This document shows, piece after piece, positions 1 through 64,000 of a stretch of 64,000 nucleotides of DNA (the stretch's first letter is position 1; each line of letters begins with the position of its first letter). The notes under the pieces were generated by a model. The model saw only the letters and a list, made by a program, of their open reading frames with translations. It was not told the origin of the DNA and did no database searches. A program made the position numbers and the translations under genes. The stretch comes from Gammaproteobacteria bacterium (GTDB taxonomy: Bacteria; Pseudomonadota; Gammaproteobacteria; Ga0077554; Ga007554): contig JAKFXX010000023.1 of assembly GCA_021731145.1 (NCBI GenBank), forward strand, positions 1-64,000, written 5' to 3'.

Positions 1-32
1 TCCAAACCAATCACAGTTGCAGTATGCTTCAT
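1..32 (-). CDS. 5' end of an unidentified gene (runs off the window)
   Basis: An ATG at 32-30 on the minus strand is preceded by a strong AGGAGG ribosome-binding site about 5 bases upstream. It opens a frame reading MKHTATVIGL before the window ends. Ten residues are too few to assign a family. The start is called from the ribosome-binding site alone. The gene would be read in the same direction as guaB-guaA, but a gap of about 295 bp with a large palindrome separates it from guaA. Confidence 0.45.
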   Translation of the reverse strand, partial: MKHTATVIGL

Positions 33-226
33 GATGGACTCCTCCTTTTTCGTTTAGCCGGTGACCCTTCACCCGCTTGGCACATTATGATGCCGTTTGA
101 AGAAGGGTGGAGTCCATTTCATTAGCGGCATTGTGGTAGCCATGGCGCCCCGCGCAGTGGGGTGTCGTGGCGAACGCACATTGTCACCTTTACGGTGAGG
201 CCTGTCCGGGCCGCCGGAGGCATACT

Positions 227-290
227 TGTCGCCGAGCGCAGTCATTTTGGGGACTTGGATGTCCCAAAATGTATAGCGAGCACGGCGACA
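227..290. repeat. Large imperfect palindrome downstream of guaA
   Basis: The outer arms TGTCGCCG (227-234) and CGGCGACA (283-290) are exact complements. The inner arms CATTTTGGG (243-251) and CCCAAAATG (263-271) are also exact complements around an 11-base loop. The structure fills much of the gene-poor stretch 33-327. It has the look of a REP-like dispersed element and could also end guaA transcription, but no T-run follows. Nothing else recognisable was seen in 33-327. Confidence 0.55.
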
Positions 291-327
291 CTATCATAGT
301 CCGCGAAAGCCGCCGAAAGACCTAAAA

Positions 328-1902
328 TCATTCCCACTCAATAGTCGCCGGTGGCTTGCCGGAGATGTCGTAGGTGATGCGTGAGATGCCGGGCACTTCA
401 TTGATGATGCGGTTGGAAATGACCCCTAACACTTCATAAGGAAGATGCGCCCAGTGGGCGGTCATGAAGTCGACGGTTTCGACGGCGCGCAGCGCTACAA
501 CATAATCATAACGCCGCCCATCGCCCATGACACCCACGGACTTCACCGGCAGGAACACGGCGAAGGCTTGGCTGACCTTGTTGTACAGATCGTTCTTGCG
601 CAGCTCTTCGATGAAGATGGCGTCGGCGCGGCGCAGCAGGTCGGCGTATTCCTTTTTTACCTCACCAAGGATGCGCACGCCCAGACCAGGCCCAGGGAAG
701 GGATGGCGATAGACCATATCAAAAGGCAGGCCTAGCTCCACACCGAGGCGGCGCACTTCGTCCTTGAACAGTTCGCGTAGCGGCTCAATCAGCTTGAGCC
801 GCATGTCCGCAGGCAGACCACCGACGTTATGGTGGGTCTTGATGACGTGCGCCTTGCCGGTTTTGGCGCCGGCGGACTCGATGACGTCAGGATAGATAGT
901 GCCCTGTGCCAGCCACTGTACATTGGTGAGTTTGGCGGCCTCCTCCTCGAAGATCTCGACGAACAGATTGCCGATGATCTTGCGTTTCTTTTCCGGATCA
1001 GCCTCGCCTTTGAGGGCATCCATAAAACGCTGCTCGGCATTGATGCGGATCACCTTGATGCCCATGTGCTGGGCAAAGGTCGCCATCACCTGGTCGCCTT
1101 CATTCAAACGCAGCAGGCCATTATCAACGAATACGCAGGTCAGCCGATCTCCCAACGCCTTATGCAGCAGCGCCGCCACCACAGAGGAATCCACGCCGCC
1201 GGACAGCGCCAGCAGCACTTCATCACTGCCCACCTGCTCATGAACCAAACGAATGCTGTCGTTGACGATATTTCCCATGGTCCACAACGCTGCGCAGCCG
1301 CAGATGTCGAGAACAAAGCGTTGCAGGATGCGTGCGCCCTGACGGGTATGGGTCACCTCGGGATGAAATTGCAGGCCGTAAAAACCACGCACCTCATCGG
1401 CCATGCCCGCCAAGGGCGCAGCTTCGGTGCCGGCGATCATCTTGAAACCTTCCGGCAGACGGGCAACGCGGTCGCCGTGGCTCATCCAGACATCGAGTAT
1501 GCCGTAACCTTCAGGGGTGGTGTGGTCCTCGATGTCGCGCAGCAGGCGTGAATGGCCGCGCGCGCGGACTTGGGCATAGCCAAATTCGCGGTGCGCCGAG
1601 GACTCTACGGCGCCGCCCAATTGCGCGGCCATGGTCTGCATGCCATAGCAGATGCCAAGCACCGGCACGCCCAGCTCAAACACCACTTGCGGGGCACGCG
1701 GTGTTGATTCGAGCGTGACCGATTCCGGCCCGCCGGAGAGGATGACGCCACGCGGTTTGAAGGCGCGGATCGCCGCTTCATCCATGTCGTAGGGATGCAG
1801 TTCACAATAGACCCCCGCCTCGCGCACCCGGCGTGCGATAAGCTGGGTGTACTGGGAGCCGAAGTCGAGGATCAGGATGCGGTGGTCGTGGATGTTGGTC
1901 AA
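328..1902 (-). CDS. guaA: GMP synthase (glutamine-hydrolysing)
   Basis: The protein converts XMP to GMP using glutamine and ATP, the last step of guanine nucleotide synthesis in the cytoplasm. From the start chosen here it has 524 residues, against 525 in E. coli. The N-terminal class I amidotransferase domain has the nucleophile Cys85 in GICYGMQ and a later HPEVTH. The central PP-loop LSGGVDSS marks the ATP pyrophosphatase domain, and the C-terminus PPATIEWE is typical of the family. A longer frame opens at a GTG at 1983, but it has no ribosome-binding site and adds 27 residues that the family lacks. The TTG at 1902 gives the usual N-terminus ([19 protein letters not shown]). The gene lies about 100 bp downstream of guaB on the same strand, as in the classical gua operon. 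Confidence 0.96.
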
Positions 1903-2004
1903 TGTTGTGCTCGTCTTAATTTTTTGAACTGTGCGGGACACAGCGATGGCAGAGAAAGCCCGAGGCTTAAAACCTCTGCACACGCTGTTTTCAGGGTAAA
2001 CAGA

Positions 2005-3471
2005 TCAGTCAATCCGGTAATTCGGTGCTTCGCGAGTAATGGTCACGTCATGCACATGGCTTTCACGCATACCGGCGCTGGTGACGCGCACAAATTTTGG
2101 CTTGGTGCGCATCTCCACGATATCACTGCATCCGGTATAGCCCATGCTGGCGCGCACCCCGCCCATCAACTGATGCACGATGGCCACCATGCTGCCTTTA
2201 TAGGGCACGCGCCCCTCAATGCCTTCCGGCACCAGCTTCTCGGCCTCTGCAGTCAGCTCCTGGAAATAACGGTCACTGGAGCCCTGCTGCATGGCGCCTA
2301 TCGAACCCATACCACGGTATGATTTGTAGGAACGGCCCTGGTAAAGCTCGACATCGCCGGGAGATTCTTCGGTACCGGCGAACATGCTGCCGATCATCAC
2401 CGAAGAGGCACCCGCAGCGATGGCCTTGGCGAGATCGCCCGAATAACGGATACCACCATCGGCGATGACCGGCACACCCATGCCCTGCAAGGCGTTGGCA
2501 ACGTTGTTAATCGCCGTGATCTGCGGCACGCCCACGCCGGTGACGATGCGCGTGGTGCAGATTGACCCCGGACCGATACCGACTTTTACGGCATCGGCAC
2601 CTGCGTCCACCAGCGCCAGCGCAGCTTCGGCGGTTGCGATATTACCGCCTATCACCTGTATCCCCGGAAAATTGCGCTTCACCCAGCGCACCCGGTCCAA
2701 CACACCCTGCGAATGGCCATGCGCGGTATCGACGACAATGACGTCGACGCCGGCGGCTACCAGCGCGGCAACACGCTCATCGGTACCCTCACCCGTTCCC
2801 ACCGCCGCTCCGACACGCAAACGTTCCAGATGATCCTTGCAGGCATTAGGCTTTTCCTTGGCCTTCTGAATGTCCTTCACGGTGATCATCCCGCGCAATT
2901 GAAATTTGTCGTTCACCACCAGAATTTTTTCGATGCGGTGTTTGTGCAACAGCGCCACTACCTCATCACGCCCGGCGCCTTCACGCACGGTGGCCAGCCG
3001 CTCCTTGGGCGTCATGATGGTGGAGACAGGGTTGCCGTAGCGTGTCTCCGTCTCAAAGCGCAGATCCCGATTGGTTACGATGCCGACCAGATCTTCACCA
3101 TCCACCACCGGCACGCCCGAAATATTATGGGCGCGCGTCAAAGCCAGCACATCGCGAATACTGGTATTCGGCGAAACAGAGATAGGGTCTTTGATGACGC
3201 CGCTCTCAAATTTCTTGACGATGCGCACCTGCTCCGCCTGCTCTTCGGTGCTCATGTTCTTGTGGACAATCCCGATACCGCCTTCCTGCGCCAACGTGAT
3301 CGCCAACCGCGCTTCGGTCACGGTATCCATGGCGGCGGACAGCAAGGGTATATTCAGCTTGATTTCACGGGTGAGCTGGGTTTCCAGGCTCACCTGTTTA
3401 GGCAGCACCGTGGAGTGGTCCGGCACCAGCAGTACATCATCAAAGGTAAGGGCTTCCTGGAGGACGCGCAT
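2005..3471 (-). CDS. guaB: Inosine-5'-monophosphate dehydrogenase
   Basis: The protein oxidises IMP to XMP with NAD, the committed step to guanine nucleotides. It has 488 residues, the same as E. coli GuaB. The beta/alpha barrel is interrupted by a CBS-domain pair at roughly residues 93-205. The active-site loop GPGSICTTR carries the catalytic Cys305, and the C-terminal flap contains the expected YRGMGS-type motif. It starts with ATG ([15 protein letters not shown]), which matches the family start exactly, though the ribosome-binding site is weak. The first gene of a guaB-guaA unit, it is read leftward from the AT-rich region beyond 3472. Confidence 0.97.
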
Positions 3472-4107
3472 GGGGAGGGTTCCGCCTTGTAAATAAGGGA
3501 AAAGGATTAACTGATAAGTATAAATTTTATCCTCGGCCAGGTAAACAGCATAAAAAAATGTGGGATTGCTGTGCGGCCTGCACCGGACTGCCGGGATATT
3601 TCAAATGCAATCATACACCTGCCTGATCCCAGCAATTCAAGACATGCTCGCGTGTAGTGATATGCAGACACCCTAAACCAAATGAAATCAAATAGATAAA
3701 TAACAACAAACCATAGGATGTCCCCATTCGGGGACGCCCAGACACATTCTTTGAAAATTTTGACCGGCCAGCACCCGCCCAAGGGCTTATTGCCGCGACA
3801 CGCTGGTGCTTTTCTTCCCTCTACAGCCTTATTACGGTGCAATATTTTGCGGACACATGCCGGCAGCTTCACCAGAATCATAATTTTTTATTAAAATTTT
3901 CATTACCTTAGCAATAGACGCAGTATAAAGATATGGCTGGCATGATGCTTGCTTAATACTGTTTGCAGCAAACCAGTTGTTTTTTACATCGCAATTTAAC
4001 GTTTTTTTAATCGCGACGTAACAAAATGCTGACAGACTAACTCATGCCATCCAGCCCCTCTCTCCTGGATAGTATGAGGAAGTCCCTATTAAATGGAGGT
4101 ACATGTA
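3472..4107. other. AT-rich intergenic region between guaB and a divergent small gene
   Basis: This stretch of about 635 bp separates the divergent genes guaB and the DUF2892 gene, and must hold both promoters. A short hairpin (GTCCCC-ATTC-GGGGAC, 3720-3735) and an imperfect dyad around 3959-3976 (CTGTTTGC/GCAAACCAG) are visible. A 124-codon open frame on the minus strand (3507-3881) has no ribosome-binding site, no family resemblance and an unnatural composition, so I do not call it a gene. I could not identify a convincing -35/-10 pair. Confidence 0.5.
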
Positions 4108-4401
4108 ATGAAGTATTTTGAAATGACAGCGAACATAGGTGGCGCCGACAAGGGCTTTAGAACGATTGTTGGAATGGCCTTGTTGGGCGTAGCGCTGGCA
4201 CATCCAACGTCGGCATTGTACGCCACCGCCTTTCCAATGATCGGGGCCTATTTCGTCCTGACGGCGATCATGGAGTGGGATCCGATTGGCTATCTGGTTC
4301 AGTCAACACAGAACATCCTGAATCACTTAAATGAAATGGCCAGCTCATCGGCCATGCTTACACAAGGCAAAGTGAGGAGACTAAAAACCCTCAGCGCCTG
4401 A
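4108..4401 (+). CDS. DUF2892-type small inner-membrane protein
   Basis: The 97-residue protein has the N-terminal pattern of DUF2892 (YgaP-type membrane) proteins: a NIGGADKGFRTIVG stretch followed by two closely spaced hydrophobic segments (about residues 17-35 and 40-55). The family is widespread and of unknown function, and is sometimes linked to rhodanese proteins. The ATG at 4108 is chosen because GGAGGT lies 8 bases upstream. An in-frame ATG at 4093 lies ahead of that site and is rejected. The C-terminal tail of about 35 residues is polar. The gene stands alone between guaB and xseA. Confidence 0.75.
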   Translation: MKYFEMTANIGGADKGFRTIVGMALLGVALAHPTSALYATAFPMIGAYFVLTAIMEWDPIGYLVQSTQNILNHLNEMASSSAMLTQGKVRRLKTLSA

Positions 4402-4489
4402 TGGTGTGCGGGCAAGGATGCCATGGGCCGCCACGGATGGCCGACCCCTGACCGAAGAAAATCATTTCCATGTTTAGCAGCAACGCTTT

Positions 4490-4577
4490 GTAGGAGCGGC
4501 AAGACAACCTCGGGAATCCGTGACATTTTGGCACCCCCTCCCGCCTTTTGGCGCGGACCACGAGGTGTCGCTCCTAC
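4490..4577. repeat. REP-like palindromic element upstream of xseA
   Basis: The outer arms GTAGGAGCG (4490-4498) and CGCTCCTAC (4569-4577) are exact complements 88 bp apart overall. The GTAGGAGCG core resembles intergenic repetitive palindromes common in gammaproteobacteria (from memory of Pseudomonas REP sequences; not searched). It lies in the 250-bp gap between the DUF2892 gene and xseA. Confidence 0.55.
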
Positions 4578-4651
4578 CCTTTTATTTCAACCTCCACAGA
4601 TAACCCGCAAAACGCAACTCCACCCCCGTTCATGAATGGTATTATCTTGCC

Positions 4652-6025
4652 ATGCAAGAACTCTTTGATGACCACCGGAATGAACCCCCTCAACGCGAAA
4701 TCTACAGCGTGTCGCAACTCAATCACGCCGCGCGCTCAGTGCTTGAAGGAAGCTTCCCGTTAATCTGGGTGGAAGGTGAGATATCCAATCTGGCCAAACC
4801 CTCCTCCGGCCACCTGTACTTCTCCCTCAAAGATGAGGCTGCGGCGGTGCGCTGCGCCATGTTCCGCCAGCGCAACCTGCGCCTGGGCTTTACCCCGGAA
4901 AACGGCATGCACATACTGGCGCGCGCGCAGGTCAGCCTGTATGAAGGCCGTGGCGAATTTCAACTCATTGTTGAACACATAGAAGAGGCGGGGGATGGTG
5001 CGCTGCGTCGCGCGTTCGACATGCTCAAGCAGCGCCTGGCCGCAGAGGGTCTGTTCGACGCCGAGCGCAAGAAACCGCTCCCCACCCTGCCCCGCTGCAT
5101 CGGCGTCGTAACATCCCCCACCGGCGCCGCGATCCGCGACATACTCACCGTGTTAAAGCGGCGTTTCCCTGCCATTCCGGTGATTGTTTATCCTGCACAG
5201 GTGCAAGGAACAGGTTCAGCGGCACAGATTGCACTAGCGATACGTACCGCGTCACGGCGCAAGGACTGTGATGTGCTGATTGTGGCGCGCGGCGGTGGCT
5301 CACTGGAAGATTTATGGGCATTCAATGAAGAGGTTGTGGCGCGCGCCATCCACGCCTGTGACCTGCCTGTTGTCACCGGCATCGGCCACGAGATCGACTT
5401 TACTATTGCCGATTTCGTGGCCGATCAGCGCGCCGCGACACCCTCCGCCGCCGCCGAGCTGGCGAGTCCCGATCAAAGCGAATGGCTGCAGCAGTTCGCC
5501 CGTCAACGGCAGCGTCTTGAAACGCGCATCCACGACAGGCTGGACCGCAAACGCCAAACGCTGGACTGGCTGGAGCGGCGTTTACAACAACAGCATCCTG
5601 GAAGCCGCTTGCGCCATCAGACCCAACGGCTCGACGAACTGGAGCAACGCCTGAACCACACGCGGCGTGTTATTTTTTGGCACAAACGCGCATCTTTGGC
5701 CGAAATCTCTGCGCGCCTGCATCGCCACATCCCTCTGCACCGGTTAGCTCAACTTCAGATACACCATGCCAACCTTGAGCAACGCCTGCACGGCGCCTTG
5801 CAACTCACGCTGGAAAGAAGCCGTCAGCGATTGATCGCCATGAGCTGCGCATTGGAGACGGTCAGCCCGCTGGCCACACTGGGCCGCGGCTACGCCATCG
5901 TCAGCCGCCTGCCGCAACACACTGTATTGCGCGCCGCACGCGACGCGGCGCCAGGCGACAAGATAGAGGCGCGTCTCGCGCATGGGCGCTTGATTTGTAG
6001 TGTCGAAACGGTGCTGGATGATTAA
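4652..6025 (+). CDS. xseA: Exodeoxyribonuclease VII large subunit
   Basis: XseA, with the small subunit XseB, degrades single-stranded DNA into short oligonucleotides during mismatch repair and recombination. The 457-residue protein is normal length for the family. The N-terminal OB-fold (YSVSQLNHAARSVLEGSFP, then WVEGEISNL) is followed by the catalytic region with GVVTSPTGAAIRDIL and a long coiled-coil segment (about 270-390) that holds the small subunits. The ATG at 4652 has no clear ribosome-binding site but gives the expected N-terminus. xseB is not in the window. The 3' end overlaps the next gene by 8 bases. Confidence 0.95.
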   Translation: MQELFDDHRNEPPQREIYSVSQLNHAARSVLEGSFPLIWVEGEISNLAKPSSGHLYFSLKDEAAAVRCAMFRQRNLRLGFTPENGMHILARAQVSLYEGRGEFQLIVEHIEEAGDGALRRAFDMLKQRLAAEGLFDAERKKPLPTLPRCIGVVTSPTGAAIRDILTVLKRRFPAIPVIVYPAQVQGTGSAAQIALAIRTASRRKDCDVLIVARGGGSLEDLWAFNEEVVARAIHACDLPVVTGIGHEIDFTIADFVADQRAATPSAAAELASPDQSEWLQQFARQRQRLETRIHDRLDRKRQTLDWLERRLQQQHPGSRLRHQTQRLDELEQRLNHTRRVIFWHKRASLAEISARLHRHIPLHRLAQLQIHHANLEQRLHGALQLTLERSRQRLIAMSCALETVSPLATLGRGYAIVSRLPQHTVLRAARDAAPGDKIEARLAHGRLICSVETVLDD

Positions 6026-6914
6026 GGGCACCCTTAGATTAATATCGCAAGCGCTTGCGCCACTGCTCATGCTGGCCTTTTCCACGACTTTGCTGGCCAG
6101 CAACACCCTGCCCCGCGCCGAACCCGTGCCCGGCGGCATCGCCATTATTTCCCTGCCGATAAGTCCCGTCCCTGAAAAAGATTGGTGGGCGCGCATAGCG
6201 CAGGACAACAAACCAACACCCCCCGTCGCCTACTTCAATGGACAACGGGTACTCATCACCCCGAATGAAACGGGCTGGGCTGCTATCATCGGCATACCTC
6301 TGGACACCACGCCCGGCGAATACAGGCTGGAAGTGCAGCCCGTGACAGGCATAAAAGAAACCATTGGATTCACTGTGCGCGGCAAGGAGTATGCCGCTCA
6401 GCACATCACCCTCAAAGACCAGCGCAAGGTTGAGCCGCCGCCGGAGGACCTGAAACGCATCGAAAAAGAAGCAGAACAGATCAAAGCCGCATTCGCCCAG
6501 TGGAGCGAGCAGCGGGATATATCACTGGACTTCCTTCGGCCCGCGCAGGGCGATTTATCCAGTCCCTTCGGGCTGCGGCGCTTTTTCAACGGCCAGCCGC
6601 GCAATCCGCACAGCGGCCTGGACATCGCCGCCCCCAGCGGTGCGCCGGTGCGCGCGCCGTCGGACGGAACGGTGATCGCCACCGGCGATTATTTCTTCAA
6701 TGGCAACACCGTATTCATCGACCATGGCCAAGGACTCGTCACCATGTATTGCCACCTGAGCAGTATCACCGTCCAGCCCGGCCAGCGGGTAGCGCGCGGC
6801 GCGATCATCGGCGCGGTGGGGATGACAGGGCGCGCCACCGGCCCGCACCTGCACTGGAGCGTGAGCCTCAACAACACCCGCGTCGATCCCGCCCTTTTTT
6901 TGCCGGCCCGCTAA
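6018..6914 (+). CDS. Secreted M23-family peptidase (LytM domain)
   Basis: This is a probable periplasmic peptidoglycan hydrolase or regulator of one. The 298-residue protein begins with a hydrophobic signal segment (about residues 8-28). It then has an N-terminal domain of about 100 residues, a short helical linker rich in Glu and Lys, and a C-terminal M23 domain. Zinc and catalytic residues are visible: His198 and Asp202 in HSGLD, His246 in CHL, and His277/His279 in PHLHW. All four are present, so the domain is probably active. The ATG at 6018 overlaps the xseA stop, which suggests translational coupling. A GTG at 6000 is an alternative start. An xseA-M23 pairing occurs in other gammaproteobacteria. 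Confidence 0.88.
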   Translation: MIKGTLRLISQALAPLLMLAFSTTLLASNTLPRAEPVPGGIAIISLPISPVPEKDWWARIAQDNKPTPPVAYFNGQRVLITPNETGWAAIIGIPLDTTPGEYRLEVQPVTGIKETIGFTVRGKEYAAQHITLKDQRKVEPPPEDLKRIEKEAEQIKAAFAQWSEQRDISLDFLRPAQGDLSSPFGLRRFFNGQPRNPHSGLDIAAPSGAPVRAPSDGTVIATGDYFFNGNTVFIDHGQGLVTMYCHLSSITVQPGQRVARGAIIGAVGMTGRATGPHLHWSVSLNNTRVDPALFLPAR

Positions 6915-6929
6915 TATCTGAGTACCCAC

Positions 6930-7994
6930 TCAGGCGTAATAATCCACCAATCCAATAGTTACATCCCTGCTGGCATTGGTTGATGGGGAATCGTCAAGCA
7001 CCGTCTCGACAGATCCCTCCAGGGACGCGCGGTAGACATCTGGAGAGCCAGCCTGCTGCCCACGCTGATCGGAAAAAGACTGGGATGAAACATTAACATT
7101 CGCCAAATTAAGGCCGTTGTCGCTGAGCATATCTCGCAAACGCGGGATGGCGGCTTCAAGGGCATCGCGCGTCACCACATGCTGAGAAGTGAACGACACG
7201 CTGGCTTGATCCTTATCAACATCGATGCGGATTTCGATGGGCCCGAGATGGGGCGGATTAATTCTCAGCTCCGCTGCCTGCACATTATTATGAGCCAACC
7301 ACTGTACGCGATTCCCCAGCTCCTGGCCCCAGCCATCGGCGCCGATGGGGAGGGTCATGGCGGTACTGATTGGCACCGGCGTGGGCGCGCTTGCCTGGAG
7401 ACTGGACAAAGGCGTCGCCGCATAAGTTGCTACACCAACCAGCGGTAATGCCACATCACGCGCGTCAGCTTTATCTGCCACAGTCCCCTGTAACAACCCG
7501 GCAGCCATCTCCACCGTCGATGGAAGTGCAGCAGGCAATGCAGCCAACGGCATTGCCTGCGCGGCAGCCCCAGCTTGTGAAAGCGGTGATAGCAACGGCT
7601 GATTCCCTGCCGCAGGAATAAGTGGCGTCAGCTTGCCGGCAAGCACGTCAGAGGAAGATACCAGGGAAGCATCGCTTGCCACAGGAAGCGCCCCTCCACC
7701 TGCCACCAAGGGAACAGGCACGGAAGCTGGCGCAACAAGCGGCAATCCAACACTGGCCGCCGATGGCAAGAAATTGCCGTCGGTTGGCAGCTCCTGGCGC
7801 GGCGAGTCGATGGGAGCCTGGGGCAAAACCGCAGCCGAGGCCGGAGCCTCACCTAATCCAAGCAGTGCCGCAAGAGCATCATAAAACACACTTTTTTCCC
7901 CTGCATCCGCGCCTTTGGCAGCAGGGTTCCCGGAGTTCAGCACCGGCCCACGGCCATTGGTTGGCTGTGGCGTTGTCGCTATGTCGGACATCAT
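6930..7994 (-). CDS. fliK: Flagellar hook-length control protein FliK-like
   Basis: FliK measures hook length and triggers the export switch of the flagellar secretion apparatus. The 354-residue protein has a long low-complexity N-terminal two-thirds rich in Ala, Pro, Leu and Ser. The conserved C-terminal hook-length domain (about residues 220-315) contains ELRINPPHLGPIEIRI and the LRDMLSDNGLNLANVNV pattern. The start has a GAGGGAAG ribosome-binding site. It is convergent with the M23 gene, with 15 bases between the stops. No other flagellar gene lies in the window, so this copy stands apart from its usual cluster. The C-terminal domain call is firm; the function in this organism is inferred. 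Confidence 0.85.
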   Translation of the reverse strand: MMSDIATTPQPTNGRGPVLNSGNPAAKGADAGEKSVFYDALAALLGLGEAPASAAVLPQAPIDSPRQELPTDGNFLPSAASVGLPLVAPASVPVPLVAGGGALPVASDASLVSSSDVLAGKLTPLIPAAGNQPLLSPLSQAGAAAQAMPLAALPAALPSTVEMAAGLLQGTVADKADARDVALPLVGVATYAATPLSSLQASAPTPVPISTAMTLPIGADGWGQELGNRVQWLAHNNVQAAELRINPPHLGPIEIRIDVDKDQASVSFTSQHVVTRDALEAAIPRLRDMLSDNGLNLANVNVSSQSFSDQRGQQAGSPDVYRASLEGSVETVLDDSPSTNASRDVTIGLVDYYA

Positions 7995-8098
7995 CTTCCC
8001 TCATTGGCTATGTTGATGTCCGGGACAATGCAACTTATGCGCCAATCGGGAGGCAACGAGATGGGCGGGTGCCGCCCTCTACGGATTTAAACCCGGAT

Positions 8099-8117
8099 TG
8101 TCCATTAGGCGAAATAG
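8099..8117. repeat. 19-bp direct repeat, copy 1
   Basis: TGTCCATTAGGCGAAATAG is identical at 8099-8117 and 14605-14623. Both copies are intergenic, and in both a palindromic element begins within about 12 bp on the right. They may be the edge of one mobile repeat family. Confidence 0.6.
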
Positions 8118-8128
8118 AGCGTACACCG

Positions 8129-8177
8129 CCGTTCGTGGTGAGCTTGTCGGGCCCTTCGACAGGCTCAGGGCGAACGG
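8129..8177. repeat. Palindromic intergenic repeat downstream of lspA
   Basis: The arms CCGTTCG (8129-8135) and CGAACGG (8171-8177) enclose further complementary blocks (GAGC/GCTC and TTGTCG/CGACAG). This sequence type (CCGTTCGTGGTGAGCTTGTCG) is, from memory, a widely dispersed intergenic palindrome in proteobacterial genomes. It may end transcription between fliK and lspA. Confidence 0.6.
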
Positions 8178-8199
8178 TTTTGGGGCGTGGGACAACCTC

Positions 8200-8676
8200 T
8201 CAGCTCAATCTACCCTGCTTTTCCTTGCCGCGCAGCGCGTCAATCACCAACATCACCGCGCCCACAGTAATAGCTGAATCGGCAATATTAAAGGCCGGGT
8301 AATACCAGCCTTCATAGAATAGCTGAATGAAGTCAACAACGTAGCCATACATGACACGGTCAATGAGATTGCCCACAGCGCCACCCAGCACCAGCGCAAG
8401 GGCGGCAGCCATCCACTTTTCCTGGGGCTGAAGACGGCGCAGCCACACTGCCAGCACTACACTGACAACAACCGCCAGTGCAGTAAAAAACCAGCGCTGC
8501 CAGCCAGAGGCGCCGGCGAGAAAACTGAATGCCGCGCCGGGGTTGTGCATCAGAGTGAGATTAAAAAACGGCAGCACCGCCACCGGATCGTGCAAGATCA
8601 GCGTGCCGCTGGCAAGAAATTTGGTGGCCTGGTCGAGCACGACGACCACCAGTGATACCCAGAGCCATTTCAGCAT
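8200..8676 (-). CDS. lspA: Lipoprotein signal peptidase (signal peptidase II)
   Basis: LspA cleaves the signal peptide of diacylglyceryl-modified prolipoproteins in the inner membrane. The 158-residue protein has four hydrophobic segments. The conserved blocks are NPGAAFSFLAG, GNLIDRVMYGYVVDF and FNIADSAI, with the catalytic aspartates Asp115 and Asp133 spaced 18 residues apart as in E. coli. The ATG at 8676 shares its A with the ileS stop (TGATG), so it is probably translated by coupling. A GTG three bases earlier is an alternative start. The ileS-lspA pair is conserved. The window's lipoprotein genes at 55-58.7 kb would be among its substrates. Confidence 0.95.
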   Translation of the reverse strand: MLKWLWVSLVVVVLDQATKFLASGTLILHDPVAVLPFFNLTLMHNPGAAFSFLAGASGWQRWFFTALAVVVSVVLAVWLRRLQPQEKWMAAALALVLGGAVGNLIDRVMYGYVVDFIQLFYEGWYYPAFNIADSAITVGAVMLVIDALRGKEKQGRLS

Positions 8677-11519
8677 CACGCGTAGCGCCTCTGCTCACCG
8701 GAACCGGCGACGTTTTCGACGCAGCGCCCACAGATTTCGGGATGTTCGGGATGGCTGCCTACGTCCTCGCGGTGGTGCCAGCAGCGGATGCACTTCGCAT
8801 GAGCGGAAGGGGTCACCTTGATCCACATCTCGCCTTTTTCAAGCACCGCCTGCACGGCATCAGCGGAGCGGTTTGCCATAGCGTCGACACGGGCATACGA
8901 GGTGATGAGCACAAAGCGTAGCTCGTCTTCAAGACTACCCAAGGCACTAAGCAGGCCTGCATCGCAATACAGATCAACCTCCGCATCAAGCGAGGAACCT
9001 ATGCTCCCAGCAACGCGCAGTTTTTCCAGCTCCTTCTTGACCTCTTCGCGCACCGCGATGGCGGCATCCCAATCAATGCCGGACTGCATACCCTGCGGCG
9101 GCAGCTCATACCAACTCTCCAGCAGCACGGAATCGCCACGCTGGCCCGGGATATGCTGCCAGATCTCATCGGCGGTAAAGCTCAGAATAGGCGCGAACCA
9201 GCGCACCATGGCCTCGATGATGTGATACATCGCCGTCTGAGCGGAGCGGCGCGCAAGGCTGTCACTCTGCGCGGTGTACTGGCGGTCCTTGATGATGTCG
9301 AGATAAAAACTGCCCAGATCCATACTGCAAAAGTTGTGAATCTTCTGATAAATAAGATGAAATTCGCATGTTTCATAGGCGGCGCGAATCTCTTCCTGCA
9401 TCTGCCGCGCGCGCTCCATTGCCCAGACATCAAGGGCCAGCATCTTGTCCGGCGCAACGCAGTGCAGCGCGGGGTCAAAGCCGTTGAGGTTGGCAAGCAG
9501 AAAACGCGACGTATTGCGCAGGCGGCGATATGTGTCGGCGGTACGTTTCAAAATCTCGTCAGAAACGCTCATCTCCGCACTGTAATCGGTGGCGGCCACC
9601 CACAGGCGCAGGATATCCGCGCCCAGCGCGTTCACCACCTGCTGCGGCGCGACGACATTTCCCTTGGATTTGGACATTTTCATGCCCTGCGCGTCCACGG
9701 TAAAGCCGTGCGTCAACACTGACTTGTAAGGCGCAACGCCGCGCATCGCCACCGAAGTCAGCAGCGATGACTGGAACCAGCCACGGTGTTGATCGGAACC
9801 TTCCAGATACATATCCGCCGGAAATTGCAGCTCGCCGCGTTGCTCCAACACGGCGGCATGCGTCACGCCAGAATCAAACCAGACATCCAGCGTATCGCTC
9901 ACCTTGTCATAATCCCCGGCCTCAGCGCCCAATAGTTCAGTCGGGTCAAGCTCGAACCAGGCGTCAATGCCGCCCGCCTCGACACGCTGTGCCACCGCTT
10001 CGATCAGCTCCGCCGTGCGCGGATGCAGCGCACCGCTCTCTTTATGCACAAACAGTGCAATCGGCACACCCCAGGTGCGCTGGCGCGAGATACACCAGTC
10101 GGGGCGATTGTTCACCATGCCCTCGATGCGCGCCTGACCCCAGCCGGGGATCCACTTAACATCGCTAATCGCTGCAAGCGCCTGTTCGCGCAAGCCGCTC
10201 CCTACGGCGCCAGGATGCGTCGCGTCCATACGGATAAACCACTGCGGCGTGGCGCGGAAGATGATCGGAGTTTTATGCCGCCAGCAATGCGGATAGCTGT
10301 GGCGGATCGCCTCGGCATGCAGCAGAGCACCTTTGGCCTTGAGCACTTCGAGCACATGATCGTTTGCCTTCAGCACATGCTCGCCCGCGAACAATTCGAC
10401 ACCCGGCAAAAACTTCCCGCCCGCATCCACCGGGTTGTCCACCGGCAGGCCATAGCGCGCACCTGCCACATAATCTTCCTGACCATGTGCAGGAGCGGTA
10501 TGCACCGCACCTGTACCCGCCTCAAGCGTGACGTGCTCACCAAGAATCACCGGCACCTCACGATCATAGAACGGGTGCGCCAACTTCAAGCCTTCAAGGT
10601 CAGCGCCACGGCCATAGGCGATGACGTGATAGTCCTCGATGCCATAACGCGCCATTGCATTCTTGAGCAGACCTTCGGCGAGCAACAGCCGCTCGGCGCC
10701 GTGCTCAGTGGTGCATTGCACCAGCGCATAATCCAGCTCGGGATGCAGCGCCACCGCCTGATTGGCGGGCAGCGTCCATGGTGTGGTGGTCCAGATTACT
10801 ATTGAGGCGGGGCCTTGGCCTTCGTGCCCAGCCACATGTTGCAAACGCGCCTTCAAGGACTCATCGTCCAGCACTGCAAAGCGCACGTCGATGGCGGGCG
10901 AGGTCTTGTCTTCGTATTCCACCTCTGCCTCGGCCAGCGCCGATCCACAATCGGTACACCAATGCACAGGCTTTGCGCCCTTGTGCAAATGGCCATTCTC
11001 AATAATGCGGCCCAGAGCGCGGATGATGTTCGCCTCGGTTTTAAAATCCATCGTCAGATAAGGGCGTTCCCAATCACCAATCACGCCCAGGCGCTGAAAA
11101 TCCTGGCTTTGCCGCGCTACTTGGGTGTGCGCGTAATCGCGGCACGCTTTACGAAAGGTTTTGGCATCGACCTTGACGCCTGCCTTGCCGATTTTTTTCT
11201 CCACCATCAGCTCAATAGGCAAGCCATGGCAATCCCAGCCCGGCACATAAGGCGCATCCAGGCCATTCATGCTGCGCGCCTTGACGATGACGTCCTTGAG
11301 CACCTTGTTCACCGCATGACCGATGTGGATATCGCCGTTGGCATAGGGCGGGCCGTCATGAAGCACAAACTTCTCCTGCCCCGCACGCGTCGCACGCAGC
11401 GTGCCATAGAGATCCATCTCTTGCCAGCGTTTGAGCATTTCCGGCTCGCGGCTCGCCAGATTGGCCTTCATCGGAAAATCTGTTTGAGGCAGATTTAGCG
11501 TATCTTTGTAATCAGTCAC
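8676..11519 (-). CDS. ileS: Isoleucyl-tRNA synthetase
   Basis: The enzyme charges tRNA-Ile with isoleucine and edits valine. The 947-residue class I synthetase has HIGH at residues 65-68, the [10 protein letters not shown] motif in the C-terminal half of the catalytic core, and the connective editing domain between them. The C-terminal zinc finger ([10 protein letters not shown] with CGRC) is present, so this is the bacterial zinc-containing type. It begins [21 protein letters not shown], as expected. It lies directly upstream of lspA; ribF is about 120 bp further upstream on the same strand, with a palindromic repeat between them. Confidence 0.97.
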
Positions 11520-11550
11520 ATCAACCTCATTCTAGCAAGTCGTTTCTTAT

Positions 11551-11633
11551 TGCCCCAGAGGCACAAAGTTCACAGAGAAAATTGGTTAAATTATTTTGAA
11601 AAAATTCTCTGCGTTCTCCGTGCCTCTGTGGCA
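11551..11633. repeat. 83-bp palindromic repeat, family A copy 1 (ribF-ileS gap)
   Basis: The ends TGCCCCAGAGGCAC and GTGCCTCTGTGGCA are near-perfect complements. Inside, CACAGAGAA pairs imperfectly with TTCTCTGCG. The same kind of element recurs at 51472-51562 with closely similar ends and a divergent centre. The right end stops 6 bp short of the ribF stop codon. Confidence 0.7.
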
Positions 11634-11638
11634 AAACT

Positions 11639-12580
11639 TCAAATCAATTCATTTTCATTGCCAAAAAAGTTCCGCGCCTGCGCAGCATCGAACGCTATCT
11701 GTCGCTTCAAATCATCCAGCGAGGCGAACTTCTGTTCATCGCGCAGCTTGTGCAGAAAATCCACTTGCACATAGCGACCATAAATATCCTGTGCGAAATC
11801 CAGCAGATGCACCTCCAGCAGGGCGCGCGTACCGTCCACTGTGGGGCGTGTGCCGACATTCGCCACGCCGGGGAGCGGTTCGGCATCGAGCCCAAACACT
11901 TCCACCGCGAACACGCCCTGCACCGGCGACGCCTTGCGGTGCAGATAAATATTGGCTGTGGGGAAACCGATGGTCCGTCCCCGCTGATCGCCGTGCGCCA
12001 CGCGCCCGCACATGCGATAAGGCCGCCCGAGCAGCTTCCCGGCACTGTTCAAATCGCCATGGGCCAACGCCTCGCGGATGCGTGTGCTGCTGACGCGCGC
12101 GCCATCAATACTGAAGGTGTGGCGGTTCACCACCTGAAAGCCGTGCTGCGCGCCCGCTTCCTTGAGCATGGCAAAATCACCCTGGCGCTGGTGGCCGAAA
12201 CGGAAATCATCACCCACTACGAGATAGCGCACATCCAGCCCTTCCACCAGGATGCGCCGGATAAAATCCTGTGCGCTTGTTTCAGATAGCGCGCTATTAA
12301 ACGGCAGACACAATACACGATCAACCGAATAGCGGCGCAACGCCTGGATTTTTTCCCTGAATCGTGTGAGGCGTGGCGACACCGCGTTTTTCGCAAAAAA
12401 CTCCTGCGGATACGGCTCGAAGGTAATCACCACCGAGGGCAGATCCAGCTCCGCCGCCTTTTCCGCCAGTTGCCCCAAAACCGCCTGGTGCCCTAAGTGC
12501 ACCCCGTCAAAATTACCAATCGTCGCCACGCAACCGCGATGACGAGGACGAAGATTGCAAAGGCCGCGTATTAATTCCAT
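11639..12580 (-). CDS. ribF: Bifunctional riboflavin kinase / FAD synthetase
   Basis: The protein phosphorylates riboflavin to FMN and adenylates FMN to FAD. It has 313 residues, normal for the family. The N-terminal nucleotidyltransferase domain has GNFDGVHLGH at residues 22-31 and a later STRIRE. The C-terminal flavokinase domain has GRTIGFPTANI. Its start overlaps nothing, and murJ ends about 70 bp upstream on the same strand, giving the common gammaproteobacterial order murJ-ribF-ileS-lspA. No FMN riboswitch was seen. Confidence 0.95.
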   Translation of the reverse strand: MELIRGLCNLRPRHRGCVATIGNFDGVHLGHQAVLGQLAEKAAELDLPSVVITFEPYPQEFFAKNAVSPRLTRFREKIQALRRYSVDRVLCLPFNSALSETSAQDFIRRILVEGLDVRYLVVGDDFRFGHQRQGDFAMLKEAGAQHGFQVVNRHTFSIDGARVSSTRIREALAHGDLNSAGKLLGRPYRMCGRVAHGDQRGRTIGFPTANIYLHRKASPVQGVFAVEVFGLDAEPLPGVANVGTRPTVDGTRALLEVHLLDFAQDIYGRYVQVDFLHKLRDEQKFASLDDLKRQIAFDAAQARNFFGNENELI

Positions 12581-12651
12581 GAGCTTGAAATATCGACTTT
12601 AGCCGTGGAAAACCCAGCGGCAAAAATCAGGATTATACACGCTTGGTGCTC

Positions 12652-14187
12652 TCACTTGGCCTTCTGGCGAAAATGATGGTAGCGCACGCCTGTCAGCCAC
12701 AAACAGGCAAAATAAGCTGCTGCGCCTGCGCCCACCAGAAGCAGAAGATACATGATGCGTTGCAAGCCGCCCCAGACCATCCACACCGACCAATCCGCCG
12801 CACCCCACCACAACAAAGCAGCCATTACGGCGTTGGCAAACCCTACTTGCAACATCAAGCGCCACCAGCCCGGCTCAGGCCGGTAGACCCCCTCGCGCCG
12901 CAATGCCCGATACAGTAACCACGCGTTCAGATAAGCGGCCAGCGACGAGGACAACGCCAGCCCCGCGTGAGTCAGCGGCATTACCAGCAACGCCTTGAAC
13001 AACAAACCCATGCCAAGCGCGATCAGGCCGATGCGCACCGGGGTGCGGGTGTCCTGCCGCGCGAAAAATCCCGGCGCCAGCACCTTGATGAGCATAAAGG
13101 CGAGCAGGCCCAAGCCATACGCCATCAGGCTGTGTGAGGACATTTCCACATCATGCGCAGTATACTTGCCGTATTGGAACAGCGAGATAAGCAAGGGGCC
13201 CGCCAGCACCAGCAAGCCGACCATTGCCGGTGTACCGACCAGCATCACCCACCGCAGCCCCCAGTCCATGGTATGCGAGAACCCCTCGCTTGATGCCTGC
13301 GCATGTTTAAGCGACAGGCTGGGCAGGATAACAGTGGCCAACGCAACGCCGAACACCCCCAGCGGAAACTCCACCAGGCGGTCCGAGTAATAGAGCCACG
13401 ACACGCTGCCTGTCACCAGAAATGAGGCAATGACGGTATCTATCAGCAAGCTGACCTGTGCCACCGACGAGCCAAACAGGCTGGGCAGCATCAGTTTGAG
13501 AATGCGCTGCACCCCCTCCTGCTTCCACGCCCAGCGCGGGCGCGGCAGCAGGCGCAGGCGATACAAAAAGGGAACCTGAAACAGCAACTGCACGATGCCG
13601 GCAATGAACACACCCCACGCCAGTGCCACTATCGGCTCATCCATGAGCGGCGCGAGCCACAGCGCCGTGCCGATCATCGCCAGATTCAAAAAAACCGGGG
13701 TCAGGGCTGGCACGACAAAACGTCCGTAACTGTTGAGTATGCCTCCGGCAAACGCGGTCAACGAGATGAACAATATGTAGGGAAAAGTGATGCGCAACAT
13801 TTCCACCGTCAGATCATATTTGTGCGGCTCGTCCAGAAAACCCGGCGCAAAGATCATGATCAACAGCGGCGCGGCAATGATACCCGCGAGCGTAATCAGA
13901 AACAGCAATGCCCCCAGCGTGCCTGCCACATCATCGGCCAGCTTTTTCACCTCGTCGTGGCTGCGCTGGGTCTTGTATTCGGACAGCACGGGCACAAAGG
14001 CCTGGGAGAACGACCCTTCCGCAAACAGGCGGCGCAAAAAGTTGGGGATGCGGAACGCCACAAAAAAGGCATCCGCACCCGCGCCCGCGCCGAACACACG
14101 CGCAATCACCATATCGCGCACAAAACCCAGCACGCGCGAAACCATGGTCATGGCGCTGACCGTGGCGGTGGATCTCAACAAACCCAT
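12652..14187 (-). CDS. murJ: Lipid II flippase MurJ
   Basis: MurJ moves lipid II across the inner membrane for peptidoglycan assembly. The 511-residue protein is nearly all hydrophobic segments (14 expected for the family). The N-terminus MGLLRSTATVSAMTMVSRVLG and the following DMVIARVFGAGAGADAFFVAF block are diagnostic. It is the first gene of the murJ-ribF-ileS-lspA series and is divergent from rpsT, as in many gammaproteobacteria. Confidence 0.95.
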   Translation of the reverse strand: MGLLRSTATVSAMTMVSRVLGFVRDMVIARVFGAGAGADAFFVAFRIPNFLRRLFAEGSFSQAFVPVLSEYKTQRSHDEVKKLADDVAGTLGALLFLITLAGIIAAPLLIMIFAPGFLDEPHKYDLTVEMLRITFPYILFISLTAFAGGILNSYGRFVVPALTPVFLNLAMIGTALWLAPLMDEPIVALAWGVFIAGIVQLLFQVPFLYRLRLLPRPRWAWKQEGVQRILKLMLPSLFGSSVAQVSLLIDTVIASFLVTGSVSWLYYSDRLVEFPLGVFGVALATVILPSLSLKHAQASSEGFSHTMDWGLRWVMLVGTPAMVGLLVLAGPLLISLFQYGKYTAHDVEMSSHSLMAYGLGLLAFMLIKVLAPGFFARQDTRTPVRIGLIALGMGLLFKALLVMPLTHAGLALSSSLAAYLNAWLLYRALRREGVYRPEPGWWRLMLQVGFANAVMAALLWWGAADWSVWMVWGGLQRIMYLLLLVGAGAAAYFACLWLTGVRYHHFRQKAK

Positions 14188-14259
14188 AACAACCTTCTTA
14201 AAAGCGGGAGGATACGCGGCGGAATCAATAGTGCCTATCTTACTATGCGCATGCGGGAA

Positions 14260-14288
14260 TTGACAAAAGAAGGGAAAACCAGCATAGT
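14260..14288 (+). promoter_or_regulatory. Sigma-70 type promoter for rpsT
   Basis: TTGACA at 14260-14265 matches the -35 consensus exactly. With a 17-bp spacer it is followed by CATAGT at 14283-14288 (4 of 6 matches to the -10). This is 42 bp before the rpsT start codon and reads away from murJ. Confidence 0.6.
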
Positions 14289-14329
14289 AGCAGACTTAAC
14301 GAATTTACCGGACTTCAGGAGTCACAACC

Positions 14330-14596
14330 TTGGCCAACACTGCACAAGCTAAAAAACGCGCCCGTCAGGCGGAAGTACATCGTCAACACAACACCAGCAT
14401 GCGCTCCAGCGTACGCTCCGCGATCAAGAAGGTGATAAACACCATCGAATCCGGCGACAAGACCCTGGCGACCAGCGCCTACGTCAGCGCAACCCCGCTC
14501 ATCGACCGCATGGCGCGCAAGGGCATCATCAGCAAGAACAAAGCTGCCCGCCACAAAAGCCGCTTGAACCAGCATATCCGGGCGTTGCAGGGTTAA
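14330..14596 (+). CDS. rpsT: 30S ribosomal protein S20
   Basis: S20 binds 16S rRNA early in small-subunit assembly. The 88-residue basic protein begins ANTAQAKKRARQAE after the initiator and has the family pattern MRSSVRSAIKKV and KAARHKSRLNQHI. It starts with TTG, preceded by AGGAG. E. coli rpsT is known to use UUG as well, where the weak start takes part in autoregulation by S20, so the same control is plausible here. Confidence 0.96.
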   Translation: MANTAQAKKRARQAEVHRQHNTSMRSSVRSAIKKVINTIESGDKTLATSAYVSATPLIDRMARKGIISKNKAARHKSRLNQHIRALQG

Positions 14597-14604
14597 TTCC
14601 AGGC

Positions 14605-14623
14605 TGTCCATTAGGCGAAATAG
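14605..14623. repeat. 19-bp direct repeat, copy 2
   Basis: This is identical to 8099-8117. It begins 9 bp after the rpsT stop and abuts the palindrome at 14625. Confidence 0.6.
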
Positions 14624-14624
14624 T

Positions 14625-14713
14625 GTAGGTTGGGTCAAGGAGCGCAAGCTCCGGACCCAACAGAATCATCGCTTCAGTACACTGTTGGGTCCGCTTCGCT
14701 TGACCCAATCTAC
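14625..14713. repeat. Nested palindromic repeat between rpsT and proB
   Basis: The outer arms GTAGGTTGGGTCAAG and CTTGACCCAATCTAC match at 14 of 15 positions. An inner pair, CGGACCCAACAG (14652-14663) and CTGTTGGGTCCG (14682-14693), is exact. Such GGTTGGGTCAAG palindromes are, from memory, dispersed in many proteobacterial genomes. It sits between convergent genes and may end transcription from both sides. Confidence 0.65.
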
Positions 14714-14761
14714 TTTAAACGCTTTTGAATTTGAACAGCCAATATTGGGTTAATTCCTGCA

Positions 14762-14786
14762 AGGGGCGACTCTTCGAGCTGCCCCT
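14762..14786. terminator. Weak hairpin between rpsT and proB
   Basis: AGGGGC (14762-14767) pairs with GCCCCT (14781-14786), with CTC/GAG inside. It lies about 55 bp past the proB stop on the minus strand and lacks a long T-run, so a terminator role is only possible. Confidence 0.3.
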
Positions 14787-14841
14787 CCCTCTCAAGCCCA
14801 ATGATGTTGCCGGTTGGAAATCACCCCGCCGGGCTAAACAA

Positions 14842-15969
14842 TTACGTCAGCACCAGATTATCCCGATGCATTAACTCCGGCTCGTCCACGTAACCTAGCA
14901 ACTCCTCGATCCTGTCGCTCGGCTGGCGCATGATTTTACGCGTATCCTCGGCACTGTAGTTCACCAGGCCACGGGCCACTTCCGCGCCGTCTTCGCCCAC
15001 GCAAGCCACTACGTCACCGCGCCCGAAACCGCCTTCCACAGCAACTACCCCGACGGGAAGCAGGCTGCGTCCAGCCTCACGCAACACACGCACCGCGCCC
15101 GCATCCAGTACCAGGCGTCCCCGAACCTGCAATTGCCCAGCCAGCCACTGCTTGCGCGCGGCCAGCGCCTCCTGTCCGGGCAGCAACAAAGTGCCGACCG
15201 CTTCTCCTTCAGCGATGCGCTGCAAGATATTGGCCTCGCGCCCATAAGCGATAACCGTAGCTGCGCCAGAGCGCGCGGCACGGGCGGCGGCGCGCACCTT
15301 GGTGAGCATGCCGCCGCGCCCCAGACTGCCCACGCCACCGGCACCGGCCATTTGTTCGAGTTGCGGATCACCGGCGCGTGCCTCGCTGATCAAGGGGGCA
15401 CCGGGATTTTTGCGCGGATCGCACTCGTACATGCCGGGCTGATCGGTGAGCAGCACCAGAAGGTCGGCCTCGATCAGGTTGGTGACCAAGGCGCCGAGGG
15501 TGTCGTTGTCACCGAAGCGGATTTCCTCCACCGCCACCGTATCGTTTTCGTTGACCACCGGCACCACGCCGAGGGAGAGCAAGGTGCGCAAGGTGCTGCG
15601 CGCGTTCAGGTAACGCTTCCGGTCGGCGAGATCGTCATGGGTGAGAAGGATCTGCGCGGTGCGGATGCCGTGGCGCTGGAAGCAGGTCTCGTAGGTTTGC
15701 ACCAGACCCATCTGCCCCACCGCCGCTGCGGCCTGCAATTCATGCAGCGCGCTGGGGCGGCGCGTCCAGCCCAGGCGCTTCACACCTTCGGCCACCGCGC
15801 CAGATGAGACCAGCACCAGCTCTATGCCGCTGGCGCGCAATGCGGCGATCTGCGCGGCCCAGGCGCCGATCAGAGCTTCGTCCAGGCCACGCCCATTATT
15901 AGTGAGCAGCGAACTGCCGACCTTGACGATCCAACGCCGCGTTTGGGTGATTTTCTGTCGATTATTCAC
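14842..15969 (-). CDS. proB: Glutamate 5-kinase
   Basis: ProB phosphorylates glutamate in the first step of proline synthesis. The 375-residue protein has an amino-acid kinase domain ([50 protein letters not shown]) and a C-terminal PUA domain (from about residue 280). That is the full-length bacterial form. The next gene upstream, purT, is 8 bases away on the same strand. proA is not in the window. Confidence 0.96.
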
Positions 15970-15977
15970 GGCGCACC

Positions 15978-17177
15978 TTACGAACTAACCGGCCTGACCT
16001 TACTCGCCGCCAACTTGGCGCGGCTGCGCGCCTCATCAGTGGTTGCACCATTAGCCAGGGCCACGCCCATGCGGCGGCGCGCAAATGCTTCGGGCTTACC
16101 AAAAAGACGCAGATCGCTTTGCGGCACGCGCAACGCCTCGTCGACGCCTTCAAAGGCAATGCCCTGCGCTTCCATGCCACCATAGATCACGGCACTGGCA
16201 CCGGGGGCGCGCAATGCGGTGGACACCGGCAAACCCAGGATAGCGCGCGCATGCAACTCAAATTCATTTTGCGCCTGACTGATCAGGGTGACCATGCCGG
16301 TGTCGTGCGGACGCGGACTGACCTCGCTGAACCAGACCTGATCCCCCTTCACGAACAATTCCACGCCAAAGATGCCGCGCCCGCAAAGATTATCGGTAAC
16401 CGCTTTGGCGATCTGTTGTGCGCGCTTCAGCGCCGCACTGCTCATAGGCTGCGGCTGCCAGCTTTCCACGTAATCGCCCTTGACCTGCACGTGGCCGATG
16501 GGTTCGCAGAAACAGGTTTCGAACGCGCCAGACTCACCCCGGGCGCGCACTGTGAGCAGGGTAATCTCGAAGTCAAAGTCGATCATTTCCTCAACGATGA
16601 CCCGGCCCCGGTTCACGCGTCCACCGCTCATGGCATACTCCCAAGCGGTGGCGACATCCTCGGGTTCGCTTATAGTGGACTGCCCTTTGCCGGAAGACGA
16701 CATCACCGGCTTGACGATGCACGGATAACCAATGCCGCCGTCGATGGCGACTTTCAGTTCGTTGAGGCTTTCGGCGAAGGCGTAGCGCGAGGTCGGCAGC
16801 TCCAGTGTTTCCGCCGCCAGACGGCGAATGCCTTCGCGATTCATGGTGAGCTGTGCGGCACGCGCAGTGGGAATGACCTCCGCCAGACCTTCTTCCTCGA
16901 TCTGCACCAGCATGTCGGTGGCAATCGCCTCGATCTCAGGCACGATGATATGCGGGCGCTCCTGCTCCACCAGAGCGCGCAACGCCGCGCCGTCGGCCAT
17001 GTTGATGACATGCGCGCGATGCGCCACCTGATGCCCCGGCGCATCGGGGTAGCGATCCACGGCGATCACCTCCACGCCCAGGCGCTGCAGGGCAATGATA
17101 ACTTCCTTGCCCAACTCACCGCTGCCCAGCAGCATCACGCGTGTTGCGCCGGGGGATAACGGGGTGCCAATTTTCAT
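15978..17177 (-). CDS. purT: Formate-dependent phosphoribosylglycinamide formyltransferase (GAR transformylase 2)
   Basis: PurT formylates GAR in purine synthesis using formate and ATP. The 399-residue ATP-grasp protein has the N-terminal [13 protein letters not shown] motif, EIEAIATD, and the central [15 protein letters not shown] nucleotide-binding segment. Its ATG overlaps the glutaredoxin stop (ATGA), and proB follows after 8 bases. The three genes therefore probably form one transcript. Confidence 0.96.
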
Positions 17178-17479
17178 GCTTTCGACTCCATCGGGGCTTG
17201 AGCCAGCAGCGCATCGAGCTCACCGCGCTGGTTTAGTGCGTTCATATCGTCGAACCCGCCGATATGCCGGTCATTGATAAAGATCTGCGGCACGCTACGC
17301 TGCCCGTAGGCGCGCTTGAGCATGCGCTCCCTGGCTTCCGCATCGAAACCGATGTTGTATTCGAAATATTCCGCGCCTTTCAGCTTGAGCAACATCTTGG
17401 CGCGCACGCAATAGGGGCAAATCAGCGTGGTGTAGATTTCAATGTGCGCGCGGACTGGATTCTGATTCGTGTCTTTCAT
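17174..17479 (-). CDS. Glutaredoxin
   Basis: This 101-residue thiol-disulfide oxidoreductase has the thioredoxin fold. The dithiol active site CPYC is at residues 21-24, followed by SVPQIFIND and HIGGFDDM, the glutathione-binding pattern of class I (GrxC-type) glutaredoxins. The ATG at 17479 is preferred because it is preceded by TTGAGAAAG and yields the normal length. A frame opening at 17542 would add 21 unconserved residues. It overlaps purT by 4 bases. It is divergent from the small gene at 17562. Confidence 0.9.
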
Positions 17480-17561
17480 CTTTCTCAAGAGTGTTCGGCA
17501 ACCTGATGAACAAGCAGGTGTATAATAGCAGCGAATCAGCACACCTGAAAGGAAAACCCCA

Positions 17562-17864
17562 GTGAAAAAAGACCAGATTTACGTCGGCATAGCCAATGAC
17601 GAATTCGGCGGCATGACCACCATCGGTGGCGTCATCAAGGACGCCTGGGTTTTCGGCATTATCCCGGAAACAGAAACGTGTGAAGGGTGGAATTTAGCGC
17701 AGATTCAGATCATCATGGATAAGGTCTGTCAGGAGTGGGACAACCACGGCCATCTCGTAAAATATCTCCCCGAGGAAATGCGCCAGCGCCACGAACGCAT
17801 TCATACCGAGGCGATCCGCAAGGCGCGTGATGCAGGCTGGTCGCCGGAATTAATGAACGAATAA
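17562..17864 (+). CDS. Conserved-looking small protein of unknown function
   Basis: The 100-residue soluble protein starts with GTG, with AAAGGA upstream. It has no signal or membrane segment. It contains a Gly-rich stretch (GGMTTIGGVIKDAWVFGI) followed by a Trp-rich amphipathic part and an acidic C-terminus. I do not recognise a family. A TATAAT at 17521-17526 fits a -10 element about 35 bp before the start. It is divergent from glutaredoxin-purT-proB and is followed by a strong hairpin. Codon usage resembles its neighbours, which supports a real gene. Confidence 0.7.
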   Translation: MKKDQIYVGIANDEFGGMTTIGGVIKDAWVFGIIPETETCEGWNLAQIQIIMDKVCQEWDNHGHLVKYLPEEMRQRHERIHTEAIRKARDAGWSPELMNE

Positions 17865-17894
17865 AAACGGCTGAGGCTCACAAACGAAACGACT

Positions 17895-17933
17895 ACAACT
17901 TAGACCCTCGCTGCTCTTGAGGGTCTAAGTTGT
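17895..17933. terminator. Perfect 15-bp hairpin between convergent genes
   Basis: ACAACTTAGACCCTC (17895-17909) and GAGGGTCTAAGTTGT (17919-17933) are exact complements around a 9-base loop. It lies between the stops of the 17562 gene and the HDOD gene, so it can serve both. No T-run follows on either strand. Confidence 0.6.
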
Positions 17934-17941
17934 GGCGATAA

Positions 17942-18823
17942 TCAATGCGCCGCCCTCATTCCCGGCAGCATCAATAACTGTGCCTCAACAAACCGTGCAC
18001 GGGCTTCCGGCAGGATGGATTCAATGATCTCTTCTGTCAAACCGGTGATTTTCCATGCCACAGGATCCACGGTTTCCGTCGCCTTCTTGCGTGCTCCGTC
18101 CGGCTCCACCTGGTTTGCGGCCACACCGGCAATATGAACGATAGCGGTCTCCAGGCCAAAGTGCTCCGCCTTGCCCGGCTCATGGTGAAACTCCAGCACC
18201 TCTTGCAGGCTCTCCGGCAGGCGCCACAAACGCATCAGTTCGCCGCCCACCTGTGCATGATCAAAACCTATTACCTCACGCTCGGCGCGAAAGACGGGTT
18301 CGCCGGTAGCGCGCATGCGCACCAATACAACCTTCATCAATTCCGCCATTTTGGTGTACATGATCAAGTGCCCAACATCATGCAACAAGCCGGCAACAAA
18401 CAAGCGCTCACTGTGCAGCACGCCACAGTGTGGCCCTAGTATCCTCGCCACCACACCGCAGCAAATGCTATGACGCCAGAAGCTGTCCATATCGACCAGT
18501 GTGCTGGGGATGCCTGTAAACATCCGCATCGCCGATGTCGCCACAACCAGATCACGCAACTCCCGCGCACCAATCAATGTGACGGCACGCGTCACGGTAT
18601 CGACACGCGACACGTGGCTGTAAAACGGGCTATTGGCAATCTTCAGCAAACGCGCCGTCAACGCTACGTCCTGGCCGATCACCTTGCCAATGTCAGAGGC
18701 AGAGTAACGCGGGTTCTCGGCCATTTCATTGACACGAACACACATTTCATTGACACGAACACACACTTCAGGAAGGGAAACAAGGCCAGAGATACCTTTG
18801 ACAAGTTCATGGGGGGTCATCAT
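17942..18823 (-). CDS. HDOD-domain signalling protein
   Basis: HDOD proteins are HD-fold regulators, usually without known catalysis. They are linked to cyclic-di-GMP signalling, motility and stress. The 293-residue protein is a single HDOD domain (about 15-215) with a LLHDVGHL motif and a QVGGELMRLWRLP segment, then a variable tail. AAGGAG is 6 bases before the ATG at 18823, which is preferred over the ATG at 18829 that abuts it. A 21-bp tandem duplication (18722-18763) repeats CVRVNEM within the first helix. It is divergent from priA. Confidence 0.82.
   Translation of the reverse strand: MMTPHELVKGISGLVSLPEVCVRVNEMCVRVNEMAENPRYSASDIGKVIGQDVALTARLLKIANSPFYSHVSRVDTVTRAVTLIGARELRDLVVATSAMRMFTGIPSTLVDMDSFWRHSICCGVVARILGPHCGVLHSERLFVAGLLHDVGHLIMYTKMAELMKVVLVRMRATGEPVFRAEREVIGFDHAQVGGELMRLWRLPESLQEVLEFHHEPGKAEHFGLETAIVHIAGVAANQVEPDGARKKATETVDPVAWKITGLTEEIIESILPEARARFVEAQLLMLPGMRAAH
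18722..18763. repeat. 21-bp in-frame tandem duplication in the HDOD gene
   Basis: Two exact 21-bp units lie at 18722-18742 and 18743-18763. They encode CVRVNEM twice near the N-terminus of the HDOD protein. The exact identity points to a recent slippage or duplication. Confidence 0.85.
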
Positions 18824-18942
18824 GTACATCTCCTTTTTTGAGCAGTTGAGTCCTGGTTAAGCCTTAGTGGGTAATGCTCATATCGACCTGTTGTTTACTT
18901 TTCTTTAGGCCAATATTCCCACCGTGCTGTTAAAATGATGTT

Positions 18943-21153
18943 ATGCCTAAATCTCCCATATTGCGCGTTGCCATCCCCTCACCGCTACACCGCAATTTTG
19001 ATTACCTACCCCCACCCGGCTGCGACGCCACTCAACTCATGCCCGGCGTGCGTTTGCGCGTGCCGTTCGGCAGGACAAAAACGATAGGCGTACTGTTGGA
19101 GATGGACTCGCAAAGCACGGTGGAGGGCACACGGCTCAAGGCGGTGCTGGAGGTGTTGGACGAACAACCGGCGCTGCCCCCGGACATCATGCAGCTCGCC
19201 AGGTGGGCCAGCGGTTACTACCATCACCCCTTGGGCGAGGTGCTTTCCGCTACGTTGCCTGCGCTGCTGCGCCTGGGGCATGCGTTGCAAATACGGGGCA
19301 CTCGTTGCTGGCTGCTTACTGAGACAGGCAAGGCTGTTGAAACCAGCAATCTGACCCGCGCGCCGCGACAGGCGGCCCTGTTGCGCTTATTGCAAGCCAA
19401 CCCTGACGGGATGATCGCTGAACAGTTTGCGGAACACCCCGGCGATTGGCAGGGAGCGATGCGCGCGCTCATCGAAAAAGGCTGGGTGGAGAGCAAGGAA
19501 AGTCCCTGCCTGACGGTGCCGGATCGAAAACCCAACGAATCCCCCCCATCATTAAACGCCGCTCAAAACGAGGCTGTCACCGCAGTCTGCGGCTCGCTGC
19601 GGCGTTACCAGGCATTTCTGCTGGATGGTGTCACCGGCAGCGGCAAAACCGAGGTTTATCTGCGCATCATCGAGCAGGTGCTTGCTCAAGGGCTTCAGGC
19701 ACTGGTGCTGGTGCCGGAGATTGGGCTTACCCCGCAGCTTGTCACGCGTTTCCAGCGCCGTTTCAATGTGCCGCTGGCGGTGCTGCATTCAGGGTTATCC
19801 GACCGGGAGCGGCTGACCGCCTGGCTGATGGCGCGCGACGGACAGGCGCCCATCGTCATCGGCACCCGCTCAGCGGTATTCACGCCGCTGGCCCGGCCCG
19901 GCGTATTCATTATTGACGAAGAGCACGACCTGTCACTCAAACAGCAGGAGGGTTTTCGTTATTCAGCACGCGATGTGGCGGTGATGCGCGCACATCAGGC
20001 GCAAATTCCCATCGTGCTGGGCTCCGCCACGCCCTCGCTGGAAAGCCTGCATAACATCACCACCGGGCGTTATCACCTGCTCACGCTACCGGAACGGGCA
20101 GGTAGCGCGCTGCACCCTGCTATCGAGGTGCTGGACGTGCGCCACCAGCCCATGCAAGACAGCCTGTCCCAGCCCTTGCTCAGCCTGATCAAGCGCCACC
20201 TTGCCGGCAATAATCAGGTGCTGCTGTTCCTGAACCGGCGCGGCTACGCGCCCACCCTGCTGTGTCACGACTGCGGCTGGGTTGCCGAGTGCCGGCGCTG
20301 CGATGCGCGGCTGACCTTGCACCACGGGTCGCGCCTGCTGCAATGCCACCACTGTGGCACGCAACGCCCCATAGACAAGCATTGCCCGAAGTGCAGCAGC
20401 GCGGATCTACGCTCATTGGGGCATGGCACCGAGCGCATAGAGCAGGCGCTACAGCGCCATTTTCCGAACACCCCCGTACTGCGTATTGACCGCGACAGCA
20501 CGCGGCGCAAAGGCGCATTACAGGCCTTGCTGGACAACGTACATACAGGCGAAAGTCAAATATTAATTGGCACCCAGATGCTCGCCAAGGGCCATCACTT
20601 TCCCGATGTCACCCTGGTCGGCATTCTGGACGCAGATCAAGGATTGTTCGGCGCCGACTTCCGCGCCAGTGAACGCATGGCGCAGTTGATTATTCAGGTC
20701 GCGGGGCGCGCGGGACGCGCCGACAAACCAGGACAGGTGATAATCCAGACCCACCACCCCGATCATCCCTTGCTGCATTTGCTCATCACCCAGGGCTATC
20801 ACAGCTTCGCCGCAGCGGCGCTGGAAGAACGGCGCGAGACACACCTGCCGCCGTTCAGCAATCTGGTGCTGCTGCGCGCCGAGGCGGGCAACCGTGAACT
20901 CCCACAGCAATTCCTCAGCGAGGCGCGTGCCGCTGCGGAAATACAGATGATGGCAGGCATTGAATTACTGGGGCCTGTGCCAGCCCCAATGGAAAAACGC
21001 GCGGGCCGTTATCGCGCCCACCTGCTGCTACAGGCTACGCGCCGCAGCGATCTGCACCGCCTGCTTGACGCCTGGATACCCTGCCTCGAAAAATTGCCAC
21101 TGGCGCGCAAGGTGCGCTGGGCGCTGGATGTGGATCCGATGGAGATGTTTTAG
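18943..21153 (+). CDS. priA: Primosomal protein N' (replication restart helicase)
   Basis: PriA recognises stalled or recombined forks and reloads the replisome. The 736-residue protein has the 3'-end-binding N-terminal domain, Walker A GVTGSGKTE at residues 229-237, and DEEHD as Walker B. A cysteine-rich zinc-binding insert (CHDCGWVAECRRC, then CHHC and CPKC) and helicase motifs near GTQMLAKGHHFP follow. All are as expected for an active PriA. It stands alone, convergent with the cytochrome gene; 12 bp separate the stops. Confidence 0.96.
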   Translation: MPKSPILRVAIPSPLHRNFDYLPPPGCDATQLMPGVRLRVPFGRTKTIGVLLEMDSQSTVEGTRLKAVLEVLDEQPALPPDIMQLARWASGYYHHPLGEVLSATLPALLRLGHALQIRGTRCWLLTETGKAVETSNLTRAPRQAALLRLLQANPDGMIAEQFAEHPGDWQGAMRALIEKGWVESKESPCLTVPDRKPNESPPSLNAAQNEAVTAVCGSLRRYQAFLLDGVTGSGKTEVYLRIIEQVLAQGLQALVLVPEIGLTPQLVTRFQRRFNVPLAVLHSGLSDRERLTAWLMARDGQAPIVIGTRSAVFTPLARPGVFIIDEEHDLSLKQQEGFRYSARDVAVMRAHQAQIPIVLGSATPSLESLHNITTGRYHLLTLPERAGSALHPAIEVLDVRHQPMQDSLSQPLLSLIKRHLAGNNQVLLFLNRRGYAPTLLCHDCGWVAECRRCDARLTLHHGSRLLQCHHCGTQRPIDKHCPKCSSADLRSLGHGTERIEQALQRHFPNTPVLRIDRDSTRRKGALQALLDNVHTGESQILIGTQMLAKGHHFPDVTLVGILDADQGLFGADFRASERMAQLIIQVAGRAGRADKPGQVIIQTHHPDHPLLHLLITQGYHSFAAAALEERRETHLPPFSNLVLLRAEAGNRELPQQFLSEARAAAEIQMMAGIELLGPVPAPMEKRAGRYRAHLLLQATRRSDLHRLLDAWIPCLEKLPLARKVRWALDVDPMEMF

Positions 21154-21165
21154 TCAATCAGCTCA

Positions 21166-21648
21166 TCACTCCATATCCAGCACCGGACTGGACGCTTTTT
21201 TCGGGATGGGCAAAGTGATGAAGCCATGCTCATTTTTACCGTGGCATGCCATGCACTCGGTGCGCAGATCTTCAAACATTGCGGCGAATTTTTCCCAGTT
21301 GCGGGCTTTTATAGTATTTGGCATTCGCGGATACATGCTGCCAAGAAACTCGTTCACCGTCTTTCTTAACTCTGGGTGCACGATTTTCAGTTTATCGAGT
21401 AGCTCCTCCATCTCCTCCGCCTGGTATGCGGCGAATTCCCATTGTCCTTGCTTGGCCGCCCAATAGAGATTCTTGTAGCGTTCACCCATTTCGATCATGA
21501 CATTGCCTGTGGCGGGCATGGCCTCCACGAGGCTTGCGATTTTTTTGTCAGCCGATCCCGTCTTGCGCCAATCCTGGGAGGCACTAGCAGGCGCCATGCC
21601 CGCGAACAGACTGACCACAAGGGTTGCGCAGATGCATCTGACCTTCAT
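21166..21648 (-). CDS. Exported protein with one c-type haem site
   Basis: The 160-residue protein has an N-terminal signal peptide (cleavage likely after ASA at about residue 24). The body is mostly helical, and there is a single haem-binding CMACH at residues 132-136 near the C-terminus. It is probably periplasmic. The helical body with a C-terminal CxxCH resembles cytochrome c'-like four-helix proteins, but I cannot assign a family. The ATG at 21648 has AGGAGGAG upstream; a longer frame from 21678 is rejected. A strong terminator separates it from the TonB-dependent receptor upstream, so it probably has its own promoter. Confidence 0.72.
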   Translation of the reverse strand: MKVRCICATLVVSLFAGMAPASASQDWRKTGSADKKIASLVEAMPATGNVMIEMGERYKNLYWAAKQGQWEFAAYQAEEMEELLDKLKIVHPELRKTVNEFLGSMYPRMPNTIKARNWEKFAAMFEDLRTECMACHGKNEHGFITLPIPKKASSPVLDME

Positions 21649-21676
21649 AACTCCTCCTGTGCATATCACAATAAAC

Positions 21677-21712
21677 AAAAAAAAGGGGCGCCGGGAGAGG
21701 GAGGCGCCCCTT
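21677..21712 (-). terminator. Rho-independent terminator after the TonB-dependent receptor gene
   Basis: On the minus strand AAGGGGCGCC and GGCGCCCCTT pair perfectly (21703-21712 with 21683-21692), around a 10-base loop. A run of eight T follows. It lies about 45 bp past the receptor stop and just before the haem-protein ribosome-binding site. Confidence 0.88.
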
Positions 21713-21757
21713 GTCAGTCACCGCCTTCCGTGGCGGTACAGCCTCACTTGCGCAATT

Positions 21758-23902
21758 TTAGAAGGTGTATTTAAACCCCGCCTGCACCAACCGGGGGCTA
21801 CCGGGCAGAATACCGCGCGCGCGGTCGACGATGTAGGTCTTGTCGGTCAGGTTCTTCGCCGTCAGGAACAGCGTGGTGTTGAGCGGCTTGACCAGATAGT
21901 TCACCGCCGCGTTCCAGATGGTGTACCCGGAGATCTGTCCACGCTGTCCGTTGGCGGTGGGCGTGACAGTATTCACATCATCGCTGAACTGGTCGCTGAC
22001 ATGCACCGCCTCGACACGCGCATCGAATCCCGATGCATGGGCATAGCCGAGCGTCGTGGTCAGCAGGTTTTCCGGCGCGTAGGGCAGGCGGTTGCCGCTG
22101 ACATTTGCACCTGACGTGATGTTGCTGGTGCGCGCGCCCGTGAACTTGGCGGTGGGCAGATATGTATAGGCCGCTTGCAGATAGACGTTGTGCGGCGAAT
22201 CCATCACCTCGCCGCTGTTCACGCGCAAGCCCAGCTCCGCACCTTGGTGCAGGGTCTCACCGGCATTGGTGAGAGCTGCCCCGGCGCCGCCGGCCAGACT
22301 GGCGGGGATGATCTGATTCTGGAAGTCCATGCGGAACAGCGTCGCCTCGGCACTGATCCCGGCACGCGGCTGGCTGCGCACGCCCAATTCATAGTTCCAG
22401 CTCTTTTCCGCGCCCAGATCGACCGTGCCGCCAGTAGTATTGTTGATCACGTCTTCAGTGCGCGGCGGCGCAAAGCCGCGATGCGCACCAGCGAATAGCG
22501 TAGTGTTTTTGACCGGGGTATAGGTCGCGCCAATGCCGGGAATCACCTGGGTGAGATCGGTCTTGCCGCTCACACCCGCGCCGCTGTTAGCGAGGCGATT
22601 AGTGCGCTCATACTTGATGGATTCCACACGCACGCCCGGCGTCACCGTCCACTTGTCGATCAGGAAGCGGTTCTGCACGAAGGCAGAATAGGCCTGGTTT
22701 TTACGCTCGTTGTCCTCAACGATACTGCCGGTACGCGAACTAGGCGTATTGCCGTTTTCCTGGCGGCGGTCCTGTGTCTCGTAATGGGCACGCACACCCA
22801 TGTCCGCCTCGCTTCTCACACCAAACAGGCCGTGATTGACGCGCAACCGAGGCTCGACACCCCAGGTGTAGTAGTTGCGCAAACGGCCTTGGATGGAATT
22901 ACAGGTGTCGGGATTGACCGCCACGCCGTTGTTTCTGTTGGTGGTAAATGCGCCGCCGCACTGGGTGTCCGTGGTGGTGCTCGATTGCCGCCACCAGTCG
23001 CGCTGAAAAATCGAGCCATAGAGATTGGTGGTCAGGATGACATTGTCGCTGAAGACAAACTCATGGGTCGCCGATGCACCGTAGCGCTTGGCATTCATGA
23101 AATCGTTCTTGAACGGATTCTGACGCGGATTGGCGGCGTATTCCGCCTCGGTCAGCCCGGAATAGGTGACGTTGGAATCTTCGCTGTAATAGTTGCCGCG
23201 CAGCGTCAGCGCCTGCTTGGCGCCCAGGCCCAGCACTGCCTTGACATTAGCGTCATTCAACTCGGAATGGGTATTGTCGCGCGCCCCGTCGCCCTGCTTG
23301 CGCACATAATCGAACAGCAGGCCATTGCCGCCCCAGGTGCCGCCGTAATTGAAACGGCCGTTGAAGTAATCGCGGTTGCCGCCGGTGAGGGCAATGGAAC
23401 CACCTGGCCTGGCGGGAGGCAAGGGCGTGATGTAGTTGATCACGCCACCGATAGTCTGAGGCCCGTAGAGAATCTGCCCCGAGCCTTTCAGCACCTCGAT
23501 GCGATCGAAACGATCAATGGGCGGATGATAATAGGTCGCGTTGTCGCCATAAGGTGAGTGGGCCAGCGGAATGCCGTCCTCCAGAAGCAGCACCTTGCTG
23601 GAGCGGGTTGGATTCAAGCCGCGAATGCCGATGTTGGGGCGCAGGCCCAAGCCTTCCTCGTCGCGCACATTCACCCCCGGCACCTTGCGCAGCGCCTCGC
23701 TGGTGGTGAAAACGCGGCTGTTTTCCAACGTCTTCTTGTCGACCACCTCGGCGGAACCTGGGATACTCTCCAGCGCCTCGCGCGTGCCGATCACCTCTAC
23801 CGTAGGGGCTTTGACAGGCTTTGCCTCCTGTGCCAACGCCATCCCCGCCGGACACGCCAGCGCCATTAATACCGCGATATTTATCTTTTTCCGCAAAAAC
23901 AC
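21758..23902 (-). CDS. TonB-dependent outer-membrane receptor, FecA-like
   Basis: This is a probable ferric-chelate (ferric citrate or siderophore) receptor of the outer membrane. The 714-residue protein has a signal peptide ending near ALA, a TonB-box-like region (PTVEVIGTRE), a plug domain (GLGLRPNIGIRGLNPTRSSK, LLEDGIPLAHSPYG) and a 22-strand-type barrel ending in Phe (FKYTF). It has no N-terminal STN signalling domain, so it should not drive a sigma/anti-sigma relay as FecA does. The GTG at 23902 is preferred because GAGGTGGGT lies just upstream; a GTG at 23935 is possible. A Fur-box-like site lies 85 bp upstream. exbB-exbD-tonB lie directly upstream. The transported ligand cannot be told from sequence. 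Confidence 0.9.
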   Translation of the reverse strand: MFLRKKINIAVLMALACPAGMALAQEAKPVKAPTVEVIGTREALESIPGSAEVVDKKTLENSRVFTTSEALRKVPGVNVRDEEGLGLRPNIGIRGLNPTRSSKVLLLEDGIPLAHSPYGDNATYYHPPIDRFDRIEVLKGSGQILYGPQTIGGVINYITPLPPARPGGSIALTGGNRDYFNGRFNYGGTWGGNGLLFDYVRKQGDGARDNTHSELNDANVKAVLGLGAKQALTLRGNYYSEDSNVTYSGLTEAEYAANPRQNPFKNDFMNAKRYGASATHEFVFSDNVILTTNLYGSIFQRDWWRQSSTTTDTQCGGAFTTNRNNGVAVNPDTCNSIQGRLRNYYTWGVEPRLRVNHGLFGVRSEADMGVRAHYETQDRRQENGNTPSSRTGSIVEDNERKNQAYSAFVQNRFLIDKWTVTPGVRVESIKYERTNRLANSGAGVSGKTDLTQVIPGIGATYTPVKNTTLFAGAHRGFAPPRTEDVINNTTGGTVDLGAEKSWNYELGVRSQPRAGISAEATLFRMDFQNQIIPASLAGGAGAALTNAGETLHQGAELGLRVNSGEVMDSPHNVYLQAAYTYLPTAKFTGARTSNITSGANVSGNRLPYAPENLLTTTLGYAHASGFDARVEAVHVSDQFSDDVNTVTPTANGQRGQISGYTIWNAAVNYLVKPLNTTLFLTAKNLTDKTYIVDRARGILPGSPRLVQAGFKYTF

Positions 23903-23986
23903 GTCACCCACCTCTTCTCGCTTATGCCAGACCACGGCTGTCGAATCCAGCCACCCACAAACATCTGATGAGGATGCTAACGCAAA

Positions 23987-24001
23987 TGAGAATGATTAGC
24001 A
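23987..24001 (-). promoter_or_regulatory. Fur-box-like operator before the receptor gene
   Basis: On the minus strand TGCTAATCATTCTCA matches the 7-1-7 Fur consensus TGATAATNATTATCA at all but two positions. It lies 85 bp upstream of the receptor start, within the tonB-receptor gap. Iron-dependent repression is inferred. Confidence 0.65.
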
Positions 24002-24050
24002 ATAACTTTTTAAAAGGGTTGGGAGCTACGGAAAAAGAGCACCCGGAGAT

Positions 24051-24863
24051 TCACTGCGCGAAGCGGTATACAACCGGAAGAAGAAGGGCAACTTGTGACC
24101 AGGACTGGCTTTCCAGCTTGAGCGGCATGGCGGCGCGTAGCGTCTCCATAGCACTTTGATCCAGCGCTTCGTGCCCGGAACTCTCCTGCACATCCACTCG
24201 GATCAAGCGGCCGTCTCCGCCCAGGACGACCTTGAGCAACACCCGCCCTTCCCAGCCATTGCGCTTGGCAAGGATAGGATATTTTTTCAGCGCATCTACG
24301 CGGCGCCACAACAAATCCTTCAACAGGCCTGTATCAGGGCTGCTGTTGGCAGTAGGCGACGGGGTTGCTGGGGCAACGGGCGCCGGATCGACCCGCGCCG
24401 GAGGCTCGGCAGTGACCACCGGGGCAGGCGCGGCCTGGGCTACGGCCTGAGTCGGCACAGGCGCCGGTGTTTGCGCCGGTACGGGCACATCGGCCTGACT
24501 TGCCACCGGCACCGCCGAGGACACGACTGGCACCGTCTGCCGGGGCAAAGCCTGTTGCGTAGCAACTACCGGCGGCGGAACGCTACGGGACAGGGGCGGC
24601 TGGGCTGGAACGGGAAAGGCGGAGGTGGCCGGTTCGGCTGCGGCGAGCGATACGTCCCACTCGAACGGCGGCGGTTCGACAGGCCTGGCAAGGGCAAACA
24701 CGGCGGCAATCACCAGACCGCCCACCACACTGTGGAAGGCCAGCGACACCCCCCAGCCGTTGATATGGCTGCCGCGAGGGCAGATTTTTGCTCCTGCAAA
24801 ATCTGCATTTCCACCCTCCATGGCGGTCAAAATGATCCTATCTTCAGGGTAAACTGCGCTCAC
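24051..24863 (-). CDS. tonB: TonB energy-transducing protein
   Basis: TonB carries proton-motive energy from ExbB-ExbD to outer-membrane receptors. The 270-residue protein has one hydrophobic segment (about residues 37-60), a long Pro/Ala/Val-rich spacer (about 65-170), and a C-terminal TonB domain with YPILAKRNGWEGRVLLKVVLGGDG and SSGHEALDQSAMETLR. The N-terminal cytoplasmic part is longer than usual, so a later ATG (residue 15) could be the true start. The GTG at 24863 overlaps the exbD stop (GTGA). Confidence 0.92.
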   Translation of the reverse strand: MSAVYPEDRIILTAMEGGNADFAGAKICPRGSHINGWGVSLAFHSVVGGLVIAAVFALARPVEPPPFEWDVSLAAAEPATSAFPVPAQPPLSRSVPPPVVATQQALPRQTVPVVSSAVPVASQADVPVPAQTPAPVPTQAVAQAAPAPVVTAEPPARVDPAPVAPATPSPTANSSPDTGLLKDLLWRRVDALKKYPILAKRNGWEGRVLLKVVLGGDGRLIRVDVQESSGHEALDQSAMETLRAAMPLKLESQSWSQVALLLPVVYRFAQ

Positions 24864-25234
24864 GAACGCTCCACCTGCAAGCTGACCTTGGTATAACCCA
24901 AGCCCTTCACCGTATCCACCAGCGTAACGAACCGCTCCAGCGGCGTGGCGCGGTCGGCGCGTACCACCACGGAGGTTTCCTTGGCATAGGCACCCAGCGC
25001 GGCACCCAGACCGTCCATGCTGATGGTCTGCTGGTTCAAAAACAGCGCCCCGTCGTTCTTGAGGGTAAGTACCACAGGTTGCTCGATTGCCGCCGTGGCG
25101 TGCTTGGCCTTGGCCAAGTCGATGGGAATCTGGCCGGTGGAGATAAAGGTGGCGGTGGTGAGCACGATCACCAGCAGCACCAGCATCACATCCACCAAGG
25201 GGATGACGTTGATCTGGTCGAGATCACGATCCAC
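24860..25234 (-). CDS. exbD: Biopolymer transport protein ExbD
   Basis: This is the proton-channel partner of ExbB in the TonB complex. The 124-residue protein has one membrane segment (about residues 12-30) with the functional Asp in LVDVMLVLL, and a periplasmic C-terminal domain. Its start lies inside the last codons of exbB (11-base overlap) and its end overlaps tonB by 4 bases. Confidence 0.94.
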   Translation of the reverse strand: MDRDLDQINVIPLVDVMLVLLVIVLTTATFISTGQIPIDLAKAKHATAAIEQPVVLTLKNDGALFLNQQTISMDGLGAALGAYAKETSVVVRADRATPLERFVTLVDTVKGLGYTKVSLQVERS

Positions 25235-25652
25235 GGCGCGCGTCCTCGTAGCGGCTGAGCAGTTCTTTCACCCGCCGCCGCAGCACATTGTTCATCGCCA
25301 CGCACGGGATGGCGACCACCAGCCCCATCGCCGTGGCCTTGAGCGCCATGCTCAGGCCGACCATGATGGAACGCACATCCATGGTGCCCTGCGTGCCCAT
25401 GGTATGAAACGTCACCATGATGCCGAACACCGTGCCCAGTAGCCCGATGTAGGGCGCGTTCGCCGCAATGGTGCCGATCACCGTGAGACGGCGCGTCAAC
25501 TCGGTCTCCAGCGCCTGGGCACTGGCAAACGCCAGCACATCCACGCGGCGGTACAGCGACCACCGTTCCACCGCCACCGCCACCGCCCAGACACTAAGCA
25601 GCAGCAACAGGCCAATTACACCATAATCAACAACATTAGACAGAAGAGACAT
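25224..25652 (-). CDS. exbB: Biopolymer transport protein ExbB
   Basis: This MotA/TolQ/ExbB-type proton channel subunit energises TonB. The 142-residue protein is a short form: one N-terminal membrane segment, then NAPYIGLLGTVFGIMVTFHTMG and GLSMALKATAMGLVVAIPCVAMNN, the conserved membrane pair. The ATG at 25652 gives MSLLSNVVDYG. It is the first gene of exbB-exbD-tonB, with a Fur-box-like site 35 bp upstream. Confidence 0.93.
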   Translation of the reverse strand: MSLLSNVVDYGVIGLLLLLSVWAVAVAVERWSLYRRVDVLAFASAQALETELTRRLTVIGTIAANAPYIGLLGTVFGIMVTFHTMGTQGTMDVRSIMVGLSMALKATAMGLVVAIPCVAMNNVLRRRVKELLSRYEDARRGS

Positions 25653-25686
25653 GGAACGTTTGCCACACACCACAAAGATAACGAAT

Positions 25687-25701
25687 GAGAATCATAATCA
25701 T
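25687..25701 (-). promoter_or_regulatory. Fur-box-like operator before exbB
   Basis: On the minus strand TGATTATGATTCTCA matches TGATAATNATTATCA with two mismatches, within an AT-rich AATGATTATGATTCTCATT stretch. It lies 35 bp before the exbB start, where Fur binding would block transcription. Confidence 0.7.
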
Positions 25702-25750
25702 TATTTATTCTGGGGTCAATTGGCAATTATCCTGACAGCCTGCGGGGCTT

Positions 25751-25916
25751 AGAACCTGTTCACGATCTTGATCAAGGGATGCAGTGCAAGGCAAAATCGA
25801 ACGAAAAAGCGGAGCATACACGAAGTATGTGAGCATTTTGAGTTCGATTTTCCTCGGTACCCCCTTGAGGGGTGAACGCCGCAATGCGCCCTTCAGCGAG
25901 ATCGTGAACAGGTTCT
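25751..25916. mobile_element. MITE-like element with 18-bp inverted ends
   Basis: AGAACCTGTTCACGATCT (25751-25768) and AGATCGTGAACAGGTTCT (25899-25916) are exact inverted repeats bounding 166 bp. TTA is present at both outer edges (25749-25751 and 25916-25918), so a TA or TTA target duplication is possible, as for IS630/Tc1-type elements. The inside has further inverted blocks (AAAATCGAAC with GTTCGATTTT) and no gene. The rest of the gap 25702-26036 shows nothing recognisable. Confidence 0.7.
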
Positions 25917-26036
25917 TAGAAGTTACAAGGATGAGGATTCCCCGCCCCATCCGACTGCACCCGCCAGGGAAGCGAGTTCGGGGGGCGAGATATTTCTGTC
26001 AGTGAAAAGCCGGGATTTGGTTGTATCCATACTCCC

Positions 26037-26567
26037 CTACTGATGTCCCTCCTCTTCTTCCACCCCGCCCACGGCCGAAACCTCCCTCAAATACCGAAAC
26101 AGCGCCCGCGCCGCTGCCGGGGGTTTGCTGGCCTTGGCCTCGCGTGCTGCGTTGCGCAATAGTTGACGGATCTGCTGGCTATCAGCACCGGGGTATTCGG
26201 TGAGGAATTCGCTGAGCGCGGTGTCACCTTCGCTCAGCAAGCGGTCGCGCCAGCGTTCCAACTGGTGAAACTGCGTGGTAGCCTGCTGACTGCGGTTATT
26301 GAACGCATCCAGCGCCTTCTGGATCGGCGCGGGGTCAACATCGCGCATCAATTTACCGATATACTGTAACTGGCGTTTGTGTGCCCCGTGCTCCGTAATG
26401 GCGCGCGCGGCAACGATGGCGGCGCGCAGGTGTTCCGGCAGGGGCATAGCCTTGAATTGGCTGGCGTTCAGCTTTACCAGCGCCTCGCCCAGATCTTGCA
26501 ACGCGCTGGCCTCCCGTTTGAGCTGGGATTTGCTTTTTTCTTCGGGGCTTGTGTCGTCGTCTATCAT
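26037..26567 (-). CDS. yjgA: YjgA/DarP-family ribosome-associated protein (DUF615)
   Basis: YjgA (DarP) binds the 50S subunit and helps its late assembly in E. coli. The 176-residue protein is close to the E. coli length (183). It is helical and has the family blocks KSQLKREASALQDLGEALV, ARAITEHGAHKRQLQYIGKLMRD and FRYLREV. The ATG at 26567 is the conserved start; the open frame runs further upstream but would overlap pmbA. It is divergent from pmbA with 49 bp between the starts, a conserved gammaproteobacterial pairing. Confidence 0.92.
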   Translation of the reverse strand: MIDDDTSPEEKSKSQLKREASALQDLGEALVKLNASQFKAMPLPEHLRAAIVAARAITEHGAHKRQLQYIGKLMRDVDPAPIQKALDAFNNRSQQATTQFHQLERWRDRLLSEGDTALSEFLTEYPGADSQQIRQLLRNAAREAKASKPPAAARALFRYLREVSAVGGVEEEEGHQ

Positions 26568-26616
26568 AAAGGCAATATGGTTTCTTCTTAAATTCAGCTT
26601 CGAGAGAGTATTCACA

Positions 26617-27969
26617 ATGTCACAGATCACGCCTTCCAGCAACACCAACCCGAGCAATGCCCAGCTTGAAGATCTGGTGCGCGACATCCTCGCCGAGGCG
26701 CGTGCGCAGGGAGCGAGTGCAGCGGAGGCTGGCGTCAGCCTTGAAACCGGCTTGTCGGTGACGGCGCGTCTGGGCGAGGTGGAAACCATTGAGTATAACC
26801 GCGACAAGGGGTTGGGTGTTACGGTCTATTTTGGCGGGCGCAAGGGTTCGTCGAGCACCTCGGACTTTACGCCCGAGGCAGTGCGCGAGGCGGTGCGGGC
26901 GGCGTGCGGCATTGCCAAATATACTGCGGAAGACGAGTACGCAGGCCTGGCCGATGCAGCACTCATGGCGCGCGAAGTTCCTGACCTTGATCTGTGCCAC
27001 CCATGGGGTATCAACGCCGAGCAGGCCATCGAGCTGGCTATTGAATGCGAAGATGCAGCGCGCGGCATGGATGTGCGCATCACCAATTCCGAGGGCGGCA
27101 GCGTCTCCAGCCACCAGGGCTACCGGGTATACGGCAACAGCCACGGCTTCATCGGCGCTTATCCCAGCACGCGGCACAGCCTGAGCTGCGCGGTGATCGG
27201 CGGGGAAGGCGAAGGGATGCAGCGCGACTACTGGTTCACCGTGGCGCGCGACAGTGCGGAGCTGGAAGCGGCGGCGGAGGTGGGGCGCCGCGCCGCGCAA
27301 CGCACCCTGCGCCGCCTCGATGCGCGCCGCTTACCCACCTGCCAGGTGCCAGTGATCTTCGCCGCCGAAATCGCCACCAGCCTGTTGTCGCACTTCACCA
27401 GCGCAATCCGTGGCGGCGCGCTATACCGTAAGGCGACCTTCTTGCTGGATCATTTAGGCAAGCAGGTATTTCCTGCTCATGTACACATCCACGAACAACC
27501 GCATCTGAAGCGCGCGCTGGGCAGCACGCCGTTTGACAACGAGGGCGTGGCGACGCAGGCGCGTGACATTGTGCGCGACGGTGTATTACAGGGCTATATC
27601 CTGGACAGCTACGCGGCGCGCAAGCTCGGCATGCGAACCACTGGCAATTCGGGTGGCGTGCATAATCTGGTCATTGACCCGGGCGCGCTTGATCTGGACG
27701 GATTGTTACGGCGCATGGGCAAGGGGCTGCTGGTCACGGAGCTGATGGGTATGGGCGTCAACGCCGTAACCGGCGATTATTCACGCGGTGCGGCGGGCTT
27801 CTGGGTGGAAAACGGCGAGATTCAATATCCTGTCGAGGAGATCACCATAGCCGGGAATCTGCGCGACATGTTCATGCGCATCGTAGAAGTGGGCAACGAT
27901 GTCGAGGTGCGTGGTGGTACCCGCACCGGCTCGATATTGATTGAAGAAATGATGATTGCAGGTGAGTAG
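26617..27969 (+). CDS. pmbA: Metalloprotease PmbA/TldE
   Basis: PmbA, with TldD, matures peptide antibiotics and degrades the CcdA antitoxin in E. coli. The 450-residue length equals the E. coli protein. Conserved blocks include YNRDKGLGVTVYFGGRKGS, NSEGGSVSSHQGYRVYGNSHGF and GMRTTGNSGGVHNLVI. The catalytic HExxH belongs to TldD, so this subunit is expected to be the partner chain; tldD is not in the window. The ATG at 26617 matches the family start. Confidence 0.94.
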   Translation: MSQITPSSNTNPSNAQLEDLVRDILAEARAQGASAAEAGVSLETGLSVTARLGEVETIEYNRDKGLGVTVYFGGRKGSSSTSDFTPEAVREAVRAACGIAKYTAEDEYAGLADAALMAREVPDLDLCHPWGINAEQAIELAIECEDAARGMDVRITNSEGGSVSSHQGYRVYGNSHGFIGAYPSTRHSLSCAVIGGEGEGMQRDYWFTVARDSAELEAAAEVGRRAAQRTLRRLDARRLPTCQVPVIFAAEIATSLLSHFTSAIRGGALYRKATFLLDHLGKQVFPAHVHIHEQPHLKRALGSTPFDNEGVATQARDIVRDGVLQGYILDSYAARKLGMRTTGNSGGVHNLVIDPGALDLDGLLRRMGKGLLVTELMGMGVNAVTGDYSRGAAGFWVENGEIQYPVEEITIAGNLRDMFMRIVEVGNDVEVRGGTRTGSILIEEMMIAGE

Positions 27970-27989
27970 TTTCCACATAGGCGCTGAAG

Positions 27990-28637
27990 ATGTTTGATGC
28001 CCCCTGGTTAGAGCAAGGGCTTACCACGCTCTCTTTTGTCGCGCTGGTGGTGTATCACCTTCACTTGATATACAGGATTCGCCGCACACCGCTGGCGACG
28101 GCTATTGGTCTGAATGCCCGCACGCGCCGCGTGTGGGTGGAGACCATCATGGAGAAGCAGCTGGATATCCTGGCGATACAGACACTACGCAACTGGAGTA
28201 TGGCGGCAAGCTTTCTGGCCAGCGCCGCGATATTAATTAGCCTTGGCATACTCAACGCAGCATTCGTTACGGGTGGTATCGGCGGAACACCACAACTCAT
28301 CATGAGAGTGAGCCATGAAAGTGGTGGAGTATGGCTGGTAAAACTGCTGTTTCTGGTCGTCACCTTCTTTTTTGCATTTTTTAATTTCACCCTGGCGATC
28401 CGCTCCTATAACCGCGTCGGTTTCATGATCAATATTCCTGCCGAGCGGGATCCGCTGATCACGCCGGCTTTCGTGGCAAACATGCTGGCCCACGGCATGA
28501 ACCATTATTCGCTGGGTATGCGTGGTTATTATCTTGCCGTACCCTTGGTGCTGTGGTTGTTTGGGCCATTATGGCTGGCCATCGGCACGCTGGTTTTGAT
28601 AGCGGTGATGTACCGGATTGATTTCAATCTCGATTAA
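27990..28637 (+). CDS. DUF599 family membrane protein
   Basis: The 215-residue protein has four likely membrane segments (about 10-30, 65-90, 113-135, 180-210). The family pattern NHYSLGMRGYYLAVPLVLWLFGP lies near the C-terminus, and MEKQLDILAIQTLRNWSM near residue 55. DUF599 has no established function. It starts 20 bp after pmbA on the same strand, so it may be co-transcribed. It is convergent with corA, with stops 10 bp apart. Confidence 0.8.
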   Translation: MFDAPWLEQGLTTLSFVALVVYHLHLIYRIRRTPLATAIGLNARTRRVWVETIMEKQLDILAIQTLRNWSMAASFLASAAILISLGILNAAFVTGGIGGTPQLIMRVSHESGGVWLVKLLFLVVTFFFAFFNFTLAIRSYNRVGFMINIPAERDPLITPAFVANMLAHGMNHYSLGMRGYYLAVPLVLWLFGPLWLAIGTLVLIAVMYRIDFNLD

Positions 28638-28647
28638 TCCTACTGCG

Positions 28648-29721
28648 TCAAAACCACTTCTTGCGCTTGAAATACACCAGCATCCCTCCCATCATGCCGA
28701 CGATGATCAGCCAGGCGAACAGGTAGCCATACTTCCATTCGAGCTCCGGCATGTTCCACGGACTGGCCGCATGATCGAAATTCATGCCATACACGCCAAC
28801 GACAAAAGTGGGCGGGATGAACAGCGTGGCGATAACCGTCAGCACGCGCATGACATCGTTGAGGCGCATGCTGACGCTGGAGAGATAAACGTCCAGCATG
28901 CTCGCCATGATGTCGCGGTAGGTCTCCAGCAGATCCATAATCTGGATAGTGTGATCGTAGCAGTCGCGCAGATAGGTTTTGGTGTTCTCGTGGATCAGGG
29001 TATGATCGCCACGCAGCAGCGAATTGAGCACCTCGCGCTGCGGCCACAGCATGCGGCGTAGCAGCAGCAATTCGCGCTTGATGTGATGAATGGCGTGCAG
29101 CGTTCCTTTGTCCGGTTTCCCCAGTAGCTCCTCCTCAAGATCTTCAATCCATTCCCCGACATCCTCCAGAACGGGAAAGCCCTGATCGATGATCACGTCC
29201 AGCAACGCATACAGCAGATGATCCGGGCCGTCCGCGCGAATGTGGCCGCTATGGTTGCGCAGCCGCTTGCGCACCAGCTCGAAAGGGTCTTCCAGCCCAT
29301 CGTGAAAGCTCACGACAAAATTGCTGCCCACGAACATGCTCACCTGCTCGGTGATAATCGAGCCGTTGCGCCGCACAGGGAGGCTCATGACGACGAACAG
29401 CTGGTTATCGTACGTCTCCGACTTGGGTCGCTGGCCGGTATTGAGCACGTCTTCCAGGGCCAGCGGATGCAGGCCAAAGGCATCGCCGATCTGGCGTAGC
29501 AGCGCCGGTTCGGCATGGCCATGCAGGTGAATCCAGGTCATGGCGGGGTGGACGAGATGAGGCAGGCATTCCTCGAAGGTAAGATTTTCTTTCTCGACAT
29601 ATTCCGTTGCATCGTAATCGATGAGACGGATATTGACCGGTCTGGATGCGGCGGATTCGTCCGCAGTCAGCACGCCAGGTGGGGTGCCTGGCGGGTGGTA
29701 ACGCTTGGTAAAGTAGCTCAT
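28648..29721 (-). CDS. corA: CorA-type divalent metal transporter
   Basis: CorA channels admit Mg2+ (and sometimes Co2+ or Ni2+) through the inner membrane as pentamers. The 357-residue protein has a large soluble N-terminal domain, a long stalk helix (about 250-290), and two C-terminal membrane segments. The selectivity motif GMNF is in VVGVYGMNFDH. The C-terminus is Lys-rich (FKRKKWF), as is usual. The N-terminus LNTGQRPKSETYDNQLFVV is typical of the family. No Mg-sensing leader was seen in the 214-bp gap upstream. Confidence 0.93.
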   Translation of the reverse strand: MSYFTKRYHPPGTPPGVLTADESAASRPVNIRLIDYDATEYVEKENLTFEECLPHLVHPAMTWIHLHGHAEPALLRQIGDAFGLHPLALEDVLNTGQRPKSETYDNQLFVVMSLPVRRNGSIITEQVSMFVGSNFVVSFHDGLEDPFELVRKRLRNHSGHIRADGPDHLLYALLDVIIDQGFPVLEDVGEWIEDLEEELLGKPDKGTLHAIHHIKRELLLLRRMLWPQREVLNSLLRGDHTLIHENTKTYLRDCYDHTIQIMDLLETYRDIMASMLDVYLSSVSMRLNDVMRVLTVIATLFIPPTFVVGVYGMNFDHAASPWNMPELEWKYGYLFAWLIIVGMMGGMLVYFKRKKWF

Positions 29722-29935
29722 GAGCAGGTTGTAGCCGTAGTGAGACAGGGATTCTTGATGATTCTTGCAAAGAATACTTTACAAGCATTTCATTTTGCTC
29801 TATTAAAGGCAAGTGGTGTGTGCAGCATTGTGCTGGTATGGTCATGGCTAATGTTTGCCGGAAGGCTGTCGCTATAGTGCGCAACGCCATTCTTGTTGTG
29901 GGCGACGATATTATTTTTTAATCAAGGAGACATAC

Positions 29936-31060
29936 ATGCTCAGCCAGACAGACGAACCCCCCGGTAGCAACGTACACGCCAGCCGTCTCAAATGGAATGA
30001 GACCGACCGAACATCTGCAAGGAATATCGCGGTCCTGTCCAACGAACTCTTCCCTAAAAATTATCTCGCGATTGCGGGATACCGGCTCTACCCCTTCACT
30101 GTCGAAGTCAAACCTCTCTTCAACCGCTATCAGCAGCACCTCCAAGTCACCCTTTCCGATTATACGTTCGCCAATAACATCATCTGGCTGTCGCGGATGA
30201 GCGCCTTTTACCAGATCATTGAAGATTGCTTTTGTCTGTTCAGCCTCAACGGCAATTGCCTGACCATGCTGTTGCCGCCACTGGGTGACCCGTCGCGCCA
30301 GGCGCGCGCCCTGGAGGTGTGTTTCGAGATCATGGACGGCTATAACCCGTCCCCCTATCTGGGCGCGGTGGAGTATGTTTACCGTGACTTCCTGACGGTG
30401 CTGGATATCGATGCTAATGCCGAAAGTGGCGAAGATAGCCTCCCCGCGCTAACCAACAGCCAATGGCTGGTGGAGCGCGCCCTGCCGGATTACATTTACT
30501 CCACGGAGGACCTGATCGAGCTCAAGGGCAATCCCTACAAGACCAAGCGCGGTGAGATCAATCAATTCCGGCGCAGCTACCCCGATCACCGGCTGGAAGT
30601 GCTGGGACCGCAGCATTGGGAAGGGATCCGCGCCCTGATGGACACCTGGCTGAAAAACCGCATCAAATACCTTAATGGGGACGCCATCGCCGATTTCTTT
30701 TATACCGTCGAGATGGAGCGCAAGGCCATTGAGCGGGCCATAGAGCACTATGGCCGACTGGATTTGCAGGGTTTATGCCTGTTTATCGGCGATACGCTCG
30801 AAGGATTCACCTTTGGCGAGCGCATTACTTCAACCGTGGCCAGCGTGCTGGTCGAAAAAACCAATTTCGCCATCCTCGGCTCAGCGCAGTTCCTGTTCCG
30901 CGAGTTTGCCAAAATGTATCGCGACTGCGTGCACATCAATGTTGGCGACGACCTTGGCCTAGAAAATCTGCGCCGGGTAAAAATGAGCTACCGCCCCGTG
31001 CTGTTCGGAGAAAAGTTTACGCTACGCCACCTTGCGGAGGGCGGTGGCTTCCCCTCTTGA
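29936..31060 (+). CDS. DUF2156 (phosphatidylglycerol lysyltransferase C-terminal-like) protein
   Basis: The 374-residue soluble protein shows the DUF2156 pattern. A C-terminal acyltransferase-like half has VLVEKTNFAILGSAQFLFREFAK, then HINVGDDLGLENLRRVKMSYRP and EKFTL. In MprF, the related domain transfers amino acids from tRNA to lipid; here there is no membrane flippase part, so the substrate is unknown. The ATG at 29936 is preceded by AAGGAG at ideal spacing; upstream in-frame codons lack this. A GNAT gene follows 7 bp later, so the two are probably co-transcribed. Confidence 0.8.
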   Translation: MLSQTDEPPGSNVHASRLKWNETDRTSARNIAVLSNELFPKNYLAIAGYRLYPFTVEVKPLFNRYQQHLQVTLSDYTFANNIIWLSRMSAFYQIIEDCFCLFSLNGNCLTMLLPPLGDPSRQARALEVCFEIMDGYNPSPYLGAVEYVYRDFLTVLDIDANAESGEDSLPALTNSQWLVERALPDYIYSTEDLIELKGNPYKTKRGEINQFRRSYPDHRLEVLGPQHWEGIRALMDTWLKNRIKYLNGDAIADFFYTVEMERKAIERAIEHYGRLDLQGLCLFIGDTLEGFTFGERITSTVASVLVEKTNFAILGSAQFLFREFAKMYRDCVHINVGDDLGLENLRRVKMSYRPVLFGEKFTLRHLAEGGGFPS

Positions 31061-31067
31061 TGTTGCA

Positions 31068-31547
31068 ATGATGCACGAAATAATACGTCCAGCCACACTG
31101 GAAGATCTTGATGCGCTGGTACGGCTGGAAACAGTGTTTCCCGGCGACTGCATCAGCCGGAAAAGTTTCCGGCATCTTCTCACGCGCGGCCATGCTGCGA
31201 TTTGGGTGTACGACGGGGGCCAAGGGGTAGTCGGCAACGCCGTTGTTCTTTACCGGCGACGCTCCCCCAGCGCGCGGGTCTACTCGCTGGTAGTCGATCC
31301 AGCTTGTCAAGGCCGTGGCATTGCCCGTGCCTTGCTCGAAGCCGCCGAACAGGCCGCCGTCGCAAGGGGCTGCATCACCATGCATCTGGAGGTACGCGCC
31401 GACAACGAAACTGCCATACGGCTGTACGGCAAGGCCGGCTACCTGCAGGACGGGCGGGTCAACAATTATTACGACGACGGAATGGCTGCGCAACGGCTGC
31501 GAAAATCCATTGCTTTCGAGATCAATAAGCCCAATCCTCGTGCTTAA
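31068..31547 (+). CDS. GNAT-family N-acetyltransferase
   Basis: The protein is a roughly 159-residue single GNAT domain (RimI-like). The acetyl-CoA-binding motif A reads VDPACQGRGIARALLEAAEQAA, and the C-terminal part has NETAIRLYGKAGY. The substrate is unknown. Two adjacent ATGs (31068, 31071) follow the DUF2156 stop; a TTG at 31032 would overlap that gene. Its last 26 bp overlap the end of the convergent metallopeptidase gene, so the two 3' ends share sequence. Confidence 0.85.
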   Translation: MMHEIIRPATLEDLDALVRLETVFPGDCISRKSFRHLLTRGHAAIWVYDGGQGVVGNAVVLYRRRSPSARVYSLVVDPACQGRGIARALLEAAEQAAVARGCITMHLEVRADNETAIRLYGKAGYLQDGRVNNYYDDGMAAQRLRKSIAFEINKPNPRA

Positions 31548-32238
31548 CCGGTAGCCTATTCAGCCCATCCTTATAGAATCGCCATTTCGGCATGAACCGA
31601 TCCATCAAGGTTATGAAGCGGCTGTTATGTGTAGGCTCCAGCAGGTGTGCCATCTCATGCACTACGATGTATTCGAGGCATTCCGGCGGCTTCTTTGTCA
31701 GCTCGGTATTGAGTCGGATACTTTTGGAGCCTGGGCTACAGCTGCCCCATTTGGTTTTCATTTTTTGCACGAAGAACCTATCCACCTTTACGCCCATGAG
31801 CGGCTCCCATTTCGCGATCAATGGCAGGACTGCTTCTTTGAGTTTTTCGCGATACCAGGCATCGAGGATCTCTTGCTTTCGTCCGTCGCTGGTTTCAGGG
31901 CGGATCTGAAGAATCATCTTGTTGTGCTTTAGCTCGACTACCGGGGCAGCATCTTTCTCAACCACCTTGAGCAGGTAGCGCTTTCCCCAAACATAATGGC
32001 TTTCGCGGTCGAGGTATTCGCGTGGTGTTTCCCGCTCCTGTTCGCGCAATTTCTTTTGCTGGCTTTTGATCCAACTGAGTTTGGTGATGGCAAAGATGCG
32101 AATGGTGTCCAGGTCCATCCGCAATGGCGCGGAGATGCGCACCTTGCCAGCGGGCGGGTAGACGCTCAGGTGCAGGTTCTTGATGTCCTTCTTGACGACT
32201 TCCAGAACGATCCCACCAAGTTCGATCTGTGTGACCAT
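31522..32238 (-). CDS. YgjP-type M48-like metallopeptidase (DUF45)
   Basis: The 238-residue protein has the zinc site HEMAHL, a further His in EPTHNSRF, and the family marker TKWGSCSPGSKSIRLN. DUF45/YgjP genes are often found next to type I restriction loci; their role there is not known. The ATG at 32238 shares its A with the hsdR stop (TGATG), so it is probably translated by coupling as the last gene of the restriction operon. Confidence 0.86.
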   Translation of the reverse strand: MVTQIELGGIVLEVVKKDIKNLHLSVYPPAGKVRISAPLRMDLDTIRIFAITKLSWIKSQQKKLREQERETPREYLDRESHYVWGKRYLLKVVEKDAAPVVELKHNKMILQIRPETSDGRKQEILDAWYREKLKEAVLPLIAKWEPLMGVKVDRFFVQKMKTKWGSCSPGSKSIRLNTELTKKPPECLEYIVVHEMAHLLEPTHNSRFITLMDRFMPKWRFYKDGLNRLPVKHEDWAY

Positions 32239-35200
32239 CAATATTCTTGCTGCTGCTTGATGATGAGGAAGATGCGCTCAACCTCGGACACGTTCTGCAA
32301 TATCCCATGCAGGGCAGCCTTGATAACCTGCTCACGGGCCTGAATCCCACGCCAGCCATCTGGCCTAACCTGTTTGATTGTCTCGTCGATTCTCAGCGCC
32401 AGCTCAAGGCGCTTGTCCTCAGTCTCACCGCCATATGACGCAGCGGGGTCAGAAACTCCCGAAAGCAGGTTGCTGTAGAGCGCCCGTTTCCCCGGTGTAT
32501 CCAGTTGCTCAGGTGTATCCTCGGCCTGTCCAGCCTCCACACGTTTCGCAAGTTCAGCGATACGCCTCAGATACTCCTCATATTTGTCCGCCTGCTCCTT
32601 GCGGAACTTGATGATCTCGTCCAGCAGCGCCGACATCCTCTCGTAGTAGGCCGGATCGTTGAGGTGCTCCTTGATGATCTTGCTGCGGACGTTGTTCTCG
32701 ATGGTCTCGGCAATGGCGTTCCTGTTGCCCTTCATGCCACCAAGCTGGGAGTTGATCGCATTTGCGATGCCGGTATTCACGATCAGCTCCAGCAGCCCCA
32801 TGTTGTCGAAGGGTGAAATCTTGCGTGGCTCGTCAGCCTCAATGTAAGTGTCGATAAGATGCCGCATGTCGGCCTCGTAGGTCTTGAGGTCGAGCGTCTC
32901 GCCGCTGGCCTTGCGGATGATTTCGCGGACGTTCAGGTACTGTCTGAGTTGCTGCTTGATGCGCACGATGTCGACAGTGCTGTAACCGGCGGCATCCAAT
33001 TCGTCGGCGATGTTGGCGTAGGCGCGTACCAGGGCAACAGTCGCCTTGTAGAGCGCCGATCGCTGCGGTTCGCGCTCCTTCAGGTCGGAGGCGATTTCGG
33101 TGTTGCCGCAGTAGTAATGGATGTGCTCCAGCTCGCCCTTGGGCGGCTCGACCGGCTCGCAGAGCAGGGCAAGTGCTTCGATGGCGTTGTCGAGACGCTC
33201 CTTGCCCTTCGTCAGTCGATCCTGCAACAGCACTTCAGGGCCAGGGCCGCCCGCGCTGTGATCGAGTTCCGATGTATAAACCTGCAAGGCGCCCGTCCCC
33301 TTTTCATTCACGAGCTTTTTGAACAAGTCCTTGTAGTCTACGATGTAGCCAAAATCCTTATCCTCGCCATCCAGCCGATTGGTGCGGCAGATGGCCTGGA
33401 ACAGACCGTGATCCTGCATCGATTTGTCGATGTAGAGATAGGTACAGGGTGGTGCATCGAAGCCGGTAAGCAGCTTGTCCACCACGATCAGCAGCTTCAT
33501 ATTCGCAGGCTCTTTGCTGAACAGCGCCTTTGCCCACTCCTCGTAGCTCTCCGCTTTGGTCATGTTCGGTTTGGCTTCGACATCCTTCAGCAGCTCGGTA
33601 TAGGTATTGTAGATAAACTGCTTATCGGTCTCGGTGTTGGCGCCGGTCTCTTCCTTCGTCACATCCTGTGCTTGCGGGTTATAGGAGGTCACCACCGCAC
33701 ATTTACCCTTGAACGGCGTCTTCTGGAACAGGGTGAAATACTTGCACGCCTCGTAGATGCTGGAGGCGACCAGGATGGCGTTGCCACGTTCGCTGGAGAG
33801 GCGCGGCTTTACGCTGAAATCGAAGACGATATCTGCAACCACCCGATCCATGCGCGACCTGGAGCTGAGCACTTTCTGCATCGTGCCCCATTGTTGCCTC
33901 AGCTCAGCCTTCTGCCAGTCGTTCAGCCCCTTGGTCTTGGCCTCGAACCAGGCGTCGATTTTGTCCTGCAAGCCTAGGTGCTGGTCAATGTCGCGCGCCT
34001 CATAGACGAGGTCGAGCACCACTGCATCCTCTACCGCCTCACTGAACTTGTAGGTGTGGATGTAACCGCCGAACACATCCAGGCTGGTTTGCTTATCCCT
34101 CTTCAACAGCGGCGTTCCGGTGAAGCCGATGAACACCGCATTGGGCATCATCGCCTTCATCACCCGATGCAGCTTGCCGCCTTGTGTACGGTGGCATTCG
34201 TCCACGAACACAAACACCTCACCCATGGTCTGGCTCGGCTGCGCTTCCAGCTCCTTGATGAACGCTTCGAAGTCATCCACCTCACGGCGGCCAAACTTGT
34301 GCATCAGGGAGCAGAGCAGGCGCGGCCTGGCCTGAGCGAGCTGACTCATCAGCTCGCGGCCACTGCCGGTACGTTTGATCGCCTCGCCTGCCTCGGTGAA
34401 GACGCGCTCAATCTGCTTATCCAGCTCGTCGCGGTCGGTGATGATGACAACGCGGGCGTTCGGATTATTCTCCAGAATCCACTTTGCCAGCAGCACCATC
34501 ACAATGCTCTTGCCGCTGCCCTGGGTGTGCCAGATGATGCCACCCTTGCGCTGGCGCACATGCTCCTGCGCCGCCTTGATGCCGAAATACTGGTGCATGC
34601 GCGGCAACTTCTTCACGCCGCTATCGAAGAGCACAAAATCGTGCATCAGCTCGATCAGCCGGTTCTTCTCGCACAGCTTGAGTAGATATTTGTCGAGCTT
34701 GAAACGGTTGTTGGTCGCTCCTGCGTCATCCATGACGCTCGCGACACTGGACCATCCATGGCCGACGTCCTCTTTCCATTTAAGAAAATACTTCTCCGGC
34801 GTGCCAATGGTGCCGTATTGCAGCCCCTCGGAATCGTTACCGGCGAAGATGAACTGCACGGTGCTGAAGAACCACTCGTTGAACTCGGGCTGCTGATTGG
34901 ACAAACTTTGACGGATTCCGTCGCCGATGGAGACGCGACTGTTCTTCAACTCCAACACGCCAATGGCAATACCGTTCACATAGAGCACAAGGTCGGGCCG
35001 ACGCTCATGGTTTCCCTTGAGCGTCACCTCCTCGGCGATGGCGAACTCATTCTTCTCTGGCTCATTCCAGTTGATGAGATGCACGGTCTCCGTGACCTTG
35101 CCTGCCTCGATCTTGACCGGCACACCGTAGCGCAGCAGGTTATAAACGGCCTGGTTATTACCGTAGAGATTGCGGCTGTGGTTATCCGCCTCCCGGTGCA

Positions 35201-35396
35201 ACACATCGAAAGCCCTACTGATCTGTGCTTGGCTGTAGCCGCTTTGCAACAGGTGGTTGGTCAGCAGGCTTTTCTCGATGTTACTGTTACCATCGCGGTC
35301 ACTCCAGTCATCGAGATAGCGATAACCCAGTTCATCACGGAACAGAGTGATAACGCGGTTCTGCGTAGCGCGTTCCGGTTGGCCGATGGGGTTCAT
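32238..35396 (-). CDS. hsdR: Type I restriction enzyme, R (endonuclease/translocase) subunit
   Basis: HsdR translocates DNA with ATP and cuts it at a distance from the HsdS target. The 1052-residue protein has an N-terminal nuclease core with Asp135 and ELK (Glu149-Lys151). The helicase domain follows with Walker A TQGSGKS (291-297), DECHR and GFTGTPLL, then a long C-terminal part. All key residues are present, so the enzyme looks intact. Its ATG overlaps the stop of the preceding AlbA-type gene (ATGA), and its stop overlaps the peptidase start. Confidence 0.95.
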   Translation of the reverse strand: MNPIGQPERATQNRVITLFRDELGYRYLDDWSDRDGNSNIEKSLLTNHLLQSGYSQAQISRAFDVLHREADNHSRNLYGNNQAVYNLLRYGVPVKIEAGKVTETVHLINWNEPEKNEFAIAEEVTLKGNHERRPDLVLYVNGIAIGVLELKNSRVSIGDGIRQSLSNQQPEFNEWFFSTVQFIFAGNDSEGLQYGTIGTPEKYFLKWKEDVGHGWSSVASVMDDAGATNNRFKLDKYLLKLCEKNRLIELMHDFVLFDSGVKKLPRMHQYFGIKAAQEHVRQRKGGIIWHTQGSGKSIVMVLLAKWILENNPNARVVIITDRDELDKQIERVFTEAGEAIKRTGSGRELMSQLAQARPRLLCSLMHKFGRREVDDFEAFIKELEAQPSQTMGEVFVFVDECHRTQGGKLHRVMKAMMPNAVFIGFTGTPLLKRDKQTSLDVFGGYIHTYKFSEAVEDAVVLDLVYEARDIDQHLGLQDKIDAWFEAKTKGLNDWQKAELRQQWGTMQKVLSSRSRMDRVVADIVFDFSVKPRLSSERGNAILVASSIYEACKYFTLFQKTPFKGKCAVVTSYNPQAQDVTKEETGANTETDKQFIYNTYTELLKDVEAKPNMTKAESYEEWAKALFSKEPANMKLLIVVDKLLTGFDAPPCTYLYIDKSMQDHGLFQAICRTNRLDGEDKDFGYIVDYKDLFKKLVNEKGTGALQVYTSELDHSAGGPGPEVLLQDRLTKGKERLDNAIEALALLCEPVEPPKGELEHIHYYCGNTEIASDLKEREPQRSALYKATVALVRAYANIADELDAAGYSTVDIVRIKQQLRQYLNVREIIRKASGETLDLKTYEADMRHLIDTYIEADEPRKISPFDNMGLLELIVNTGIANAINSQLGGMKGNRNAIAETIENNVRSKIIKEHLNDPAYYERMSALLDEIIKFRKEQADKYEEYLRRIAELAKRVEAGQAEDTPEQLDTPGKRALYSNLLSGVSDPAASYGGETEDKRLELALRIDETIKQVRPDGWRGIQAREQVIKAALHGILQNVSEVERIFLIIKQQQEY

Positions 35397-36724
35397 TTCA
35401 GCACCTCCCAGTGGCCGCCTTTTTGCGGACCGACATACCTCAACCGTCCTTCTTTAACCAGCTTGGAACTGGCAAGTTCAACGGCACGTAACGACTTCCC
35501 AATCTCGGCAGCGACCTCTGCGAGCGTCATGGACGGATTTGCTTCCAATAGCTGGAGGATTTTCACCGGCGTTTTCACCGCAGTTTTCACCGCAGTTTTC
35601 ACCGCAGTTTCTGCTTCACTCGTTTGCGTGAAATGAAAAATCACCCACAAACCAGTGTGTTCGTACTTTATCTCCGGTTCCGGCGCGCCCGCTTCCCGGC
35701 AGGTCTCCATGATCCGCTCGATACCGCGCCCCCAGGATTCGATCATCCCCGTTCGGAAAAACACATTGGCGACATCCGGGTTGAAGGGGATGGACGCATG
35801 TTTGCCAAGCAGCTTTTCAACCGTCCACTCAGGAGGCAGCTCGCCGGGATTCCAGATCATCAGCTTATCCGGGTACACGCTTATCTGAATCGGGGTACCA
35901 CTGGCGTAATCCTTGTGAACCACCGCATTCAGAACCGCTTCACGCAGCGCGGGCATGGGCACCGGCCAAGTCTCAATGCGCTGAAGCCCTTCATAGGTAA
36001 TCCATGCCCTCAGATACTTGGCCTTCAACACCTCAATGGTCTGATTCACTTGGGTGACCAAGTCACCCTGCACCTCGTCCTGATAGCGCAGATCCACATT
36101 GCTTTCAAAAAAGCCGATCTTCACATAAGCGCCAGTGAAAAACCGTTCCGGCTCCGGGTGAAACATCAGGACAGCGGCATGGGTCAGGTAGTGGCCTTCC
36201 ACCAGATGCAACTTCTCAAGCAGCGTCTGATCCGGCTCTTCCAGCACAGCCTCCGACAAGCGTTGGCTTTTCAAGGCCAACCTGCGAAAGGTTTTCAGTG
36301 CTCCCGCATCCAAATCCGCCAGAGCCACTCCCGGCAGAGGGATGCCATCCCAGGTCCGCCCATGCTTGCGCAGCAGGAATCGGTCCAGCGCCGCACCTTT
36401 CAGTAACTGATTGGTGCTGCCGCTGCGGTAGTAATACTCGCCCTTATAGCTGATCGGATTAGAGTACGGCGCAACCACAATCTCCAGATACGCCTTGTCC
36501 TCCTCATCATGGAGATTCACATCCACCATAATACCCAGCACATCGCGCACCTTGTTCGGCAGCTCTTCCAGCAGCCTGGGCGCATCTTTCAGGCCAACCA
36601 CCTCGCCCCGGTCATTGCGCCCGACCACCAACACACCTCCCTCGGCATTGGCAAAGCCGCAAATCCATTTCAGGTATTCGTCGCGCCAGGACTCCTTCCA
36701 TTCGATGTGCTGGTTTTCCTTCAT
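35393..36724 (-). CDS. AlbA_2/Schlafen-type ATP-binding protein with winged-helix tail
   Basis: The 443-residue protein has an N-terminal AlbA_2 (Schlafen-like) domain (HIEWKESWRDEYLKWICGFANAEGG, about residues 6-110). A central region follows with an HATPase-like segment (LREAVLNAVVHKDYASGTPIQI, then RGIERIM). After a Thr/Lys/Val repeat linker comes a C-terminal winged-helix segment. Such proteins are found beside restriction and defence genes, and some act as transcription regulators. The linker AVKTAVKTAVKTPVKT comes from a 12-bp tandem repeat. The start overlaps the stop of an hsdS relic, and the 3' end overlaps hsdR by 4 bases. Confidence 0.82.
   Translation of the reverse strand: MKENQHIEWKESWRDEYLKWICGFANAEGGVLVVGRNDRGEVVGLKDAPRLLEELPNKVRDVLGIMVDVNLHDEEDKAYLEIVVAPYSNPISYKGEYYYRSGSTNQLLKGAALDRFLLRKHGRTWDGIPLPGVALADLDAGALKTFRRLALKSQRLSEAVLEEPDQTLLEKLHLVEGHYLTHAAVLMFHPEPERFFTGAYVKIGFFESNVDLRYQDEVQGDLVTQVNQTIEVLKAKYLRAWITYEGLQRIETWPVPMPALREAVLNAVVHKDYASGTPIQISVYPDKLMIWNPGELPPEWTVEKLLGKHASIPFNPDVANVFFRTGMIESWGRGIERIMETCREAGAPEPEIKYEHTGLWVIFHFTQTSEAETAVKTAVKTAVKTPVKILQLLEANPSMTLAEVAAEIGKSLRAVELASSKLVKEGRLRYVGPQKGGHWEVLK
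35560..35607. repeat. 12-bp tandem repeat, four units, in the AlbA-type gene
   Basis: TTTTCACCGCAG occurs three times exactly (35572-35607), preceded by a variant unit TTTTCACCGGCG (35560-35571). It encodes a (T-A-V-K)-type linker between the ATPase-like and winged-helix parts. Length change by whole units keeps the frame. Confidence 0.9.
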
Positions 36725-36769
36725 ACGAGCCGAATCCTCCCAGTGAGCAGCTCCTGCATCATGCCCTGG
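36721..36769 (-). pseudogene. Relic of an HsdS C-terminus
   Basis: On the minus strand these bases encode QGMMQELLTGRIRLV and a stop. The end of the intact hsdS just upstream is QGMMQDLLTGRIRLI. The nucleotides are similar but clearly diverged, so this is the tail of a different hsdS allele and not a fresh duplication. Its stop overlaps the start of the AlbA-type gene (ATGA), which looks like the original hsdS junction. Confidence 0.8.
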
Positions 36770-36817
36770 GAACGCGGGCTTCCAGCCCGCATAAGGCGGC
36801 CAGGATGGCCGCGTTCC
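36769..36817. repeat. Palindromic repeat between hsdS and its relic
   Basis: The ends GGAACGCG (36769-36776) and CGCGTTCC (36810-36817) are exact complements. Two internal hairpins (GCGGGCTT/CCAGCCCGC and GCGGCC/GGCCGC) fill the centre. It lies exactly between the intact hsdS end and the relic, so it may have been inserted or been the site of recombination. Confidence 0.65.
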
Positions 36818-36824
36818 AGTCGTT

Positions 36825-38102
36825 TCATATCAGTCGAATCCTGCCTGTCAGTAGATCCTGCATCATGCCCTGCTTGAGGCTGCGGGCCTTGGCGAGTTTT
36901 TCTTCCAGCGCGGCGATCTCGGCGTCCATGTCGGAGAGGATGGCGGCGATGGCGGTTTGTTCTTCCACGGTCGGGACTCGGATTCTTAGTCGGCCGAGAG
37001 CTCCGCGAGATATGCGTTTGTGGGTTGTTCCGCCACTCCGATCACTTACCGCTCGAAACCACTGATCAGTGGAGAAGATGTTTGCCAGAAACACCCTGTT
37101 CGCCACAGATGCTGGTGGCCGGAATATTGTCACATCCACCGAGGTGACAATCTTGGCTTCGCCGATATCAGACAAGACACATGATCTACCAGCCGGGTCT
37201 GCTAATCGGCATATGAGCAAGTCCCCTTGGCTAATCTCTTTGCAGCGCAAAGACACGAATGACTTTTCGAAAATGTATTTCTTGTCGTCCTTTTCGATGA
37301 ACGCACCAACTCCAATGTTGCCGGTCTGGATTAGCCGTATCCCTTTATCGGTGATGTGCTCCGATTCAATCCAGTCACCATCGTCGAAAAGTTCCTTCTT
37401 TCCTCCGGCAAGATCAAAAAGTGACCGTTCCTCCCACTCCCCACTGAAGCCCGGCAGGCGCTTTTTGCCGGTGAGCAGTTCCTGCATGGCGCCTTGTTTG
37501 AGGTGGTGTTTTTTGGCGAGGAGCTGTTCCAGGGATTCGATGAGGGCATCCGCATCGCTCAACGCCTCGGCGATGGCTTCTTGTTCGGCTTTGGTGGGCG
37601 GGAGGGGGATAACAAAAGATTTCAACCATCGAAATTCAATACTCTCGACCGTTGTTCCGGACTTCATGCATCTGGCTAAAATTTGGGGGCCACTCCACAG
37701 GAGCAAGTGGAGCAAATAGTCGGGAACATGATTCGCTATCGGAATTAACGCCTTAATGTCCTGATTAATCGCCAGAGGAAGAGCGTTCTTCGCTACTGGA
37801 AGATATTTCCGAAGAATGCCACTTCGAGTAACGATGATTATCGAATTGGCCGGAAGCAGAGTGGTGCTGCTGTTCTTTACAGCATGACTTGTTATCTTCA
37901 TGGGCGCATCGAACAACAATGATCGCTTCACATCGCCTGACGAAACCCACGGTATAGCTCCATTTTCCCAGAACGACGGGTTTTGCATGGACGGAGTTGC
38001 TCCACCTTTCCACATGCCAAGTTGGCCGAGGGAATTTACCTCCCAATCCTCCGGAATCACCCCCACCTCGGTCTGTTTATAACCACTCGGAATGTTATTC
38101 AT
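36825..38102 (-). CDS. hsdS: Type I restriction enzyme, S (specificity) subunit
   Basis: HsdS reads the bipartite DNA target for the HsdM methylase and HsdR nuclease. The 425-residue protein has two target-recognition domains, each followed by a conserved coiled-coil region. The first spacer is PPTKAEQEAIAEALSDADALIESLEQLL to about residue 215; the second is VPTVEEQTAIAAILSDMDAEIAALEEKL at the C-terminus. Both spacers end in the same QG(A/M)MQ(E/D)LLTG motif, which makes the gene prone to recombination. The ATG at 38102 (MNNIPSGYKQTEVGVIPEDWEV) is the family-like start. A 100-bp relic and palindrome follow. Confidence 0.92.
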   Translation of the reverse strand: MNNIPSGYKQTEVGVIPEDWEVNSLGQLGMWKGGATPSMQNPSFWENGAIPWVSSGDVKRSLLFDAPMKITSHAVKNSSTTLLPANSIIIVTRSGILRKYLPVAKNALPLAINQDIKALIPIANHVPDYLLHLLLWSGPQILARCMKSGTTVESIEFRWLKSFVIPLPPTKAEQEAIAEALSDADALIESLEQLLAKKHHLKQGAMQELLTGKKRLPGFSGEWEERSLFDLAGGKKELFDDGDWIESEHITDKGIRLIQTGNIGVGAFIEKDDKKYIFEKSFVSLRCKEISQGDLLICRLADPAGRSCVLSDIGEAKIVTSVDVTIFRPPASVANRVFLANIFSTDQWFRAVSDRSGGTTHKRISRGALGRLRIRVPTVEEQTAIAAILSDMDAEIAALEEKLAKARSLKQGMMQDLLTGRIRLI

Positions 38103-38203
38103 GGTGTGCACCGTTGGGGCGCCACACACCGTGCATCATGGTTAGAAAGTCGCCATTTTGTGTGCATGTGTCGTTTAACGTATGACGAAAACCCGCGTTT
38201 CGG

Positions 38204-38218
38204 GCACGCATTGCGTGC
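38204..38218. promoter_or_regulatory. Perfect 15-bp palindrome upstream of hsdS (possible operator)
   Basis: GCACGCA-T-TGCGTGC is a perfect dyad in the 186-bp gap between fic and hsdS, about 100 bp before the hsdS start. A 12-bp direct repeat, CGTGCATCATGG (38130-38141 and 38214-38225), lies around it. The pattern would suit a regulator binding site; no partner is known. Confidence 0.35.
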
Positions 38219-38288
38219 ATCATGGGTAAATAATTCGATTTTTTACCTACGTAAATCGCCTGGTGAATGCGCAATCGGTGTTTTACGC

Positions 38289-39380
38289 TCATGTTGAGAT
38301 TTCCGGCTTTGCATTCACATTGAGCAGCAGTTCATACAGCGCGTCATTCAGGTAATAGTTGTCTTTGCCCAGCTTGTGTTTGGAGAGCAACCCTATGCGT
38401 ACCACTTCGTCGAGATATTTGGCTGCAGTTTTACGGGTGATTTGCAATTCGCTCGTCACAAACTCAATCTTGGTGTAGGTGTGGCGGAATAGGTTGTTAA
38501 TCAGATCCTGGCTGTAAATTTTGGGTAGTTGCTCGCGCAGTGTATGCTTGTGCCGCTGCATCAAAGCGACGATGCTAATAGTCAGCACGGTGGTTTGGCG
38601 CGAGGTTTGCTCCACGCCGTCCAGCATGTATAGTAGCCAGTCTTCCCAGTTGCCCGTGTCACGGGTAGTTTGCAGCAGGCGGTAGTAGTCGGCTTTGTTT
38701 TGGTTGATGTAGCGGCTTAAATATAGCACGGGGCTGCCCAGCAAGCCGTGTTGTACCAGATACAGGATGTTGATGATGCGGCCGGTTCTGCCGTTGCCGT
38801 CGTAGAAGGGGTGAATGCTTTCAAACTGGTGATGGATCACCGCCATTTTGGTGAGCGCGTCCCAGTCACACAAATCGTCTTCATTGATGAAGCGTTCCAG
38901 ATTAGTCATCAGGGCAATGATTTCATCGGGGTGTTGCGGCGGGGTGTATACGGTTGCGCCAGTGAGGCCGTTTTTCAACGCGGTGCCCGGCAGCTTGCGG
39001 AAGCCCGCGCGGCTCTCTTCGATGCAGGCTTGTATTTCCAGTATGTCGTTGTTGGTGAGCAGTCCCGTGCGCTTGACCTGCTCAAAACCGTTGCGCAAGG
39101 CGGTGGCGTAGTTATGCACTTCTTTCGCCGCCACGGTGACAAAGTGCCGCGCAATACTGTCGCTGCGGTATAGGTCATCGTGGGTGGTGATGATGTTTTC
39201 AATCGCGGAACTGTCTTTGGCTTCCTGCAAAGACAGCGTGCTGATGAGTATGCTTTGATTGGGAATGCCGGCAACCACGCCTTTCAGCTCCGCAAGTGCC
39301 TGATGTGCCTTGGCGAGTTTTTTCAATACCGCCTTGGTTTCGATGTCTTGGGTTAGCGGTAGTGATTTAATGGCGTTCAT
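38289..39380 (-). CDS. Fic-domain protein (class II AMP-transferase type)
   Basis: Fic enzymes usually transfer AMP to Tyr, Ser or Thr of target proteins. The 363-residue protein has an N-terminal inhibitory helix motif (S57xxxE61N62), so it is self-inhibited class II. The catalytic motif HPFYDGNGRTGR is complete at 190-201, and a C-terminal winged-helix segment follows. Everything needed for activity is present. The ATG overlaps the hsdM stop (ATGA), which ties it to the restriction operon; its role there is unknown. Confidence 0.9.
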   Translation of the reverse strand: MNAIKSLPLTQDIETKAVLKKLAKAHQALAELKGVVAGIPNQSILISTLSLQEAKDSSAIENIITTHDDLYRSDSIARHFVTVAAKEVHNYATALRNGFEQVKRTGLLTNNDILEIQACIEESRAGFRKLPGTALKNGLTGATVYTPPQHPDEIIALMTNLERFINEDDLCDWDALTKMAVIHHQFESIHPFYDGNGRTGRIINILYLVQHGLLGSPVLYLSRYINQNKADYYRLLQTTRDTGNWEDWLLYMLDGVEQTSRQTTVLTISIVALMQRHKHTLREQLPKIYSQDLINNLFRHTYTKIEFVTSELQITRKTAAKYLDEVVRIGLLSKHKLGKDNYYLNDALYELLLNVNAKPEIST

Positions 39381-41776
39381 AGCTGAAACCCCATTTTATT
39401 CAGGTGCGCTTCCACCTTCGCGCTCAGGCTTGCGACTTCACGCGTCAGTATGGGCAGCGGGGTTTCGTAGCGCTCGGCCAACTCTTTCACGCGCTGGGTA
39501 AGCGCCTGACTGATGCGGTCCATCTCGCCGTGGATGTCTCTATCCAGCGCGGCGAGCCATTTGTCGTCCACCACCAGCTCTTTGATCTCGGCCTCGGTGA
39601 GTTTGGGATAGTGGGCGTAAGACTGGGCGTCGAGGCCAGCCTCGGCGTCCTTAAGGCGCTTTTTGAGGTCGGCTTCGTCAGTGCTGAGTTTGAGCCAGCC
39701 GTTTAGTACGGCGGCTTCGTCTTTCGCGTCCTTGTCGCCCTTGATCTCCTTCAGCCGGGCGGCGACGTTGGCCTTGTTCACCTTATCGAGTTCGGAGAAC
39801 GCGCCGTCCTCGCCGCCGTGCTCTTCTTCCAGTTCGGCGAGTTTGGCGCTGATACTTTCCAGTTCGGCACTGAGTTGATCAATGGCGGCCTGCTTTTTGG
39901 CATAGTAGCGGGCGACCATGAGTGGCTTGGGGATAAGGTCACAGACCCAGCCCTTGTCTTTCTCCTTGCCCTTTTTGTCGGTCTCGATAATGCGATAGGT
40001 CTCAGCCTTCCAGCCCTCAGTTGCAATCAGATAGCAGTCGTCCTGCAGGGTCTGCGCCCAGTAGTCCATGAGGTGCTGGTAGACGTCATATTTGTCGATA
40101 AGCGGTTTGCTGGTGTAGTGCGCGAGCAGCCCTTCAGACAAGTCGGCGATAACCTCTTTGGGATGGATGCCCACAACAAGCCCTTTAAGGATTTTTGATG
40201 CCCTGTCGCGCCATGCATCAAAGTGGACGTTCATGCCGGTGATGAAGGCGGTGAACTCGGGGTGGTCGTAGATGGCGGGCTTGATGGCCGCCTTCTCCAC
40301 GGCAAGATCGAGATAGCCGGGACGGTTTGTTTTGAAGAGCGATGTTTTCAGAGTCGGGCAGATGTTCCAGTAGGGCTTGAGCGCCTCGACATCCGCCACG
40401 GGAATGCCGCCCTTCAAATGGCCTTCAATGTCTTGCAGATCTTCGGCCTGCTGGCTGTCGATATAGCGCGGCAGGTTGAGGTTAAACTCGTTCTTCTCGA
40501 TCTCTTCGACGCTGACCATGCGGGCGTACTTTGTGTCGCTGTTGTCCTGACGGGTGAAGGCATCCACGATCTTGTGGATGTCCATACTGCGCAGGCGGTT
40601 CTTGGGGCCGTCTTTGATGTAGCCCCCACTCGCGTCGATCATGAAGATGCCTTTGCGGGTATGGGCCTCCTGCTTGTCGATGACGATGATGCAGGCGGGG
40701 ATGCCGGTGCCATAGAAGAGGTTGGCGGGCAGGCCGATGATGCCTTTGATGTAGCCCTTGCGGACGAGGCTGCGGCGGATGTCGGCCTCAGCGTTGCCAC
40801 GAAACAGCACGCCATGGGGAAGGATGCAGGCGCCTTTACCGGTGGATTTCAACGAGCGGATGATATGCAGCAGATAGGCGTAGTCACCCTGCTTGGCGGG
40901 CGGCGTGCCGAAGGGCTGGAAGCGCTGGTAAGGGTCATGTAACGGTTCGATGCCGGTGCTCCAGCGCTTGTCGGAAAACGGCGGATTGGCAACAACGTAG
41001 TCGAAAGTCTTGAGCGTGTCGCCGTCCTTGAACTTGGGATCAGCCAGGGTGTTGCCCTGCATGACAAGCGCGATGGGGTTGTTGTGCAGGATCATGTTCA
41101 TGCGGGCAAGGCCGCTGGTGGCGGCATCTTTCTCCTGCCCGTAGAGCGTCACCGGCGTGCGCGCCTCGTCGGCCACTTTGAGCAGCAGCGACCCCGATCC
41201 GCAAGTTGGGTCGTACACCGTGGTCTTGGCGCTGGTCTTAGCATCGCGGATGCCGATGATCTGCGCGATGATGCGGCTGACTTCGGCGGGCGTATAGAAC
41301 TGGCCCTTGCTCTTGCCACTCTCGGTGGCGAAGTGGCGCATCAGGTATTCGTACGCATCGCCTAGGATGTCATCGCCTTCGGCGCGGTTCCTCGAAAAGT
41401 CGAGCGCGGGGTTCTCGAAGATCGCAATAAGGTTGGTGAGCTTTTCGACTTTCTCCTTCGCATCACCGAGCTTGGTAGAGTCGTTGAAGTCCGGCATATC
41501 GGACAGCTTGTTGGCGTTGGCCAGCGGGGCAATGATCTTCTTGTTGATCTGGTCGCCGATGTCGGACTTGCCCTTGAGCGCGATCATGTCCTTAAAACTG
41601 GCACCCTCGGGGATGGTGATCGGCGCATAGGGCACGCCCGCGTATTTGTCGCTGACGTATTTGATGAACAGCAGCACCAGGACGTAGTCCTTGTACTGGC
41701 TGGCATCCATGCCGCCACGCAGTTCGTCGCAGCTGGCCCAGAGAGAGGAGTAAAGTTCGGATTTCTTCAGGGCCAT
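39377..41776 (-). CDS. hsdM: Type I restriction enzyme, M (DNA adenine methyltransferase) subunit
   Basis: HsdM methylates adenine within the HsdS target. The 799-residue protein has a helical HsdM_N domain, the S-adenosylmethionine motif DPTCGSG (189-195) and the catalytic NPPF (264-267), then TGIPACIIVID. Beyond about residue 470 there is an unusually long tail with a coiled coil (about 600-690), which makes it longer than the roughly 500-residue classical HsdM. It is the first gene of the minus-strand operon. Confidence 0.95.
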   Translation of the reverse strand: MALKKSELYSSLWASCDELRGGMDASQYKDYVLVLLFIKYVSDKYAGVPYAPITIPEGASFKDMIALKGKSDIGDQINKKIIAPLANANKLSDMPDFNDSTKLGDAKEKVEKLTNLIAIFENPALDFSRNRAEGDDILGDAYEYLMRHFATESGKSKGQFYTPAEVSRIIAQIIGIRDAKTSAKTTVYDPTCGSGSLLLKVADEARTPVTLYGQEKDAATSGLARMNMILHNNPIALVMQGNTLADPKFKDGDTLKTFDYVVANPPFSDKRWSTGIEPLHDPYQRFQPFGTPPAKQGDYAYLLHIIRSLKSTGKGACILPHGVLFRGNAEADIRRSLVRKGYIKGIIGLPANLFYGTGIPACIIVIDKQEAHTRKGIFMIDASGGYIKDGPKNRLRSMDIHKIVDAFTRQDNSDTKYARMVSVEEIEKNEFNLNLPRYIDSQQAEDLQDIEGHLKGGIPVADVEALKPYWNICPTLKTSLFKTNRPGYLDLAVEKAAIKPAIYDHPEFTAFITGMNVHFDAWRDRASKILKGLVVGIHPKEVIADLSEGLLAHYTSKPLIDKYDVYQHLMDYWAQTLQDDCYLIATEGWKAETYRIIETDKKGKEKDKGWVCDLIPKPLMVARYYAKKQAAIDQLSAELESISAKLAELEEEHGGEDGAFSELDKVNKANVAARLKEIKGDKDAKDEAAVLNGWLKLSTDEADLKKRLKDAEAGLDAQSYAHYPKLTEAEIKELVVDDKWLAALDRDIHGEMDRISQALTQRVKELAERYETPLPILTREVASLSAKVEAHLNKMGFQL

Positions 41777-42157
41777 GGTGATTAAACTCTTTTTCTTTGA
41801 TGCGGTGCAGAAAAATTGGGGCCGGGTTGGTTAAACAACGCAACGATTTTGACTTATAAGGCGCAGCTTGTCATCTTTGCCGGGCATTAAACGAACGTCC
41901 GGTTTGTTATGGCTGTTTTTCGACTATGTGGGAGTCGGCGCTGAACAAATATCCAGCGGGGAGGGCGTAGCGAGGGGGGCGTAGCCGATAATGTCGATGG
42001 AAATTCATGTAAGGCGAGCGGGTCTTGGCGGTGCGCTCACTTCACCTGGCTGGTATCTGATCGTTTATGCCTGCTATAATCAACCAGTTATTTTCTATCC
42101 ATTTTGTGCATGGGCATGGCTGCGGTGACATGCAGGCTGTGCGGCAAGGTGCTCTAA
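41777..42157. other. Intergenic region between the divergent hsdM and mla operons
   Basis: This 381-bp stretch separates the divergent hsdM and mlaF. The only clear signal is an extended -10 element (see 42072-42080). A region around 41955-41985 is rich in short GGGGGCGTAGC-type blocks. No gene was seen. It marks the right edge of the restriction locus. Confidence 0.5.
42072..42080 (+). promoter_or_regulatory. Extended -10 promoter for the mla operon
   Basis: TGCTATAAT contains a perfect TATAAT (42075-42080) with the TGn extension. No good -35 is present, which is normal for extended -10 promoters. It is 77 bp before the mlaF start codon. Confidence 0.55.
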
Positions 42158-42973
42158 GTGTCAAAAAACAACAATGATGAGCCCATCGTAAAAATCCGCG
42201 GCCTGCGTTTCGCGCATGGCGCCCGCGTGATTTTTGATGGTGTGGACATCGACATCCCGCGCGGCAAGATTACCTCTATCATGGGCCCCAGCGGCACCGG
42301 CAAGACCACACTGCTGAAACTGATTGGCGGTCAGTTGCAGCCCACTGCGGGCAGCGTCGTGGTGGATGGCGAGGATGTCAACAAAATTTCCCGTGATGCG
42401 CTGTTCCGCTTGCGCAAGCGCATGAGCCTGCTGTTCCAGACCGGCGCGCTGTTTACCGATCTCACCGTATTTGAAAACGTGGCCTTTCCGCTGCGCGAAC
42501 ACACCCGTTTGCCCGAGTCGATACTGCGCGACCTGGTGCTGATGAAGCTGCAGGCCGTAGGGCTGCGCGGCGCGCGCGATTTGCTGCCTGCCGAATTGTC
42601 GGGAGGTATGGCGCGGCGCGTGGCGCTGGCCAGGGCAATCGCGCTGGATCCGATGATGATCATGTACGATGAACCCTTCACCGGCCAGGATCCGATCACT
42701 GTGGGCGTGATCATGCAGCTTATCCGTATGCTCAACGACACCTTGGGGCTGACCAGCATCATAGTCTCTCACGATGTGCATGAGTTGACGATGATCTGTG
42801 ACCATATGTATATGATCTCGGGCGGCAAGGTGATGGGACACGGGACGCCCGATGATATGGCCCATTCGGAATCAGGCTGGGTACGGCAGTTTATGGCCGG
42901 ATTGCCGGATGGTCCGGTGCCGTTCCACTATCCTGCGCCGGATTACGCCGACGATCTGCTGGCTGGGGCGTAA
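42158..42973 (+). CDS. mlaF: Phospholipid ABC transporter ATP-binding protein MlaF
   Basis: MlaF powers the MlaFEDB complex that moves phospholipids between the inner membrane and MlaC to keep outer-membrane asymmetry. The 271-residue ATPase has Walker [10 protein letters not shown] (about 43-51), the signature [19 protein letters not shown], Walker B MIMYDEP and the switch His in [10 protein letters not shown]. The start is GTG. It is the first gene of mlaF-mlaE-mlaD-tolC-like-mlaC-mlaB-ibaG-murA. Confidence 0.95.
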
Positions 42974-43002
42974 CGAATGACAACACATTTTATACCTGGG
43001 GT

Positions 43003-43794
43003 ATGCGCTGCATGATGGGATGGTTGCAGCGGCTGGGAAGCACCAGTCTGAGTGTTTTTGAGCGATTGGGGCGTGGCAATCTGTTCCTGTTGCGCGTGCT
43101 GGCGGCCCTGCCCAGCCTGGTGGCGCGACCGGGGCTGGTGATTGCCCAGCTTTATTCGGTGGGCGTGTTGTCGATGATGCTGATTGTCATCTCCGGACTC
43201 AACGTGGGCATGGTACTGGGCCTGCAAGGATATAACACCCTGGTGGATTTTGGCTCCGAGGAATCTTTGGGACAACTGGTTGCCCTGTCACTGGTGCGTG
43301 AACTGGGGCCGGTTGTGGCGGCGTTGCTGTTTGCCGGGCGCGCCGGTTCAGCATTGACCGCCGAGATCGGGCTGATGAAGGCCACTGAACAGCTCTCCGG
43401 GATGGAGATGATGGCGGTCGATCCGCTCAAGCGTGTGATTGCGCCCCGCTTTGTTGCCGGCATTATTTCCATGCCGCTGCTGGCCGCGATGTTCAGTGCG
43501 GTGGGGGTGCTGGGTGGCTTTTTTGTCGGTGTCGGCCTGCTCGGCGTGGACAGCGGCGCGTTCTGGTCGCAAATGCAGTCCAAGGTCGATCTGTATGACG
43601 ATATCCTTAACGGCGTGATCAAGAGCGTTGTATTCGGATGTGTGGCGGCCTGGATCGCGGTTTTTGAAGGTTACGACGCAGTTCCGAATACGGAGGGCGT
43701 GAGCCGCGCCACCACGCGCACCGTCGTGCATACGGCGTTTGCCGTGCTGGGGCTGGATTTCATATTAACCGCGCTGATGTTTGGGGACGAATAA
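43003..43794 (+). CDS. mlaE: Phospholipid ABC transporter permease MlaE
   Basis: This is the membrane subunit of the Mla complex. The 263-residue protein has five or six hydrophobic segments and the family signature [41 protein letters not shown]. The gap from mlaF is 29 bp. Further in-frame ATGs at 43012 and 43015 are possible starts. mlaD begins just after the stop. Confidence 0.95.
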
Positions 43795-43795
43795 G

Positions 43796-44290
43796 ATGAT
43801 GCAGAAAAGAACCATGGAGATCGGAGTGGGCGTGTTCGTTGCGGCGGGCATTGCCGCATTGATTATGCTGGCCATGAAGGTCAGCAACCTGGCCGCTTTT
43901 ACCAACCAGCAGGGCTACGAAGTCACCGCCCGGTTTGACAATATTGGCGGGCTCAAGGAGCGCTCGGCGGTAACGGTGGCGGGTGTGCGCATTGGCCGGG
44001 TGAAATCGATCGTATTTGACGACAAGGACTACGAGGCCGTGGTCACAATGAATATCGAATCCCAGCATGATCGGCTGCCCGCCGACACCTCGGCAAGCAT
44101 TTTGACGGCGGGGTTACTGGGCGAGCAGTATGTGGCATTGGAGCCGGGTGGCGACGAAGCCTTTCTGAAGCCGGGTGGAGACATCAAGCTTACCCAGTCG
44201 GCGATCATTCTGGAGAAGATGGTGGGCCAGTTCTTGTTTGACAAGGCTGCCGGTGGTGATGGGAAAAAAGAAGAAGGGGCCGCGCCGTGA
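43796..44290 (+). CDS. mlaD: MCE-domain lipid-binding protein MlaD
   Basis: MlaD is anchored in the inner membrane and forms the hexameric lipid channel on top of MlaE. The 164-residue protein has one N-terminal membrane segment (about residues 7-28) and an MCE domain (GYEVTARFDNIGGLKERSAVTVAGVRIGRV and TAGLLGEQYVALEPGG). Its start follows the mlaE stop by one base, and its stop overlaps the next start (TGATG). Confidence 0.94.
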   Translation: MMQKRTMEIGVGVFVAAGIAALIMLAMKVSNLAAFTNQQGYEVTARFDNIGGLKERSAVTVAGVRIGRVKSIVFDDKDYEAVVTMNIESQHDRLPADTSASILTAGLLGEQYVALEPGGDEAFLKPGGDIKLTQSAIILEKMVGQFLFDKAAGGDGKKEEGAAP

Positions 44291-45651
44291 TGCGGATCGG
44301 ATTGGTGGGACTGGTGGGGTTGCTGGCCTGCGTGAATGCGGCTGCGGAAACCGTGCCGCTGACACTGGAGCAGGCGACAGCACGCGCCTTGCAGACAGAT
44401 CCGCGCGTCACTGAGCGCCAGCGCCTCGTCGAGGCTGCACAAGCACTGCTTACCGAAGTCAACGGCAACGAGGGCTGGCGGTTTGACGCGAACACCTTTC
44501 TCGCCGTGTCACCGGGAGCTAATGGCAACATATTCAAGGGCGGCGACTGCGCCCCCGGCAGCTGCACCCTGCGTTCCGACAGGTATGAGTTGAGCAATGG
44601 CTTTTCGCCCTGGGTCAACTTGCAGATGACCATTCTCAAACCCCTATACACCTTTGGCAAGATCGAAAATTACGCAGCCGCCGCACGCGCCAATATCGAA
44701 GTGAAGGACAATGATGTGCGCCTGCAACGCGCCACGACGATCTTGGATGTGAAGCGCGCCTACTATGGTTGCCTGGCTGCGCGTGACGCACGGTTGTTTC
44801 TGGTGGATGTGAAGGAGCGCGTTGCTAAGACCATCGACCTCGCCAAGAAATGGCTTGATGACGGGCAGGGCGATATCAGACAAGCCGACGTATTCGCGCT
44901 CCAGACTGCGCATTCACTGGTGGGAAGATACATAGCCCAGACCGAAGGCATGGAGAAAATCGCCATCGACGGATTGAAGGTGCTCACCGGCATCGCCGCG
45001 CAAGATGAAGTTCAGCTTGCTGAAGATGCGTTGGTGCCGGTGCCGCTGCCTGAAGTCAGGTTGCCCGAGCTCCAGAACCAGGCGCTGGCCAATCGGCCTG
45101 AGATGAAGCAGGTGGATGCGGGGTTGCGTGCCCGCCGCTCCCTGGTGGAGGCGCGCCAGGCTGACAAATTACCAAACGTGTATGCCGGCGTGGCGGGGGT
45201 TCTTTCTTATTCCCCCAACCGCGACAATCTCAAAAACCCGTATATCTACGACCCCTTCAATACCGCCGGTTTGACGCCGATGGTCGGCCTCCAGTGGGCT
45301 TGGCAACCGCAGGCGCAGGATGCAAAAGTTGCGCAAGAGCAAGCGGAGTTGAATGCGTTGCTCGCCAAGTCGGACTTTGCCCGGCGCGGCATCCCATTCC
45401 AGGTGGCGGAACAGTACCACCAGATGCAGGCGGATTTTACGGCGGTGCGGGAGCTGAGCGAAGGCAGCCGCAATGCACGGCGCTGGATGATCGGGCGTTA
45501 TGCGGACTTTGAGGCGGGCCTTGAAACAGCGGATCGGGTTATCACTGCCTTCCAGGGATACGTGCTGGCACAGACGGACTATATCAAGACAGTTTATGAT
45601 TACAACATGCATGTAGCACAATTGCGAAATGTAACCGGAGCGGACGAATGA
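44290..45651 (+). CDS. TolC-family outer-membrane channel protein within the mla operon
   Basis: TolC-family proteins form trimeric outer-membrane channels with a long periplasmic alpha-barrel. The 453-residue protein has a signal peptide (cleavage likely after the AAA near residue 20) and repeated helical hairpins with the family pattern (LTLEQATARALQTDPRV; WVNLQMTILKPLYTFGKIENYAAAARANI; LQNQALANRPEMKQVDAGLRARRSLVEARQADKLPNVYA). The gene is coupled at both ends: its ATG overlaps the mlaD stop and its stop overlaps mlaC. The E. coli mla operon has no such gene. Confidence 0.88.
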   Translation: MRIGLVGLVGLLACVNAAAETVPLTLEQATARALQTDPRVTERQRLVEAAQALLTEVNGNEGWRFDANTFLAVSPGANGNIFKGGDCAPGSCTLRSDRYELSNGFSPWVNLQMTILKPLYTFGKIENYAAAARANIEVKDNDVRLQRATTILDVKRAYYGCLAARDARLFLVDVKERVAKTIDLAKKWLDDGQGDIRQADVFALQTAHSLVGRYIAQTEGMEKIAIDGLKVLTGIAAQDEVQLAEDALVPVPLPEVRLPELQNQALANRPEMKQVDAGLRARRSLVEARQADKLPNVYAGVAGVLSYSPNRDNLKNPYIYDPFNTAGLTPMVGLQWAWQPQAQDAKVAQEQAELNALLAKSDFARRGIPFQVAEQYHQMQADFTAVRELSEGSRNARRWMIGRYADFEAGLETADRVITAFQGYVLAQTDYIKTVYDYNMHVAQLRNVTGADE

Positions 45652-46277
45652 AAAAGTTGATAGTTGCGATGCTGTTGCTGTGTATGGCGGGGTTTGCGCC
45701 AGCGGGCGTAAGCGCCAACGTGCCTCAGCTGCCGCAGGATATGATAAAGCAGACAGCCGACAGCATGCTTGCCAAGCTCAAAGACGAGCGGGCGGTGATA
45801 CGTAAGGATCCAGGCCGGATTTACGACTTGGTCAGCAGCATCGTTCTGCCGCACTTCGACTTTGAGCGCATGTCTTCATGGGTGCTGGGCAAGTATTGGC
45901 GCACCGCCACCCCCGCGCAGAAGAAACGCTTCAGCGAGGAGTTCCGCAATCTGCTGGTGCGTACCTATGCCACCTCTCTGACCGAATATACGGATCGCAA
46001 AATTAACTACCTGCCGTTTCGCGCCGACGCCAATGATACCGACGTGACGGTGCATACCGAGGTGGCACAACCGGGCGCCGCGCCGATCCCTATCGATTAC
46101 AGGCTTGCCCTCACTAATGACGAATGGAAGGTTTACGACGTGGCTATCGACAACGTCAGCCTGGTGACAAACTACCGCACGACGTTTTCCAATCAGATCC
46201 GGCAAGAAGGGCTGGACAAGCTTATCGAAAAACTCGCTGCGCGCAACGAGAAATCCAGCGCATCTTCCGCCAAATGA
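45648..46277 (+). CDS. mlaC: Periplasmic phospholipid-binding protein MlaC
   Basis: MlaC ferries phospholipid across the periplasm between the MlaA-OmpC complex and MlaFEDB. The 209-residue protein has a signal peptide (about 1-22) and the Tol-Tol-Ttg2 domain pattern (SSIVLPHFDFERMSSWVLGKYWR, LLVRTYATSL, and VTNYRTTFSNQIRQEGLDKLIEKL). It overlaps its neighbours by 4 bases on both sides. mlaA is not in the window. Confidence 0.94.
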   Translation: MKKLIVAMLLLCMAGFAPAGVSANVPQLPQDMIKQTADSMLAKLKDERAVIRKDPGRIYDLVSSIVLPHFDFERMSSWVLGKYWRTATPAQKKRFSEEFRNLLVRTYATSLTEYTDRKINYLPFRADANDTDVTVHTEVAQPGAAPIPIDYRLALTNDEWKVYDVAIDNVSLVTNYRTTFSNQIRQEGLDKLIEKLAARNEKSSASSAK

Positions 46278-46573
46278 GTGATGTTGAGATCAAACCGTTA
46301 GGCGATGGCGGCTTTCTGCTGTCCGGCGCGCTGACCTTCGATACCGTGCCCGCCCTGTGGCGTCAAAGCGCCGCGCAGTTTAACAATGCTGATGCGCTTA
46401 TGCTGGACTTACAGGGGATTACTCATACCGACAGCGCCGGTCTTGCCCTGCTCATAGAGTGGATGCGTACCGCCCGCAGCCGGAACAAAACGATTGCCTT
46501 CGGAAATATCCCCCCCCAAATGCTGGCTATCGCCAAGGTCAGTGGCGTGGAGCAGATTCTTCCGCTTTTGTAG
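46274..46573 (+). CDS. mlaB: STAS-domain protein MlaB
   Basis: MlaB binds MlaF and stabilises the transporter. The 99-residue protein is a single STAS domain with ALMLDLQGITHTDSAGLALLIEWM, where the Asp-Ser-Ala loop is the expected functional site. The ATG at 46274 overlaps the mlaC stop (ATGA). Confidence 0.92.
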   Translation: MSDVEIKPLGDGGFLLSGALTFDTVPALWRQSAAQFNNADALMLDLQGITHTDSAGLALLIEWMRTARSRNKTIAFGNIPPQMLAIAKVSGVEQILPLL

Positions 46574-46669
46574 TGGAGTGGGGATTATAAAGTGCCTGGT
46601 TCAGCGCCATGCTCCTCATATGTTTGATACAATAATCAAAACTTGGTATACGAAAGCAGAGGATTTCAC

Positions 46670-46915
46670 ATGCAGGCAGAGGATATCAAACATCTTATTG
46701 AGGCGGGATTGCCCGATTGCCAGGCACAGATTAAGGGTGATGACGGCGTCCACTTCGAGGCGGTTATCGTTTCGGGCGCCTTCGAGGGCAAGGGCATGCT
46801 TGCCCAGCATAAAATGGTCTATGCCACGCTGGGTGACCTCATGCATTCGGCGATACATGCCTTATCCATGCGCACGTATACTCCACAGGAGTGGGAAAAG
46901 ATACGCGCGCAGTGA
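46670..46915 (+). CDS. ibaG: BolA-family protein IbaG
   Basis: IbaG (YrbA) is an acid-stress BolA homologue that pairs with monothiol glutaredoxins in iron-sulfur handling. The 81-residue protein has the BolA pattern HFEAVIVSGAFEGKGMLAQHKMVYATLG. The ATG at 46670 follows a GAGG; a longer frame from 46643 adds unconserved residues. The order mlaB-ibaG-murA is the same as in E. coli. Confidence 0.93.
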   Translation: MQAEDIKHLIEAGLPDCQAQIKGDDGVHFEAVIVSGAFEGKGMLAQHKMVYATLGDLMHSAIHALSMRTYTPQEWEKIRAQ

Positions 46916-46928
46916 GTTGCGCATGTAA

Positions 46929-48254
<1,326 letters not shown>

Positions 48255-48261
48255 CAAATCG

Positions 48262-48313
48262 CGCGTTCCCCCTCCCCCGCCTCCGGGAGAGGGTTGGGGG
48301 GAGGGGGAACGCG
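48262..48313. terminator. GC-rich palindrome between murA and hisG
   Basis: CGCGTTCCCCCTCCCC pairs with the complementary GGGGAGGGGGAACGCG, with a CCGGGAGA-containing loop. The structure begins 8 bp after the murA stop. It resembles dispersed CCCTCTCCC palindromes and may also end the mla-murA transcript, although no T-run follows. Confidence 0.55.
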
Positions 48314-48376
48314 TAACATCAATTATTATGTGAATTTTAAAGATCAAATAGACTGATCCCTAAACCCCGGCACCTG

Positions 48377-49030
48377 ATGAACACCACACTCACCATCGCC
48401 CTCTCCAAAGGGCGCATCTTCAAAGAAACGCTGCCGTTGCTGGCGCATGCCGGCATCGTGCCGGTCGATGATCCCGACACCAGCCGCAAACTCATCCTCG
48501 ACACCAACCATCCCGAGATCAAGCTCGTAATCATTCGCGCTTCCGACGTGCCGACCTATGTGGAATACGGTGCCGCCGATGTGGGTGTGGCGGGCAAGGA
48601 CGTGTTGATGGAGCACGGTGGCGATGGCTTGTACGAGCCGCTGGACCTGAAAATCGCGTGCTGCCGGTTGATGCTGGCGGGTCCCGCATCAGGGAAAAAT
48701 GGCGAGGCGCGCATGCGCATTGCCACCAAATATGTCGCCTCCACGCGGCGTTATTTCGCCGCACAGGGCAAGCAGGTGGAGATCATCAAGCTCTATGGCT
48801 CGATGGAGCTCGCGCCGCTGGTGGGGCTGGCGGACCGCATCGTCGATGTCGTGGACACCGGCAATACGCTGCGGGCCAATGGCCTGGAGCCGCTTGAGCA
48901 TATCGCCGACATCAGCTCGCGCCTCATCGTCAACAAGGCATCAATGAAGATGAAACATGCCGCAGTCAAAACCTTGATCGAGCGTATTGGAGAGGCGGTC
49001 GCCGCCAAAGAAAAAAGAAAGAGGGTGTGA
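48377..49030 (+). CDS. hisG: ATP phosphoribosyltransferase, short form
   Basis: HisG starts histidine synthesis by joining ATP to PRPP. The 217-residue protein is the short form, with the catalytic part only ([41 protein letters not shown]). It lacks the C-terminal ACT-like regulatory domain. Short HisG normally needs HisZ as regulatory partner; hisZ is not in the window. It is the first gene of hisGDCBHAF. Confidence 0.95.
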
Positions 49031-49033
49031 GCC

Positions 49034-50338
49034 ATGGTTGATATCCAGCGATTGAATACAACACAAGCGGAATTCTGGACGCAGCTTGAGCAGCGCCTGG
49101 CCTGGGAAAGTGTCTCCGATGAGGCAGTGACGCGCACCGTGCGCGATATCCTGTCCGATGTGCGCAAGCGTGGCGATGCAGCGGTGATTGAATATACCAA
49201 CCGCTTCGACCGGATGAGCGCGTCACACTTTGGCGAGCTGGAAATACCGCAGACTAGCCTGCGGCAGGCATTGGGGAGAATCCCCGGCGCGCAGCGCGAG
49301 GCGCTGGAGTTTGCCGTATCCCGGCTGCGCGCCTACCATGCGCATCAAAAGCAGGAATCGTGGTCATATACCGAGGCCGATGGCACCGTGCTCGGCCAGC
49401 AGGTAACGGCTTTGGAGCGCGTCGGGCTGTATGTGCCCGGCGGCAAGGCGACGTACCCTTCCTCTGTGTTGATGAACGCCACTCCTGCCAAGGTGGCGGG
49501 CGTGTCGGAACTGATCATGGTGGTGCCCACGCCGGACGGTCAGGTGAATGACCTGGTGCTGGCGGCGGCGGCGATTGTCGGTGTGGACCGCGTGTTTGCC
49601 ATCGGTGGGGCGCAGGCGGTGGCGGCGCTCGCCTATGGCACGCAAAGCGTACCGCAGGTGGACAAAATCGTCGGCCCAGGCAATATCTACGTCGCCACCG
49701 CCAAGGGCATGGTGTTCGGCACGGTGGGTATCGACATGATTGCGGGTCCCTCGGAGATCCTGGTGATCTGCGATGGCCACACCGACCCGGACTGGATCGC
49801 TATGGATCTGTTTTCGCAGGCCGAGCATGACGAGGATGCGCAGTCGATCCTGGTGTGCCCCGATGCCGCCTATCTTGATCAGGTGCAGGCCAGTATCAAC
49901 CGCCTGCTGCCTACCATGGAGCGCGCCGCAGTGATTGAAAAATCACTCGCATCACGCGGCGCGATGATCCACGTGCGTGATTTGGACGAGGCTGTTGCCG
50001 TTGCCAATTTTATCGCCCCCGAACATCTGGAGCTGTCAGTGGCGGACCCGCAGACGATGGCTGCACATATTCGCCATGCCGGAGCCATTTTCATGGGGCG
50101 TTACACGGCCGAGGCGGTGGGCGACTATTGCGCGGGTCCCAACCACGTACTGCCCACCTCACGCACGGCGCGGTTTTCCTCGCCGCTCGGGGTGTATGAT
50201 TTCCAGAAGCGCTCCAGCCTGATCATGTGCTCGGCGCAGGGCGCGTCTGAGCTGGGCAAAACAGCGTCGCTGCTGGCGCGCGGCGAAGGCCTCACCGCCC
50301 ATGCGCGCTCGGCGGAATACCGGATCAGCTCGAAATGA
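49034..50338 (+). CDS. hisD: Histidinol dehydrogenase
   Basis: HisD carries out the last two oxidations of histidine synthesis with NAD. The 434-residue protein has [27 protein letters not shown], the GPGNIYV motif, EHLELSV and the [12 protein letters not shown] block. It begins 3 bp after hisG and overlaps hisC by 4 bases. Confidence 0.97.
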
Positions 50339-51462
50339 GCGCAAAATCTGCCGCGAACAGTGGACAGGAGCTGGGGGCCGGCATGGCATCAGGCCGCGTA
50401 AGCCAATGGATACGTCCGCAGATACATGCCTTGTCGGCCTATCACGTGCCTGATCCGGGGAACCTGATCAAGCTCGATGCCATGGAGAATCCCTACACCT
50501 GGCCGCAGCCACTGGTTGATGAGTGGCTGGAGACGTTGCGTCATGCCAGCCTGAACCGTTATCCCGATCCCCAGGCGCATGTCCTCAAGGCGCGCCTGCG
50601 CGAGGTATTGGATATACCGCAAGGGATGGATATCCTGCTTGGCAACGGCTCGGATGAACTGATCCAGATGATCGCCATGGCAGTGGCCGGGCCGGGGCGT
50701 ACTGTGCTGTCGCCAGAACCCAGCTTTTCCATGTACCGCATGATTGCCGCCTTCACCGGATTCGAATACATCAGCGTGCCGCTTAATGCGGGCGATTTCA
50801 GCCTGGATATGCCGGCAATGCTCGACGCGATTGCCCGCCATCAGCCCGCCGTGGTGTTTTTGTCTTATCCCAACAATCCCAGCGGCAATCTGTGGAATGC
50901 CGACGAGTTGTGCGAGCTGATTGCCGCCGCGCCTGGCCTGGTGGTCGTGGACGAGGCCTATAACGCCTTCGCCGATGACACGTTCATGCCAAGGTTAGCG
51001 GACTTTGACAATCTGCTGGTGCTGCGCACCCTGTCCAAAATGGGCCTGGCTGGGTTGCGCCTGGGCGTGCTGGCTGGCGCCAAGGCGTGGCTGGATGAGT
51101 TTGACAAGATACGTCTGCCGTATAACATCGGCGTGCTGACGCAGACCAGCGCGGAATTTGCCTTGCGCCATTATGATGTGCTTGAGGCCCAGGCCGCGCA
51201 GATCCGCGCCGACCGCGAACAACTCTTGGCACGGATGCGAGTCCTGAACGGCATCACCGCCTATCCCAGCCGCGCCAATTTCATCCTGTTCCGTGTGCCA
51301 GCCGGGCGCGCCCCAGAGATATTCGCGGCGATCAAGGCTGACGGCGTGCTGATCAAAAGCATGCACGGCGCAAGTCCACTGCTCAACGACTGCCTGCGGG
51401 TAACGGTGGGCACACCGCAAGAGAATGAGGCGTTTCTGGCAGCGTTGGCGAAGGTCATTTGA
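50335..51462 (+). CDS. hisC: Histidinol-phosphate aminotransferase
   Basis: HisC is a PLP-dependent aminotransferase of the fold-type I class. The 375-residue protein has [30 protein letters not shown] and [15 protein letters not shown], with the PLP lysine in TLSKMG. The ATG at 50335 overlaps the hisD stop (ATGA). The first 20 or so residues are unconserved, so a later in-frame ATG (residue 17) may be used. Confidence 0.95.
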
Positions 51463-51471
51463 TATGATTTT

Positions 51472-51562
51472 TGCCACAGAGGCACAGGCAGCGCTGAGAA
51501 ATGAAATTTTTTTGTGTGAGATTGGGCTCATGATTCTCTGTGTCCTCCGTGCCCCTGTGGCA
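51472..51562. repeat. 91-bp palindromic repeat, family A copy 2 (hisC-hisB gap)
   Basis: The ends TGCCACAGAGGCAC and GTGCCCCTGTGGCA match those of the element at 11551-11633, including an internal TTCTCTG near the right arm; the centre differs. It begins 9 bp after the hisC stop and ends 25 bp before the hisB start, so it interrupts the his operon without breaking a gene. Confidence 0.7.
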
Positions 51563-51587
51563 AAATATAAAAACTGGAGAAAAACCC

Positions 51588-52181
51588 ATGACTGAGCGCA
51601 AGGCGACCGTCAAACGTGACACGCTGGAAACCCGCATCGAGATTACCGTGAATCTTGATGGCACAGGCGCGTCGCGTTTTCAGACCGGGCTGCCGTTTCT
51701 CGATCACATGATGGATCAGATTGCGCGGCACGGCATGATCGACATCGACATCCAGGCCGAGGGTGATTTGCATATTGATGCCCACCACACTGCCGAAGAT
51801 ATCGGCATCACCCTCGGCCAAGCGGTAGCCAAGGCCGTAGGTGACAAGCGTGGCATTGTCCGCTACGGCCATGCCTACGTGCCGCTCGACGAGGCGCTGT
51901 CGCGTGTGGTCATCGATTTTTCTGGCCGTCCTGGCCTGGAATATCACATTGATTTTCCCCGCGCGCGTATCGGTGACTTCGATGTCGATTTGTTTCGTGA
52001 GTTTTTCCAGGGTTTCGTCAACCATGCCCAGGTGAGCTTGCACATCGACAATCTCCGTGGCCGCAACGCCCATCACATTGCCGAGACCGTGTTCAAGGCC
52101 TTCGGCCGTGCCGTGCGCATGGCCCTGGAGATGGACCCGCGCATGCAGGGCATCATGCCGTCCACCAAGGGGAGTTTGTGA
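51588..52181 (+). CDS. hisB: Imidazoleglycerol-phosphate dehydratase
   Basis: The 197-residue protein is the single-function form (no N-terminal phosphatase as in E. coli). The metal-binding motifs [11 protein letters not shown] and [10 protein letters not shown] are present, with [16 protein letters not shown]. The ATG at 51588 is preceded by GGAG and lies just beyond the palindromic repeat. A separate histidinol phosphatase must exist elsewhere. Confidence 0.96.
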
Positions 52182-52200
52182 TTACTCCGAGTTATCCGGC

Positions 52201-52851
52201 ATGAGCATCGTTGCGGTCATTGATTACGGCATGGGTAATCTGCGCTCAGTCGCCAAGGCGCTGGAACACATCGCCGACCCCGATACGACGGTAGAGGTTA
52301 CCGCCTCGCCAGAGCGCATCCTGCAGGCCGACCGCGTGGTTTTCCCTGGTCAGGGTGCGGCACGCGATTGCATGGCGGAACTCACGCATCGTGGGCTGGT
52401 GGATGTGGTAAAAGAGGCGGTACGCAGCAAACCATTTCTTGGAATTTGCATGGGCTTGCAAGTACTGCTGGAATCCAGCGAGGAAAATGGCGGCACAGCG
52501 GGCCTGGGCATTCTGCCGGGCAGCGTGCGGCGCTTCCCGGATGGTATGGTTGATCCCCGCTCGGGCGATGCGCTGAAGATCCCTCACATGGGCTGGAACC
52601 AGGTGCATCAAACAAAACCGCATCCCTTGTGGCAAGGCATATCCCAAGACAGCCGCTTTTATTTCGTGCATAGTTACTATGTTGCGCCAACGGAGTCGGA
52701 CCAGATCGCGGGTGTTACGCATTACGGCACCGATTTCGTCTGCGCCATGGCGCGCGGCAATGTCTTTGCTGTGCAATTTCATCCCGAAAAAAGCGCAGAG
52801 GCGGGGCTTGCCTTGCTCGCCAATTTTCTGTGCTGGGATGGATGTGTGTAA
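52201..52851 (+). CDS. hisH: Imidazole glycerol phosphate synthase, glutaminase subunit
   Basis: HisH supplies ammonia to HisF. The 216-residue class I amidotransferase has Cys83 in GICMGLQ and His-Glu in FHPEKS. It starts MSIVAVIDYGMGNLRSV at 52201, 19 bp after hisB. The glutaminase triad is complete. Confidence 0.96.
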   Translation: MSIVAVIDYGMGNLRSVAKALEHIADPDTTVEVTASPERILQADRVVFPGQGAARDCMAELTHRGLVDVVKEAVRSKPFLGICMGLQVLLESSEENGGTAGLGILPGSVRRFPDGMVDPRSGDALKIPHMGWNQVHQTKPHPLWQGISQDSRFYFVHSYYVAPTESDQIAGVTHYGTDFVCAMARGNVFAVQFHPEKSAEAGLALLANFLCWDGCV

Positions 52852-52860
52852 AAGTGTAGG

Positions 52861-52901
52861 GTGCGTTCCACGCACCAACGATGATGGTGCGTGGAACACA
52901 C
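52861..52901. repeat. Hairpin between hisH and hisA
   Basis: GTGCGTTCCACGCACCA and TGGTGCGTGGAACACAC are complementary over 16 of 17 positions around a 7-base loop. Each arm is itself partly palindromic. It begins 9 bp after the hisH stop. Confidence 0.6.
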
Positions 52902-52950
52902 ACAGCGAAATTTTGGATAATAAATTTTTTCTGTCCCCGTAATGCCCGTG

Positions 52951-53000
52951 AATCCCCGTGAAGGGGACAATGGGTGACAATCCCCGTGAAGGGGACAATG
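52951..53000. repeat. Tandem hairpin repeats in the hisA leader
   Basis: A 22-bp unit AATCCCCGTGAAGGGGACAATG occurs exactly twice (52951-52972 and 52979-53000). Each contains a TCCCC-GTGAA-GGGGA hairpin. Degenerate copies (GTCCCCGT) flank the pair at about 52933 and 53013. All lie between the hisH hairpin and the hisA ribosome-binding site. Confidence 0.7.
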
Positions 53001-53032
53001 TGAGGGGGCAATGTCCCCGTGAGGAAGCTATC

Positions 53033-53767
53033 ATGTTGTTGATCCCCGCCATTGACCTGAAAGACGGCAAATGCGTGCGTCTGCGCCAAGGGCGCATGGA
53101 AGATGACACCGTATTTTCCGATGACCCGCTCGCCGTCGCCGGGCGCTGGGTGGACGCGGGCGCGCGGCGCCTGCATCTGGTGGATCTGAACGGCGCCTTC
53201 GCCGGTAAGCCGGTGAATGCCGATATCATCCGGCTCATCGCGCAAACCTATCCCGACGTACCGATCCAGGTGGGTGGCGGCATACGCGACGACGACACCA
53301 TCCAGGCTTATCTGGATGCGGGCGTCAGTTACGTGATCCTCGGCACCAAAGCGGTCAACACGCCGCACTTCGTCGGTGACGTGTGCCGCGAGTTCCCCGG
53401 CCATATCATCGTCGGACTGGACGCCAAAAACGGCAAGGTGGCGATAGATGGCTGGTCCAAACTCTCCAATCACGATGTTATTGATATCGCCCAGCGTTTT
53501 GAAAAAGATGGCGTCGAGGCGATTATCTATACCGACATCGGGCGTGACGGCATGCTGGGCGGCGTGAATATCGAAGCCACTGTCGCACTAGCCCAGGCCA
53601 TATCGATCCCGGTGATAGCCTCCGGCGGCATCACCAACCTGGACGATATCCGCGCGCTGTGCGCGGTTGCCGAGGAAGGCATCATGGGCGCGATTACCGG
53701 CCGCGCCATCTATGAAGGCACGTTGGATTTTGTCGCAGGACAAAAGCTGGCGGACGAGTTGAGCTGA
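53033..53767 (+). CDS. hisA: Phosphoribosylformimino-5-aminoimidazole carboxamide ribotide isomerase
   Basis: The 244-residue beta/alpha barrel isomerises ProFAR. Asp8 in PAIDLKDGK and the later YTDIGRDG are the catalytic aspartate regions; GGGIRDDD and SGGITNLDD bind phosphate. The ATG at 53033 has GAGGAAG upstream; longer frames read into the leader repeats and are rejected. hisF follows after one base. Confidence 0.96.
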
Positions 53768-53768
53768 C

Positions 53769-54548
53769 ATGGGCCTGGCGAAGCGCATTATTCCTTGTCT
53801 TGACGTAGATGCAGGGCGCGTCGTCAAAGGCGTGCGCTTTGTCGGTATCCGCGACGCCGGTGATCCGGTCGAGATCGCCAAGCGCTACGATCAGCAGGGT
53901 GCCGACGAGCTGGTATTCCTTGATATCACCGCCAGCAGCGAGGAACGCGAGACCATGGTGCATGTGGTCGAACAGGTCGCCGCGCAGGTGTTTATCCCCC
54001 TCACCGTGGGCGGCGGCATCCGCAGCATCAACGACATCCGCCGCATGCTCAACGCGGGTGCCGACAAGGTGGCGATGAACACCGCAGCGATACATAACCC
54101 CGGTCTTGTTAAAGAAGCCGCCGAGCGTTTTGGCTCGCAGTGCATCGTCGTCGCTATCGACGCCAAGCAGGTCAGCACGGGCGATGAACCGCCGCGCTGG
54201 GAAGTTTTTACCCACGGCGGGCGCAAGCGCACCGGCATCGACGCCGTGCTATGGGCGAAGCAAATGGCCGACGCCGGCGCCGGTGAAATCCTGCTCACCA
54301 GTATGGACCGCGACGGCACTCGTGACGGTTTTGACCTCCCCCTCACCCGCGCCGTGAGCGACGCTGTGTCCGTACCCGTTATAGCCTCTGGTGGCGTCGG
54401 CAACCTCGACCACCTGGCCGACGGCGTAAAACAGGGCAAGGCCGATGCCGTGCTTGCCGCGAGTATTTTTCACTTTGGGGAATACACCGTAGAGCAAGCC
54501 AAACGCACTATGGCGGCGCAGGGGATTGAAGTGAGACTGGACGAATAA
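53769..54548 (+). CDS. hisF: Imidazole glycerol phosphate synthase, cyclase subunit
   Basis: HisF uses ammonia from HisH to make imidazole glycerol phosphate and AICAR. The 259-residue barrel has Asp11 in [22 protein letters not shown], and [12 protein letters not shown]. The operon stops here; hisI and hisE, which often follow, are not present before a strand switch. Confidence 0.97.
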
Positions 54549-54590
54549 TCCACAAAAAAACCACGTTGCATCACTCCCACAATAAGATCT

Positions 54591-54627
54591 CGCGGGGTGC
54601 AATAACCAAAGGGCATTGCACCCCGCG
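54591..54627. terminator. Hairpin after hisF
   Basis: CGCGGGGTGCAA (54591-54602) and TTGCACCCCGCG (54616-54627) are exact 12-bp arms around 13 bases, 43 bp after the hisF stop. There is no T-run on the plus strand. It could end the his operon or be a dispersed palindrome. Confidence 0.5.
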
Positions 54628-54709
54628 CGGACTCGGCCAGAGTGTCCGCGACAACCTCATTGCTTTGGCCGATGGAACGACGGCCCGCCGGCCGGGAGAC
54701 AAAAGTCTT

Positions 54710-54946
54710 TCAGGTGCTTTTCCAATGAAGCTGGGCTTTGAGATGTCTGACGATATCCCTCACCCTTCCATCTGCGAGTGGCAACAAAAAATCCTTCACT
54801 CGCGCCCCTGCCTTTAATTTTTCCAGCTCCACTTCATAAATCCGCCGTATTTCATCTATCGGGATACCGCTTGCGCGGGCAAAAGAACTGATTGCATCCA
54901 CATGCATGGCTTGCTCTTTTTCGTTGTCGTATAGTTTGGCGTTCAT
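54710..54946 (-). CDS. DUF3562 domain protein
   Basis: The 78-residue protein has the DUF3562 pattern (an AxxxGIPIDEIRRIYEVELEKLKAGARVKDFLLPLADGRV-type helical domain). Family function is unknown; members are small soluble proteins in proteobacteria. It is a lone gene with starts and stops clear of its neighbours. Confidence 0.7.
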   Translation of the reverse strand: MNAKLYDNEKEQAMHVDAISSFARASGIPIDEIRRIYEVELEKLKAGARVKDFLLPLADGRVRDIVRHLKAQLHWKST

Positions 54947-55340
54947 GGCGTTGACCTTTTCGCTAGTTCAAGGCTGTTGAGATTTTCTGAGTTGAGGGTG
55001 CGCAGTACCCGCTTCAAGCTGGCTCACCCTTGCACAGCCGTATGCACAGGGTGAATCAGCAGCGGTAACTCTTCCTTCACAGCGCCCATCGACCGGCCTT
55101 TCTGCGCCTGTTATTTTTCTACCGGCCTTACTCCCTCAAGCATAATTTCCAGATTTTTATTTTCATAATAGGGAATACGAAATAAATATGACACAAAGAT
55201 GTGACAACAGTATGACAAAATGATGACAAACAACATCGCGTCCAGCTCTATGCTTGAACTGCAAAATAGAACACGATGGCTGATGGCAAGAAGTGAATTG
55301 GATCCCGCGTGGGCACAAAATACGTGCCCACCCTGCTCGG
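54947..55340. other. Intergenic region with two hairpins
   Basis: This 394-bp gap contains TCACCCT/AGGGTGA (55024-55054) and a perfect 8-bp hairpin GTGGGCAC/GTGCCCAC (55309-55331). The latter lies 10 bp past the lipoprotein stop and may end its transcript. An AT-rich stretch (55150-55240) lies between. No gene was seen. Confidence 0.5.
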
Positions 55341-56921
55341 CTAAATCGTATCAGGGGTCACTCCCCATCCCCCCGCAACGGCATCATAACGATTGGCTCT
55401 GATATTTTTGCGCACCCCATAAAACTGCTCCCATACCGCCACGAAATTGCCTTTACTATCCGCAGCAATGCGTGGGTTGTGGGCCTCATGCGCTATGAGT
55501 TTGCACAACTCGGAGCCATCTGGATTGGAGATGATTTCGATGACAGCACTGTTATCTGTCTCAACATTTTGAATCCCAACCCATTGCTGCTTAACGGCAT
55601 CATATCGATTGACCCAGATACTTCCGATGGCAACCCGGCTAGGCTTGCAACTGGTAACCTTCCCCAAGGGATTAGAAACATCTGCCGTAACAATATCGGT
55701 GTGACGCCACACCGCCAGTGCATTGCCAGCCCCGTCAAACGCAACCTGAGGTGTTAGTGCATGCCCCTTATCATCCTGCTCAATGAGTTGAGCCACTTGC
55801 CAGCCGACACCTTTAACATAGCGGTTAGCCCAGATGTTTTTCCAGGCGGGGATGGTATCGTGGGGGTCGTTATCAAAATATTGCTCCCACACCACCAGCG
55901 CATCGCCGTTGTTCGCCATGGCAATACGCGGCACGGCCACCGCCCAGTTAGCATCGCTTTCGATGCGTATCTGCGCTTGCCAGCCCGATCCCGCAGCGTA
56001 GCGGCTTGCATAGACATGGTTCGATTGCACCCATACCGCCAGCGCATTGCCCTCGGCATCCATGGCAACATGAGGATCATCGGCATGTCCGCTGACAACC
56101 GGGTTGTTGCTGAGATCACCCGATATTATTGAATTATCGCTGATCAGGGACGCCACGCCCCATTGCTGGGTGGCAACATCATAATGATTACCCCAAAGGT
56201 TATAACGTTTATTCAGAACGCTGTCGTATTGACCAACCGCATTACTTCGTGCCGCCATCTGCCCCCATACAACAACAAAACTGTCATTGCCACCCACTGC
56301 AATCTGTGGAGATCGGGCGTCGCTGCTATCACCCTCGATAAGTACCGGCCCGCTCCACTGCCGCGTGGTAGCATCATAACGATTGCTCCAGATATTTTTC
56401 CGGGTACTGTCCGACTGCTCCCACACCGCCATCGCATTGCCGCTGCCATCCATGGCAACGTGTGGTGCATTGGCAAAACCCGCATTGTCGCCTTCAAGAA
56501 GCTGGGCCGTACCCCAGCGCTGGGCTGCGGCGTCATACTGGTTGGCCCAGATGTTCCTGCGGGTGTTGTCGGATTTCTCCCATACCACAATGGCATCGCC
56601 TGTCGATTTCCTGATCACAATCTGAGGAAGACCGGAATCCGCACCATTGTCGCTTTCGATGAGTTGCGGTCTGCCCCAACCGGAACCCACCACATAACGA
56701 TTGGCCCAGACATTTCTGCGTGTTCCATTAAACAGTGTCCACACCGCCATTGCGTTGCCACTGTCATCCACAGCAATCTGGGGATCAAAAGAAGCATTCA
56801 GCACAAAACCCGAGTGGCCGGGCACAGGGCCGATTTGCGGCTGTTCCTTATCGCCCCCGCCGCATGCGGCAAGAATAACGCCGGAGAGCAGAAGCACCAA
56901 GGCCTTGAAACCAACTCGCAT
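55341..56921 (-). CDS. Repeat lipoprotein of unknown function, copy 2
   Basis: The 526-residue protein starts with a lipoprotein signal whose lipobox is LAAC, giving a lipid-anchored Cys followed by GGG. About eight repeats of roughly 50-65 residues follow, each with D-x-x-G-N-A-x-A-V-W-x-Q, then N-I-W-A-N-R-Y and G-W or Q-W. Such units could form a beta-propeller. It lacks the Ig-like domain of its upstream paralogue. The ATG at 56921 is preceded by AAGGA. An in-frame frame opening at 57008 would overlap that paralogue. No function can be assigned. Confidence 0.8.
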   Translation of the reverse strand: MRVGFKALVLLLSGVILAACGGGDKEQPQIGPVPGHSGFVLNASFDPQIAVDDSGNAMAVWTLFNGTRRNVWANRYVVGSGWGRPQLIESDNGADSGLPQIVIRKSTGDAIVVWEKSDNTRRNIWANQYDAAAQRWGTAQLLEGDNAGFANAPHVAMDGSGNAMAVWEQSDSTRKNIWSNRYDATTRQWSGPVLIEGDSSDARSPQIAVGGNDSFVVVWGQMAARSNAVGQYDSVLNKRYNLWGNHYDVATQQWGVASLISDNSIISGDLSNNPVVSGHADDPHVAMDAEGNALAVWVQSNHVYASRYAAGSGWQAQIRIESDANWAVAVPRIAMANNGDALVVWEQYFDNDPHDTIPAWKNIWANRYVKGVGWQVAQLIEQDDKGHALTPQVAFDGAGNALAVWRHTDIVTADVSNPLGKVTSCKPSRVAIGSIWVNRYDAVKQQWVGIQNVETDNSAVIEIISNPDGSELCKLIAHEAHNPRIAADSKGNFVAVWEQFYGVRKNIRANRYDAVAGGWGVTPDTI

Positions 56922-56956
56922 GATCGCGTCCTTAAAACAAGATGTGAAATCGTTCA

Positions 56957-58714
56957 TCAAAAACGGCGCTGCCAGATACTCCACCGCGTACCACCACGCT
57001 GTCGCCATGCGGAGATTACGTTGCCACTACCATCGATAACCGCATGGGGATCGTAAGCATCCCCAGCGTCATTTTCCTCGACAAGTGCAGCGGTGCTCCA
57101 ACTGCCCGCCGTATAACGGTTGGACCAGATATTCCAGTGAGTACCGTCGTATTGACGCCACACCGCGATGGCATCCCCATTGATATTCATGGAAACGCTC
57201 GGCTCGCTGGCATCACCTGCATTATCGGTCTCGATGAGCGCTGCTCCTGCCCAGGCACCCTGCGTAAAACGGTTCGACCATATGTTATATCGTGTGCCAT
57301 CAAATTGCCGCCACACCGAAATCGCATTACCGGCGGCATTAATGGCTATCTGCGGAGCATCCGCATCTCCCGTATTGTCATTCTCCATGAGTCCTGCCGC
57401 ACCCCATGCGCCTGACGCATAACGATTAGACCAGATGCTATAACGGCCGCTGCTGTCTGCCTGCCGCCACACGGCAGTCACATTACCACTGCCGTCCTGA
57501 ACGATCTGCGGATCGAACGCCGCTCCATCATCGGCGCCCTCAACAAGAACACGCCCCGCCCAGGCTCCCCCAGCGTAGCGGTTTGCGTAAATACTGTTCG
57601 CAAGAGAGGCGTCAGCGAGAGGTGTCGCCTGCTGCCATACAACAACAGCATTGCCCGAGCCATCCATGGCAACATGAGGTTGTTCCGCATTCCGCCCTTT
57701 CAGATTATCCAGCTCGAGCTGTTCGGGATTACTCCAGGTCCATGTCCCGTTGACATTTACATATCGGCTGGCGGCGATGCTCCCTACACTATACCGATCT
57801 TCGCCCTGCTGATTAAAAGGATTGCAAATAGCAGCAGCATCGCAGAACGGGCCATCAAGCTGCTGCCACACAATGATTGCCTGACCATTGGCATTTACCG
57901 CAACCTGGGGAGTATACGCATTGACCAAAACTTGAGTTGTATTGGCATTTTTTGCTTTAACGAGGGTAGCCGCCTCCCATTGCCCTGTGCTTGCGTCGTA
58001 ATGGCTGGCCCAGATGCTGGAGACGGGAAAAGAGAGGCTATCATCGTGCTGCTGCCAGACAACCCAGGCATCACCATTAGCCGTCATGGCAATCTGAGGA
58101 TTGCGGGCATCGCCCGTGCCGCTGTCGACAGGCGTGACAACATCCCAACCAGCACCCGCCACATAACGCCGCGCCATAATCTTCCAGTAATGGCTCACAC
58201 CGTCCCACTGCTGCCACACAGCGATAGCATTACCGTTGGCATCCATGGCGATTCGCTGCGCCGCAGCGTCTCCCGTATCATCACTCTCAAGCAGCGCCAC
58301 ACCTGGCGTAAAGCTCCAGGTGTACGGCGTCGCCAGCGCATTGCCTGCGGCATCCTTCGCATCAGTGGTAATGGTCACCGTATAGGGTGTGTTGAGATCG
58401 AGTTCCCCTGCCGGGGTAAAAACGACAGTTTTGTATGTATACTTTACGGTGCCTGTAATTGGTTTGCCGCCAGCACTCACGGCAAATGTTGCCGTGGTCA
58501 GTGTGGCAGGATTCATGTCCTCGGAGAATGTGGCGGTGATCGTGGTATGCGAGGGCCCCAGCTTCACGCCATTAAGGGGGCTGGTGGCAATAACTGCGGG
58601 GGCAGTTGCATCAACGGATGATGGCGCTATCTCATCCTTCCCCCCTCCACAGGCGGAAAGAAACAGGCTGAACAGCACCGCAACGAGCAACACATGCCCT
58701 GAACTCGTCCGCAT
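56957..58714 (-). CDS. Repeat lipoprotein with Ig-like domain, copy 1
   Basis: The 585-residue protein has a signal with lipobox LSAC followed by GGG, so it is lipid-anchored. Residues about 36-137 form a Big_5-type Ig-like domain (ATSPLNGVKLGPSHTTITATFSEDMNP, LDLNTPYTVTI, YTWSFTPG). About eight propeller-like repeats follow with the unit GNAIAVWRQ..DGT..NIWSNRY..G.W. A GGAGGG ribosome-binding site precedes the ATG at 58714. Copy 2 lies 35 bp downstream. The pair probably arose by duplication and is likely to be exposed outside the inner membrane. Confidence 0.82.
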   Translation of the reverse strand: MRTSSGHVLLVAVLFSLFLSACGGGKDEIAPSSVDATAPAVIATSPLNGVKLGPSHTTITATFSEDMNPATLTTATFAVSAGGKPITGTVKYTYKTVVFTPAGELDLNTPYTVTITTDAKDAAGNALATPYTWSFTPGVALLESDDTGDAAAQRIAMDANGNAIAVWQQWDGVSHYWKIMARRYVAGAGWDVVTPVDSGTGDARNPQIAMTANGDAWVVWQQHDDSLSFPVSSIWASHYDASTGQWEAATLVKAKNANTTQVLVNAYTPQVAVNANGQAIIVWQQLDGPFCDAAAICNPFNQQGEDRYSVGSIAASRYVNVNGTWTWSNPEQLELDNLKGRNAEQPHVAMDGSGNAVVVWQQATPLADASLANSIYANRYAGGAWAGRVLVEGADDGAAFDPQIVQDGSGNVTAVWRQADSSGRYSIWSNRYASGAWGAAGLMENDNTGDADAPQIAINAAGNAISVWRQFDGTRYNIWSNRFTQGAWAGAALIETDNAGDASEPSVSMNINGDAIAVWRQYDGTHWNIWSNRYTAGSWSTAALVEENDAGDAYDPHAVIDGSGNVISAWRQRGGTRWSIWQRRF

Positions 58715-59070
58715 GGACCCTCCCTCAAAATGTAGAAAATATTATTTTTGTATCTGGCAAGTGTCCATCCATGGCGCATAGCCTGTCAATACACCCTTGC
58801 TTGGCGACTGGAACCGTAGCAACGACGGAATGGCCGCTCTCTGGCATCCTGCCATTGCTGCACCCCCGTATCCACATATATCGGATACGGGAGGCAAGGC
58901 AACACGCGAGCAGTTGCCGATAATTACTAACAAATTGAATATATGATAAAAAATGACGGAATATTCTGCAAATTCAGTCCTCCACTACAGCAGCGACGGG
59001 CTCGTGGAGGTGTGCAGGCAGGGTAACTCATGAAGCAGCAGGTTGGAGCAAGGAGGAGAGTATCAAGTTA
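58715..59070. other. Intergenic region upstream of the lipoprotein pair
   Basis: This stretch of about 355 bp holds one clear element: a perfect 9-bp hairpin CCCGTATCC/GGATACGGG (58865-58891) with a 9-base loop. It lies in what should be the 5' leader or promoter region of the lipoproteins. I compared it with c-di-GMP and other common riboswitch patterns and saw no match. It ends at the IS256 end. Confidence 0.45.
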
Positions 59071-59490
59071 TCCGTGTAACTGCCCTTAAGCCTTGACCCG
59101 CTCAGTCCCGAAAATGATCGCAAATTTATTCAGTGCCTGTTTCCAATCACGAATAGGCATTGTCCACTTTTTCGATACATTTTTGGTACCCAGGTAGAGC
59201 ACCTTCAGAATGGCATCGTCATTGGAAAACACGCCCCTGTTTTTCAATGCCCGGAGCAAGGAGTAGTTCAGCGACTCGATGGCGTTAGTGGTGTAGATGG
59301 CATTGCGGATATCGGGCGGATAATCAAAAATACCGTCAGCCGACCCCAGTCGGCACGCCATCGGGGGCTGATGGCTGGGTATTTACTGTCCCAGCGCCTG
59401 TTCGGCCTCGGCCAAGGTGGCGGCACCATAAATGGCCCACAAATCAAGCGTGGCTTCAGCGAATTTATAGAGGCGCCGTTCACTCTACCA
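59071..59490 (-). pseudogene. Decayed IS256-family transposase (C-terminal part)
   Basis: Three frames each give part of an IS256 (Mutator-type) transposase C-terminus. In order on the minus strand they are: KFAEATLDLWAIYGAATL; then DSKYPAISPRWRADWGRL; then FDYPPDIRNAIYTTNAIESL with SKKWTMPIRDWKQALN to the stop at 59086. So two frameshifts are present and the N-terminal two-thirds are missing. Just beyond the stop, TAAGGGCAGTTACACGGA (59071-59088) has the look of an IS256-type terminal repeat. The element is inactive. Confidence 0.85.
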
Positions 59491-59533
59491 AATAGAGCAT
59501 TATCTACTTATGTAAATACTCTCTATGATTTTA

Positions 59534-59581
59534 TGGTGGGCCCGCTCGGACTCGAACCAAGGGCCAAGGGATTATGAGTCC
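59534..59581 (-). tRNA. 3' fragment of a CAU-anticodon tRNA (probable att remnant)
   Basis: On the minus strand, 48 bp read as the 3' part of a tRNA. The anticodon loop is CTCATAA; the T-arm CTTGG-TTCGAGT-CCGAG pairs fully (with one G-T); the acceptor 3' strand CGGGCCC is followed by A and CCA. The 5' half (D-arm, acceptor 5' strand) is absent: upstream bases become AT-rich and unpaired. A CAU anticodon means elongator Met or Ile2. Such 3' tRNA pieces are commonly left by integrative elements that recombine into tRNA genes. Confidence 0.75.
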
Positions 59582-59878
59582 GTTAATTAAAGTCACCATA
59601 TCAAACAATACATAACAATACAATAAGTTACATCGCGATACTTCACTACACACTCCTTTGTGGTACTACGCCGTCGACATTTCGTTGACATATCGGTGTC
59701 CACCGAATTTCGACCTGTGGGTTTTCACATTGAATACCGATTGGTGTACATCCGAGCCCCCAAAATGGCTGCGCTCGGCGACAAGTAGGTGGCACAGCAA
59801 GACATTCAGGCCATCCACCGGATTCGGAACCGGCAGAAGCTTCTCGCCCTCGCTTCACTCTCCATAGCTCGTCGGCCG
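59582..59878. other. Intergenic region between the tRNA fragment and the nif promoter region
   Basis: This stretch of about 300 bp begins AT-rich, with repeated AACAATACA-type words, and then has a GTCGACATTTCGTTGAC block. No gene is supported. A 47-codon GTG frame (59789-59932) overlaps the NifA site and is not called. Some of this DNA may be mobile-element debris. Confidence 0.4.
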
Positions 59879-59894
59879 TGTAAGAAAGCCTACA
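59879..59894 (+). promoter_or_regulatory. NifA upstream activator sequence
   Basis: TGT-AAGAAAGCCT-ACA fits the NifA consensus TGT-N10-ACA exactly. It lies about 90 bp upstream of a -24/-12 promoter, the usual distance for looping by NifA with IHF. Confidence 0.7.
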
Positions 59895-59977
59895 AGATTA
59901 TCCGCAAAACCCGACAAACCCCCACCCACTGAAGCAACATTAAAATAAAAAACCTAATGTAACAATGGGTTGAAGAA

Positions 59978-59993
59978 TGGCACAGCTTTTGCC
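59978..59993 (+). promoter_or_regulatory. Sigma-54 (-24/-12) promoter of the nif operon
   Basis: TGGCACAGCTTTTGC matches TGGCACRNNNNTTGC at every fixed position. The first gene starts about 40 bp downstream. With the NifA site, it indicates NifA-dependent expression under nitrogen-fixing conditions. Confidence 0.85.
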
Positions 59994-60033
59994 TCACCTC
60001 TTGTAGAGAGTCTTTCCACAAGGGGAATAAACC

Positions 60034-60423
60034 ATGGTGATGCTAACGTCCAAGGCAACGGCCGCAGTACAACAGTTGATCGCGTCATCGGATCCGGACA
60101 TTGCAGGATTGCGCGTAATGGTGAAGGACGGCGGCTGTTCCGGGTATCAGTACATGATGAACCTGGAATCCTCGCCCGATGCAGAAGATGAGGTGCATTC
60201 GTTCGATACGATAAAGGTCTTCATTGATCCCACAAGCAAACCACTGCTGAGTAGCGTCACCATTGATTATGTGGAAGACATTACTGGGGTCGGTTTCAAG
60301 TTTGAAAATCTGAACGCTACTGCGACGTGTGGTTGCGGTTCGTCTTTTTCCATCGACTCCCAATCTCAAACTGAAAATAGCGATCCGCGCGTAACTGAAA
60401 CAGCCTGTAACCGAAGGGGATAA
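60034..60423 (+). CDS. iscA: HesB/IscA-type iron-sulfur scaffold of the nif operon
   Basis: This A-type carrier delivers iron-sulfur clusters for nitrogenase assembly. The 129-residue protein has the three conserved cysteines: Cys35 in GGCSGYQY, then Cys99 and Cys101 in TCGCGSSF. A short polar tail follows. AAGGGG precedes the ATG at 60034; a second ATG two codons later is possible. It is the first gene after the sigma-54 promoter and corresponds to iscA-nif of Azotobacter. Confidence 0.9.
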   Translation: MVMLTSKATAAVQQLIASSDPDIAGLRVMVKDGGCSGYQYMMNLESSPDAEDEVHSFDTIKVFIDPTSKPLLSSVTIDYVEDITGVGFKFENLNATATCGCGSSFSIDSQSQTENSDPRVTETACNRRG

Positions 60424-60429
60424 TACATC

Positions 60430-61368
60430 ATGTGGGACTATTCCGAGAAAGTTAAAGAACATTTCTTCAATCCAAAAAACGCAGGGGTGCTCGAAGAGGC
60501 CAATGCGGTCGGTGAAGTCGGTTCGATTTCATGCGGTGATGCGTTGCGCCTGATGCTCAAGGTAGACCCTGTCACGGATGTGATTCTCGACGCCCGTTTT
60601 CAAACATTCGGTTGCGGCTCCGCGATTGCCTCCTCTTCCGCGCTGACGGAAATCATCAAGGGCAAAACCACGGATGAGGCATTAAAAGTCACCAATCAGG
60701 ACATCGCCGCATTCCTCGAAGGCCTGCCGCCGGAAAAGATGCACTGCTCGGTGATGGGCGCAGAGGCGCTGCACGCGGCGGTGGCGAATTATCGTGGCGA
60801 GGCCTGGAGCGATGACCACGAAGAAGGCGCCTTGGTGTGCAAGTGCTTCGGCGTGGATGCGGCGCTCATTGAGCGCACGGTACGCGACAACGACCTCAAG
60901 ACCATGGAACAGGTGACCTGCTACACCAAGGCGGGCGGTGGTTGCCAGACGTGTCATGAGAAGATCGAGGAAATTCTCATGACAGTGAATGGCTCGGTGC
61001 CAGTGGCCGCAGCGGCCGCTCCCGGCATCCTGCCTCCTGCGGCACTAGAGCGTCCCTGCACGTCGGCTATACCCGCACCTGCCCCGGTTTCAAAACCAGT
61101 GCCGACGACCAAGAGAATGACCAATTTGCAGAAGATCAATCTCATCAGCAGCGTGATTGAAGATATCCGCCCTCAGTTGCAGCGTGACGGCGGCGATGTA
61201 GATCTGGTCGACGTGGACGGTGACACGGTCTATGTCTCAATGACAGGAATGTGCGCAAGCTGTCAGATGTCTGCCATGACTGTCTCTGGAATTCAAGAGC
61301 GCCTGATAACGGCGCTTGAGCGTCCGCTGCGAGTGGTGCCGGTGCAACCCGAACGCGTGAGGGCCTAA
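60430..61368 (+). CDS. nifU: Nitrogen-fixation iron-sulfur scaffold NifU
   Basis: NifU assembles 2Fe-2S and 4Fe-4S clusters from sulfur given by NifS for nitrogenase. The 312-residue protein is the full three-domain form. The IscU-like N-terminus has Cys35, Cys62 and Cys106. The central 2Fe-2S domain has Cys137, Cys139, Cys172 and Cys175. The Nfu-like C-terminus has CASC (Cys275, Cys278). All ligands are present. It lies 6 bp after the IscA-type gene and 3 bp before nifS. Confidence 0.97.
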
Positions 61369-61371
61369 GTC

Positions 61372-62601
61372 ATGACTGACGGGCATATACAAGTCATGAC
61401 GGGCATATACATGGACAACAATGCGACGACACGAGTGGATCCGCAAGTGGTTGCCGAGATGTTGCCCTACTTTACCGAGCAGTTCGGAAACCCCTCTTCC
61501 ATGCACAGTTTCGGTGGTGACGTGGGGGAAAAGATCGAGTGGGCGCGTGGACAAATCCAGAAATTGCTGGGCGCGGAGCATGACACGGAGATCATTTTTA
61601 CCTCTTGCGGTACCGAGTCGGATTCAACGGCCATTCTCTCCGCGCTGGCGGCTTATCCTGCGCGCAAGGAGATCATCACTTCGATAGTCGAGCATCCCGC
61701 TGTGCTGGCGCTCTGTGAACATCTGGAAAAACAGGGAGGATACAAGATCCACCGCATCGGCGTGGACGGCAAGGGCCGCCTCGACATGGACGCCTATGCA
61801 CGCGCCCTGAGTGACAAGGTGGCAGTGGTGTCAATCATGTATGCCAACAACGAGACGGGCACGATTTTTCCTGTGGAGGCATTGGCGCGCATGGCCAAGC
61901 CTCATGGTGCACTGTTTCATACCGATGCGGTGCAGGCAGTGGGAAAGATTCCGCTCGACATGAAAAATTCGGCTATCGACATGCTTTCGCTTTCGGGGCA
62001 CAAATTACATGCACCCAAGGGCGTGGGCGCCCTGTATGTGCGGCGTGGCACACGCTTCCGCCCGTTTTTGCGCGGCGGACACCAGGAGCGCGGGCGGCGC
62101 GCGGGCACGGAGAACACGACCGGCATCATTGGGTTGGGCAAGGCGGCGGAACTGGCGCTGAGCCACATGCACATCGAAAATACCCAGGTCAAGGCGCTAC
62201 GTAACAAACTGGAACAAGGAATACTCGCTGCGGTGCCGAATTGCTTTGTTACCGGCGATCCTGATCATCGTCTGCCTAACACCTGCAACATCGCGTTTGA
62301 ATACATTGAGGGCGAGGCGATTTTGTTGCTGCTAAGCCATCAAGGTATCGCCGCCTCATCGGGTTCCGCGTGTACCTCGGGTGCATTGGAACCGTCGCAT
62401 GTGATGCGCGCCATGAATATTCCCTACACAGCAGCGCATGGCTCCACTCGCTTTAGCCTCTCACGTGAGAACACCCAGGCCGAGATAGACCGGGTGATTG
62501 AGGTAATGCCAAAAATTATAGCTCAATTGAGGGCACTTTCACCCTACTGGGGAGTGAATGGCCCCATCGAAGAGCGCACGTTCGCGCCGGTGTATGCGTA
62601 A
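61372..62601 (+). CDS. nifS: Cysteine desulfurase NifS
   Basis: NifS releases sulfur from cysteine with PLP and passes it to NifU. The protein has the PLP lysine in LSGHKLHAPKG, a His in SIVEHPAVL, and the persulfide cysteine in SSGSACTSG. In-frame starts lie at 61372, 61396 and 61411. The last gives the typical MDNNATTRVD; the first two arise from a 20-bp duplication that copied the start region. From 61411 it would have 396 residues. It is followed by nifV. Confidence 0.96.
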   Translation: MTDGHIQVMTGIYMDNNATTRVDPQVVAEMLPYFTEQFGNPSSMHSFGGDVGEKIEWARGQIQKLLGAEHDTEIIFTSCGTESDSTAILSALAAYPARKEIITSIVEHPAVLALCEHLEKQGGYKIHRIGVDGKGRLDMDAYARALSDKVAVVSIMYANNETGTIFPVEALARMAKPHGALFHTDAVQAVGKIPLDMKNSAIDMLSLSGHKLHAPKGVGALYVRRGTRFRPFLRGGHQERGRRAGTENTTGIIGLGKAAELALSHMHIENTQVKALRNKLEQGILAAVPNCFVTGDPDHRLPNTCNIAFEYIEGEAILLLLSHQGIAASSGSACTSGALEPSHVMRAMNIPYTAAHGSTRFSLSRENTQAEIDRVIEVMPKIIAQLRALSPYWGVNGPIEERTFAPVYA

Positions 62602-62614
62602 CGAGGTTACGGAC

Positions 62615-63757
62615 ATGAGTCAGAATTTCGTAGCGATCAACGACACGACCTTGCGCGACGGCGAGCAGACCGCCGGTGTCACATTTACCGCCGAAGAGAA
62701 GCTGACCATCGCGCGCCATCTCGACATGGCCGGTGTGCCCGAACTTGAGGTAGGTATCCCCGGCATGGGCGCGAAGGAGCAGGAAACTATTCGTGCAATT
62801 GCGGGCATGGGGCTTGCCGCACGACTCATTGTGTGGAGCCGTATGTGCCGCGCAGATCTGGCCGCTGCTGCCACCTGCAATATAGAAATGGTGAATCTCT
62901 CGATTCCCGTCTCCGACATCCAGATCAGACACAAACTCCAGAAAGACCGCGGCTGGGTGATAAAGACCATACAGGAATACGTGACCACCGCTCGTGACCT
63001 GGGTATGGAAGTTTGTGTGGGTGGAGAAGACTCATCACGCGCCGACATGGACTTTCTGATCCAGGCCGCGCAGGCGGCCCAGCAAGCAGGGGCACGGCGC
63101 TTCCGCTTCGCCGATACGCTGGGTTTGATGGATCCGTTTACCACGGCCTCTCGCATCGCGACGCTGTGCGAGGCCGTGGATCTGGAGATCGAGATGCACG
63201 CCCATGACGACTTGGGTCTGGCCACCGCCAACTCGCTCGCTGCGGTGATGGCAGGCGCAACTCACGTCAACACCACCGTAAACGGTTTGGGTGAACGCGC
63301 GGGCAATGCACCACTCGAAGAAGTGGTGATGGTACTGCGCCACGTAAACAACAATGAGACAGGGATAGACATGCGGCGATTCCCCGAAATTTCGCGCCTG
63401 GTGGCAAAGGCCTCAGGCCGCCCGGTACCAGTCAACAAAAGCATCGTTGGCGAGGCGGTGTTTACCCATGAAGCCGGTGTGCATGTGGATGGCTTGTTGA
63501 AGAATCCACTCAATTACCAGGGCTTCGATCCAGCAGAGGTGGGGCGCGAACATCGTTTGGTGCTGGGCAAACACTCCGGCTCCAAGGGGGTGATGCATGC
63601 TTATGCCAAGCTTGGGATTATTCTCACGGGCGCACAGGCCAGCTCGATACTCGATCTGATTCGCAGCCATGCGAATGCAACCAAGCAAGTTCCCACGACA
63701 GCCGACCTGAAGCGTATTTACTGGGAAACCATCCATTATGCCCAGCTTCATTCATAA
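62615..63757 (+). CDS. nifV: Homocitrate synthase NifV
   Basis: NifV condenses acetyl-CoA with 2-oxoglutarate to give homocitrate, the organic acid of the iron-molybdenum cofactor. The 380-residue protein has the catalytic INDTTLRDGEQTAGV, the HAHDDLGLATAN motif, GLGERAGNAPLEEVVM, and the TIM-barrel/C-terminal connector HSGSKGV. The ATG at 62615 has GAGG upstream. A longer frame from 62558 overlaps nifS and is rejected. Confidence 0.94.
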   Translation: MSQNFVAINDTTLRDGEQTAGVTFTAEEKLTIARHLDMAGVPELEVGIPGMGAKEQETIRAIAGMGLAARLIVWSRMCRADLAAAATCNIEMVNLSIPVSDIQIRHKLQKDRGWVIKTIQEYVTTARDLGMEVCVGGEDSSRADMDFLIQAAQAAQQAGARRFRFADTLGLMDPFTTASRIATLCEAVDLEIEMHAHDDLGLATANSLAAVMAGATHVNTTVNGLGERAGNAPLEEVVMVLRHVNNNETGIDMRRFPEISRLVAKASGRPVPVNKSIVGEAVFTHEAGVHVDGLLKNPLNYQGFDPAEVGREHRLVLGKHSGSKGVMHAYAKLGIILTGAQASSILDLIRSHANATKQVPTTADLKRIYWETIHYAQLHS

Positions 63758-63781
63758 GAAACGAAGCTGAGGGGAGGCCAT

Positions 63782-64000
63782 ATGTCACAGACAGAGATAG
63801 GCAGCTTTTTGGAAACCCCTGACGAAACGGGTTTTTTCCGGCTCGTCCGGGAAGATGTGGAGTGCGTCTTCGCACGCGATCCGGCAGCGCGCACCCGTTT
63901 CGAAGTGCTGACCACGTATCCCGGCGTCCACGCTTTGTTCATCCACCGCATCGCGCATGCCGCGTGGCAGCGTAACTGGCGTTATATCGCACGCTTGATG
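63782..64000 (+). CDS. nifP: Serine O-acetyltransferase of the nif operon (5' part)
   Basis: This protein would raise O-acetylserine supply for cysteine, the sulfur source of NifS. The first 73 residues are present. They include the family-typical [41 protein letters not shown] precedes the ATG at 63782. The frame is open at the window end. Azotobacter has cysE1-nif (nifP) at this position, after nifV; nifW would be expected next. Confidence 0.87.

Follow-up and report, generated by a model that had tools for sequence, protein, structure and literature searches.

A TolC-family channel gene between mlaD and mlaC in proteobacteria: a candidate outer-membrane partner of MlaC in place of MlaA

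Introduction

In E. coli the Mla system consists of MlaFEDB, MlaC and MlaA/OmpC, with the genes in the order mlaF, mlaE, mlaD, mlaC, mlaB and with a short form of MlaD. The outer-membrane component, the lipoprotein MlaA, can also be encoded within the mla operon itself, as in Neisseria (PMC6424457). How lipid is handed over between MlaC and the outer membrane, and in which direction Mla transports it, are both still under debate.

A TolC-family gene beside mlaEFD is already known from the Negativicutes, where the mlaEFD-tolC-tamB arrangement of Veillonella and its relatives has tolC right after mlaD and no MlaA (PMC10665443). As described there, this system has no MlaC, a long MlaD whose C-terminus is predicted to form a beta-barrel, and tamB as the next gene. 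The same paper places MlaABC mostly in Proteobacteria, and its relevant passages do not discuss TolC in proteobacterial mla operons. Likewise, the relevant passages of an earlier survey of MCE gene neighbourhoods (Isom 2017; PMC5561183) mention MlaA in the operon and no TolC there.

The locus described here lies in a 64,000-nucleotide stretch (the window) of a gammaproteobacterial genome (GCA_021731145.1, contig JAKFXX010000023.1, positions 1 to 64,000). It shares the order of the five mla genes and the short MlaD with E. coli, but holds a tolC-family gene between mlaD and mlaC in a genome without MlaA. Like the operons that contain mlaA it encodes an outer-membrane component, which here is a TolC-type channel rather than a lipoprotein, and unlike the Negativicutes system it has MlaC and a short MlaD of 164 residues. 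We refer to the channel protein as Mla-TolC. We found no description of the mlaD-tolC-mlaC form in open-access papers; it may have been noticed earlier elsewhere.

Results

The preliminary description of the window had placed a TolC-family gene between mlaD and mlaC, joined to both by overlapping stop and start codons, and its coordinates are exact (Table 1). The upstream junction reads TGATG, the mlaD stop TGA (44288-44290) sharing a base with the tolC start ATG at 44290; the downstream junction reads ATGA, with the mlaC start ATG at 45648 and the tolC stop TGA at 45649-45651. The tolC open reading frame is intact. All five Mla components (MlaF, MlaE, MlaD, MlaC and MlaB) are co-encoded according to Pfam, with only MlaD and MlaE passing the strict NCBIfam cut-offs. 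The family assignments had been called firm, and Pfam agrees with each of them, the TolC fold being borne out by a structural model and its PDB matches. Within the locus, Pfam found no adaptor or pump gene adjoining tolC, whose neighbours are mlaFED, mlaC, mlaB and bolA. The flank with the ibaG/bolA-like gene is common to relatives with and without tolC. As a separate observation, mlaB holds a run of eight C at 46510-46517, a possible slippage site.

Table 1. Genes of the mla locus and its downstream flank, in window coordinates
Feature	Coordinates	Strand	Basis
mlaF, ABC ATPase	42158..42973	+	ABC_tran 1.8e-30; top NCBIfam match MlaF PRK11831, 395.9 bits (below the cut-off of 441)
mlaE, permease	43003..43794	+	Pfam MlaE 5.7e-72; NF033619 410.4 bits (above the cut-off of 315)
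mlaD, short MCE protein, 164 aa	43796..44290	+	Pfam MlaD 2.5e-24; TIGR04430 190.6 bits (above the cut-off of 135)
Mla-TolC, TolC-family outer-membrane channel, 453 aa	44290..45651	+	Pfam OEP 3.5e-27; AlphaFold2 model and PDB matches; own clade; altered tips
mlaC, periplasmic lipid shuttle	45648..46277	+	Pfam MlaC 4.8e-62; under strict NCBIfam cut-offs
mlaB, STAS protein	46274..46573	+	STAS_2 1.5e-18; NCBIfam mlaB_1 under cut-off
ibaG/bolA-like gene, conserved operon flank outside the proposed machine	46670..46915	+	Pfam BolA 3e-18
murA, histidine genes next	from 46995	same strand as operon	

The Pfam OEP match of Mla-TolC comprises two repeats, and a single-chain AlphaFold2 model (mean pLDDT 88.5, pTM 0.79) has TolC helices of full length. 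Every strong PDB match of this model is a TolC-family channel, and comparison with the solved structures of E. coli TolC, OprM and CusC gives Z values of 27-29 over about 390 residues, at roughly 15% sequence identity. A phmmer search of solved structures with the plain sequence returned no significant match to Mla-TolC; the fold assignment therefore rests on the model. Read by eye, the N-terminus has the form of a signal peptide, a hydrophobic stretch followed by AAAE.

The genome of the window encodes about eight further TolC-family proteins, a canonical TolC among them. In a tree of Mla-TolCs, these eight other proteins, 20 background TolCs, E. coli TolC and CusC, the 27 rows of Mla-TolC fall into a single clade on a long stem (SH-aLRT 100), and the genome's canonical TolC (L001) groups with the E. 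coli TolC set, away from that clade. Clustering with a multidrug or type I secretion TolC, which would have spoken for an ordinary channel, is thus not what the tree gives: Mla-TolC falls outside. The Val-Gly-Leu/Thr tip element of TolC contacts the AcrA adaptor (PMC5404916). Canonical TolCs have VGL (15/16) or VGM (1/16) at the first periplasmic tip and VGT at the second (16/16), whereas in Mla-TolC the first tip is variable and mostly acidic and the second is of the AGL type, with VG in none of 67 members; these tip readings depend on the alignment. The tip differs, which is not in itself proof of a differing function; the absent VGL tip was demoted as proof against efflux, since CusC and several of the genome's own paralogues also lack it. 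Two other candidate features were dropped. One was a lipobox, which reads LLAC in the window, since just 22 of 67 members have a cysteine anywhere near the N-terminus; the other was a conserved extracellular disulfide (C87, C92), both cysteines being present in 15 of 67.

In a protein search of 56 relatives, orthologues showed 47-94% identity and background TolCs 19-31%, with a clear gap between them. A profile search found Mla-TolC in 44 of 369 sampled Gammaproteobacteria genomes, across about 21 family codes, as well as in three genomes of other Pseudomonadota classes with identical gene order. Moreover, a scan of GTDB contigs yielded 80 Mla-TolC loci, all from genomes other than that of the window, so that the adjacency survey proposed at the outset finds an arrangement that is not rare. 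Carriers include many sulfur-oxidising and related proteobacteria, such as Halothiobacillus, Guyparkeria, Sulfurimicrobium, Sulfuriferula, Thiobacillus and records labelled Chromatiales. An additional ABC-transporter ATPase gene lies between mlaB or mlaC and ibaG in many relatives (L065, L070, L073, L168 and others) and is absent in the window.

Gene order is strictly kept in these loci. mlaD lies upstream of tolC in 75 of the 80, two of the remainder being cut by a contig end and three (L067, L093 and L111) having no upstream mlaD, and mlaC follows tolC in 79, the last contig (L074) ending first. A start codon allowing a -4 or -1 overlap is present at 45 of 75 mlaD-tolC junctions and 61 of 79 tolC-mlaC junctions; counted by such possible starts, these overlaps are the most frequent spacing at both ends of tolC. 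Repetition in 80 loci from other genomes puts this order far beyond chance and marks mlaD-tolC-mlaC as a conserved system rather than a random insertion. In the three exceptions (L067 5875-7263, L111 5929-7350 and L093 from 3529) tolC and mlaC remain paired although mlaFED does not precede them. The L067 and L111 genomes gave no MlaE match, and the L093 genome encodes MlaE on a different contig; all three are draft bins and may be incomplete.

We then compared the distribution of Mla-TolC with that of MlaA, detected as Pfam PF04333. The genome of the window, which is 99.99% complete, has no PF04333 match. Among the 369 genomes of the class sample, 286 have MlaA: 4 hold both proteins, 40 Mla-TolC only, 282 MlaA only and 43 neither. 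MlaA therefore occurs in 282 of the 325 genomes that lack Mla-TolC but in just 4 of the 44 that carry it (Fisher p 1e-25, before correction for kinship); another 21 carriers include 2 with MlaA. Six carriers hold both genes (G089, G107, G134, G202, G753 and G761). Conversely, 43 of the 83 genomes without MlaA also lack Mla-TolC; of 12 checked, 3 have no MlaE at all, but others keep it. MlaE is present, with MlaA and Mla-TolC both absent, in G098, G100, G123, G127, G241, G316 and G337. A genome from the same family as that of the window (G004) has none of Mla-TolC, MlaA and MlaE, the whole operon having been lost or not assembled.

Kinship was corrected for on an rpoB tree of 66 genomes, because an MlaE tree, with 14 tolC swaps on the best tree and just 3 of them forced, was too weakly supported for swaps to be counted. 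The rpoB frames were chosen by homology and pairs were drawn on the best tree by a purpose-written script, the expected direction being a Mla-TolC genome without MlaA and a partner with it. Thirteen independent pairs differ in Mla-TolC, 10-12 of them in the expected direction and at most one reversed (median p ~0.001). On well-supported branches alone there are nine pairs, with a mean of 7.7 in the expected direction and no reversal (p 0.008). Five of the comparison genomes were in the tree through an inspection of their MlaA region, which introduces a slight bias, the base rate being 87%. Mla-TolC and MlaA are close to mutually exclusive.

The position between mlaD and mlaC is itself used by mlaA in some relatives without this TolC (L168 and L218, likewise L163 and L175). 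In L168 the mlaD-mlaA-mlaC stretch is surrounded by mlaF, mlaE, ibaG and murA. L175 (4497-7969) is a second, divergent mla operon of G089, with the order mlaE-mlaD-mlaA-mlaC and a mlaF-like gene on the other strand; this carrier has a TolC-type mla operon and keeps MlaA in the separate second one. In many other relatives mlaD is directly followed by mlaC between identical flanks, with MlaA elsewhere in the genome. Operons with and without tolC share their flanks and have similar MlaE, so it is the slot that differs and not the whole neighbourhood.

Lastly, partial correlations of TolC distances were highest with MlaC (0.37), followed by MlaD (0.28), MlaE (0.22) and MlaF (-0.05). The TolC-MlaC value is modest, and similar evolutionary rates may be its cause.

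Discussion

The near-exclusion of MlaA, together with an operon slot that the two genes share in some relatives, leads us to read Mla-TolC as a replacement. On balance, we think it somewhat more likely than not that Mla-TolC is an outer-membrane component dedicated to the Mla system and substitutes for the lipoprotein MlaA, which would alter the pathway's contact with the outer membrane. Support comes from the TolC fold, a conserved gene order in which the ends overlap, a clade of its own, the near-exclusion of MlaA and the use of mlaA's slot in some relatives. Counted against it are the six carriers with both genes and the 43 of 83 MlaA-less genomes without Mla-TolC; moreover, a TolC barrel would seem to offer no obvious entry for lipid from the outer leaflet.

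In the proposed model, MlaFEDB would sit in the inner membrane and a TolC-like channel, presumably trimeric, in the outer membrane, with MlaC as the periplasmic shuttle. MlaC might dock at the periplasmic tip of the channel or at its flank, and Mla-TolC rather than MlaA-OmpC would be the site where MlaC and the outer membrane exchange lipid. The cargo would presumably be glycerophospholipid, and transport could run in either direction. A broader version, to which we give somewhat less than even credence, is that a TolC-type channel repeatedly took over the job of MlaA in proteobacteria, with a TolC trimer offering its interior or its surface as the route for lipid or other hydrophobic cargo between MlaC and the outer membrane. 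MlaC is favoured over MlaD as the partner, because the tolC-mlaC pair persists in the three loci with no mlaFED upstream (in draft bins), because TolC distances track MlaC best, and because the short form of MlaD would be unlikely to reach the channel.

The preliminary description had suggested that the channel works with MlaD and MlaC, perhaps as a periplasm-spanning tunnel next to the MlaC shuttle. The first part is well supported by the order, the overlapping ends, the own clade and the near-exclusion of MlaA. An additional tunnel is not the best reading, given mlaA's slot in some relatives, the carriers without MlaA, the tolC-mlaC pairs in three loci and the short MlaD. Close to that suggestion is a continuous conduit, in which the MlaD hexamer and TolC, joined directly or via MlaC, would form a tripartite pump for lipid or other hydrophobic cargo. 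The adjacency and coupling of mlaD and tolC, the same adjacency as described for Negativicutes (PMC10665443) and the full-length helices of the TolC model would all suit such a pump, yet a 164-residue MlaD with a single MCE domain would hardly span the distance, the locus has no adaptor gene, the channel lacks the canonical adaptor-docking tips and tolC stays with mlaC where mlaFED is not upstream. We regard the conduit as unlikely.

Slightly less likely still is shared ancestry with no shared job, whereby an old tolC-bearing mla operon came by descent, or by transfer as a unit, to lineages in which MlaA was lost for other reasons, such as a different outer membrane, the two proteins not being equivalent. 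Carriers do cluster by family, about half of the MlaA-less genomes (43/83) are without Mla-TolC, and the MlaE tree is too weak for tracing swaps. However, the rpoB tree shows 13 or more changes in the Mla-TolC state, with the contrasts pointing one way, and between common flanks and beside similar MlaE it is the slot that differs. That Mla-TolC is an ordinary efflux or secretion channel, placed in the operon for co-expression only, is very improbable: its family and fold would allow it and the genome has other transporters able to use it, but its position is strictly conserved across families, its clade is separate, about eight other TolC-family proteins including canonical TolC are at hand, no adaptor or pump gene adjoins it, and exclusion of MlaA is not expected from a passenger gene.

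If Mla-TolC does replace MlaA, lipid transport joins efflux and secretion among the roles of the TolC fold, and Mla has a second solution at its outer-membrane end. What MlaC needs at the outer membrane could apparently be supplied by a TolC-type protein, which would explain the many MlaFEDCB genomes that seem to have no outer-membrane component. A widespread MlaA-less form of Mla with a channel of known fold also makes for a clean comparison.

Elsewhere in the window, on the minus strand at 38289-41776, two genes overlap, one bearing a Fic-type motif (HPFYDGNGRTGR) and the other an N6-methylase motif (NPPF), a pairing that, as read by eye in the translations, resembles type I restriction-modification loci.

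Follow-up and report, generated by a model that had tools for sequence, protein, structure and literature searches.

A displaced tRNA-CAU 3′ fragment beside nif genes: probable attR-type scar of a tyrosine-integrase element

Introduction

Why does half a tRNA gene stand in front of a nitrogen-fixation operon? In the window, as we call the whole 64,000-nucleotide stretch of DNA analysed here, a 48-bp tRNA fragment lies between a broken IS256 transposase and a row of nif genes. The original prediction, made from the sequence alone, saw in it a probable scar of the kind that a tyrosine-integrase element leaves at the far end of its insertion, and suggested that the nif block, or a lipoprotein block on the other side, may have come in on such an element. 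The setting is as it described: a Transposase_mut remnant lies on one side, and iscA-like, nifU, nifS and nifV genes begin on the other at 60034. Two questions follow: is the fragment such a scar, and what would the scar say about the history of the nif genes?

Results

Base-by-base comparison identifies the 48 bp at 59534-59581 (minus strand) as the displaced 3′ half of a tRNA-CAU gene. It runs from the anticodon loop, CTCATAA, through the variable region, the T-arm and the acceptor 3′ strand to the CCA end, and is identical at 46/48 bases to the 3′-terminal 48 bases of an intact tRNA-CAU gene at C4:52913-52989 (C numbers are contigs of this genome; the window lies on C17). The second-best site for the 48-mer in the window, on both strands, has 26 matches, 50 mononucleotide shuffles of the window gave a maximum of 29, and when 28 further tRNAs from this genome were compared by their 3′ halves, the maximum was 37, at the fragment's own site. 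Even the 13 bp past the CCA (59521-59533, minus strand) still resemble the DNA that follows the intact tRNA. The D-arm and the acceptor 5′ strand are missing and no complete cloverleaf is present: ARAGORN reports no tRNA gene in the window, Rfam nothing at its gathering score, and the tRNA model gives the 48-bp fragment 16.2 bits against a cut-off of 29. The predicted anatomy, with T-arm, acceptor 3′ strand, CCA and CAU loop present and the 5′ half gone, is therefore correct. Genome-wide, 42 of the 45 listed matches to the tRNA model lie above the cut-off; the three below it are the window fragment, a second fragment (C12:20784) and a weak match inside the C32 tmRNA (C32:19674), the last of which was rejected as a fragment on account of that location.

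The complete gene that the prediction required elsewhere in the genome is thus present, at C4:52913-52989 and with the agreement of 46/48 given above, and the fragment is not part of an unusual complete tRNA of its own. The intact gene lies on a different contig from the scar in the window. Three CAU tRNAs were seen in the genome, ARAGORN having been run on 30 of the 42 matches above the cut-off; the two others are an initiator-like and an elongator-like Met, and by elimination the partner is probably tRNA-Ile2, under the ARAGORN label Met. Upstream of it is a gene of 616 aa, which we take from its sequence to be rpoD. In the relative G002 (contig C68; L084:15473-15528), a tRNA-CAU beside an rpoD-like gene lacks its 5′ half (~26 bp including the D-arm), and ARAGORN calls no tRNA in L084; with that genome 78% complete, this may be either a true loss or an assembly error.

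Where the tRNA likeness ends, at the anticodon loop, non-tRNA sequence takes the place of the 5′ half. The ~65 bp that abut this junction (59582-59648, minus strand) form a putative element end, or attP arm, and recur beside the same tRNA half at two further places: at C12:20769-20895, a second scar of the same type in this genome (82% over 128 bp), and at G003:C7:1390289-1390404 in the congener G003 (89%). Over the 58 bp before the junction, the window agrees with G003 at 55/58 positions and with C12 at 45/58, and C12 agrees with G003 at 43/58. When the element end with 10 bp of the fragment was compared with 369 genomes of the class, three places were found at E < 1e-13, only in this genome and G003; the remaining six matches at E <= 0.01 are 19-38 bp long. 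The element end was not found in the phage and plasmid records searched, where BLAST matched the tRNA part alone, and a pattern search of viral contigs for the junction 19-mer returned 0. In G003 a single contig carries both the intact tRNA and the fragment, in the same orientation and separated by 64.4 kb, and the cargo between them is unrelated to the window save for short matches. Beyond the element end, the window continues with an intergenic stretch without an integrase gene (59649-60033). This stretch holds a 40-bp repeat (59748-59787) that is found at 93% at several sites of this genome and also in G001 and G006.

How general is the truncation? The tRNA was matched in 42 of 56 genomes, mostly as the tRNA itself. 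Besides this genome and G003, ten genomes have at least two matches, six of which were examined, so that the set compared here comprises 11 fragments: two from this genome, one from G003 and eight from the six further genomes; left out were G001, G008, G031 and G051 (two matches each) and two more matches in G032. In 9/11 fragments, similarity to the tRNA starts at CTCATAA or at most three bases earlier; the exceptions are G024_f, which is longer and has CGCATAA, and G040_f3, which begins later. In the alignment, two rows that had no anchor for the script were read by eye, and the intact tRNA of G018 is not included. ARAGORN makes no tRNA call at any of the fragments. Two of the islands carry a Phage_integrase gene, that of G032 lying 72 bp away from the intact tRNA and that of G011 beside the fragment; the Pfam search covered selected ORFs (four in G011, four in G032 and two in G040), and neither of the two in G040 is an integrase. 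Among 29 loci, many of which reach just 1.5 kb from the tRNA, no pre-insertion (empty) site was seen, and prfC was near the tRNA or a fragment at just two of them, the C12 and G003 scars.

On the element side of the window, the nif block opens with an iscA-like Fe-S protein gene (60034-60423; PF01521), followed by nifU (60430-61368), a nifS-like class-V aminotransferase gene named from family and position (61372-62601) and a nifV-like homocitrate synthase gene (62558-63757), all on the plus strand. Past the window it continues with a cysE-like gene, ETF subunits with a FAD protein (fixB/A/C-like), a 2Fe-2S ferredoxin, a globin, modE and a porin. The intact tRNA has nif genes behind it as well: 113 bp after it on C4 comes an LRV-FeS protein gene, then a GAF/sigma-54 activator (nifA-like) and a nifB-like radical SAM gene and, further along, nifH, four Oxidored_nitro proteins (nifD/K/E/N by order) and nifQ. 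Each att product, on C4 and on C17, is thus directly adjoined by nif genes, on the side expected for an island. The nif region on C4 also contains an MmeI-type restriction-modification gene (G000:C4:30463-33294, G000 being this genome). Of 20 genomes searched, this one alone has nifH above the family cut-off (0/19 relatives). The integrase that the prediction looked for between tRNA and fragment did not turn up: none of the genome's seven Phage_integrase matches (E <= 0.001) lies on C17 or on C4:1-52912, where Pfam was run on 20 selected ORFs. The sole match on C4, at 84778, is on the rpoD side of the tRNA, and no tie of the seven integrases to the scar was established.

Gene order and remnants were also compared in relatives. 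Eighty loci were kept around NifV proteins 57-71% identical to that of the window, a set that may leave out the genome's own records. By best-hit labels, nifA stands beside nifS/nifU in L097 and L098, and nifQ/N/E/K stand beside fix in L143; these orders would be compatible with either history discussed below, cargo or break. Among the matches listed for C4:43000-52899 against seven relatives there is no long nif remnant, only repeats and short matches at the coordinates of the sigma-54 activator and the nifB side. G003, in which no nifH was found above the cut-off, retains parts of three genes: nifQ (residues 88-197, 84.5%), the globin (residues 29-135) and modE (residues 86-269). We read these as signs of a lost nif cluster. 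They lie away from the tRNA, at G003:C7:458059-458388 (nifQ) and 853212-855713; the nifQ remnant is beside DNA orthologous to C9, and the globin/modE/porin/mod block is orthologous to C17:70030-74206. With the remnants in these places, nif is probably older than the split between this genome and G003, its ends already next to those regions, and G003 lost the cluster; tRNA and scar may then mark either its entry or a later break.

With the tRNA and the fragment on different contigs, no single contig shows the whole island. The end of C17 and the start of C4 match adjoining bases of G003 (853-858 kb), and a second copy of the mod genes spans the end of C9 and the start of C7 (97% and 96%). The molybdate-transport region is thus present twice, at 96-97% identity and at contig ends (C17:72905-74206 with C4:1-1214; C9:88357-89658 with C7:1-1217), which makes the joins ambiguous. 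Since C7 carries on the gene order of G003 and C9 leads to the G003 site with part of nifQ, the joins C17 to C7 and C9 to C4 appear, from sequence comparison, to fit better than C17 to C4. A contiguous 67.7-kb nif island running from C17 into C4 was considered; the second mod copy at the C9 end and C7 start disfavours it without disproving it.

The flank side of the scar holds IS debris: the C-terminal remnant of an IS256/Mutator transposase (59086-59361, minus strand; Transposase_mut, profile positions 322-377 of 379) and a short repeat at 59447-59480, by eye like a MITE or IS terminal repeat, which ends 53 bp from the fragment. A ~134-bp MITE-like repeat (for example C12:21309-21443) is present in the genome in ~20 near-identical copies (94-98%), and the sequence at 59447-59480 resembles its terminal repeat. 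prfC flanks the C12 scar, as it does the G003 scar; the flank of the window scar differs, so this locus has been rearranged. On its element side, the C12 scar passes after ~570 bp into DNA found in G003 at 336-346 kb, and all three att sites of this genome lie at synteny breaks with G003. Counterparts of the lipoprotein block (55.3-58.8 kb) occur in G001 and G003, adjoining the counterpart of window 24-25.7 kb. By this comparison the block looks like ordinary DNA of the genus that was moved by rearrangement, and the suggestion that it might be cargo of the element is not sustained. The segments 24056-25742 and 55345-58802 of the window are neighbours in G003 and G001; the ~30 kb between them here, including his genes, were inserted or rearranged.

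Discussion

We consider it about 85% probable that the 48 bp are a displaced tRNA 3′ fragment, the attR-type scar of a tyrosine integrase that would act at the anticodon loop. This reading draws on the same junction in other genomes, the integrases in the G032 and G011 islands and the known anticodon att sites; the predicted integration scar is well supported, given the complete tRNA and the recurrence of the junction in relatives. Fragment, intact partner, common element end and recurring junction are there to be seen; from them we infer the enzyme and the order of events as follows. A tyrosine-integrase element would have recombined with the tRNA-CAU beside the rpoD-like gene, the crossover falling at the anticodon loop. 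The element's own copy of the 3′ half would have restored the tRNA on one side, now C4:52913-52989, and the host's original 3′ half would have been pushed to the far end of the element, behind its terminal ~65 bp. The window would show this far end; the integrase would since have been lost, and the element side is now occupied by nifU/S/V-fix. As no integrase was found on C17 or on C4:1-52912, we do not class the locus as a complete island, but it is compatible with a decayed relic. As to function, the scar does no more than mark an endpoint.

What, then, does the endpoint say about nif? Our preferred reading, to which we would give even odds, is that nif was cargo at tRNA-CAU and was later split by rearrangement. 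The original proposal that nif came on the element gains from the position of nif genes behind both att products. It loses from the lack of an integrase, from the distribution of the two blocks over different contigs and from the G003 remnants of nifQ and globin/modE away from the tRNA.

Somewhat less probable, yet a serious competitor, is an older chromosomal nif cluster with nifQ at one end and globin/modE/mod at the other, which was broken between LRV-FeS/nifA and iscA/nifU by way of the att site. The scar would in that case tentatively mark the place where nif broke and not where it arrived. In G003, parts of nifQ remain next to a C9-like region and parts of globin/modE next to a C7-like region, and at least two relatives (L097 and L098, of 80 loci) have nifA adjacent to nifS/nifU. 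That all three att sites here coincide with synteny breaks relative to G003 also fits, but islands alone would give the same picture. Such a break, however, must fall within ~113 bp of the tRNA and within ~390 bp of the element end, and no attP-like site is known between LRV-FeS and iscA in any relative examined. A specific form, in which the integrase itself cut nif, the tRNA att site recombining with an att-like site in the older cluster and a large segment of the chromosome being inverted, seems unlikely to us. If it were true, nifA/B/H/D/K/E/N/Q would now follow the restored tRNA, nifU/S/V-fix would follow the displaced half, and the nitrogenase regulon would have been split in two.

We find it more doubtful still that the fragment arrived with the IS/MITE debris, by transposition or by IS-mediated recombination of a scar that arose in another place, and has nothing to do with nif. 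The IS256 remnant at 59086-59361, the terminal-repeat-like sequence 53 bp from the fragment and the ~20 near-identical MITE-like copies of ~134 bp elsewhere in the genome make such a route conceivable, but this debris occupies the flank, with the element end and nif opposite, in the polarity expected where an island terminates. The intact tRNA, too, is followed by nif genes, independently of this scar. Finally, it is very improbable that the fragment works as an atypical tRNA or as another small RNA: the anticodon loop and the T-arm are almost intact, but the D-arm and acceptor 5′ strand are gone, the model score falls short of the cut-off, ARAGORN sees no tRNA and the same truncation is seen again in other genomes.

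The type of scar is textbook and its mechanism well known; its interest comes from what it can tell of how the nif genes evolved here. Whether nif entered as cargo, as we prefer, or was broken at the site, the scar is a landmark for the gain, split or loss of nitrogen fixation in the genus.

The locus can be placed among known tRNA islands. In the available part of the Islander paper (PMC4383910), a displaced tDNA fragment and an anticodon-centred att site are standard for tRNA islands, and its table assigns an anticodon-centred att site to 2083/3919 islands; the anticodon loop, where identity ends here, is among the crossover subsites it recognises. Like those islands, with an intact tDNA at one end and a displaced 3′ fragment at the other, our locus has both pieces and an att site centred on the anticodon. 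Unlike them, it has no integrase that we could find, and with tRNA and fragment on separate contigs the interval is not measurable, so that the integrase and length filters given in that part of the paper would not pass it. Tandem arrays are described for SGI1 in the part of PMC2297512 available to us.

Phage records match the same stretch of a tRNA-CAU gene. Records of the Pseudomonas phages phi3 (twice) and BIBS67 match the 48 bp at 85-88%, at the end of an integrase gene, and the phi3 protein carries Phage_integrase. By eye, the likeness of BIBS67 stops in the anticodon loop, and phi3 also has the tRNA 5′ half, so that phi3 is uninformative on the position of the crossover; as the query was the tRNA 3′ half only, the extent of the phage matches proves little. 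The Pf-tRNA-Met filamentous phages of P. aeruginosa, as far as the accessible text of PMC7549136 describes them, have tRNA-Met as attB and a 46-bp fragment of it as attP, a short tRNA-Met fragment comparable to the scar, of perhaps the same isoacceptor as the partner here.

A parallel in content is the nitrogen-fixation island of P. stutzeri, which, according to the portion of PMC4174501 at hand, lies between cobS and gshP and in DSM 4166 is not associated with a tRNA. There, too, a nif cluster is found without integrase or transposase genes, a point which that portion discusses with regard to anchored islands. Unlike the P. stutzeri island as described there, both nif blocks in our genome abut the products of a tRNA att site.
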